From positions 1 through 34,009 of the forward strand of contig QHSQ01000145.1 of the NCBI GenBank assembly GCA_003221615.1: a DNA stretch of 34,009 nucleotides, in the 5' to 3' direction. The stretch comes from Candidatus Rokuibacteriota bacterium (GTDB taxonomy: Bacteria > Methylomirabilota > Methylomirabilia > Rokubacteriales > CSP1-6). Shown here one piece after another: positions 1-34,009 of the stretch. Each line of letters begins with the position of its first letter. Position 1 is the stretch's first letter. Below the pieces are notes generated by a model, which was not told the DNA's origin, searched no databases, and saw nothing but the letters and a program-made list of their open reading frames with translations. The position numbers were made by a program, and so were the translations under genes.

Positions 1-516
1 TACATCGTGCGGGAATCGGGGCGCGTCGTGGTCACCGTAGCTATCGTGTCGGATCGGATAGATGCTGGAGTCGTAGCGGAACCCCTCCGCGAGAAGAACG
101 TCGTACGCCCAGGCCTGGGCGCGGCCGATCGAGAAATTGGGGGCCCGGTAACCGATCACGGGCTCTCCCGTAATGTCCTCGAGGATGGCCTTGGCGCGGC
201 GCACATCGGCACGGAACTCCAGCGGCGTCTGGCGCGAGACGAGCTCGTGACCGTCGCCGTGGCAGGCGATCTCGTGCTTCTCTCCGACGATCTTCCGGAC
301 GAGGCTGGGGTGGGCGGCGGCGACCTGTCCCAAGACGAAGAAGGTCGCCAGCGCTTTGGTGGAAGCCAGGAGCGTCAGCACTCGCTCGGTGCTCGCCTCG
401 ACGCGGCTCTCGAGACCTGCCCTCGCGCCGTTCGTCCCTTCCTGAAATACTTTGGCGTGGAAATACTCCTCCACGTCCACGCTGAGCGCATTCACGATGG
501 CCGGCTTCGCTTCCAT
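1..516 (-). CDS. XrtA-associated polysaccharide deacetylase (partial, C-terminus missing)
   Basis: The 172 codons present encode a NodB-type carbohydrate esterase fold. The N-terminus reads NALSVDVEEYFHA, typical of the deacetylase that accompanies PEP-CTERM/exosortase EPS loci (TIGR03006-like). The D-V-E segment is the usual first metal-binding/catalytic motif, and the second motif appears as HEIACHGDGHE, supplying metal-binding histidines. A GYRAPNFSIG segment matches the RAP motif of the family. The likely role is removal of N- or O-acetyl groups from the exopolysaccharide made by this operon. The ATG at 516 lies only 5 bases after the stop of the upstream dehydrogenase gene, so the two are translationally close. 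The gene runs off the left edge, so the C-terminal half cannot be judged. The family is clear; the exact substrate is not. Confidence 0.88.
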   Translation of the reverse strand, partial: MEAKPAIVNALSVDVEEYFHAKVFQEGTNGARAGLESRVEASTERVLTLLASTKALATFFVLGQVAAAHPSLVRKIVGEKHEIACHGDGHELVSRQTPLEFRADVRRAKAILEDITGEPVIGYRAPNFSIGRAQAWAYDVLLAEGFRYDSSIYPIRHDSYGDHDAPRFPHDV

Positions 517-521
517 TGTCG

Positions 522-1832
522 CTACAGCGAGACGACCTTGCCCGGCCGCGCCGGGATTCCCCATGTGGCGCTGCGGGTATCGACCACGAGGGGGGCCAGC
601 TCGACGATCTGGCGGTAGTCGAATTCAGGATGATCGGTGAGGATCAGCACACAATCGCTCGACGTGAGGCCCTCGGCGGTCAGCTCGGTCGCCTTCAAGA
701 GGACACCGTCGATGACAACCGATGGAACCCGCGGATCCGCGTACGAGACGTCGGCGCCGGCTTCCCGGAGCTTCCCGAGGATCTCGAGCGCCGGCGACTC
801 TCGGATGTCGCCGACTCCCCGCTTGTACGCGACTCCCAGCGCGAGGATCCTGGCACCGTTCAAACAACGGCGCTGGCGATTCAGGGCTTCGGCGGTCACC
901 TCGACCACATAGGAGGGCATGGCGCGGTTGATCTCGTCGGCCAGGGCGATGAAGCGTGATTCGTAGCCGTCGAGCCGCAGCTTCCACGAGAGATAGAGAG
1001 GATCCACCGGGATGCAGTGGCCCCCGATGCCGGGCCCCGGATAGAAGGGCATGAAGCCGAAGGGCTTCGTGGCCGCCGCGTCGATAACTTCTTTGGTGCT
1101 GGCACCGAGGCGTCGGCACATGAGCGCGAACTCATTGGCGAGCGCGATGTTGACGTTCCGGAACACGTTTTCGTAGAGCTTTGCCAGCTCGGCCACCTTC
1201 GGGCTCGAAACCTCGTGAACGCGCGGGACGATCTGCCCGTACAGGCTGGCGGCCAGGCGCGTGCAGGCGGGCGTTACGCCACCGACGACTTTGGGGATAT
1301 CCCCGACCTTGAAGGTCGGGTTTGCCGGGTCGATCCGCTCCGGCGAGAAGGCGAGAAAGAAGTCCTCGCCCACCTTCGCTCCTCGGGCCTGGAAGATCGG
1401 GAGAAGGAGCCCTTCCGTCGTCTCCGGATAGGTCGTGCTCTCGAGGACGACGAGCTGGCCCGGTTGGTAGCGGGCCGCCACTTCCGTTCCGGCAGCGACG
1501 ACGAACGAGATGTCCGGATCCTTGGATTTTCGGAGCGGCGTGGGCACACAGATGATCACGACGTCGGATCGTTCGAGCACCGACAAGTCTGCGGTCGCCT
1601 CGTAGCGTCCCAGGCGGATCAGGGCGATCAGATCCTCGCTTGCCAGATCCGGCGTGTGGGTTTGGCCGGCTTGGAGCGCACCGACACGGTCGAGGTCGGT
1701 GTCGACGCCGACGACGCTGAAGCCGGCGCGTGCGAACTCGACCGCCAACGGTAGACCTACGTATCCCTGTCCGATAATGGCGATACGAGCGGTGCGCTCT
1801 CGAATACTCACGGATAGACGAGAATCGTTCAC
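522..1832 (-). CDS. UDP-sugar 6-dehydrogenase (UDP-N-acetylglucosamine dehydrogenase-like)
   Basis: A 436-residue nucleotide-sugar dehydrogenase that would oxidise a UDP-hexose(amine) at C6 to the uronate with two NAD+. The Rossmann motif GQGYVGLPLA is at residues 21-30, and the catalytic cysteine (Cys273) sits in GPGIGGHCIPVDP. A conserved Lys near 218 lies in ELAKLYENVFRN. The IPVDPLYLSWK sequence after the active-site Cys and the overall length resemble the WbpA/TviB/CapL group that acts on UDP-GlcNAc or UDP-GalNAc rather than UDP-Glc. The GTG start at 1832 overlaps the TGA of the upstream transferase gene by 4 bases (GTGA), which fixes the start. It probably supplies a uronic acid precursor for the EPS; GlmS, three genes up, supplies amino-sugar. 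The substrate assignment is inference. Confidence 0.9.
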   Translation of the reverse strand: MNDSRLSVSIRERTARIAIIGQGYVGLPLAVEFARAGFSVVGVDTDLDRVGALQAGQTHTPDLASEDLIALIRLGRYEATADLSVLERSDVVIICVPTPLRKSKDPDISFVVAAGTEVAARYQPGQLVVLESTTYPETTEGLLLPIFQARGAKVGEDFFLAFSPERIDPANPTFKVGDIPKVVGGVTPACTRLAASLYGQIVPRVHEVSSPKVAELAKLYENVFRNVNIALANEFALMCRRLGASTKEVIDAAATKPFGFMPFYPGPGIGGHCIPVDPLYLSWKLRLDGYESRFIALADEINRAMPSYVVEVTAEALNRQRRCLNGARILALGVAYKRGVGDIRESPALEILGKLREAGADVSYADPRVPSVVIDGVLLKATELTAEGLTSSDCVLILTDHPEFDYRQIVELAPLVVDTRSATWGIPARPGKVVSL

Positions 1833-3253
1833 TTTGCGACCTCCAGCGGATGTCCGGTTGATACTTTTCCAGGTAGCAGAACGACCCGGTGTTGATCAGC
1901 TTCGACCGACTGTGATCCGAACAGCACGGTCTTGACCGTGTCGAAGAGAATGCGGATATCGAACGAGACCGCGAGGTGCTTGATGTAATAGAGGTCGTAC
2001 CGCATTTTTTCGGTCTCTTCGTCGAGGTTGTTCGCGTATCCGTACCGGACCTGGGCCCAGCCCGTGATGCCCGGGCGAACCACGGCGCGCAGCGAGTAGT
2101 ACGGGATGTTCGCGATGAAGAGCTCGAAGTTGGACACCGGGTGGGGTCGAGGCCCCACCAGATTCATGTCGCCGCGGATTATGTTGAAGAACTGCGGAAG
2201 CTCGTCGAGCCGAAACTTTCTCAGCCACTTTCCGACGCGCGTGATGCGCTCGGCATTGTCACACACCCACTCCGACGTCGGCGCGTCAGCCCGATGCATG
2301 GTCCGGAACTTGATCAACTTGAAGCGTTTCGCGGCCATGCCGACCCGCTCCTGAACGAAGAACACCGGACCGGACGAATCCAGCTTGATCAGGAGCGCGA
2401 TGATCCCGAGCAGAGGAGAGAGGACCACCATCCCGACGACCGAGACCAGCAGGCTGATCGCCCGGCCGGCGGCCAGATCGAGACGCGACTTCCTGAAGTC
2501 TCCGGAAAAAATCAAGTTGCTCGGCGTGACGGCCTCGATGGCGAGCTTGCCGGTGAGCCGCTCGTAGACGTTGACGCCGTCCTCGACGATGCATCCCCTG
2601 ACGCGCGCCTCCAGGAGCTCGCGAACGGGCAGGCGCGCGCGCCGTTCGGCCAGCGCAACGATCACTCGGTTAGGCTGGAGCTCCGCGAGGATCTTTCCCA
2701 AGCGCTCAAGCGGCCCACACGACAAATCCGCCAGAGGGGAGTCAGCCGGGACCGGCACGCCGTCGACGACGCCGACGATGGTGTAGCCGAGGTGCGGCTG
2801 GGTGGTGATCTCCTTGATGAGCGTGCGGGCGAGCGGCGTCGTGCCCAAAATCAGCACCCGCTCCAGGAAAGGCGTCTTGCGCACGACAACGTACAGAATC
2901 GCGCGGAGCGGCAGCAGGATACCGAGGATGATGGGGACTGCGACGAGGAACGGCTCACTGGAGATTCGGACCTCTCGGAACACGGTGTAGAGGGCGGCAA
3001 GCAGGATAAAGGCGATGCCGAAGACGTGGCAGAGGCGCGCCGCAAATTCGCCGAAGGTCCGCACGACCCGGAGATCATAGAGGTCGTTGTAGTAGAACGA
3101 GACAGTACAGCACAGAGAGATCGCGAGTGCCTTGGTCAATAGGATCGCGACGTCGGTCCAGTTGGTCATAGAGGGCGTCGTCCGGATCAGGATCGCCCCG
3201 CAGACCGCGGCAAAGAACGACATCGATTCCAGTATCGCGAGTTTCAAGATCAT
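1829..3253 (-). CDS. Polyprenyl-phosphate sugar-1-phosphate transferase, XrtA/PEP-CTERM type (EPS-initiating)
   Basis: A 474-residue membrane protein that starts repeat-unit synthesis by moving a sugar-1-phosphate from a UDP-sugar onto undecaprenyl phosphate at the inner membrane. The N-terminal ~130 residues hold four to five hydrophobic helices with the segment YYNDLYDLRVVRTFGE, characteristic of the PEP-CTERM-associated transferases (TIGR03013-like). A nucleotide-binding-like middle domain begins at ERVLILGTTPLART. The C-terminal third is the bacterial sugar transferase domain, with a transmembrane hairpin, KFRTMHRAD, RKFRLDELPQFFN and GDMNLVGPRP. ATG at 3253 is chosen because it begins the first helix. 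It lies 28 bases after glmS, and its stop overlaps the dehydrogenase start by 4 bases. The sugar transferred is unknown. Confidence 0.92.
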   Translation of the reverse strand: MILKLAILESMSFFAAVCGAILIRTTPSMTNWTDVAILLTKALAISLCCTVSFYYNDLYDLRVVRTFGEFAARLCHVFGIAFILLAALYTVFREVRISSEPFLVAVPIILGILLPLRAILYVVVRKTPFLERVLILGTTPLARTLIKEITTQPHLGYTIVGVVDGVPVPADSPLADLSCGPLERLGKILAELQPNRVIVALAERRARLPVRELLEARVRGCIVEDGVNVYERLTGKLAIEAVTPSNLIFSGDFRKSRLDLAAGRAISLLVSVVGMVVLSPLLGIIALLIKLDSSGPVFFVQERVGMAAKRFKLIKFRTMHRADAPTSEWVCDNAERITRVGKWLRKFRLDELPQFFNIIRGDMNLVGPRPHPVSNFELFIANIPYYSLRAVVRPGITGWAQVRYGYANNLDEETEKMRYDLYYIKHLAVSFDIRILFDTVKTVLFGSQSVEADQHRVVLLPGKVSTGHPLEVAK

Positions 3254-3280
3254 GGCTGTTTGGCGACCATGCGGGGCGTG

Positions 3281-5039
<1,759 letters not shown>

Positions 5040-5050
5040 TCTGTTTGCCC

Positions 5051-5674
5051 TTACGCCGCTTCCAGGTGGGTGCAGTCGATGTGGACAGCGACGCTGCGCT
5101 GGAGGAGCTCGACCGACACCACGAGGACGCCCTTCTTGGGATGTCCGCGCACCAGGAGCCCCTCGACGTCGGCGAGCGGACCATCAGTGATGCGTACTCG
5201 CTGCCCTTCACGGAGATACGGATACGGGAAGATCGGAATATCGGTGCGAACCAGCCTTTGAACGGCGTCGATCTCAGAATCTGGGACGGCGTCGAGCCGG
5301 TCCCACGTTTCGCCGAGCACCCGCACCACCCCGCGCGCCTTGCGGATCTCCAAGTAGGTCAGCTTGTCGATGGCGTGGCGCATGAAAAGATAGCCTCTGA
5401 ACAGCGGAACGCGAGCGCGCACCCGAACCCCTCCCCGTCTCGACCACGCCTCGGCGGTCGGAAAGAACAGGTCGAATCCCTTCGCCGCGAGCTGGTCGTG
5501 GACGAGTTGCTCGCAATTGCTGCGCGTCCAGAGAACGCGCCAGCGTGGGACCCCGAGGCGCTCAGCGGTTTCCGGCAAGGCTTCGCCCCCTTTGGTTTTC
5601 CTCACTCTCACGAGTGCAGGCACCAATCCAAACCCTCTGTTACGCAGCCGGGAGTCCGGCCGCGTGTTTGACAT
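5051..5674 (-). CDS. NusG-family transcription antiterminator (specialised paralogue of EPS operon)
   Basis: A 207-residue protein with a NusG N-terminal (NGN) domain starting near residue 43 (RWRVLWTRSNCEQ) and continuing through FRGYLFMRH. A C-terminal KOW segment follows (REGQRVRITDGPLADVEG). Known specialised NusG paralogues such as RfaH, UpxY and LoaP bind RNA polymerase and help it read long surface-polysaccharide operons. The position of this gene inside an EPS operon of more than 11 kb fits that role. The first ~40 residues are basic, have no family match that I recognise, and may be a mis-called extension, but no better internal ATG is obvious. The gene sits 30 bases after the kinase gene and 11 bases before glmS. 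The family call is firm; the paralogue role is inferred from context. Confidence 0.85.
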   Translation of the reverse strand: MSNTRPDSRLRNRGFGLVPALVRVRKTKGGEALPETAERLGVPRWRVLWTRSNCEQLVHDQLAAKGFDLFFPTAEAWSRRGGVRVRARVPLFRGYLFMRHAIDKLTYLEIRKARGVVRVLGETWDRLDAVPDSEIDAVQRLVRTDIPIFPYPYLREGQRVRITDGPLADVEGLLVRGHPKKGVLVVSVELLQRSVAVHIDCTHLEAA

Positions 5675-5704
5675 CCGCCACCACGGTGACTCTCGTGAGA
5701 GACG

Positions 5705-6685
5705 TCACTCGTCGGAGCTGGTCTGTCTCCCGCGTGATCTGCTGCTAAATCTGTGCCGCCGAGTCCCGTCTACGGTCATCTCGTAGACGCGCTTCGAGGC
5801 ATACGAATCCCTCGAAAGATGGCGATCGTCGCCGTTGAAGACCAACCCAACGACCCTGGTCGGCTCCAGGAGATTCAGCGCTTCCAAGAGGAGCCTGCGG
5901 GGTGTGCGATGGGCCCCGACCACAAGCACGAATCCGTCGACCAATCTTGCGAGGACTTGGCTGTCGGGGACCGACACGAGTGGCGGGGTGTCGACGATGA
6001 CGTAGTCATACTTCTCGCGAGCCTCGGCGAGGAGCTCCCCGAGCCGAGGCGACTTCAACACCTCGTAGGGGGAGGTTGGCTGCCGACCCGCTGTAATGAC
6101 CGTCAGGTTCAAGTATGGATGCGTTTGCACCACGCTTCCGAGCGTGAGGCTGGGGTTCAAGATCGCGTCTACCAGACCGGGCGCGGTGTGCTCGTCGAGC
6201 CCCAGGTACATCGCCACGTTCGCCCCGCGCAGATCGGCGTCGATGAGGAGAATCCGCGCATCGGGCGCTTGAGCAAGCGCGCCCGCGAGGTTGAGCGTCG
6301 TCGTCGTCTTGCCGTCGCCAGCGTCGGGGCTCGAGACCGCTATCGTCGTGAGGTCGGTGGACCTGTGGAGCTGTTCGATCTTGTGACGAAGCGCCCGATA
6401 CTGCTCGGCTTCGAACGAGGTCGGCGCGAGCAGGCTCACCAGATGTTCCTCGACCCCGATGATGCGTTCTGCGCGTCCGGCGGTAGCGGCGGCCCGTGGA
6501 GGCCTGAAAAAGGTCTCTTGCGCCCGGGGCGGCGTCGTTTTCGGCGCGGCGGGGCTGGGCCGAGGTGGGACCGTCTCTGGAACGGTAGGACTCGTCTCAG
6601 ACGGGGGCGCCGGCGGCGGTGAGGCGACGACGCGGAGCGCCCGTTCCTGCTCAGCTCGCTCGAGGGCTTTGAAAAATCTGCTCAT
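5705..6685 (-). CDS. BY-type tyrosine kinase / CpsD-like ATPase, XrtA-associated
   Basis: A 326-residue cytoplasmic P-loop kinase of the Wzc/CpsD class that controls polymer length together with the chain-length protein. The N-terminus MSRFFKALERAEQERAL matches kinases of PEP-CTERM EPS loci (TIGR03018-like). A Pro-rich linker spans about 23-58. Walker A is SPDAGDGKTTTT (Lys126), Walker A' is ILLIDADLRG near 145-154, and Walker B is YDYVIVDTPP near 226-235. The usual C-terminal tyrosine cluster is thin: only two Tyr occur near the tail, in SYASKRVYEM. The ATG at 6685 overlaps the TGA of the upstream ATPase gene by 4 bases, which fixes the start. A longer in-frame reading back to 6796 is rejected because it lies inside that gene. 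Confidence 0.92.
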   Translation of the reverse strand: MSRFFKALERAEQERALRVVASPPPAPPSETSPTVPETVPPRPSPAAPKTTPPRAQETFFRPPRAAATAGRAERIIGVEEHLVSLLAPTSFEAEQYRALRHKIEQLHRSTDLTTIAVSSPDAGDGKTTTTLNLAGALAQAPDARILLIDADLRGANVAMYLGLDEHTAPGLVDAILNPSLTLGSVVQTHPYLNLTVITAGRQPTSPYEVLKSPRLGELLAEAREKYDYVIVDTPPLVSVPDSQVLARLVDGFVLVVGAHRTPRRLLLEALNLLEPTRVVGLVFNGDDRHLSRDSYASKRVYEMTVDGTRRHRFSSRSRGRQTSSDE

Positions 6686-7659
6686 GGAAGTAGTAGCTGG
6701 CGCACTGACTGGATGACCAGCGCGGCCGAGTTGGCTTTGAGGGCGAGAGCGGCGATGGCGCTCCCGATGGTCACCATGAGGGTTCCAACGCTCCACCGAA
6801 CCAGCAGCCGGGCTTTCGCACTGGCAGCGCCTCTCACTTTCCCCGGAGACCGTACGCCGTCCTCCAGATACTCGATGGCCTGATTGACGATAGTCCGATC
6901 GATGCGGCGCTTATTGTCGGCGTACCCGAAGAGCAGGCAGTGGTCGCAAACGGTATTGATGAGTCTTGGAATCCCGCCCGAATAGGCCACGATGCGGTCT
7001 ACGGCCCCGTCGACGAACACACTCAGATCCCGGGCGCCCGCGATGCGTAACCGGGTTCGGATATAGGCGCGAGTCTCTTCCAGCGTGAGCGAAGGGATCT
7101 GGCACCGCAAGCCTACGCGTTGCCTGAGCTGCCAAAGCTCGGGCAGATTGAGCTTGGTCTTGAGCTCAGGTTGCCCGACCAACAGGATCTGCAGGAGCTT
7201 GCTCGTCGGAGTCTCGAAATTCGAGAGTAGGCGGATCTGCTCCAACGTAGAGACGTCAAGGTTCTGGGCTTCGTCGACGATGAGGACCGTGTTCTGGCCC
7301 ACCCGCTCGCGCTCGATGAGGAAATTATTCAACGCGATGAGTCGCTGCGCACGCGACGGGCCTCGCTGGGGGACGCCGAGGTCCTCGAGGACGTACTCGA
7401 GGAGCTCGTCGAAGGCCAGGGTTGAATTGAAGACGAACGCGATCGCGGCCTGCCCGTTGAGTCGCTGACGAAGCGTGTGCAGGAGCGTGGTCTTTCCCGT
7501 GCCCACCTTGCCGGTCAGGACGATGAACCCCTTCCTCTCCTGGGTCCCGTAAACGAGCTGGGCGAGCGCCTCTTTGTGCCCGGGACTCATATAGAGGAAC
7601 TTTGGGTCCGGGGTCGCATTGAAGGGCCTCTCCGCTAAGCCGTAGAACGTTAGATACAT
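6682..7659 (-). CDS. ExeA-like AAA+ ATPase, XrtA/PEP-CTERM-associated
   Basis: A 325-residue ATPase beginning MYLTFYGLAERPFNATPDP, the signature start of ExeA/GspA-type ATPases and of the PEP-CTERM-associated subgroup (TIGR03015-like). Walker A is GKVGTGKTTL (about 50-59) and Walker B is TVLIVDEAQNL (about 124-134). A hydrophobic segment near 290-312 would anchor the C-terminus in the inner membrane. In known loci it lies beside the chain-length protein and kinase and is thought to help assemble or energise EPS export; its exact job is unproven. The start lies 10 bases after the chain-length gene, and the stop overlaps the kinase start by 4 bases. Confidence 0.92.
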   Translation of the reverse strand: MYLTFYGLAERPFNATPDPKFLYMSPGHKEALAQLVYGTQERKGFIVLTGKVGTGKTTLLHTLRQRLNGQAAIAFVFNSTLAFDELLEYVLEDLGVPQRGPSRAQRLIALNNFLIERERVGQNTVLIVDEAQNLDVSTLEQIRLLSNFETPTSKLLQILLVGQPELKTKLNLPELWQLRQRVGLRCQIPSLTLEETRAYIRTRLRIAGARDLSVFVDGAVDRIVAYSGGIPRLINTVCDHCLLFGYADNKRRIDRTIVNQAIEYLEDGVRSPGKVRGAASAKARLLVRWSVGTLMVTIGSAIAALALKANSAALVIQSVRQLLLP

Positions 7660-7669
7660 GCCAAAGTCC

Positions 7670-9331
7670 TCACGACGCGACCCGGGCTAGGAGCCCGACA
7701 AGGCGCTCGTTCCCGTTGGCGGCGATATAAGCGAGGCCGACGATTGCGACGAGACCGACCAAGGCCGCGCTGGCGGCGAGACGCATGCGCCATCCTCTTC
7801 GATAGAGATCCGTTCTGGTCACGATTCGAGGAATGCTGACCAACACGGGCACCTCGGTGAACGCTCGAAGCTCGTCGACACCATGGAAGGAGGTGTCGAT
7901 GTTCTCGCGCAGCACGACGGCCCCTACGGCCACGCCGACGGCAGCTGCGAGCGTCATGAGGAGGAGTCGAACGCGATTGGGCGCCGCCGGCTGGGTGTTC
8001 GGGACCGCCGGGTCGAGCACCCGGAATTGTTCACCTTGCTGACGCTGTTCCATGCTTTCGGCGAGCTGGGCTTCCTCGTAGCGCTTCAGCAGTGAGGCGT
8101 AGAGCTCACGGGTGCTTTCGTAGTCGCGCGAGAGTTCTTTGAACTCCTGTTCCCGTCGCGGGACGTTGTCGACTCGTTGCTGGTAAGTCCCGATACCCTC
8201 ACGGAGACGACCTTCTTCGGTTTTGAGGACCTTGAGCTCTGTCTGCACCTCGCTGAGCGCCTCCTTCAGCCGGAGCACATACGGCGTGACGGGCGAGACG
8301 GGCGGGGGCGGTGGCGAAGATGCCGCCGCCGTGGTCGGGTTCGCCGCAGGCTTGGGCGCGCGCGCTTTGGCGGCGGCGAACTCCCTCTCGAGCGCCGCGA
8401 CCTCGGCCGCCAGTTTGACGACGTCGGGGTATCTGTCCGTAAATTGCGAGCGAGCCGTTTCCAGATCCTTCTTCTTCTGTGCCAGCTCCTGTTCCAGCCG
8501 CGTCGGCTCCGCGACGCCGAGCGCGGGCAGCCCGGCCACTGGCCCGGCCAACGGCGCGTACGCCGGGAATGACTCGACTTCCGCCAGTTGGCTCGAAAGC
8601 GCCTGACGGCGTTCCGCGGCTCGCGTCTGGCTGTCGGCGTTCTGGCGAAGCTGCGCATGGAGGCGGTCCAGGGTCGCCAGGTTCGTCTCCATTTGTTGGG
8701 GTAGCTCGCCCAGATGGCGACGCTTGAACCCGCTCACCCGCTCCTCCTGCTCGTCGAGCCGTTTCTTCGTTTCAGCCAGTTGCGCTTTGAGAAACTCCGC
8801 GGTGCTGCTCGCCTGGCGCTCGCGCGCCTTCATGTTCGCCTCGTTGTAGAAAGACGCGAGCGTGTTTGCGACGAGCGCGACCGTGGTCGGCTCCCTCCCC
8901 TGATAGCTGATCGTGAAGGCCACGGTCGCCTCGCGCAGGCCTCTGAGCTCGGCGCTCTTGAGTTCCAGCTTGATGTCGCCGCGCATACGCCCGATGACGT
9001 CTTCGAGCGTTGCTTCCTTGCGCAGATCGGCGTAAAGGTTGAAGCGATTGATCAGAGCCTCCAGCCTGGAACGGCTGAGGACTTCCTGGCTGATGGTTTG
9101 AAGCCGAGTCTCGAGCGCACTGGTCACCGTCGACCGCACAAAGGACTCGGGAACCTGCTGACGATCGACGAGCACCGTCGCCGCAGACCGATAGATGTTC
9201 GGCATGAAGATGATGAGGCTCACGCCGGCCGCCAACGGGGCGGCGAAGGCCAGGATCGCTAACCACTTCCGCCGGCTCCAGATCGCCAGCACCGTATCGA
9301 GCGCCGACTGCTTCCGTGTCTCTTCGATCAT
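7670..9331 (-). CDS. Polysaccharide chain-length determinant (Wzz/GNVR family, XrtA-associated)
   Basis: A 553-residue inner-membrane co-polymerase. A transmembrane helix near 30-52 (LAILAFAAPLAAGVSLIIF) is followed by a long periplasmic domain rich in coiled coil, seen as repeated heptad-like stretches around residues 175-260 and 285-330. A Pro/Ala-rich break near 335-355 follows, then the GNVR-type region with NVPRREQEFKELSRDYEST. A second helix near 465-485 begins at RVRLLLMTLAAA, and a third hydrophobic stretch lies near the end. It matches the PEP-CTERM chain-length proteins (TIGR03007-like). The kinase domain is a separate protein two genes downstream, as in CpsC/CpsD pairs. The gene lies 33 bases after the export gene and 10 bases before the ATPase gene. 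Confidence 0.9.
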   Translation of the reverse strand: MIEETRKQSALDTVLAIWSRRKWLAILAFAAPLAAGVSLIIFMPNIYRSAATVLVDRQQVPESFVRSTVTSALETRLQTISQEVLSRSRLEALINRFNLYADLRKEATLEDVIGRMRGDIKLELKSAELRGLREATVAFTISYQGREPTTVALVANTLASFYNEANMKARERQASSTAEFLKAQLAETKKRLDEQEERVSGFKRRHLGELPQQMETNLATLDRLHAQLRQNADSQTRAAERRQALSSQLAEVESFPAYAPLAGPVAGLPALGVAEPTRLEQELAQKKKDLETARSQFTDRYPDVVKLAAEVAALEREFAAAKARAPKPAANPTTAAASSPPPPPVSPVTPYVLRLKEALSEVQTELKVLKTEEGRLREGIGTYQQRVDNVPRREQEFKELSRDYESTRELYASLLKRYEEAQLAESMEQRQQGEQFRVLDPAVPNTQPAAPNRVRLLLMTLAAAVGVAVGAVVLRENIDTSFHGVDELRAFTEVPVLVSIPRIVTRTDLYRRGWRMRLAASAALVGLVAIVGLAYIAANGNERLVGLLARVAS

Positions 9332-9364
9332 TTTGGGTCGGTCACTCCTTAGCCCGAGCGGCCC

Positions 9365-9973
9365 TCATGGCACCAGGACGACATCGCCGTTGCGGACGTA
9401 GAAGTTGTCTTGTTCTGCAGCAACCTTGTTGTAGTTGAAGGGAATGCGCTTCATCGTCGCTCCGTCCGGGCGAAGGATGACGATTCGGGCGCGCGAAGCA
9501 AACTGGGTGAAGCCGCCTGCCAGGGCGAGGACGTCGAGCACGGTCGCCCAGCTCTTCAGCTCATAACGACCCGGCTTGGTGACCTCGCCGATGACCGAGA
9601 CTTTGAGGCTTCGAATGTCCGAAACGATGACAGAGACCTCTGGGCTCGGTATAAACTCCGTGAGCTTCCGAGTCAGGACCTCGCGGAGCTCGAGCGCCGT
9701 GAGTCCTGCCGCCCGCACGTCGTTCACGAGTGGCAGCGAGATCATGCCGTCCGGCCGCACGGGCACCGCTCGGGTCAGGGCCTCGTTCTTCCAGACCGAG
9801 ATCTGCAGCATATCTTCCGGGCCGATCCGGTACGTTTCCGCCGAGACGGCTCGGCCGGTGTCGGACTCCGCCGAAACGGCCGGCGGTGCCTGAGCACCGG
9901 CGGGTGCGACGTCCATCAATGCAGGCTCCAAGAGCAGACCGGCGACCAGTAGGTAGACAGCGGTATGCCTCAT
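9365..9973 (-). CDS. Polysaccharide export outer-membrane protein (Wza/BexD-like)
   Basis: A 202-residue exported protein. The start MRHTAVYLLVAGLLLEPALM is a signal peptide, and cleavage near AGAQA is likely. There is no lipobox Cys, so it is not an obvious lipoprotein. The poly-export domain begins at YRIGPEDMLQISVWKNE and runs to VSVIVSDIRS. One SLBB-type domain follows (VSVIGEVTKPGRYEL, then VLALAGGFTQFASRARI). This is the short form typical of PEP-CTERM EPS loci (TIGR03027-like), which would form or line the outer-membrane exit. A longer in-frame reading back to 10237 overlaps the regulator gene and lacks family features, so ATG at 9973 is used; it lies 10 bases after the regulator stop. 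Confidence 0.92.
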   Translation of the reverse strand: MRHTAVYLLVAGLLLEPALMDVAPAGAQAPPAVSAESDTGRAVSAETYRIGPEDMLQISVWKNEALTRAVPVRPDGMISLPLVNDVRAAGLTALELREVLTRKLTEFIPSPEVSVIVSDIRSLKVSVIGEVTKPGRYELKSWATVLDVLALAGGFTQFASRARIVILRPDGATMKRIPFNYNKVAAEQDNFYVRNGDVVLVP

Positions 9974-9983
9974 GACGTGTGCC

Positions 9984-11399
9984 TCACAAGGCGGAGCGAG
10001 CGGATGATCGCTCCGCATTGAGCCCGGCCTGTTTGATTTTGTAAAGCAGAGCCCGGTAACTGATCCGCAGCGCCCGTGCCGCGCGCACGCGATTCCAGCC
10101 CGTTTGCTCGAGCGTTTTGGCGATCGCTGCGCGCTCAGCGGCCTGGGACGCCCGTCGCGAGATTTCTTTGAGAGAAGGCTCCAAGGTCGCTGCCGAAGAC
10201 TCTGAAGTCGACAGGGAGGGTGAAATGGATCGCCCACCGTTCCCGGCCGCGTCAGGGAGCGCGATTCTGGACATGAAGGGATCGTCGAGGACGATCATGC
10301 GCTTCACCAGATTCTCGAGCTCGCGAACATTGCCTGGGTAGCGGTGGCGCGTCAGCCGGTCCATCGCCGACATCGGAAGCCTGAATCCGTCCCGTCGGTA
10401 CAGCTTCGCGTACCGTTCGACAAAGTAATTGGCCAGGAGCGGAATCTCGGCGGCACGCTCGCGGAGTGGCGGGACAAGCACATGAATGACGTTGAGACGA
10501 TAGTAGAGATCTTCGCGGAACCGGCCTTCCGCAACTGCCCGCTCCAGATCCTGATTTGTGGCCGCGAGGACCCGAACATCGACGCTCAACGTCGACTTGC
10601 CGCCGATGCGCGAGAACTCGCCGTCCTGGAGGACGTGGAGCAGCTTGGCCTGGAGCGCCGAATGGAGGTCGCCGATCTCGTCGAGGAAGATTGTGCCGCG
10701 ATGCGCCGATTCGAACTTGCCGATCTTGAGCTTGTGCGCACCGGTGAAGGCGCCGCGCTCGTAGCCGAACAGCTCGCTCTCCAAGAGCTCGCGCGGCATC
10801 GCCGCGCAATTGACCTTCACAAACGGTCCTGCCCGCCGCGTCGAAAAGTGGTGAATCGCCCGGGCGACGAGTTCCTTGCCCGTGCCGGTTTCGCCGGTCA
10901 CGAGGACTGTGACATCGACGCGGGCGGCCTCTCGGATGATCTGGCGCGCTTCGAGCATCTTCGGGCTTCGCCAGAGCTCCATCTCGTGTCGAAGCCGCCC
11001 ACCGAGCTGTTCCGGAGCCGGCCCGAGCGCCTCGGCCTGCGGCCGAACAAGCTTGTCAATCGCCTGCTGTAGCTCGTCGAGACTCAGCGGCTTATGGAGC
11101 ACAGCGTCTACTCCAAAACGCGCCCCGGCAAGACCGTCCTCAGCCCGGTCAGAGACGGCAATGACCGGACCAGAGTCTCCGCTATGCAGCTTCAGACATT
11201 CCATGAGCTCCGCGGCGTCTGTTCCGCCGCCGCTCAGATCGACCAGAGTGAAGCTGAAGCTCCCGCACGCGAGCGCGTCCTTTGCTTCGCCTGGGGACGA
11301 AGCGGCCACGCATTGATATCCTCTAGCCTGGAGAAAGCCGAGCAGACCCAGTTGCGTTGCAGCGTCGACTTCAAGCACTAGAGCTTTTCGTTCAGTCAT
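9984..11399 (-). CDS. Sigma-54-dependent response regulator (NtrC family), first gene of EPS operon
   Basis: A 471-residue regulator in three parts. The N-terminal receiver-like domain keeps the phospho-acceptor (Asp54 in TLVDLSGGG) and a Lys in LHKPLS, but has only one acid (VDAAT) where two are usual, so its phosphorylation is uncertain. The AAA+ domain has Walker A GETGTGKE, the sigma-54 contact motif GAFTGA and FLDEIGDL. The C-terminal Fis-type helix-turn-helix contains WNRVRAARALRISYRALL. I chose ATG at 11399; a GTG at 11414 would add five residues but sits directly on the G-rich ribosome site. It is cotranscribed with the EPS genes, 10 bases before the export gene. A sigma-54 promoter lies just upstream, so it may activate its own operon. 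No partner histidine kinase is in the window. Confidence 0.88.
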   Translation of the reverse strand: MTERKALVLEVDAATQLGLLGFLQARGYQCVAASSPGEAKDALACGSFSFTLVDLSGGGTDAAELMECLKLHSGDSGPVIAVSDRAEDGLAGARFGVDAVLHKPLSLDELQQAIDKLVRPQAEALGPAPEQLGGRLRHEMELWRSPKMLEARQIIREAARVDVTVLVTGETGTGKELVARAIHHFSTRRAGPFVKVNCAAMPRELLESELFGYERGAFTGAHKLKIGKFESAHRGTIFLDEIGDLHSALQAKLLHVLQDGEFSRIGGKSTLSVDVRVLAATNQDLERAVAEGRFREDLYYRLNVIHVLVPPLRERAAEIPLLANYFVERYAKLYRRDGFRLPMSAMDRLTRHRYPGNVRELENLVKRMIVLDDPFMSRIALPDAAGNGGRSISPSLSTSESSAATLEPSLKEISRRASQAAERAAIAKTLEQTGWNRVRAARALRISYRALLYKIKQAGLNAERSSARSAL

Positions 11400-11459
11400 C
11401 GGCTGCGTCTTCACCCCTCGTGATTCTCTGGCTGCGCTGTGAATCGCGTGAGTGTATGG

Positions 11460-11474
11460 GCAAATGCTGTACCA
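11460..11474 (-). promoter_or_regulatory. Sigma-54 (-24/-12) promoter of the EPS operon
   Basis: On the minus strand the sequence reads TGGTACAGCATTTGC, against the consensus TGGCAC-N5-TTGC: one mismatch in the -24 box and an exact TTGC, with the required 10 bases between GG and GC. Transcription would begin near 11448, giving about 49 bases of leader before the ATG at 11399. The first gene of the operon is a sigma-54 activator, consistent with this promoter type. Confidence 0.7.
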
Positions 11475-11610
11475 GGCGACGTCAGGGGTCAGAAGGGTGG
11501 CAGATGTCAGTGATTTTTCACAGGAACCTGCGGCCGGATCCTGATGCAGCCGACCTCACTGTGGTCAGCCTTGAAGTGGGTAGTCCGGGACCCATGATGA
11601 AATGTTTTAC

Positions 11611-11622
11611 ACTTCCGGAAGT
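11611..11622. promoter_or_regulatory. 12-base perfect palindrome, candidate enhancer site for a sigma-54 activator
   Basis: ACTTCCGGAAGT is a perfect inverted repeat. It lies about 140 bases upstream of the leftward sigma-54 promoter and about 150 bases upstream of the rightward one, the usual distance for an enhancer-binding activator that works by DNA looping. Its TTCCGGAA core recurs in three other intergenic regions of the window. Binding by either of the two activators encoded nearby is inference. Confidence 0.5.
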
Positions 11623-11770
11623 TGCACAGGAGGTGAAGCAGAGTTGGCAGACCGGCGCCCTCGACGTAGATGCCGGATTTCCGTTTTTGCGCAAAGAACT
11701 GCATCTTTGGAATTCTTGCGAATGGAGTGATCTGCTCAGAAACAAAGGTGGATGTCACGAGCGACGCGCT

Positions 11771-11788
11771 TTGGCATGCGCCATGCGT
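11771..11788 (+). promoter_or_regulatory. Sigma-54 (-24/-12) promoter of the small PEP-CTERM-like gene
   Basis: TTGGCATGCGCCATGCGT has GG (11773-11774) and GC (11785-11786) exactly 10 bases apart. The -24 box TTGGCATG is good; the -12 box ATGCG is weaker than TTGCA. The predicted start point near 11798 leaves a 44-base leader before the ATG at 11842. Zoogloea-type PEP-CTERM genes are reported to need sigma-54, which fits. Confidence 0.55.
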
Positions 11789-11841
11789 ACGAATTTCGTC
11801 GGGTGGTAACGGACTCTGAAAGGAGCTCACCAAGGCAGAAG

Positions 11842-12018
11842 ATGCTTGGTATCTCGATTCTGATCCTTTGCGTAGTAGCGTTGGCTGCGCCGGTCGCTGC
11901 GGCGTCTGCAGGATTTGTCGTGACTGATCCCGGGACCTTGGTACTGCTCGGGACAGCCTTGGTTGGTGTGGGCGTCTGCACACGACGGCTCTTGCTCAGT
12001 CGGAAAAAGGGGCTCTAA
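11842..12018 (+). CDS. Minimal PEP-CTERM-like peptide (signal peptide plus sorting signal only)
   Basis: A 58-residue predicted precursor. Residues 1-23 form a signal peptide (MLGISILILCVVALAAPVAA, then ASA), with cleavage likely after Ala23. Only four residues follow before TDPGT (28-32), a variant of the PEPGT/PEPST exosortase motif. A hydrophobic stretch (33-46) and a basic tail RRLLLSRKK (48-56) follow, the standard three-part PEP-CTERM layout. ATG at 11842 has AAGG six bases upstream and begins the signal peptide; an in-frame reading back to 11752 overlaps the promoter. The gene faces away from the EPS operon behind its own sigma-54 promoter. If processed by exosortase, almost nothing but a few residues would remain. 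The D in place of E weakens the motif, so exosortase recognition is not certain. Exosortase itself is not in the window. Confidence 0.68.
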   Translation: MLGISILILCVVALAAPVAAASAGFVVTDPGTLVLLGTALVGVGVCTRRLLLSRKKGL

Positions 12019-12431
12019 GAAACGAGCGTCCGATCGCTTGGCCAGGCCGGCCTGACCTGCCTCGGCGACCGCCGTCGGGTGTGGCCAGGCGGATGCTTCC
12101 GCGCGGCCGAGACTCGCCGCCGCTACGCCCCAGAGGCAGCCGTTGCCTTCGGCTCAAGAGGGACTGCCTCGGGCATCGTCTCGGAACCGTGCAGGCTCGT
12201 CGAACGATGCTGATTCAGCATTTCTCAGTCCTGAAGGGTATCGCTTTGCCGATACCGAAGCCCCGCCTGCGCGGACGTGCCGCCGGCGGGTGTCGAGGGG
12301 GCCTTGTAGTGACGTCGGACTGTGTGGTGCGCAGATCGAATGGCCTGAGTTACCGCGAACTGCACAAATCTGCGCAGCGCCTTTCACACGCGCGGTCGAT
12401 GGCAGCACGCCCATAACCGAGAAAAGTCCTA
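12019..12431. other. Intergenic stretch without a recognisable gene
   Basis: No open frame here shows family motifs, good codon pattern or a ribosome site. I see a 12-base palindrome CAGGCCGGCCTG at 12043-12054 that has no following T-run, so it is a poor terminator. A 9-base inverted repeat (TGCGCAGAT at 12328 with its complement at 12368) brackets a 31-base loop. Repeats of this size are expected by chance in a window this long. Confidence 0.5.
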
Positions 12432-12439
12432 TTCCGGAA
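12432..12439. promoter_or_regulatory. TTCCGGAA palindrome upstream of the GGDEF-like gene
   Basis: This is an exact copy of the core found between the divergent sigma-54 promoters. It lies 32 bases upstream of the -24 box at 12464 and 57 bases upstream of the ATG at 12496. Confidence 0.4.
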
Positions 12440-12463
12440 ATATCTTCGCGATTGAGCTCGGTC

Positions 12464-12479
12464 TGGCGTTGAGCTTGCA
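12464..12479 (+). promoter_or_regulatory. Sigma-54 (-24/-12) promoter candidate of the GGDEF-like gene
   Basis: TGGCGTTGAGCTTGCA has TGGC and TTGCA at the exact sigma-54 spacing (10 bases between GG 12465-12466 and GC 12477-12478). The start point would be near 12490, only about 6 bases before the ATG at 12496, implying a nearly leaderless message. The TTG at 12469 would lie inside this promoter and is therefore disfavoured as a start. Confidence 0.5.
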
Positions 12480-12495
12480 ATTCACCGCCCGGCGT

Positions 12496-12960
12496 ATGCC
12501 GGATCTCTTCTCGAGCGAGCCGCGTGGCTTCGCCGGAGGCGGGTGGCTCGTCGACGAACCGCTATTTCGTTTTCTCGTCGACTTCGAGATTCAGAAAGCT
12601 CAGCGCCTCCGATACAGCATTTCACTCGTGTGTTTCGCGATCGAACCGGCCTCCACCGGAAACGGAGAGTCCTCTCCCGTCAACCTCGCGGAAAGCATCA
12701 CGCATTACCTCCGGGGCACCGACGCAGTAGCGCTGTGGACTCAGGGCTGGCTCGCCTTGCTGCTCGTCGACGCTGAGACAGCCCACATACCCTCGATTCT
12801 CGACCGGCTGACGGCACGCCTGCAGACAACTGGGTGGAGCGCCGGTGGATCTAGCTATCCGCGAACGGCTGCGCGGGCCGAAGACATGCTCCATCAAGCC
12901 GCCGATTTGTTGGCGCGAGCGAAGGAAGAGGGCGGGAACCGGCTCTACGTCGCGTCCTGA
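12496..12960 (+). CDS. Degenerate GGDEF-like domain protein
   Basis: A 154-residue single-domain protein resembling the diguanylate cyclase fold. Fold landmarks can be followed: an N-terminal helix and strand (FEIQKAQRLRYSISLVCF), the LRGTDAVAL segment that normally precedes the active site, and the closing AADLLARAKEEGGNRLYVA, which is the usual GGDEF C-terminus (AKxxGxNR). The signature GGDEF/GGEEF hairpin is replaced by WTQGWLALLL, so cyclase activity is not expected; it may bind nucleotide or act as a scaffold. No other domain is fused to it. The start is uncertain: ATG 12496 has no clear ribosome site, and TTG 12469 would add nine residues. It overlaps the convergent response-regulator gene by 16 bases. 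The fold assignment is by motif only. Confidence 0.6.
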   Translation: MPDLFSSEPRGFAGGGWLVDEPLFRFLVDFEIQKAQRLRYSISLVCFAIEPASTGNGESSPVNLAESITHYLRGTDAVALWTQGWLALLLVDAETAHIPSILDRLTARLQTTGWSAGGSSYPRTAARAEDMLHQAADLLARAKEEGGNRLYVAS

Positions 12961-13322
12961 GGCTTGTTCCGACGCGCGATGCGCGCGAGGGCATCGCCGA
13001 AGTGCTTCAGGACCTCGGGCTTCTCCACGATCTCGGTGACTCCGAGTCGACGAATCTCGGCGAGCTCGCCCTGCGTCGCGAGACCCGTCATGATGATGAC
13101 GGGCAAGTTGGGATCGGTCGAGCGGATCTTCCGGAGCACACCGACGCCATTGAGAGTCGGCAAGCGGACGTCGAGAACGACCGCATCCGGACGTTCGCGC
13201 GCGAGATACGCGAGACCGTCCTCGCCCGTGTGCGCGATCGCTGTCTCGTGGCCGTCGGCCGCGAAGGCGTCTGCCAGCACCTCAGCCACGTGCTCGTCGT
13301 CCTCGATCAACAGGAGTCTCAT
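12945..13322 (-). CDS. Single-domain response regulator (CheY-like receiver)
   Basis: A 125-residue complete receiver domain with no output domain. The acidic pocket is E7-D8-D9 (LLLIEDDEH), the phospho-acceptor is Asp51 in VVLDVRLP, the switch Thr is in IIMTG, and the conserved Lys is in IVEKP. Such proteins pass a phosphate or act by protein contact. It is divergent from the sigma-54 activator gene at 13477, which lacks its own receiver, so it could supply the missing input to that activator; this is inference from position. The start ATG at 13322 is clear. Its 3' end overlaps the GGDEF-like gene tail to tail. Confidence 0.92.
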   Translation of the reverse strand: MRLLLIEDDEHVAEVLADAFAADGHETAIAHTGEDGLAYLARERPDAVVLDVRLPTLNGVGVLRKIRSTDPNLPVIIMTGLATQGELAEIRRLGVTEIVEKPEVLKHFGDALARIARRNKPQDAT

Positions 13323-13370
13323 GGCTGTCTTCTCGGTTGATCCTGCGCCATCCTACCACTCCCGGAGTAG

Positions 13371-13382
13371 GAAAATATTTTC
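13371..13382. promoter_or_regulatory. AT-rich 12-base palindrome in divergent promoter region
   Basis: GAAAATATTTTC is a perfect palindrome, strongly AT-rich against a GC-rich background, in the 154-base gap between the divergent response regulator and sigma-54 activator genes. An imperfect repeat ACTCC-C-GGAGT lies beside it at 13358-13368. Either could be an operator or part of a promoter; no standard -35/-10 pair is obvious. Confidence 0.35.
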
Positions 13383-13444
13383 TGCGTGACACACATCCCT
13401 AGGTAGTGGCATACTCACCTCCCTTCAATCGAAGAGGAAGGTGT

Positions 13445-13452
13445 TTCCGGAA
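13445..13452. promoter_or_regulatory. TTCCGGAA palindrome upstream of the second sigma-54 activator
   Basis: This exact TTCCGGAA core lies 24 bases before the GTG start at 13477. At this distance it would cover the promoter or leader, so a repressor or autoregulatory site is more likely than an enhancer. No good -24/-12 element is visible between it and the gene. Confidence 0.4.
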
Positions 13453-13476
13453 AGAGCTGAGATTTTGGGGGCTTAG

Positions 13477-14511
<1,035 letters not shown>

Positions 14512-14571
14512 ACCTCCGATTTCACCCGATCAGAGACCTGACGCCGTGACGGCGACGCGGAAGCTCGCCTG

Positions 14572-15678
14572 ATGCCAGGCGTCGTCCTCAAGACGCTGAC
14601 CAAGCGCTACGGTGATCTCGCTGCCGTCGAGGGTCTTTCCCTCGAGGTCGGGCCGGGCGAGCTCGTGTCGCTTCTCGGGCCCTCCGGCTGCGGCAAGACG
14701 ACGACCTTGCGACTGGTCGCGGGCTTTCTGCAGCCCGAGTCCGGCGAGATCTGGGTCGGTGATCGGTGCCTCTCGTCGCCCTCCGGCGTCGTGCCGCCCG
14801 AGCGCCGCCGGATGGCGATGATCTTCCAGAGCTACGCGCTCTGGCCCCACATGACCGTCGCGCAGAACGTGGCGTACGGTCTCCGCTTCAAGCCCGGCGT
14901 TTCCCGGAGCGACCGCGACCGTCGAGTGGCGGAGATGCTGCGCGTCGTGCAGCTGGCGGGATACGAGCCGCGATATCCCGGCGAGCTCTCGGGCGGGCAG
15001 CAGCAGCGGGTCGCGGTGGCGCGCGCGCTCGTGGTGGAGCCGGAGATCCTGCTGCTCGACGAGCCTCTGAGCAACCTGGATGCAAATCTCCGTGAGGAAA
15101 TGCGGTTCGAGATCCGGCGCCTTCACGAGGCGTTCGGCATCACGACGCTCTACGTGACCCACGACCAGGCCGAGGCGATGGTGATCTCGGACCGGGTCGC
15201 GGTCCTGCACCGCGGGCGTGTCGAGCAGGTCGGGACGGCCCAGGATCTGTTTCGGCGGCCGCGTACGCGGTTCGTCGCCGAGTTCATCGGTCGGACGAAT
15301 CTGCTCGACGCCGTCGCCGCAGAGCCGGGGGTCGCGGTACGTGGCGCGTTGAAATTGCGCCTGGCCTCGCGCGAGCCGACTTCGACCGCTCCGGTCGTCG
15401 TGTCCATCCGTCCCCACGAGATCGAGCTCGTGACAGGAGAGCGCCCGGCGCCGGCCGGCGCGAACGTGCTGGCCGGTACGGTCCAGCGGACGAGCTATCT
15501 GGGAGACGCCGTCGACTATCAGGTCTCGGTGACCGGCACGGATATCGTCCTTCGCGTGACAGCGCCGCCGCCGGCGCGCGTCGGTCCCGGCGATTCGGTG
15601 ATCTTGGCCGTCGCCCCCGAGGCCTGTGTTCCCCTGACGGGCGGCGCCGCCGGTGAGGAGCCGGGATCCGCGGGATAG
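14572..15678 (+). CDS. ABC transporter ATP-binding protein (PotA/FbpC/MalK-like) with TOBE domain
   Basis: A 368-residue ATPase of an importer. Walker A is GPSGCGKTTT, the Q-loop is FQSYALWPHM, the signature is ELSGGQQQR, Walker B is ILLLDEPLSNLD, and the switch His is in YVTHDQAEAM. After about residue 240 (FIGRTNLLDA) a TOBE-type regulatory domain follows, with VSIRPHEIEL and AGTVQRTSYLGDAVDYQV, as in iron(III), polyamine or sugar importers. No permease or binding-protein gene lies beside it, so the partner and substrate are unknown. ATG at 14572 follows the activator stop by 60 bases. It is probably cotranscribed with the cytosine deaminase 41 bases downstream. Confidence 0.93.
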   Translation: MPGVVLKTLTKRYGDLAAVEGLSLEVGPGELVSLLGPSGCGKTTTLRLVAGFLQPESGEIWVGDRCLSSPSGVVPPERRRMAMIFQSYALWPHMTVAQNVAYGLRFKPGVSRSDRDRRVAEMLRVVQLAGYEPRYPGELSGGQQQRVAVARALVVEPEILLLDEPLSNLDANLREEMRFEIRRLHEAFGITTLYVTHDQAEAMVISDRVAVLHRGRVEQVGTAQDLFRRPRTRFVAEFIGRTNLLDAVAAEPGVAVRGALKLRLASREPTSTAPVVVSIRPHEIELVTGERPAPAGANVLAGTVQRTSYLGDAVDYQVSVTGTDIVLRVTAPPPARVGPGDSVILAVAPEACVPLTGGAAGEEPGSAG

Positions 15679-15719
15679 AGTAATCTGGTCGCGGACGGTG
15701 CACGAGGACGGGATCGCAC

Positions 15720-16178
15720 GTGGACGAGTTCTTTCGAGTCGCGGTCGAAGAGGCCGAGCGTGGTCTGGCCGAGGGCGGTATCCCCATCGGCTCGGTGCTG
15801 GTGCACCGCGGTCGCATCCTCGGACGCGGCCACAATCGGCGGCTGCAACGCGGGAGCGCGGTGCTCCACGGCGAGATGGACGCTCTGGAGAACGCCGGCC
15901 GGCGATCGGCGCAGGTCTACCGCGAGTGCACGATCTACACGACCTTGTCGCCCTGCGCCATGTGCAGCGGCGCGATTCTCCTCTACGGCATCCCGCGGGT
16001 CATCGTCGGCGAGAATCGGACGTTCCTCGGCGAGGAGGAGCTCCTGCGATCGCGCGGCGTGGTGGTCGAAGTTCTTCAAGATGCGAGGTGCCAGGAGCTG
16101 ATGGCACAATTCATTCGGGCGCACCCGGCGCTCTGGGCGGAGGACATCGGGAATGGTGACGATCGAATCGACCGCTGA
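15720..16178 (+). CDS. Cytosine deaminase, yeast FCY1-like zinc type
   Basis: A 152-residue member of the CDA/dCMP-deaminase fold. Zinc ligands and the catalytic Glu are visible as HGEMDALE and SPCAMCSGA. The sequence follows yeast cytosine deaminase closely as I recall it: GGIPIGSVLV, GRGHNRRLQRGSAVLHGE, YTTLSPC, LYGIPRVIVGEN and a C-terminal AEDIG. The predicted reaction is cytosine to uracil, as in pyrimidine salvage. It is unrelated in fold to bacterial CodA. The GTG start at 15720 is chosen because it begins the conserved N-terminal helix. The last 26 bases overlap the aconitase start in another frame. Guanine deaminase and tRNA adenosine deaminase TadA share the fold but lack this set of motifs. 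Confidence 0.85.
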   Translation: MDEFFRVAVEEAERGLAEGGIPIGSVLVHRGRILGRGHNRRLQRGSAVLHGEMDALENAGRRSAQVYRECTIYTTLSPCAMCSGAILLYGIPRVIVGENRTFLGEEELLRSRGVVVEVLQDARCQELMAQFIRAHPALWAEDIGNGDDRIDR

Positions 16179-18429
16179 AATGGCCGCGAAGGTCTACGAG
16201 ACGATGGAGCGGAATCTCGCGATCGTCCGGCGCCGGCTCGGGCGGCCGCTGACCCTGGCCGACAAGGTGCTGCTGGGGCACGCGGACGACCCGGAGCACC
16301 AGGAGATGGAAGCCGGGAAGAGCTACCTCTTCCTTCGCCCCGACCGGGTCGTGCTGCAGGACGTGCTCGGCCAGACGGCCATGCTGCAATTCATGCAGAC
16401 TCGCCGGCAGAGAGTCGCGGTGCCGACCTCGATCCACTGCGACCACCTCATTCAGGCGCGTGTCGAGGGCCAGGCCGACCTGCGCGAGTCGCTGGCCGAG
16501 AATCAGGAGGTCTACGATTTCCTGAAGTCGGCAGCGGCGAAGTACGGCGCAGGATTCTGGGGGCCGGGCGCCGGGATCATCCACCAGGTCGTGCTCGAGC
16601 AGTACGCGTTCCCGGGCGAGCTGATCATCGGGACCGACTCCCACACGCCGAACGCCGGCGGCCTCGGCGCGTGCGCGGTCGGCGTCGGCGGCGCCGACGC
16701 CGTGGAGGTGATGGCCGGCCTTCCCTGGGAGGTCCTTTATCCCCGTCACCTCGCGGTCTACCTGACCGGCAAGCTGAGCGGCTGGACCGCCCCCAAGGAC
16801 GTGATCCTCTACGTCGCCGGCCAGCTCACCGTAGCCGGCGGCACGAACGCGATCGTGGAGTACATCGGCCCGGGCGCCCGGACGATCAGCGCCACCGGCA
16901 AGGCCACGATCACGAACATGGGCGCCGAGCTCGGCGCCACCACCTCGATGTTCCCGTTCGACGACCGGATGACGCTGTATCTGAAGGCCACCGGGCGCGG
17001 CGATCTCGTGCCGTTCGCCGAGCGCTATCCGCAGCTCCTGGCGCCCGACAAGGAGGTCGAGGCCAACCCCGAAAAGTACTACGAGCGCGTGGTGAAGCTC
17101 GACCTGTCGACCCTGGAGCCGTATATGGTCGGCCCGCACTCCCCCGACCGCGCGCGTCCGATCGGCAAGCTCGCCGCCGAGGTGGCCGACCCGAAGAACG
17201 CGTTCCTCGACAAGATCTCGTCGACCCTGATCGGCAGCTGCACCAACTCGTCCTACGAGGACATGAGCCGCGCGGCCGACGTCGCCGAGCAGGCCAAGGC
17301 GCACGGTTTGAAGACGGCGGTGCCGTTCCTGGTGACGCCGGGCTCGGAGCAGGTGCGCGCCACCATCGAGCGCGATGGGCAGATGCAATCGCTGAAAGAC
17401 ATCAACGGCGTCGTCCTCGCCAACGCCTGCGGCCCGTGCATCGGCCAGTGGCGGCGGTCCAAGGAGGCATCCGAGGTCCCGAACACGATCGTGACCTCCT
17501 ACAACCGCAACTTCCCGCGGCGCAACGACGGCCAGCCGACCACGATGAACTTCATCGGCAGCCCCGAGATCGTGACCGCCCTCGCCATCGCCGGGAGGCT
17601 GTCGTTCAACCCGCTCACCGATTCCCTCACGGGCGCCGATGGCAAGACGTTCAAGCTGTCGCCCCCGAAGACGGCGCCCGAGGTGCCCGCGCGGAACTTC
17701 GATCGCGGGCGCCCGACCTATGTGACGCCACCCGAGGACGGGAGCGCGATCACACTGAAGGTCGACCCCAAGAGCGAGCGGTTGCAGTTGATGGAGCCGT
17801 GGCCGGCCTGGGACGGCCAGGACTTCAAGGACATGCCCGTGCTCCTGAAGGCCAAGGGCAAGACCACGACCGATCACATCTCGCCCGCGGGCTCGTGGCT
17901 TCGCTACCGCGGACACCTCGACAAGTTCAGCGACAACATGTTCATGGGCGCGACCAACGCCTACACGGGCGAGGCCGGCAAGGGCAAGAACGTCCTCACC
18001 GGGCAGACGGGACAGTCCTTCTCGGCGATCGCCCGCGACTACAAGTCCAAGGGCGTCAAGTGGGTGGTCGTCGGCGACGCGAACTACGGTGAAGGCTCGA
18101 GCCGCGAGCATGCCGCCCTCTCGCCGCGCCTCCTCGGGGCCGCCGCGGTCATCGTGCGAAGCTTCGCGCGAATCCACGAGTCCAACTTGAAGAAGCAGGG
18201 ACTGCTGGCGCTGGCGTTCCAGAACCCGGGGGACTACGACCGTATTCGCGAGGACGATCGGATCAGCCTGATCGGGCTCTCGGACATGGCGCCCGGCAAG
18301 CCGGTCGAGTGCGTCGTGAAGCACTCCGACGGGACGAGCGAGACCCTACGGCTCTCGCACTCGTTCGCGACCTCTCAGCTCGAGTGGTTCAGGAAGGGCT
18401 CGGCCCTGAACCTCTTCCATGGGAAGTAG
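16153..18429 (+). CDS. acn: Aconitate hydratase (AcnA / mitochondrial type)
   Basis: A 758-residue [4Fe-4S] enzyme that interconverts citrate and isocitrate in the TCA cycle. The three cluster cysteines are visible in LIGSCTNSSYED (about residue 360) and NACGPCIGQW (about 425). Substrate-binding segments include GTDSHTPNAGG near 160, and the C-terminal swivel domain contains GDANYGEGSSREHAAL. Its length (~750) and motifs match the mitochondrial aconitase group rather than the ~890-residue bacterial AcnA or AcnB. ATG at 16153 lies within the deaminase gene (26-base overlap), which suggests translational coupling, although the two reactions are not metabolically linked. It converges on the TPP-enzyme gene, 72 bases away, with no clear terminator. 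Confidence 0.96.
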   Translation: MVTIESTAEMAAKVYETMERNLAIVRRRLGRPLTLADKVLLGHADDPEHQEMEAGKSYLFLRPDRVVLQDVLGQTAMLQFMQTRRQRVAVPTSIHCDHLIQARVEGQADLRESLAENQEVYDFLKSAAAKYGAGFWGPGAGIIHQVVLEQYAFPGELIIGTDSHTPNAGGLGACAVGVGGADAVEVMAGLPWEVLYPRHLAVYLTGKLSGWTAPKDVILYVAGQLTVAGGTNAIVEYIGPGARTISATGKATITNMGAELGATTSMFPFDDRMTLYLKATGRGDLVPFAERYPQLLAPDKEVEANPEKYYERVVKLDLSTLEPYMVGPHSPDRARPIGKLAAEVADPKNAFLDKISSTLIGSCTNSSYEDMSRAADVAEQAKAHGLKTAVPFLVTPGSEQVRATIERDGQMQSLKDINGVVLANACGPCIGQWRRSKEASEVPNTIVTSYNRNFPRRNDGQPTTMNFIGSPEIVTALAIAGRLSFNPLTDSLTGADGKTFKLSPPKTAPEVPARNFDRGRPTYVTPPEDGSAITLKVDPKSERLQLMEPWPAWDGQDFKDMPVLLKAKGKTTTDHISPAGSWLRYRGHLDKFSDNMFMGATNAYTGEAGKGKNVLTGQTGQSFSAIARDYKSKGVKWVVVGDANYGEGSSREHAALSPRLLGAAAVIVRSFARIHESNLKKQGLLALAFQNPGDYDRIREDDRISLIGLSDMAPGKPVECVVKHSDGTSETLRLSHSFATSQLEWFRKGSALNLFHGK

Positions 18430-18501
18430 TCGCGCCTCGGCCGGCGGGTCCCCAGCCCCGCGGACGGCCTGCGGCGCGAACTGCGGGAAGTGGACGGAGG
18501 A

Positions 18502-20130
18502 TCAGAGCTCCCACGGCGGGTCGACCGTCATCCGTAGCTCGAGGACGGTCGGCCCGTCGGCGGCGAGCGCGGTCTCGAGGGCGGCGCCGAGCGCGTCCAC
18601 GCCGTCCACCCGCTCCCCGCGCGCCCCGAACGCCCGGGCGAGCGCCGGAAAATCCGGATTCGCCAGATCCGCTTCGCCCCAGCGTCCCTCGAAGATCGTC
18701 TGCTGGAGCCACTTGATCGCCCCGTAGCGATCGTCGTTCATGACGAGGAACACGACCGGCAGCCGGTATTTCACGGCCGTGGCCAGCTCGTTCACCGAAT
18801 ACATGAAGCCGCCGTCGCCGACGACGGCCACCACCGCCCGGTCGGGCCGCGCGATCTTGGCGCCGATCGCGGCCGGCACGCCGTAGCCCAACGTCGCCGA
18901 GCCGACGGGATAGAGGAACGTCCGCGGCCGCAGCACGGGAAAGCGCCACTCCATCCAGTAGTTGATGCCGGTCTGATCGTTCACGACGATCGCGTCGTCG
19001 GGAAGCGCCCCGCGCAAGGTCTCGATCAGGCGGGCGACCTCCGGCGTGTAGCGCGCGCTTGCCGCGGGGCGAAGGCTTTCGCGCCAGCGATGATCCCAAC
19101 CCGCCCGGGCGGTCCCCGGACCGAGCCTCTCGAGCAGCCGCGTCAGCCCGTCCTTCGCGTCGCCGACGACCGGGAGCTCGGACTTGAAGAGTCGGCCGAT
19201 CACGGTCGGGTCGAGATCGAGATGGATCAACGTCTGCGACGGCTCGAACGAGAGATTCAGGAGCAGCCCCTGCGTCGATCGATGGGCGAAGCGGCAGCCG
19301 ACGGCGAGAATCACGTCGGCCGCCTTGATGACGGCTTCGGTGGCGCGGCTGTTCGGCAGCACACCGTGCCACAGGGGATCCCGCTCGCTGATCGCTCCCC
19401 TGCCCATGACCGTCGTGATCACCGGCGCGCCGAGACGGCGCGCGAGACGAGCCAGCTCGGCGTCGGCCTCGGCGGCGATCACACCGCCGCCGGCGATGAG
19501 AAGAGGCCTGGACGCGGCCGCGAGCAGTCGCGCGGCCTCGTGGATCGCCTCCACGTGACACGGCGGCCGCCGGCCGTGGCCGCCGCCGCCCGGCGCTGCG
19601 TCGAAGCGGCTGGTGAGAAAGTCGTTGGGGACCGAGATCGCGATCGGCCCGGGGCGGCCGGTCCGTAGCAGATCGAACGCGCCGTGCACGGTCGTCGGAA
19701 TCGCCGCCGCCTCGGTGACCGCCTCAGCCCACCGCGTGACGGGCCTGAAGCATTCGATCTGGTTCACCACCTCGTGCAAGGCGCCGAGATCGCGGCCGAC
19801 CAGCGGCGAGGCGACGTCGGACATGACCACGAGTACGGGCATCGATCCCGCGTAGGATTCGACCAGCGGCGTCAGCGCGTTCGTCGCGCCGGGGCCCGTC
19901 GTGACGACGACCACGCCCGGCGCGCCCGACGCGCGCGCGTAGCCGTCGGCCATGAAGGCCGCGCCCGCTTCGTGGCGGGCCAGCACGTGCGTGATCTCCG
20001 ACTGCCGGATCAGCGCGTCGTAGATCGCCAGGTTGTGCACGCCGGGGATCCCGAAGACGTGGCGCACGCCCTCGACCCGGAGCGCGTCGACGATCCACTC
20101 GCCGCCCGTACGCGTTGACCGATCGTTCAT
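18502..20130 (-). CDS. Thiamine-pyrophosphate-dependent enzyme, acetolactate synthase-like
   Basis: A 542-residue three-domain TPP enzyme. The N-terminal domain reads GVRHVFGIPGVHNLAIYDAL with the activating Glu in RHEAGAAFMADGYARA. The middle domain has a degenerate FAD/NAD-like fold, and the C-terminal TPP motif runs from GDGGFMYSVNELA to MNDD. It resembles catalytic subunits of acetolactate synthase, but no regulatory ilvN lies nearby, so a catabolic 2-oxoacid decarboxylase, carboligase or sulfoacetaldehyde/oxalyl-type activity is equally possible. The start is ATG 20130; an upstream in-frame reading to 20265 lies in the previous gene. It sits 25 bases after the second TPP-enzyme gene, so the two form an operon. 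Confidence 0.85.
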   Translation of the reverse strand: MNDRSTRTGGEWIVDALRVEGVRHVFGIPGVHNLAIYDALIRQSEITHVLARHEAGAAFMADGYARASGAPGVVVVTTGPGATNALTPLVESYAGSMPVLVVMSDVASPLVGRDLGALHEVVNQIECFRPVTRWAEAVTEAAAIPTTVHGAFDLLRTGRPGPIAISVPNDFLTSRFDAAPGGGGHGRRPPCHVEAIHEAARLLAAASRPLLIAGGGVIAAEADAELARLARRLGAPVITTVMGRGAISERDPLWHGVLPNSRATEAVIKAADVILAVGCRFAHRSTQGLLLNLSFEPSQTLIHLDLDPTVIGRLFKSELPVVGDAKDGLTRLLERLGPGTARAGWDHRWRESLRPAASARYTPEVARLIETLRGALPDDAIVVNDQTGINYWMEWRFPVLRPRTFLYPVGSATLGYGVPAAIGAKIARPDRAVVAVVGDGGFMYSVNELATAVKYRLPVVFLVMNDDRYGAIKWLQQTIFEGRWGEADLANPDFPALARAFGARGERVDGVDALGAALETALAADGPTVLELRMTVDPPWEL

Positions 20131-20155
20131 AGACTCACTCCGCCCGCGGCTCGCA

Positions 20156-21823
20156 CTACAGCATCGCCTTGAAGCCGCGATCGATCGCGACATCGACGAG
20201 GCTCGGGCCGGGATGCGACAGGCACGCGGCCAGCACGGACTGGAGGTTCCCGGGCTTCTCGACACGCTCGGCCCGGATGCCGAGCGACCGCGCCAGGCCG
20301 GCGTAGTCGATCGTGGGATCGACCAGGTCCATGCCCGGATAGATGCCGCGCTTGGCGGACGCGAGGTCGAGACTGAGCATCCCGGACTTGAGGATCGCGT
20401 ACGAGGTGTTGTTCGGGACGACGTACGTGATCGGCAGCTGGTAGTGCGCCGCCGTCCACAGCGCCTGCGGGGCGTACATCACCGAGCCATCGCCGATCGT
20501 GGCGACGACCTTGCGGCCCTCGGAGCCGAGCTGAACGCCGATCGCCGCGCCCATGCCCCAGCCGAGCGTGCCGGTCTTGCCGCCGTAGAACGAGCCGGGT
20601 GTCGGGAACGACATGTAACGCAGGACGAACGGAAGCGACGTTGCGGACTCGTCCACCACGACCGCGTCGGCCGGGAGCAACGAGGCCAGGGTGTGCATGA
20701 GATGCGCCTGGCCGATCGGCGTCCGCTCGGCCTCGGCCCGGGCGGCGGCGCCCACGCGCGCCATCAGCTCAGCCCTCGCCTTGCCGAGCTTCTCGACCCG
20801 CGCGGCGGCCGCGGCGCGCTCACCCTCGGTCATCCGTGAGCGCAGCGTGGTCGACAGCTCGGCGAGCGTCGCCTTCGGGTCGGCGGCGATGCCGAGCGAG
20901 ACCGGATAGCTGCGGCCGATCTCCCAGGGGTCGTCGTCGATCTGGACCACTCGCAGCCCGCGCGGGAACGGCGCGCCCTCGGTGTGCAGGAACCAGGTGA
21001 AGACATTCGCGCCGACGATCAGGAGCGCGTCGCACTCCTCGAGCGCCTTCCTGACGGCTCCCGGCGACGGAAAGAGGCCACCGCGCCACAGGGCGTGATT
21101 TCCGGCGATGTTCGTGCGGCGGTACACCGGCTCGCCGTGCACGCGCGCGCCCAGGAGCTCGGCGAGCGTCGTCAGCTCGGGGACCGCCCGCGCGCGGGCG
21201 ACGCCGTCGCCGGCGATGATGATCGGCGCGCGGGCGCTTGCCAAAAGCTCCGCGGCTCGAGCGACGGCTCCGGGCTCGGGACGCGTCCGCGCGGCGATCG
21301 GCGTCGGCCCCAAGCCCGTGTCCTCCACCGCCGGGCCCATGAGGTCCATCGGCAGCGACAGAAACACCGGCCCGGTCGGCGGCGTCAGCGCGACCTGAAG
21401 CGCCCGTCTCACGGCGACCGGAGCTTCTTCGGCGCGCCGGATCTCGTACGACCACTTCGTGAACTGCTCGGCCATACGGACGAGATCGCCCGCGAGGATC
21501 GGCTCGTCCATGAGGAAGCGGGTGTCCTGCTGGCCCGCCGTCACCAGGAGCGGCGTCTTGGACCGCGCCGCGTTGTGGAGGATCGAGAGGCTGTTCGCAA
21601 GGCCGGGCGCCACGTGGACGTTGACGACTCCCACCTGCCCCGAGGCCTGCGCGTACCCGTCGGCTGCCGCCACCGCGGTGGCCTCCTGCAAGCCGAGCAC
21701 GTACTCGAGCCCGGAGTCGGGCAGCGCGTCGAGAAACGGAAGCTCGGTCGTGCCGGGGTTGCCGAAGAGATAGCGGACACCGGCGGCGCGCAGGATCTCC
21801 ATGAGGACGGCGGCGACGTTCAT
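20156..21823 (-). CDS. Benzoylformate decarboxylase-like TPP enzyme
   Basis: A 555-residue TPP enzyme aligned by eye with Pseudomonas benzoylformate decarboxylase (MdlC). Shared segments are FGNPGTTELPFLDALP, LQEATAVAAADGYAQASG, VTAGQQDTRF, KWSYEIRRA, GPVFLSLP and the TPP motif GDGSVMYAPQALWTAAHYQL ending at NN. The first active-site His (His70 of MdlC) is kept in NVHVAPG, but Ser26 is Thr here and the His281 position reads Phe in FTWFLH, with a His two residues later. A different 2-oxoacid substrate is therefore likely. It is the first gene of a two-gene operon with the acetolactate synthase-like enzyme. Decarboxylation of an aromatic or branched 2-oxoacid is the best guess. Confidence 0.83.
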   Translation of the reverse strand: MNVAAVLMEILRAAGVRYLFGNPGTTELPFLDALPDSGLEYVLGLQEATAVAAADGYAQASGQVGVVNVHVAPGLANSLSILHNAARSKTPLLVTAGQQDTRFLMDEPILAGDLVRMAEQFTKWSYEIRRAEEAPVAVRRALQVALTPPTGPVFLSLPMDLMGPAVEDTGLGPTPIAARTRPEPGAVARAAELLASARAPIIIAGDGVARARAVPELTTLAELLGARVHGEPVYRRTNIAGNHALWRGGLFPSPGAVRKALEECDALLIVGANVFTWFLHTEGAPFPRGLRVVQIDDDPWEIGRSYPVSLGIAADPKATLAELSTTLRSRMTEGERAAAAARVEKLGKARAELMARVGAAARAEAERTPIGQAHLMHTLASLLPADAVVVDESATSLPFVLRYMSFPTPGSFYGGKTGTLGWGMGAAIGVQLGSEGRKVVATIGDGSVMYAPQALWTAAHYQLPITYVVPNNTSYAILKSGMLSLDLASAKRGIYPGMDLVDPTIDYAGLARSLGIRAERVEKPGNLQSVLAACLSHPGPSLVDVAIDRGFKAML

Positions 21824-21877
21824 GCGCCGAGCATACTACTGATCGAGATTCGGCTCGCCTCCCCGGCTGCCGATTGG

Positions 21878-22336
21878 TCAGTTCGGCCGTGGGGTCGGCG
21901 TGGCGGGGCCGAAGCGGAGGTACTTCTCGTCGATGGCGGCGCGGATCGCCGGCAGCGCCTTGCCCTCGCCTTTCATGCGCATCACGTCACGCGTGATGTC
22001 CAGGCACAGGGTTCAGGTCGCGGCGTGGCTCGTGAAGGTGACGAGCCCGTCCGTTTCGGCCTTCACGTAGCAGGACCGGTTCGACGAATGGCCGGAGCGG
22101 GCGCAGCCGCACGTGCACGGCATCCAGCGGAGCGTGTCGGCGTTGGCGGCGGCGAAGGCGTAGAGCCGAGCGGCGTCGCCCTTGGCGGCGAAGAGCGGTA
22201 GCTGGCCGCGCGGCACCGTCTGGTTCTCGTCGCCGATCTCGTCGACGGTGACCGGCTGCGCCTCGGCGCCGATCCACCAGATCACCCCGGCGGCCGCCAG
22301 CCCCAGGATCAGGAGGACGCCGATCACTCTGGTCAC
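21878..22336 (-). CDS. PCYCGC-like thiol protein, predicted selenoprotein (TGA = Sec108)
   Basis: The gene reads through an in-frame TGA at 22013-22015 to give 152 residues. An N-terminal membrane anchor or signal (VIGVLLILGLAAAGVIWW) is followed by a PCYCGC-like motif, MPCTCGCARSGHSSNRSCY (about 72-90). Next comes FTSHAAT-U-TLCLDITRDV, where family members have HAAGCxxC; the Sec thus replaces the first Cys of a CxxC pair. The 44 codons after TGA stay in frame and keep the family ending (EGKALPAIRAAIDEKY). A hairpin fitting the bacterial SECIS rules follows the TGA (separate entry). The GTG start at 22336 overlaps the TGA of the DUF1285 gene by 4 bases. It is probably a periplasmic redox or metal protein. 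If Sec is not inserted, a 107-residue fragment lacking the conserved tail would result. Confidence 0.82.
21980..21998 (-). promoter_or_regulatory. Bacterial SECIS-like hairpin for Sec108
   Basis: On the coding strand CAUCACG pairs with CGUGAUG (7 perfect pairs) around the loop CGUGA. The loop begins 21 bases after the UGA and has G as its second base, within the published bacterial SECIS limits (loop 16-37 bases downstream, G in the first two loop positions). Confidence 0.75.
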
Positions 22337-22827
22337 GCGCTTCGTCGCAAGGGGTATTCGCGACCGGCCAGGCGCAGCGCGCCGCGTCCCGTACCCTCGT
22401 CGTAGTCGGCCAGCGACAGGAGCTGGAACGCCGCCGCGCGGGAGAGGCGCGCCTCGAATGCGCCGTCCTTGACGGCGCAGTACGGCACGTCGTCGGGACC
22501 GAGCCGGAGGGTCGCCGGGTCGACGTCCATCTCGGTGCCGTCGCCCAGGAAGGCATGCAGCGTCTCGCCGCGGCGCTCGATCCTCGTGACCACGAAGGGA
22601 ACGTCCTCGACCTCGACCGGGATTCGGACGCGAGTCTGGATGAAGTAGCCCTGGGTGTCGTGCTTCAGGAGCGAGCGGAGGTTGGCGAGGATCCCCGCGT
22701 GGGTGATCAGGACGTCGTCGTCGAACCAATCACCGTCGACGTCAACGCGAAGGCGCGGTAGCCGCCATTGCGCCGGCGGCGTCGCATCGGGGTCCTCGAC
22801 GCTCGGGCCGTCGCCCGTCGCTGTCAT
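22333..22827 (-). CDS. DUF1285-like protein
   Basis: A 164-residue soluble protein of unknown function. The pattern GDWFDDDVLITHAGILANLR, then HDTQGYFIQTRVRIPVEVED and VPFVVTRIE resembles DUF1285 proteins, which share a W-x-G/D-x-I opening, a D-x-x-GYF(L/I) strand and a VEDxPFVV strand. It has no cysteine pair or catalytic motif that I can name. The ATG at 22827 overlaps the Memo-gene stop by 4 bases, and its own stop overlaps the selenoprotein start by 4 bases, so translation of the three is probably coupled. A longer in-frame reading to 23358 lies inside the Memo gene and is rejected. Confidence 0.65.
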   Translation of the reverse strand: MTATGDGPSVEDPDATPPAQWRLPRLRVDVDGDWFDDDVLITHAGILANLRSLLKHDTQGYFIQTRVRIPVEVEDVPFVVTRIERRGETLHAFLGDGTEMDVDPATLRLGPDDVPYCAVKDGAFEARLSRAAAFQLLSLADYDEGTGRGALRLAGREYPLRRSA

Positions 22828-24152
22828 TCGAACACCACGCTGGCGAACGAGACCACCCCGTTGGGATCGGGCCACTGTCCATAGCGCTTCACGCTTCCGA
22901 TCGCGCCGCCGAGCGATCGCAGCAAGGCGTAGATCGGCGAGTAGCCGCAGATGCGGCGACGGTCTCCGTCGCTCGCGACCGACTCGAAGAACGCTTGCGG
23001 GTCGCCCGCGGCCACCGACTCGAGCATGGCGACGTCCTCGCGCTCGATGCGCGCGAGCTCCGGGGCGCCGACGGGCTCGGGGTCGCCGAACCGAGGGCCG
23101 ACGTGGGCGAGATCGGCCCCGGCGATCAGCGCGACCCGTCGGCGGCCGGCCGCCATGGTCTCGGCGAGCGCCTCGAGGAACCTCGGAACACGCGGATCGT
23201 CGTCCGGACGCTGCCCCCTGTGCATCGCCTCGTGGGCGAAGCTCGCCAGGACCGGCACGATGCTGACGTCGCGTCGATCGGCGTACAGATGACGGAGGAA
23301 CACGGTCTGCAGCTCGATCGAATGCTCGACGCGGTGGGCCAGCTCCGAGCCGAAGCAATCCTGGCGCGCTCGCTTCGCGAGCGCGTCCACGAAGTCGCGG
23401 TCGACCCGAACGTCACCCAGCGGGCTCGCGTAGTCCTTCCGGGTGAGCGCGAACGGATGCTCCATCCCGGCGTGGCAGGTGCCGAAGATCACGAAGAGGT
23501 CGGCGGCGCTTCGCTCGGCGAGCTCCCGATAGGCCCAGGCGTACGCGGAGCCGCCGCGGTGGAAGTCGATGTGGGGGGCGATCACCCCGCGCACCTCGGT
23601 CGCGGCGCTCTGGCCGCGCCTCTCGGTCGCGGCGCTCCGGCCGCGCCTCTCGGGCGCGGCGCTCCGGCCGCGCCCTTCGGGCTCCGCCGCTCGCGCACCG
23701 TCGATCGGTCCCGGCCCGTCGGGCGGCGCGAAGAACCCGTCGAGCATCGCGCGGAGCTCGCCGGGCTCTCCCGCGTAGGCGCCGCCGGCGTGGGTGGCCG
23801 GACGCGTGGGCGAAGCGAGAAAAGCTCCGTCGATCACGGCGCGTCGGCCGGCGAAGCCCGGGCTGTCGAGAAATCCCTGCTGATCGAGGGCCTCGGCGAT
23901 CTCCTCGATCTGCCGCCGCTCGACGAGCTGACCGTGACGGCGCATCACCGCAGCCTGGATGTCGGCGACGGTATGGCCTCCGTCGAAGAGGGACACGATC
24001 TCGAGCAACGGGCCGTGCAGCAGGACGATCGCATCGGTGTAACCGGCGGGGTCGCGGAGCGCGACACAGGACCGTCCCTCGTGTTCCACCGGAAAGGCTT
24101 CCACCGCGCGCAACCGGGGAACCGGTTCGCTCATGGGAGGTCGCTCGCTCAT
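22824..24152 (-). CDS. Memo-family protein (AmmeMemoRadiSam system protein B-like) with N-terminal extension
   Basis: A 442-residue protein. The C-terminal ~270 residues form the Memo domain, a metal-binding fold related to extradiol dioxygenases: GVIAPHIDFHRGG supplies the first His pair, then FGTCHAGMEHPFALT, HRVEHSIELQTVFL and ALIAGADLAHVGPRFGD. The N-terminal ~110 residues look like a small winged or PqqD-like domain (LLEIVSLFDGGHTVADIQAA). The two parts are joined by a repetitive linker (separate entry). The AMMECR1 and radical-SAM partners that often accompany Memo are absent from the window. The ATG at 24152 overlaps the M20 peptidase stop by 4 bases, fixing the start; MSEPVPR at 24134 is an alternative. 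The biochemical function is unknown. Confidence 0.85.
   Translation of the reverse strand: MSERPPMSEPVPRLRAVEAFPVEHEGRSCVALRDPAGYTDAIVLLHGPLLEIVSLFDGGHTVADIQAAVMRRHGQLVERRQIEEIAEALDQQGFLDSPGFAGRRAVIDGAFLASPTRPATHAGGAYAGEPGELRAMLDGFFAPPDGPGPIDGARAAEPEGRGRSAAPERRGRSAATERRGQSAATEVRGVIAPHIDFHRGGSAYAWAYRELAERSAADLFVIFGTCHAGMEHPFALTRKDYASPLGDVRVDRDFVDALAKRARQDCFGSELAHRVEHSIELQTVFLRHLYADRRDVSIVPVLASFAHEAMHRGQRPDDDPRVPRFLEALAETMAAGRRRVALIAGADLAHVGPRFGDPEPVGAPELARIEREDVAMLESVAAGDPQAFFESVASDGDRRRICGYSPIYALLRSLGGAIGSVKRYGQWPDPNGVVSFASVVFE
23592..23695 (-). repeat. 27-base tandem repeat in the Memo-protein linker
   Basis: Three near-identical 27-base units (starting about 23592, 23619 and 23646) and a diverged fourth encode the nine-residue repeat ERRGRSAAT. 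Units differ by one to three bases. The repeat is in frame and lies between the two folded domains, so copy-number change would alter only linker length. Confidence 0.8.
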
Positions 24153-25381
24153 CGAAGGAAGTTCAGAGCCGAAGCCACGTAAATCCTCGCCGCGTCGACC
24201 AGCTCGGCGACCTCGACGTACTCGTCCGCCTGGTGCGGAATGAGGCGATGGCCGGGCCCGCACGTCACGATCGGGATGCCGAGCTGCATCCGGAGGATCG
24301 TTCCGTCGGTCGAGCCGGGGACGCCGCCGAAGACGGCGCGACGCCCGGTGGCCTGACGCACGCCGGCGACCATCGCCCGCACGAGCGGCTCGCTCCGCTC
24401 CACCTTGGTCGCGAGCCGGAATCCGTTCACGGGCTCCCACTCGATCGTGGCCCCCGGGGACCGCGCCATCGCTCGGCGGCACGCAAGCTCGATCTCGGCG
24501 GCCACCGCCGTCTCGTCGGGCCCCGGCGTGAGCCGGACGTCGAGGAGCATTCGCGCGCTCGAGGGAATCACGTTCGACTGCTCGACGCCCTGCACCGGCG
24601 CCCGTGCGATGGTCGGCGTCACGGTCGGTGGACGCAGGTGCGGGCTCTTGCGGCAGAGCTTGCGAAGCCGGCGCTCGAGCGCCGGTACCTCGTTGAGGAG
24701 CGCGCCCAGCGCCGTGATCGGATTCACGCCGGCTTCCGGCATGGCCCCGTGCGCCATGTGTCCGCGGATCGCCACCCGCGCCCACACCACGCCGCGCTGC
24801 TCGAGGCAGAGCTCGTTCTGCTCGGGCTCGCAGATGATCGCCGCGTCGAGCGCGCGGCCGATCGCGGTCGTGCAGAGGTGCTTGGCGCCGATCATGTCGC
24901 CTTCTTCGTCGACCAGCGCGCCGACGACGAGCCGACCGCTGAGCGGCGCGCCGCTTCGCTTGATGGCGGTGGCCGCGGCCATCGCGGCCGCGAGACCGCT
25001 CTTCATGTCGGCGGCGCCGCGACCGTAGATCCGCCCGTCGACGAGGTCGGCGCCGAAGGGTGGATGGATCCACTCGGCGGGATTACCCTCGGTCACGACG
25101 TCGGTGTGTCCCTCGAGCAGCAGGCTCTTGCCGTCTCCCTTCTCACCGAGCCAGGCGATGACGTTGGGGCGTCCGGGCGCGACTTGCTGGACTTCGAGCT
25201 CGAACCCCTGCTTGGCGAGCCACGTCTCGACGTGGTGGGCGACCGCGGCTTCGGTGGCGGCCGGCTCGCCCGGCCTGATCACGCTGGATATCCGGATGAG
25301 GTCTCGGGTGAGCTCGATCAGCTCCGCTTCATCGAGGCACGCCAGCGCAGCGTTGACGGCCGTGGCGCCCGCGCGGGCCAC
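24149..25381 (-). CDS. M20-family deacylase/peptidase (ArgE/DapE-like)
   Basis: A 410-residue zinc hydrolase. Metal-site motifs are visible: LLLEGHTDVV (His and the following Asp), YGRGAADMKSG (bridging Asp), LVDEEGDMIGA (catalytic Glu and zinc Glu), a C-terminal GVPGSTDGTIL, and GPGHRLIPHQADEYVEV (last His). A dimerisation lid domain lies in the middle (HMAHGAMPEAGVNPITALG). The family removes acyl groups or cleaves small amides (acetylornithine, succinyl-DAP, carnosine-like); the substrate cannot be told, as no arg or dap gene is adjacent. GTG at 25381 follows the small upstream gene by 6 bases. Its stop overlaps the Memo gene start by 4 bases. Confidence 0.92.
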   Translation of the reverse strand: MARAGATAVNAALACLDEAELIELTRDLIRISSVIRPGEPAATEAAVAHHVETWLAKQGFELEVQQVAPGRPNVIAWLGEKGDGKSLLLEGHTDVVTEGNPAEWIHPPFGADLVDGRIYGRGAADMKSGLAAAMAAATAIKRSGAPLSGRLVVGALVDEEGDMIGAKHLCTTAIGRALDAAIICEPEQNELCLEQRGVVWARVAIRGHMAHGAMPEAGVNPITALGALLNEVPALERRLRKLCRKSPHLRPPTVTPTIARAPVQGVEQSNVIPSSARMLLDVRLTPGPDETAVAAEIELACRRAMARSPGATIEWEPVNGFRLATKVERSEPLVRAMVAGVRQATGRRAVFGGVPGSTDGTILRMQLGIPIVTCGPGHRLIPHQADEYVEVAELVDAARIYVASALNFLR

Positions 25382-25387
25382 GGAGAA

Positions 25388-25693
25388 CTACTCGTGGGGA
25401 AAGGACAGGATGACTGCGTCGAGCCGGATGACGCGGTACTCCTCGCCCGCGATGTAGAAGTAGTGCCCTTCCACCTCTTCGGCCGACTCCTCGAAGGCCA
25501 CGACGGCCTTGAGGTCCGGCATTTCCCGGAAGGCGTTGGCGCCCTCGTCGAAGCCGTCGCCGCGCGCGGTCACCTCGCCGTAGCGGATCGGAGAGCCCTT
25601 CGGGCAATGCACGCGGACGTCGGCGGGGCCCTCTGCCATCAATCGCACCAGGAGGTTGATTCCGTAAACCTGGATCGGGATGGGCGGGGTCAT
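25388..25693 (-). CDS. Small conserved-looking protein of unknown function
   Basis: A 101-residue soluble protein starting MTPPIPIQVYGINLLVRL. It is acidic in the second half (EESAEEVEGHYFYIAGEEY) and ends in RVIRLDAVILSFPHE. It has one cysteine (VHCPKGSP), no signal peptide and no motif that I recognise. The ATG at 25693 is the first good start after the rmuC stop. It lies 6 bases before the M20 gene, so it is part of that transcription unit. Strand-like alternation suggests a small beta domain; no function is offered. Confidence 0.7.
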   Translation of the reverse strand: MTPPIPIQVYGINLLVRLMAEGPADVRVHCPKGSPIRYGEVTARGDGFDEGANAFREMPDLKAVVAFEESAEEVEGHYFYIAGEEYRVIRLDAVILSFPHE

Positions 25694-25748
25694 GGGCCGA
25701 TCATACCACGCGCGATTTTTTTGCTCAGGCCCGGCGGTCTCGCCCCAA

Positions 25749-26888
25749 TTACGCGCGTCCTTCCTCGCCGGCGTCGCTCGTCGTGAGCTGGCGCGGATAC
25801 TCCGGCGCATCCGGCTGCCGCGCCGCTTGCTCGATCGGCGCGAGCGGCGCGATCTCGTCACCGCTCGCGGCTCCGAGGTCGCGGAAGCGGCGCGCGGCGG
25901 GCAACACGCGTGTCTCCATTGAGCCGACGAACGCGTTGTACGCGTTGACTGCGCGTCCGAGCGCCGTGCCGACCGAATCGAAGTGGCCCGCGAGCGAGCG
26001 GAGGCGGTCATAGAGCTCGCGGCCGAGCTTGTGGATGCCCTCTGCGTTGGCAGCGACCTGCTCCTGCTTCCAGCCGTACGCGATCGCGTGGAGCAGCGCG
26101 ACCAGGGTCGTCGGCGTCGCGACGACGACGCGCCTGTTCATGCCGTCCTCGATCAGCGAGGGATCCGCCTGCGCCGCCGCACCCACGAACGACTCGCCAG
26201 GAATGAACATGACCACGAGCTCCGGTGCCGTCGTGAACTGCTCCCAGTACGCCTTTGCTGCGAGGGTGCTCATACCCCATCGGCCGCGTACCTGAGGCGA
26301 GCGGAGCGCGTTGACGAGGTTGCCGGTCTCACCCTGCAGCCGCTCGCTGAGATGCGCCAGCCGCTCGACCTCGCCCTTGAGACTCCCGTACGCCTGATCG
26401 CGCGCCTGCTCGAGCCCGCGGATCTCGCCCTCGTATCGCTCGAGCGCGGACTTGAGCGGCGTCAGGCTCGCGTCGATCTCCTGCTGGCGCCGGCCCAGGC
26501 GCTCCTCGGCGAGCTTGAGGAACTCGCTGTTGCTCGCGCGGAGCGCCTGGTGGCTCAGCGTCTCAAACGTCTCCTTGAGGTTCACCCGCGCCTCGTCGAA
26601 GACGCGACGCTGCTCGTCGAGGCTCTTGCGCGCCTCGTCGAGCCGCGCGTCCGAGTCGGCGCGCTGGCTTCGCTCGGCCGAGATCTCGCGACGCACGCCC
26701 TCGAGCTCCACGGTGCGCTCACCGAGCTGGCGGCGCAGCTCGTCCCCGCGCGCCTCCAGCTCCCCGATCCTGACGTCGCGGGTCCGCTGCTCGGTGTGAC
26801 CGCGGGAGCCGAAGTATGCCCAGGCGGCGAGCCACGCCACACAAGCGCCGAGCGCGAATCCGATGACGACCAGCGCGGACTCAAGCAC
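25749..26888 (-). CDS. rmuC: RmuC-family protein with an internal deletion of the nuclease-like core
   Basis: A 379-residue protein. An N-terminal membrane anchor (LVVIGFALGACVAWLAAWAYF) is followed by a long coiled coil (about 35-185), then SPQVRGRWG, the opening of the RmuC domain. Normally about 85-90 residues follow, with the PDxxVxLP and (V/I)D(S/A)K motifs of a restriction-endonuclease-like core. Here RGRWG is joined directly to MSTLAAKAYWEQF, and the family sequence then resumes (VVMFIPGESFV, VVVATPTTLVALLHAIAYGW). The junction is at about 26273 and in frame. The GTG at 26888 overlaps the upstream gene by 8 bases. RmuC limits inversions and restricts foreign DNA in some bacteria; this version probably lacks catalysis, unless the gap is an assembly error. 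Confidence 0.85.
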   Translation of the reverse strand: MLESALVVIGFALGACVAWLAAWAYFGSRGHTEQRTRDVRIGELEARGDELRRQLGERTVELEGVRREISAERSQRADSDARLDEARKSLDEQRRVFDEARVNLKETFETLSHQALRASNSEFLKLAEERLGRRQQEIDASLTPLKSALERYEGEIRGLEQARDQAYGSLKGEVERLAHLSERLQGETGNLVNALRSPQVRGRWGMSTLAAKAYWEQFTTAPELVVMFIPGESFVGAAAQADPSLIEDGMNRRVVVATPTTLVALLHAIAYGWKQEQVAANAEGIHKLGRELYDRLRSLAGHFDSVGTALGRAVNAYNAFVGSMETRVLPAARRFRDLGAASGDEIAPLAPIEQAARQPDAPEYPRQLTTSDAGEEGRA

Positions 26889-27765
26889 GGCGGATCGCGT
26901 TCCCGCGCCAGTGGCGGCACACGCTCTTGAAGCCACACGGGGCGCAGACCTTCGCGTCCCGGCGATCGAGGCAGTCGCCCGACATCCGCTTGTGGCAGAG
27001 CGCGAAGTCGAACTTCACCGGGTCGGCCGCGTCGATCGCCGCGAGCCGCCGCGTGATCTCCTCCGCCATGCGCCAGGTGCGCGAGCGTCGGCGCGTGAGG
27101 CCGATCGAGCGGCTGATGTTCTCGATATGGGTGTCGATCGGCATCAACAGGCGCGCGGGCGACACGGACGTCCACAGGCCGAAGTCGGGCGGCTCCCGGC
27201 GGACCATCCAGCGCAGGTAGAGGTGCAGGCGCTTGCACGGGCCGCCGAGCGACGGCAGCGGGAAGAGATGGCGATAGCCGCGCGAGATGCGGCCGCGCGG
27301 GAAGACCTCTCGCAGGTCGGCCTCGAGGAACGCGCGGGCGAATCGCTCGAGCGTGGGGCCGATCGGCCCGGCGGGGTCGGGATCACCCGCTAGGAAACAC
27401 TTCTCGAGGGTGCCGAAGCGCGCGAGGAGATCGCGGGCGGCGATGCAGAAGGCTACCAGGTCCCGCGGGCGGTTGAAGCGATACCAGAAGTCGTCGAAGG
27501 CGGCCGAGTCGCGGCGCGGGTCGAACGTGGCCACGAACGCCGCGGGTGACGAGCCCATGCGGGCCAGCACGCCCTCGAGCTCGCCGCTGAACAGGTCGAC
27601 GCGACCGTAGGCGAGGCACGCGGTGAGCAGACCGACGAGCTCACGGTCGCGCGGGGCGGCGTAGCGAAGGGGGAATCGGATGGCGTCGAGCTCGACTCGC
27701 GTGCCGTAGTCGAACTCACGATAAAGCCGCTCGAGCGGCTGCCGCAGACGCTGCGCTGCCGTCAT
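26881..27765 (-). CDS. TIGR02757 (DUF2400) family protein
   Basis: A 294-residue protein of unknown function. Family landmarks are VGLLTACLAYGRVD near the start, GGPCKRLHLYLRWMVRREPPD in the middle, LLMPIDTHIENISRSIGL, and a C-terminal cysteine cluster in FALCHKRMSGDCLDRRDAK and VCAPCGFKSVC. The last four cysteines are spaced C-x8-C-x2-C-x5-C, reminiscent of the iron-sulfur loop of endonuclease III-type glycosylases (C-x6-C-x2-C-x5-C); a DNA-repair link is only a suggestion. The start MTAAQRLRQPLERLYREF at 27765 has AGG upstream. An ATG at 27783 would add six residues. It is divergent from the aspartate dehydrogenase gene, only 34 bases away, and overlaps rmuC by 8 bases. Confidence 0.85.
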   Translation of the reverse strand: MTAAQRLRQPLERLYREFDYGTRVELDAIRFPLRYAAPRDRELVGLLTACLAYGRVDLFSGELEGVLARMGSSPAAFVATFDPRRDSAAFDDFWYRFNRPRDLVAFCIAARDLLARFGTLEKCFLAGDPDPAGPIGPTLERFARAFLEADLREVFPRGRISRGYRHLFPLPSLGGPCKRLHLYLRWMVRREPPDFGLWTSVSPARLLMPIDTHIENISRSIGLTRRRSRTWRMAEEITRRLAAIDAADPVKFDFALCHKRMSGDCLDRRDAKVCAPCGFKSVCRHWRGNAIRRA

Positions 27766-27799
27766 TCGAGTGCCTGGCGGCATGATACCATGCGCGATC

Positions 27800-28600
27800 A
27801 TGCAGGTCGGCGTCGTCGGGCTCGGCGCCATCGGTCGGCAGCTGTGTCGCGCCCTCGACGAGGGCATCGCGGGCCTCCGGCTCGCGGGCGGCACCGCGCG
27901 CGACCGCGAGAAGGCCGAGCGCTTTCTGAAGAGCCTCGGTACCCCCGTCCCCTTTCTCCCGCTCGACGAGCTCATCCGCGCCTCCGACCTCGTCGTCGAG
28001 GCGTCCACTCAGGACCACCTGCGTGAAGAGATCGCGCCCCGGACGCTCGCGGCCGGAAAGCACCTGGTCGTGCTCTCCTGCGGAGGGCTGATCGGCCGCC
28101 AGGACTGGATCGATCTCGCCGCGGCGAAGGGCTGCCGCATCTACGTGCCGTCGGCGGCGATCGCCGGTCTCGACGGCGTCAAGGGCGCGCGCGTCGGCGC
28201 GATCGACTCGGTCACGATGGAGACGCGCAAGCCACCGCGCGGCCTCGCCGGGGCGCCGTGGATCGAGGCGCAGAAGATCGACCTCGACGCCATCACGCGG
28301 GAGACCTTGATCTTCGAGGGCTCCGCCACCGAGGCGTGCCGTGCTTTCCCCGCGAACGTCAACGTGGTGGCCGCGCTCTCGCTCGCCGGCATCGGCCCGG
28401 AGAAGACGCGGATCCGCATCTTCGCGTCGCCGGAGCAGCCGCTGAACCGGCATCGGATCACGGTGCAGGGCGAGTTCGGGCGGCTGTCGATCGAGATCGA
28501 GAACGTCCCGTCCGAGAATCCGCGGACCGGGAAGCTGTCTTACCTGTCGACGATCGCCTTCCTGAAGGACCTCTCCGCGACGCTTCGCGTCGGGACCTGA
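27800..28600 (+). CDS. nadX: L-aspartate dehydrogenase
   Basis: A 266-residue NAD(P)-dependent enzyme that oxidises aspartate to iminoaspartate (a NAD-biosynthesis precursor) or oxaloacetate. The Rossmann motif is VGVVGLGAIGRQL at the N-terminus. EASTQDHLREE and LSCGGLIGR follow. The domain-closing segment is YVPSAAIAGLDGVKGA, and the family C-terminal region contains FPANVNVVAALSLAGIG, VQGEFGRLSIEIENVP and SENPRTGKLS. Start ATG 27800 begins directly with the Rossmann strand; an in-frame ATG at 27770 would add ten residues and cross into the divergent promoter. nadA and nadC are not neighbours, so a catabolic or amination role is possible. Confidence 0.88.
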   Translation: MQVGVVGLGAIGRQLCRALDEGIAGLRLAGGTARDREKAERFLKSLGTPVPFLPLDELIRASDLVVEASTQDHLREEIAPRTLAAGKHLVVLSCGGLIGRQDWIDLAAAKGCRIYVPSAAIAGLDGVKGARVGAIDSVTMETRKPPRGLAGAPWIEAQKIDLDAITRETLIFEGSATEACRAFPANVNVVAALSLAGIGPEKTRIRIFASPEQPLNRHRITVQGEFGRLSIEIENVPSENPRTGKLSYLSTIAFLKDLSATLRVGT

Positions 28601-28752
28601 CTCGTCCCCCGGTCCCACAGACTCGAAGACCCGCGTCGTTCTGGATACGGTGCATCTGACCGGAGAAGCTTCGGAGCTGGCCTCGCTGCGACCCTTGCCG
28701 GAAATTTAGAGGAACTATGGTTATTGCGCGGTAGCGAAAATACGGCTCAGCA

Positions 28753-28760
28753 TTCCGGAA
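28753..28760. promoter_or_regulatory. TTCCGGAA palindrome upstream of the PAP2 gene
   Basis: This exact TTCCGGAA core lies 51 bases before the ATG at 28812, in a 211-base intergenic gap (28601-28811) whose right half is AT-richer than its surroundings. A partial copy, TGCCGGAA, lies about 55 bases further upstream near 28697. No matching -24/-12 element is seen between it and the gene. Nothing else is recognisable in the gap. Confidence 0.4.
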
Positions 28761-28811
28761 ACATCGTGAATTTTGTTGATCGAAACCGAGGTCGCGCCCT
28801 AAGGTGGTTGT

Positions 28812-29681
28812 ATGCGGAGTGCAACTGGTCAGCTTACATCGCGCGCGACGTTCTCGCCTGTGGCGATCGCCACGGGAATTCTCAGCCTCCCGATTTTCGG
28901 GCTCCTCGCGCTCCTTTTCCTCGCACCCGCTGTCACGAGCTTCATGACGGCGGCGGCCAACGTCGATCGGTGGTTGCTCGCGCTGTTGAACGGCTTCGCT
29001 CGACAATCTCGGGGACTCGACTTGTTGGCGTGGAGCGTGTCGGTGAATGACCTCGCGCAAGGCGGCGTCCTTGGGGCATTGTTCTGCGGCGCGTGGTTTG
29101 CGACGAGCGGCAAGACGGCCGCTGACCGAGGGAAGCGCGAGACGCTGCTCTCGTCGCTCGTCGGCTTGTATGCCGCCGTGCTTCTCGCCCTCGTGCTCAG
29201 GGCTGTTCTCCCCTTCCGAGCGAGACCAATCGTCGATCCCGCGTTCGCTTTTTTGGCGCCGTACCTGCCGTCCGGCGTCACCAACATGGCGCCGACATCG
29301 ACCTCGTTCCCGAGTGGCCACGCGACGGTGTATTTCGCCTTCGCCGTTCCGTTGTTAGCGGTTTCGGCGACCCTCGGGATCCTCGCGTTCTTGCACGTGC
29401 TCGTCGTTGTCTGCCTGCCACGAATCTATCTCGGCCTCCACTATCCCGGTGACGTTCTGGGAGGCGCCGTCATCTCAATTGCGACCGTCCTGGTCGTAAA
29501 CGGGGCGCTGCGAGGACGCTCGGTCTTGCCGCAACTGTTGGCGTGGGCGGAGAGACGACCGGCGGTGTTCTACGGTCTCTTCTTTCTTTGCTGCCTAGAC
29601 TTGGCCATGGAATTCACGGCCATGAGAACGATTCTCCGCTTGCTATCGAGCGCGCATCTCACGAGAATCGTGGGGAACTAG
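28812..29681 (+). CDS. PAP2-superfamily membrane phosphatase
   Basis: A 289-residue inner-membrane protein with about six hydrophobic helices. The three phosphatase motifs are present: RAVLPFRARP (131-139, with Arg in place of the usual first Lys), PSGHA (167-171, His170 catalytic) and LPRIYLGLHYPGD (202-214, with Arg204, His210 and Asp214). Substrates of the family include undecaprenyl diphosphate, phosphatidic acid and phosphatidylglycerol phosphate. Recycling of undecaprenyl diphosphate after EPS export would fit the shared TTCCGGAA upstream site, but this is inference. The gene stands alone and converges on the FTR-like gene. ATG at 28812 is the first in the frame; a start at a later Met is less likely because helix one begins by residue 17. 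Confidence 0.88.
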   Translation: MRSATGQLTSRATFSPVAIATGILSLPIFGLLALLFLAPAVTSFMTAAANVDRWLLALLNGFARQSRGLDLLAWSVSVNDLAQGGVLGALFCGAWFATSGKTAADRGKRETLLSSLVGLYAAVLLALVLRAVLPFRARPIVDPAFAFLAPYLPSGVTNMAPTSTSFPSGHATVYFAFAVPLLAVSATLGILAFLHVLVVVCLPRIYLGLHYPGDVLGGAVISIATVLVVNGALRGRSVLPQLLAWAERRPAVFYGLFFLCCLDLAMEFTAMRTILRLLSSAHLTRIVGN

Positions 29682-29742
29682 ACGGCACGCGGTCCCATCT
29701 GTGGTCGGGACACCGGCCGGGAGCGGAAGCCGCGAGCGCCTG

Positions 29743-30168
29743 TTAACGCGACTCGCCGGTGGGAGGCTGGGGCTGGTGCCGGTCGAGGACCTTCGCCATC
29801 GCGCGCCCTTTGTCCGGATGCTCGTCCTTCAGGATTCCGTAGGCGTCGCGCCCCTCGTGACCCTCTGGCAGGTATTCGGTGATCGGCAGACCGTCGGATC
29901 TCACGAACAGCAAGCAGTGGCAATACTTGTACTTCTGCATCTCGTCGCACGCGCAGATCCAGCGGCGCAGCTTCGCCTCCGCGGCCGGATCCGGATAGAA
30001 GTTGCACGGACAGAGCGGCTTGCCGACTTGCTCGATGTGACGGGCCAAGCCCGTCACGACGGTCTCGGTCACGGCCCGGTCGGGATGCAGTGACGTGCCC
30101 GACTTCTCGGCGTACTTCCGCGCGTACGCCCACATCTTCTCGATGTTGCCGGCCGAGGGCTCTTGCAT
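29743..30168 (-). CDS. Ferredoxin:thioredoxin reductase catalytic-subunit-like protein
   Basis: A 141-residue protein with the full cysteine signature of the FTR beta subunit: LCPCNFYPDPAAEAKL, then WICACDEMQK and YCHCLLFV. In known FTR these residues bind a [4Fe-4S] cluster next to a redox-active disulfide, passing electrons from ferredoxin to a thioredoxin-like partner. All six motif cysteines are present. The ATG at 30168 has GAGGAGG five bases upstream, a strong ribosome site. It lies 13 bases after the predicted seleno-glutaredoxin gene and downstream of thioredoxin reductase, so the likely partner is that glutaredoxin. The variable alpha subunit of chloroplast FTR is absent here, as in many anaerobe-type relatives. 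Confidence 0.9.
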   Translation of the reverse strand: MQEPSAGNIEKMWAYARKYAEKSGTSLHPDRAVTETVVTGLARHIEQVGKPLCPCNFYPDPAAEAKLRRWICACDEMQKYKYCHCLLFVRSDGLPITEYLPEGHEGRDAYGILKDEHPDKGRAMAKVLDRHQPQPPTGESR

Positions 30169-30181
30169 GCCGCCTCCTCGA

Positions 30182-30418
30182 CTACGACGCGTTCAGCGCC
30201 GCGTCGATCGCGTTCGGGTTGAAGCCGGTGAGCCGCTTGTCACCGATGATGATCACCGGCAGGGACAGGAGGCCGAGCGCCATCAGCTCCTCGCGCGCCT
30301 TCGGGTCCTTCCCCACGTTGCGCTCGGTGAACGGGATGCCCTTTTGCGATAGATACTCCATCGCTTTGTGGCAGGGCCCTCACCCGACGTTGCTGTAGAC
30401 GGTCACCGATACGGGCAT
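30182..30418 (-). CDS. Glutaredoxin-like selenoprotein (UGPC active site)
   Basis: Reading TGA at 30380-30382 as selenocysteine gives a 78-residue thioredoxin-fold protein: MPVSVTVYSNVG-U-GPC, then HKAMEYLSQKGIPFTERNVG. It continues to LLSLPVIIIGDKRLTGFNP, with the conserved cis-Pro in LPVIIIG. Sec13 takes the place of the first Cys of a CxxC. Only 12 codons precede the TGA and 65 follow in frame with intact glutaredoxin/NrdH features, so a simple stop is unlikely. A SECIS-like hairpin follows (separate entry). The ATG at 30418 has AAGGAG upstream. It lies between trxB (44-base gap) and the FTR-like gene (13-base gap). Stop-at-TGA gene calling would miss this gene or begin at a later Met. Confidence 0.85.
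30346..30364 (-). promoter_or_regulatory. Bacterial SECIS-like hairpin for Sec13 of the glutaredoxin
   Basis: On the coding strand GCGAUGG pairs with CUAUCGC (six Watson-Crick pairs and one G-U) around the loop AGUAU. The loop starts 22 bases after the UGA and has G as its second base, again within the bacterial SECIS rules and almost the same geometry as the hairpin at 21980. Confidence 0.75.
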
Positions 30419-30462
30419 GTGATCGCTCTCCTTGGGTCTAGAGTCGCCAGCATGATAGCGCA

Positions 30463-31401
30463 CTAGTGGGTGTCCGTGGCTTCCAGGTAGCGCTCCGCCT
30501 CGAGCGCCGCCATGCAACCGCTCCCGGCCGCCGTCACCGCCTGGCGGTACGTGGAGTCCTGCACGTCGCCGGCCGCGAAGACTCCGGGCACGCTGGTCTG
30601 CGTGGTGCCCGGCTTGACCTTGATGTAGTCGTTCGGCAGCAGCTCGACCTGACCGCGGAAGATCTCCGTGTTCGGCTGGTGACCGATCGCGACGAAGAGC
30701 CCGTCCACCGCCCGCTCCTGGCGCGCGTCGGTCTTCACGTCCTTCAGGCGGACGCCCGTGACCTTACCCTGGGCGACGTCGAGAATGTCTTCGACCACCG
30801 TGTTCCAGATGAACTCGATCTTCGGGTTCGTGAGCGCGCGCTCCTGCATGATCTTAGAGGCGCGGAGCGTGTCGCGCCGATGCACGACGTCGACCCGCCG
30901 GCCCAGGCGCGAGAGATAGAGGGCCTCCTCCAGCGCGGAGTCCCCGCCTCCGACGACCATGATGTTCTGGTCCTTGAAGAAGAAGCCGTCGCAGGTCGCG
31001 CAGGTCGAGATGCCGCGCCCCATCAGCTTCGACTCGGCCGGCAGACCGAGCAGCTTCGCCGAGGCTCCGGTGGCGATGACGATCGTGTGCGACTCGAAGG
31101 TCTGCGCGCCGGCCTTGACGACGAACGGACGCGTCGAGAGATCCACGGCCGTCGCGTCCTCGGCGAGGATCTCGGTGCCAAAGTGAGCGGCCTGCTTCTG
31201 CATCGTCTCCATCAGCTCGGGGCCCTGGATGCCCTCGACGAACCCCGGGTAGTTCTCGACGAGCGTCGTCAGCATGAGCTGGCCGCCGTACTGCGCCCCC
31301 GTGAGCATGAGCGGCGCGAGGTTGGCGCGCGCCGCGTAGATCGCCGCCGTGTACCCGGCCGGCCCCGATCCGATGATGATGATCCTGCGTGTGGTGGCCA
31401 T
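30463..31401 (-). CDS. trxB: Thioredoxin reductase (NADPH, low-Mr type)
   Basis: A 312-residue FAD enzyme. The FAD motif is [19 protein letters not shown] at the N-terminus, the redox-active pair is CATC in [13 protein letters not shown] (about 135-140), the NADPH motif is [16 protein letters not shown], and the second FAD motif is [21 protein letters not shown]. It reduces thioredoxin or glutaredoxin-like proteins with NADPH. The seleno-glutaredoxin and FTR-like genes follow directly, so it is the first gene of a thiol-redox operon. Start ATG 31401 gives the full N-terminal strand. The HAD gene ends 24 bases upstream on the same strand and may share the transcript. Confidence 0.95.
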
Positions 31402-31425
31402 GCTCTTAGGATACAGGCAGGCGGC

Positions 31426-32172
31426 TCAGAGCTTCAGGATCGTCGCCAGCTCGCCCAGGTCGCGGATTTCGTAGGTCGGCGCCTGGATCCCGGCCGGCAG
31501 CGGCTCGCCGTCGCGGTTGATCCACGCGGCGTCCATGCCGATCTGCTGGGCGCCCAGCACGTCCATGTCGGCACGATCGCCGACGAAGAGCGATTCCTGC
31601 GCCCCCACGCCCAGGCGGCCCAGCGCCGCGTCGAAGATGTCGCGCCGGGGCTTGCGCCAGCCGACCTCGTCGGACACGACGATGGTCTCGAACAGGTCCA
31701 CCACCCCCGCGCGCTCGAGGATGTCGAGGGCCGTGGGTGTGTAGTCGAAGTTCGAGACGACCGCGAGCTTGTAGCGCTCGGCGAGCCGCCGAAGGAGCGG
31801 CCCGTGGTGGGCCGGGAACTCGGCGGCGCGCCCGAGCGCGTTACGGTGGGCGTCGATCAGCGCGCGACCGAAGCCGTCCGGCAGCGCGGTCTCGTCCAGC
31901 CCGAGCGTCCGAAAGAAATGGGCGAAGCGCGCGGCGGCTGGCACCTCGCGATGGTCGATCGCCCGCAGCCGCTCGGCCTCTCGCCAGCTCTCGCCCAGCG
32001 CCTCGTAGCACCGGTCGAGGCCGACCTGGGGTGCCTGCGTCGTCAAGATGGCGTGCAAGAGCCCGGCCGAGGAGCGCACGGTCTTGCCGTTGATCTCGAT
32101 CTGGGGCATGCGCTCGCGGTCGAAGCGGACCAGGGTATCGAAGAGATCGAACAGGATGGCGCTGTACGGCAT
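31426..32172 (-). CDS. HAD-superfamily hydrolase
   Basis: A 248-residue phosphatase-like protein. Motif I is LFDLFDTL (nucleophile Asp9 and acid Asp12), motif II is VVSNFD, motif III Lys is in GWRKPRRDIF, and motif IV is FVGDRADMDVLGA. A helical cap lies between motif I and II (about 20-105), as in subclass I members such as haloacid dehalogenase-like and phosphoglycolate-phosphatase-like enzymes. The substrate is unknown. The start overlaps the DUF2203 stop by one base (TGATG), which fixes it. Confidence 0.9.
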   Translation of the reverse strand: MPYSAILFDLFDTLVRFDRERMPQIEINGKTVRSSAGLLHAILTTQAPQVGLDRCYEALGESWREAERLRAIDHREVPAAARFAHFFRTLGLDETALPDGFGRALIDAHRNALGRAAEFPAHHGPLLRRLAERYKLAVVSNFDYTPTALDILERAGVVDLFETIVVSDEVGWRKPRRDIFDAALGRLGVGAQESLFVGDRADMDVLGAQQIGMDAAWINRDGEPLPAGIQAPTYEIRDLGELATILKL

Positions 32173-32573
32173 CAGAGTGGCTTTCTCCCGGCGTAGCCTT
32201 CGTCCAGGCCGTGCCAGTGGCGGATCTCGCGCTCGCCGTATCTCCAGCAGAGGTTGACCTCACGTCCGTCGCGGAGGTGCAGGAAGTCGACCAGGCCGAG
32301 GCCGAGGTCCTTGGGCGCCCCGCCGAGCTCGACGATCTCGCCGAGACCCCGACGGATCTCGCCGGTCAGCCGCTCGACCTTGTCCTTGTCAGCGCGCCAG
32401 GCCCGACGGTCGAGAACGCCGCCGCCGGCCATGGCGATCCGCTGCTGCTCGGCCTGCATCCGCTCTTGCGTCGCGCTCACCTCGGCGTGCGCCGACATCA
32501 CGGGCTCCATGATGCGGGCGAGCTCGGGGATCAGCGCCTCCACGTCGGCGACCGTGAAGTAACGCTCAGCCAC
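32172..32573 (-). CDS. DUF2203-family protein
   Basis: A 133-residue soluble, largely helical protein. It starts RYFTVADVEALIPELARIM, has a coiled-coil-like middle, then the family ending EIVELGGAPKDLGLGLVDF and VNLCWRYGEREIRHWH. The function is unknown. It overlaps LutC by 8 bases upstream and the HAD gene by one base downstream, so the three are cotranscribed. Confidence 0.82.
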   Translation of the reverse strand: MAERYFTVADVEALIPELARIMEPVMSAHAEVSATQERMQAEQQRIAMAGGGVLDRRAWRADKDKVERLTGEIRRGLGEIVELGGAPKDLGLGLVDFLHLRDGREVNLCWRYGEREIRHWHGLDEGYAGRKPL

Positions 32574-33309
32574 GGATGCCCTGCTCCACGAAGACCGCGT
32601 GCACTTCCTTGGGCCCGTGAACGCCCCGCGTCAGCGTGAGCTCGATATCGGCCGTTCGGCTCGGGCCCGTGATGAAGTTGATGACGGCGCCGCGCGCCGG
32701 CGGCGTGCCGTCGCCGTGCCACGCCTCGAGCAAGACGCCGACCTGGCGCAGCGATTCGACCAGCGCGGTTCGGTCGAAGACCGCGATGTGACACGGCGGC
32801 AGCAGCGACGTCGAGCGCGGCCGTCCGGCGCCGGACACGAGGACCAGGGTGCCCGTCTCGGCGATAGCGAGATCGACACCGGTCAGCCCGAGGTCGGCGC
32901 GAGCGGCAATCGTCCGGAGCCGCTCGCGCTCCGCGACGGCGACCGGCTCCGCGGCGGGCATCTGATGGACGTCGAGACCGCGGGCCTCCAAGGCCTGCGT
33001 CAGGTCGGCGCCGATGGCCGAGGCATGCCAGGTCACCAGCTCGCGCGCCTCACGCCCGTGCGCGATCCGCGCGACGGTGGCCGGGACCATGTCGACGGAC
33101 GCGACCTCGTAGAACACGCCGCCCACGCTCTCGAACTCGCGGCGGAACGCGTCCAGCGTTTCGGGCCACCGCTCGGCGAGCTCACGCCGGATCGTCTCCG
33201 CCTCGGCGGCCGGATGCTCCGGGCGCCTGGCGGAGGAGGCCGAGAACCGGGCCGGCGTTCGCCGCACCTGCTCGCGGATCCTTCCCAGGAACTCGGCCTT
33301 CGTGGTCAC
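32566..33309 (-). CDS. lutC: LutC/YkgG-family lactate-utilisation protein
   Basis: A 247-residue protein with the LutC (LUD) domain: VTWHASAIGADLTQAL, then LGLTGVDLAIAETGTLVLVSG and SLLPPCHIAVFDRTALV, ending with FITGPSRTADIELTLTRGVHG. The TGVDxAIAETGTL and TGPSRTADIE segments are diagnostic. In Bacillus and relatives LutA, LutB and LutC oxidise L-lactate to pyruvate with iron-sulfur electron transfer. It overlaps lutB by 4 bases and DUF2203 by 8. ATG at 33309 is fixed by the overlap. Confidence 0.92.
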   Translation of the reverse strand: MTTKAEFLGRIREQVRRTPARFSASSARRPEHPAAEAETIRRELAERWPETLDAFRREFESVGGVFYEVASVDMVPATVARIAHGREARELVTWHASAIGADLTQALEARGLDVHQMPAAEPVAVAERERLRTIAARADLGLTGVDLAIAETGTLVLVSGAGRPRSTSLLPPCHIAVFDRTALVESLRQVGVLLEAWHGDGTPPARGAVINFITGPSRTADIELTLTRGVHGPKEVHAVFVEQGIRG

Positions 33310-34009
33310 GCGCGAAGGTCCTTGTCCGAGGCCCAGCGCTCCTGAAACGTTCGCGAGGCCACCGCCGGCAGGTCACGCGTGCGCGTCCACTCGCCAAGGA
33401 AGAGCGGCAGGCGGCTGACGCGCCCGCTGCCGGCGAAGGGCCGCTGGAGGAGTCGGCCAGCCCCCGCCGCGAGGCGGTAGAGCCGCGGGTGCCGGAGCAA
33501 TCCTGAAAGCAGCTTGAACGCGACGCGCTCGGTCCACGGCGCGATCTTCCGGTCGCCCACCTCGCGTCGCAGGTCGATCAGCATGCGCGGAATGTCGATG
33601 CGTACGGGACACGCATCCGCGCACGCGCCGCAGAGCGAGGAGGCGTGGGCGAGATCCTTGACCGCGGGCGTGCCCTCCATCATGGCGGTCAACAGGATGC
33701 CGATCGGGCCGGGGTACGTGTAGCCGTAGGCATGGCCGCCGATCTGCCGGTACACGGGGCACACATTCAGGCAAGCGCCGCAGCGCAAGCACGAGAGCGC
33801 CTCGCGCAGCGGTCCGCCGATCTGCGCGATGCGGCCGCCGTCGAGCAGCACGAGGTGGAACTCCTCGGGGCCCTCGAGCTCGCCCCCACGTCGCGGTCCC
33901 TGGACCAGCGAGGTGTAGACGGAGAGCTTCTGGCCCGTCGCGCTCTTCGCGAGGATGGCCAGGAACACCATGAGGTCCGTCAGCGAGGGCACGACCTTCT
34001 CGACCCCCA
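33306..34009 (-). CDS. lutB: LutB-family iron-sulfur protein (partial, N-terminus missing)
   Basis: The C-terminal ~234 residues of a LutB/YkgF-type protein. Two ferredoxin-like motifs are present: CLRCGACLNVCPVY and CGACADACPVRIDIP, each able to bind a [4Fe-4S] cluster. GHAYGYTYPGPIGILL between them is typical of the family. The frame stays open to the right edge (VEKVVPSLTDLMVFLAILAK), so the gene begins outside the window, and the GTG near 33992 is not the real start. The C-terminal DUF-type tail ends WASDKDLRA. lutA is expected just beyond the edge. Overlap with lutC is 4 bases. Confidence 0.9.
   Translation of the reverse strand, partial: GVEKVVPSLTDLMVFLAILAKSATGQKLSVYTSLVQGPRRGGELEGPEEFHLVLLDGGRIAQIGGPLREALSCLRCGACLNVCPVYRQIGGHAYGYTYPGPIGILLTAMMEGTPAVKDLAHASSLCGACADACPVRIDIPRMLIDLRREVGDRKIAPWTERVAFKLLSGLLRHPRLYRLAAGAGRLLQRPFAGSGRVSRLPLFLGEWTRTRDLPAVASRTFQERWASDKDLRA

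Follow-up and report, generated by a model that had tools for sequence, protein, structure and literature searches.

On the minus strand of the window, by which we mean the whole 34,009-nucleotide stretch of DNA that was analysed, a gene for a long-form PCYCGC (PF13798) protein, predicted to be a selenoprotein, occupies positions 21878-22336. It comprises 152 codons, which start with GTG and run from 22336 to 21881, and it ends in a TGA stop at 21880-21878. A single internal in-frame UGA (22013-22015, read from 22015 to 22013) constitutes codon 108 and is followed by 44 sense codons. Read as selenocysteine (Sec), this codon supplies residue 108 in the context HAAT-U-TLC (HAATUTLC), which contains a UxxC motif. 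The read-through protein scored 89.8 bits against the PF13798 (PCYCGC) profile, for which the curated cut-off is 25, and it possesses all six Cys/Sec positions of the family (C-x-C-x-C and the downstream CxxC), which places it in PF13798 and bears out the family assignment made from the single sequence. The PCTCGC motif at residues 73-78 (22103-22120, minus strand) contributes three invariant Cys, equivalent to C38/C40/C42 in alignment A4. Near the N-terminus lies a hydrophobic segment (approximately 22268-22333, minus strand), a predicted export signal or anchor without a lipobox Cys, which was recognized in the translation and coincides with helix 2-23 of a low-confidence model. Read from its N-terminus, the protein thus consists of the hydrophobic segment and then of C-x-C-x-C, His, Cys, a second His that is nearly invariant, and U/C-x-x-C. 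An alignment of 20 diverse members, Cys forms of Bacilli among them, has seven positions that never vary (six Cys/Sec and one His), and close Rokubacterial orthologues are 77-87% identical to the window protein. An AlphaFold2 model built from four sequences (pLDDT 52.8) was too poor for use, and a PDB sequence search returned weak ferredoxin-like matches only (best E = 0.056), which were not used.

All neighbouring genes described here lie on the minus strand. The stop codon TGA of the gene immediately upstream (22333-22850, start not settled) overlaps the GTG start of the PCYCGC gene in the sequence GTGA; this upstream gene weakly resembles DUF1285, with 20.4 bits, below the cut-off of 29.3. 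It is preceded by a Memo-like gene (22824-23800, start approximate; PF01875, 123 bits) and an M20 peptidase gene (24149-25381; PF01546, 115.7 bits), each of which recurs in 23 of 40 long-form loci. Downstream are two genes for thiamine pyrophosphate (TPP)-dependent enzymes, at 20156-21823 and 18502-20265, both with PF02776/PF02775/PF00205; a TPP enzyme is found in 20 of the 40 long-form loci. The order M20 peptidase, Memo, short gene, PCYCGC, TPP enzymes is shared by the window and about half of the long-form loci. The gene order between 18502 and 25381 is kept in many Rokubacteria genera.

A predicted bacterial SECIS hairpin of 7 pairs lies just 3' of the UGA, at 21980-21998 on the minus strand. 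Its arms are CAUCACG (21998-21992) and CGUGAUG (21986-21980), enclosing the loop CGUGA (21991-21987), which begins 21 nt after the UGA. The sequence-only reading had described the in-frame TGA, the 44 further codons, and the 7-pair hairpin with its CGUGA loop 21 bases on, without giving a strand; all of these features are present, on the minus strand. Folding of the window gene's sequence alone was not significant (z = -1.25, with 17 of 200 shuffles as good), and synonymous recoding of this gene alone reproduced the same 7 pairs with P = 0.26, that is, in 26% of recodings. Single-sequence folding was therefore rejected as proof of a SECIS. The support is comparative. Among 43 distinct long-form sequences, the seven stem pairs are formed in 99.0% of cells. 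One A-U pair is replaced by G-C through the joint changes ATC to GTC and ATG to ACG, and one G-C pair by C-G through ACG to ACC with GAC to GAG. In the former case Ile to Val is mirrored by Met to Thr while the base pair is kept, and thus the SECIS constrains its host protein. The pairing and compensation values were equalled in only 0-2 of 500 shuffles, the independent events being few and the stem almost invariant. Codon choice under the long-form hairpin is also nearly fixed, with ACG for Thr in 43/44, GAC for Asp in 43/43, and GTG for Val in 43/43 sequences. The Arg codon in the loop is CGT in 35/44 and never CGC, as against CGT in 5/42 and CGC in 13/42 at another conserved Arg. In the short-form sequences, the hairpin is shifted one base further on and shows 12 both-side changes of its own. 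It is on this near-fixed stem, the compensated pairs, and the synonymous-codon constraint that the SECIS proposed from the single sequence now stands.

The comparative sample consisted of 95 genomes, the same 95 for the class and for the whole phylum Methylomirabilota. PF13798 matches were found in 70 of the 95, and each of the 81 matches contains an in-frame TGA (exactly one in 77 matches, two in 4); no Cys form was among these 81. Of the UGA members, 80 were examined, 45 of the long form and 35 of the short form, and in every one the UGA is part of a UxxC motif, as had been read in the window; one of the long-form sequences is from Thermomicrobium roseum, and the others, like the short-form sequences, are from Methylomirabilota. 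Downstream of the UGA, close relatives differ by dN of 0.02-0.06 against dS of 0.29-0.49, indicating purifying selection. Relatives from Bacilli align across the site and have Cys at that column, the pairing of UGA with Cys in homologues that is expected of a selenoprotein; the TGA does fall where the family has the first Cys of HAAxCxxC. In a phylogenetic tree, the long-form Sec, short-form Sec, and Bacilli Cys sequences form three groups, each to one side of a branch, with only five Cys sequences, too few to count changes between Sec and Cys.

Some individual loci depart from this pattern. One copy (L042 1501-1809, genome G009) has two in-frame TGAs, has lost a Cys of the CYCGC motif, and has a disturbed hairpin; it looks degenerate. 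Two long-form members (L082 and L083, genomes G041 and G042) have a TAG 19 codons after the UGA and are without the usual C-terminal TPTP tail. A match in Spirochaetes (L051) was rejected as a homologue, being a chance match inside an apparent histidine kinase.

The genome from which the window derives encodes the complete set of SelA, SelB, SelD, and tRNA-Sec. The tRNA-Sec (69.8 bits, anticodon tca according to ARAGORN), SelB (377 bits), and SelA (587 bits) are found together on contig C263. SelD (334 bits; L134 1501-2445, on contig G000:C106) is itself present in the Sec form, with an in-frame UGA at the known UxxK position (UASK). This well-known selenoprotein from the same genome, an enzyme unrelated to the PCYCGC protein, served as a positive control. 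Across the sample, 83 of 95 genomes have a SelA that scores above the cut-off. SelA was not found in eight TGA-bearing genomes, most of which are incomplete MAGs; a full SelB is present in three of the eight and a tRNA-Sec in three, and one of them (G087) has no more of SelB than a fragment at the edge of a contig. The sequence-only reading had named three findings that would tell against it: homologues failing to align across the TGA, a genome devoid of selA, selB, or tRNA-Sec, and a TGA produced by sequencing error. None of these came about, since homologues do align across the site, selA, selB, selC, and selD were all found, and the TGA is common to 70 genomes and is therefore not a sequencing error.

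Comparison shows coding constraint on both sides of the UGA at codon 108 and a conserved predicted SECIS after it. Because the UGA is phylum-wide, dN is below dS, the hairpin is conserved, the Sec pathway is complete, and Cys-containing relatives exist, the Sec reading is well supported, and we consider it very probable that Sec is inserted at this UGA in an exported PF13798 protein. SelB with Sec-tRNA-Sec would bind the hairpin and insert Sec. The product, 152 residues long, would be carried across the membrane by the hydrophobic segment at its N-terminus and would bear, as its invariant residues, C-x-C-x-C ... H ... C ... (H) ... U-x-x-C. For an uncultured phylum in which Sec is the only form found, this would be a clear-cut example of Sec use.

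Other readings of the UGA fare considerably worse. A genome-wide code change (code 4 or 25) that makes UGA a codon for an ordinary amino acid, and under which the frame would indeed be open, was rejected and has next to no chance of being correct: TGA also terminates the PCYCGC gene itself, many of its orthologues, and other genes, the aligned residue in relatives is Cys and not Trp or Gly, and the genome has a complete Sec pathway. It is also extremely improbable that the UGA is a genuine stop yielding a 107-residue product, the remainder having decayed or being an error in a fragmented MAG. The assembly, with 596 contigs and 8.55% contamination, and the public annotation of the T. roseum homologue, which ends at the UGA, would be compatible with such a stop, but the same UGA recurs in 81 of 81 phylum matches, dN is far below dS past it, and the U/C at this position and the Cys at +3 are both invariant, so that the conserved frame in effect refutes the proposal. 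Read error and a pseudogene were both rejected on the grounds of the 70 genomes with the same UGA and of dN/dS. An improbable alternative, if less so than a plain stop, is that read-through acts as a selenium-dependent switch, with both the truncated and the full-length forms being functional. A protein ending at the UGA would still have its signal segment along with CxCxC and the fourth Cys; nothing beyond ordinary Sec-UGA behaviour supports a switch, however, and none of the family members found was without the part after the UGA.

In proposing Sec insertion here, the sequence-only reading knew of no description of the family as a selenoprotein, and on this point it was mistaken. A recent review (PMC13188914, 2026) lists in its Table 1 a "CYCXC family protein (hypothetical protein OS_HP4)" equated with PF13798, with UxxC and one Sec, and an earlier one (PMC9312934, 2022) lists OS_HP4 with UxxC, the domain not being given. 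As cited in PMC13188914, the OS_HP4/CYCXC selenoprotein is attributed to Zhang & Gladyshev (2007). The NCBIfam entry NF041379 bears the name "CYCXC family (seleno)protein", and, according to PMC13188914, 63 selenoproteins are predicted in one Methylomirabilota MAG. Both the PF13798 selenoprotein family and the selenoprotein richness of Methylomirabilota are thus already known. The proposals of Sec, family, UxxC, and SECIS hold, while that of novelty does not.

The window gene is a member, in a distinct clade, of this known family. It shares with OS_HP4/CYCXC (NF041379) the PF13798 domain, UxxC, and one Sec. The short-form members in the phylum score above the NF041379 cut-off and have their UGA at the aligned column, whereas the window protein, at 56.4 bits (51 when the whole genome was searched), falls below the equivalog threshold of 90. 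It differs from the NF041379 family by about 11 extra residues before the HAAxU site, by its placement in a separate clade, and by a different hairpin register. With the Cys-form PF13798 (lipo)proteins of Bacilli it has in common the domain, the long form, and seven of seven invariant positions; those proteins differ in having Cys for Sec, an N-terminal lipobox Cys, a metal-resistance gene context, and, in the region of the hairpin, an EIAAQS-like sequence where the Sec form has DITRDV. A parallel outside the phylum, in a cultured species, is T. roseum WP_012642643.1 (megaplasmid NC_011961.1), also of the long form, with its UGA in the same place and identical hairpin letters (CATCACGCGTGACGTGATG). 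This member is placed within the long-form Sec clade of the tree and differs in having a lipobox and in belonging to the phylum Thermomicrobiota. What is new is modest: a long-form clade under the NCBIfam cut-off, extending across Methylomirabilota and T. roseum. A search of a collection of open-licence papers turned up no description of the clade or of its SECIS. The T. roseum gene lies at 4806-5255 of locus L128, and its public CDS (WP_012642643.1) ends at the UGA and looks truncated; current gene calling can thus cut long-form members at this codon.

What might such a protein do? The long-form loci that lack the M20, Memo, and TPP-enzyme arrangement contain genes for TlpA-like proteins, SCO1, multicopper oxidase, and DsbD. 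The short-form genes have as neighbours either a heavy-metal P-type ATPase (12), or a Fer4_5 membrane protein (15) together with genes for cytochrome c or COX2-like proteins (9). The Cys forms of Bacilli reside in metal-resistance islands with metal P-type ATPases, ArsR/SmtB, CDF transporters, multicopper oxidase, and a copper-binding protein. Because of the six invariant Cys/Sec and the His, and of the SCO1, multicopper oxidase, TlpA, DsbD, and metal P-type ATPase genes adjoining its relatives, we infer a putative extracytoplasmic role in copper handling or thiol redox. No copper genes surround the window gene, and other PF13798 clades do have such a neighbourhood; since the clade of the window adjoins M20, Memo, and TPP-enzyme genes and not copper genes, the function is carried over from relatives. 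The invariant set may constitute a centre for a soft metal, most likely Cu(I), and/or for thiol-selenol redox chemistry, which could handle copper or disulfides outside the cytoplasm.

As for copper handling alone, we regard it as a tentative assignment with a little under an even chance. Somewhat less likely, yet a serious contender, is a general thiol/selenol oxidoreductase that does not bind metal, such as a thioredoxin-like partner or an enzyme of peroxide or disulfide reduction; this proposal competes with the copper part of the explanation and not with Sec insertion. As a redox motif, UxxC is widespread among selenoproteins (PMC13188914), and the neighbouring TlpA/redoxin, DsbD, and SCO1 are thiol-redox proteins, but the conserved C-x-C-x-C and His set resembles a metal site more, and the relatives in Bacilli are located in metal-resistance islands. 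To return to copper, it is tempting to speculate, with roughly one chance in three of being right, that this is a Sec-bearing extracytoplasmic protein that handles copper or reduces copper sites, is Sec-only across Methylomirabilota, and works together with SCO1, multicopper oxidase, and copper ATPases. If true, selenium would be tied to the assembly of copper enzymes. The protein offers a connection between selenium and the chemistry of copper or thiols outside the cytoplasm that can be put to the test.

One further observation concerns the Cys forms of Bacilli. A Priestia plasmid carries a second PCYCGC copy (L129 6097-6585) that reads CGS for CGC and has Ser, not Cys, at the Sec site; an ISL3 transposase separates it from an intact Cys copy.

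Follow-up and report, generated by a model that had tools for sequence, protein, structure and literature searches.

Bacterial seleno-glutaredoxins with a UxxC active site (PF00462; for example WP_010943784) have been listed previously (PMC13188914, PMC9312934). In the published bSECIS model, the UGA is followed at a spacing of 16-37 nt by a hairpin with a stem of 4-16 bp and a loop of 3-9 nt that has a G in its first two positions (PMC13188914). FTR variants that contain Sec have been described from marine metagenomes (PMC2398784). All three subjects, seleno-glutaredoxins, the bSECIS model and FTR with Sec, are covered in the literature (PMC13188914, PMC9312934, PMC1794560, PMC2398784). The Methylomirabilota are reported as Sec-rich, one of their assemblies being cited with 63 predicted selenoprotein genes (PMC13188914), and seleno-glutaredoxins and bSECIS elements are already known. 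Candidatus Rokuibacteriota are also treated as the order Rokubacteriales of this phylum (PMC8780371).

Here we describe a locus within a stretch of 34,009 nt from this group (the window). Like the described bacterial seleno-glutaredoxins, the predicted protein combines a Glutaredoxin domain with Sec as the first residue of the UxxC site and a bSECIS downstream. Compared with their description rather than with the sequence of WP_010943784, the window gene differs in belonging to a separate Rokubacteriales clade, in its UGPC motif, in its linkage to ftrB, and in that no glutathione synthetase was found.

The glutaredoxin gene and its hairpin

The original prediction of a seleno-glutaredoxin gene hidden by an early in-frame TGA had the coordinates right. 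The gene lies on the minus strand, with its ATG at 30418 and its TAG at 30184-30182. A strong ribosome site had been claimed, and a Shine-Dalgarno-like AAGGAGAG lies 5' of the ATG. With TGA read as Sec, the product is MPVSVTVYSNVGUGPCHKAMEYLSQKGIPFTERNVGKDPKAREELMALGLLSLPVIIIGDKRLTGFNPNAIDAALNAS.

Features of the locus and of a second predicted selenoprotein gene in the window
Feature	Position	Strand	Details
Predicted seleno-glutaredoxin gene	30182..30418	minus	78 aa, Sec13, motif UGPC, stop TAG; orthologues in relatives
In-frame TGA, predicted Sec codon 13	30380..30382	minus	aligned with the N-terminal catalytic Cys in solved structures of glutaredoxin/NrdH; TGA in 17/17 closest sequences
Shine-Dalgarno-like AAGGAGAG 5' of ATG	30426..30433	minus	sequence
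Predicted bSECIS hairpin	30346..30364	minus	7-bp stem 30364-30358 with 30352-30346; loop AGUAU 30357-30353; folding, covariation, synonymous suppression
FtrB-like gene (FeThRed_B)	29743..30168	minus	CxC motifs CPC, CAC, CHC all Cys; 13 nt downstream of seleno-glutaredoxin
trxB, thioredoxin reductase	30463..31401	minus	TIGR01292, 410 bits; 44 nt upstream of seleno-glutaredoxin, same orientation
Predicted PCYCGC/CYCXC-family selenoprotein gene	21878..22336	minus	TGA 22015-22013; start GTG inferred; ends in TGA

The read-through product passes the cut-off of Pfam Glutaredoxin (PF00462; E 3.3e-15, 56.5 bits, cut-off 22.9) but no finer NCBIfam cut-off. Its best NCBIfam match is GlrX_YruB (TIGR02196; 75.7 bits, below the curated cut-off of 88.55), and the NrdH redoxin model (TIGR02194) gives 56.5 bits, below the curated cut-off of 85.75; both families have Cys where the window protein has Sec. 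NrdH redoxins in the PDB match at E-values of ~1e-10 to 1e-11. The claim that the TGA occupies the active-site position of a glutaredoxin is borne out by the Pfam match and by alignment with solved structures, since codon 13 falls on the first active-site Cys of PDB 7c10 and of the NrdH structure 4hs1. As judged from the sequence, U13-G-P-C16 aligns to the template Cys, and a cis-Pro segment LPV lies at 53-55. Because the sequence matches solved Grx and NrdH structures, we regard the Glutaredoxin/NrdH fold as settled.

The comparison set consisted of 59 related genomes, from which the closest glutaredoxins were taken one per genome. TGA is kept at the Sec codon in every one of the 17 closest sequences (60-99% identity, the window gene counted), and TAA, TAG or Cys occurs there in none of them. 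The more distant glutaredoxin paralogues of the 59 genomes also nearly all have TGA at the same codon. The downstream frame is intact and under purifying selection (pN/pS 0.32); a normal stop followed by degraded sequence, which would have spoken against the original prediction, did not occur among the relatives. The second Cys of the UxxC dithiol site is present in all aligned sequences, and the motif variants within the Rokubacteriales clade comprise UGPC, UGAC, UVPC and UTGC. The named public copies come from Candidatus Rokuibacteriota assemblies. The source genome is a fragmented assembly with an estimated contamination of 8.55%, and same-genus assemblies agree with it.

The hairpin with the loop AGUAU is present as originally described. 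It reads GCGAUGG-AGUAU-CUAUCGC, starts 15 nt past the TGA and has its loop start 22 nt past it, which agrees with the published bSECIS model (7 bp, AGUAU, 22 nt). The folded stretch has a z-score of -2.86, none of 200 shuffles folding as well. Covariation among relatives, suggested at the outset as a check, was found: in 30 distinct sequences, paralogues included, 99.0% of cells are paired as compared to 85.5% in shuffles, and double-sided changes occur in 25 cells as compared to 8.7 (0 of 500 shuffles reached this). Sliding the partner strand destroyed the signal. Variation is greatest at the pairs in which a wobble base meets the middle base of a different codon. The Leu wobble base tracks the facing codon (CUA with Met AUG or Val GUA, CUG with Thr ACA, CUU with Lys AAA), and so does that of Ser (UCG with Ala GCG, UCU with Glu GAG); Val GUG is opposite Ser UCA in the one paired case. 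In the seven hairpin codons, 15 close orthologues show a synonymous difference of 0.096, approximately four-fold below the 0.384 further downstream. On this comparative sequence evidence, the hairpin is selected as an RNA and would designate UGA as Sec from within the coding sequence. It offers a clean case of an RNA hairpin holding Leu and Ser wobble bases that are silent in the protein. An internal start at the ATG within the hairpin was considered and rejected, as orthologues have GTA or ACA there and the product would be devoid of the active site.

Sec machinery and other Sec genes

An active Sec system had been proposed for this organism, and the genes for one were found in its genome. 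selA (586 bits) and selB (378 bits) lie side by side, and their contig also has a tRNA-Sec (anticodon UCA), ~1.1 kb upstream of selA. selD is also present, and its own frame contains a TGA (SCAGU) with a strong hairpin after it (L065, contig C106). A selA match was found in 58 of the 59 genomes.

Two TGA/hairpin pairs of near-identical geometry had been offered as support for this system. The second pair, at 22015 (minus strand; 14 nt spacing, 7 bp, 5-nt loop), is real, but matching geometry is weak evidence by itself: at 67% GC, the exact geometry was found four times in the window versus 1.3 expected by chance, and for a looser geometry 5.0 occurrences would be expected. We therefore rejected hairpin geometry as evidence on its own; the argument for a Sec gene is carried by homology and covariation, and not by two matching geometries. 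Scanned against Rfam at gathering thresholds, the window gave no match. A covariance model made from the hairpins of the glutaredoxin genes gave strong matches in this genome only at its three glutaredoxin loci; since it missed other selenoprotein genes, it is unusable as a selenoprotein census of the genome.

The second pair lies in a gene for a protein of the PCYCGC family (PF13798, 87 bits), which scores 54 bits, below the cut-off, on NF041379 'CYCXC family (seleno)protein'. TGA is kept in all 20 PCYCGC/CYCXC sequences where the motif was found, and an earlier listing already counts the family among selenoproteins (OS_HP4; PMC13188914). Two further glutaredoxin genes of this genome have TGA at the active site. 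We noted a seleno-glutaredoxin with an in-frame TGA (USSC) fused to DinB_2 (L064; contig C115, ~5130-4340, minus strand; PF00462 45.7 and PF12867 41.8 bits), and a seleno-glutaredoxin paralogue (UQSC) that has a hairpin of this kind and scores below the YruB and Uxx-star cut-offs (L063; contig C121, ~1214-1011, minus strand).

We consider it almost certain, from these sequence comparisons, that the window gene encodes a genuine selenocysteine glutaredoxin with UGA codon 13 decoded as Sec, and that the protein is real although most annotation pipelines would lose the gene; ordinary gene finders would truncate it at the internal stop codon.

Neighbouring genes and the source of electrons

The gene had also been said to fit an operon gap. 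This understated its surroundings: FtrB, downstream, is the neighbour that is conserved, and trxB is linked only within the genus. The FtrB-like neighbour scores 80 bits against PF02943, and ftrB is present in 14 of the 59 genomes, which are exactly those with a glutaredoxin at least 67% identical to that of the window; it is absent from the other 45. In all 14 genomes, it adjoins the seleno-glutaredoxin gene directly downstream (usually within ~15 nt, sometimes overlapping) and encodes the three CxC motifs CPC, CAC and CHC. The co-occurrence has a Fisher p-value of 5e-11, which is overstated, the genomes being related. Three genomes with a 61-62% identical glutaredoxin are without ftrB, and the partnership is therefore not obligatory in the wider clade. 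One genome of the same genus (G003) has neither the seleno-glutaredoxin orthologue nor ftrB, as though the two had been gained or lost together. The window's FtrB shares its three CxC motifs with the FTR catalytic subunit (PF02943, a group that includes FtrB double-selenoprotein NF041072), but it is all-Cys, Sec residing in its putative redoxin partner instead. As no FTR variable chain (PF02941) was found in this genome, FtrB here is not part of a classical FTR.

The trxB gene fared less well as a conserved partner, since its linkage is confined to the genus and that of FtrB persists beyond it; in another genus, a CoA-transferase-like gene (assigned by eye) takes the upstream place of trxB. 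Upstream of the trxB cluster, at 32566-33992 on the minus strand, lie LUD-domain and LutB-like iron-sulfur genes.

On the comparative evidence, SelB and tRNA-Sec would decode UGA codon 13 as Sec under the direction of the bSECIS 15 nt downstream. From the alignment, the product would be a Grx-fold, NrdH/YruB-like dithiol redoxin with Sec13 as the nucleophile and Cys16 as the resolving residue; by homology, Sec13 may attack the disulfide of a target protein, upon which Cys16 would resolve the intermediate. Both the linkage of the genes and an apparent inability to make glutathione point to FtrB as the protein that may return electrons to the redoxin: no glutathione synthetase (TIGR01380) scored over the cut-off in the 59 genomes and the closest orthologues always adjoin ftrB, which makes FtrB the likely reductant. 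We modestly favour the reading that the oxidised selenenylsulfide is reduced by 4Fe-4S FtrB with ferredoxin-type electrons rather than by glutathione, TrxB being a possible second route in the genus. More tentatively, and with some doubt, we propose that FtrB and the seleno-glutaredoxin may form a dedicated two-protein module, in which a ferredoxin-fed 4Fe-4S reductase that has no FTR variable chain would reduce a selenoredoxin, in bacteria that have no glutathione synthetase.

The strongest competitor is reduction mainly by NADPH-thioredoxin reductase, as for NrdH, with FtrB being a client or a parallel enzyme. The position of trxB 44 nt upstream in the same orientation within the genus would fit this, as would the presence of NrdH redoxins among the best solved relatives and the alignment of the C-terminal GF-P segment with that of NrdH. 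However, the trxB linkage is lost outside the genus where the FtrB linkage stays, and we regard this route as rather unlikely. Membership of Pfam Glutaredoxin, and the description of bacterial Sec-Grx proteins as using glutathione (PMC13188914), would suit a classical glutathione-dependent glutaredoxin with Sec. This is quite improbable given the result for glutathione synthetase in the 59 related genomes, which glutathione import or another enzyme might nevertheless compensate for.

The window protein also resembles the Uxx-star families (NF041212, NF041114, NF041211), whose small, Grx-like (seleno)proteins carry an N-terminal Sec and for which a review suggests metal-ligand roles (PMC13188914). 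Its Sec could then bind a metal or metalloid instead of serving a disulfide redoxin. The score of 43.9 bits for NF041212 Uxx_star lends this some credit, but it lies below the cut-off of 66, and the protein is below every other Uxx-star cut-off as well. Moreover, the second Cys of the dithiol site is kept, whereas Uxx-star family 1 is listed as UxxT, and the gene sits among disulfide reductases. Such a role is therefore very improbable.

The two readings that dispense with Sec have a negligible probability. A real stop, whether the gene is a pseudogene or the TGA an error of sequencing or assembly, would agree with where gene finders end the frame and with the fragmented source assembly. Against it, separate assemblies place a TGA at this codon in all closest sequences, the downstream protein is conserved and the hairpin covaries. 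Likewise, the frame would be open under any altered code or suppressor tRNA inserting an ordinary amino acid, but TGA is also a normal stop that ends several orthologues and the CYCXC gene, the genome has the full Sec machinery, and the TGA aligns with the catalytic Cys.

The seleno-glutaredoxin is thus a known kind of protein, and it is its partnership with FtrB that is possibly new. If true, the two-protein module would amount to an electron route from ferredoxin to a selenoredoxin of which no description was found in the literature searched, an earlier report of the pair being possible. With the strict pairing of the seleno-redoxin and FtrB, a reductase that would otherwise be an orphan in this uncultured, Sec-rich lineage gains a partner that can be tested.
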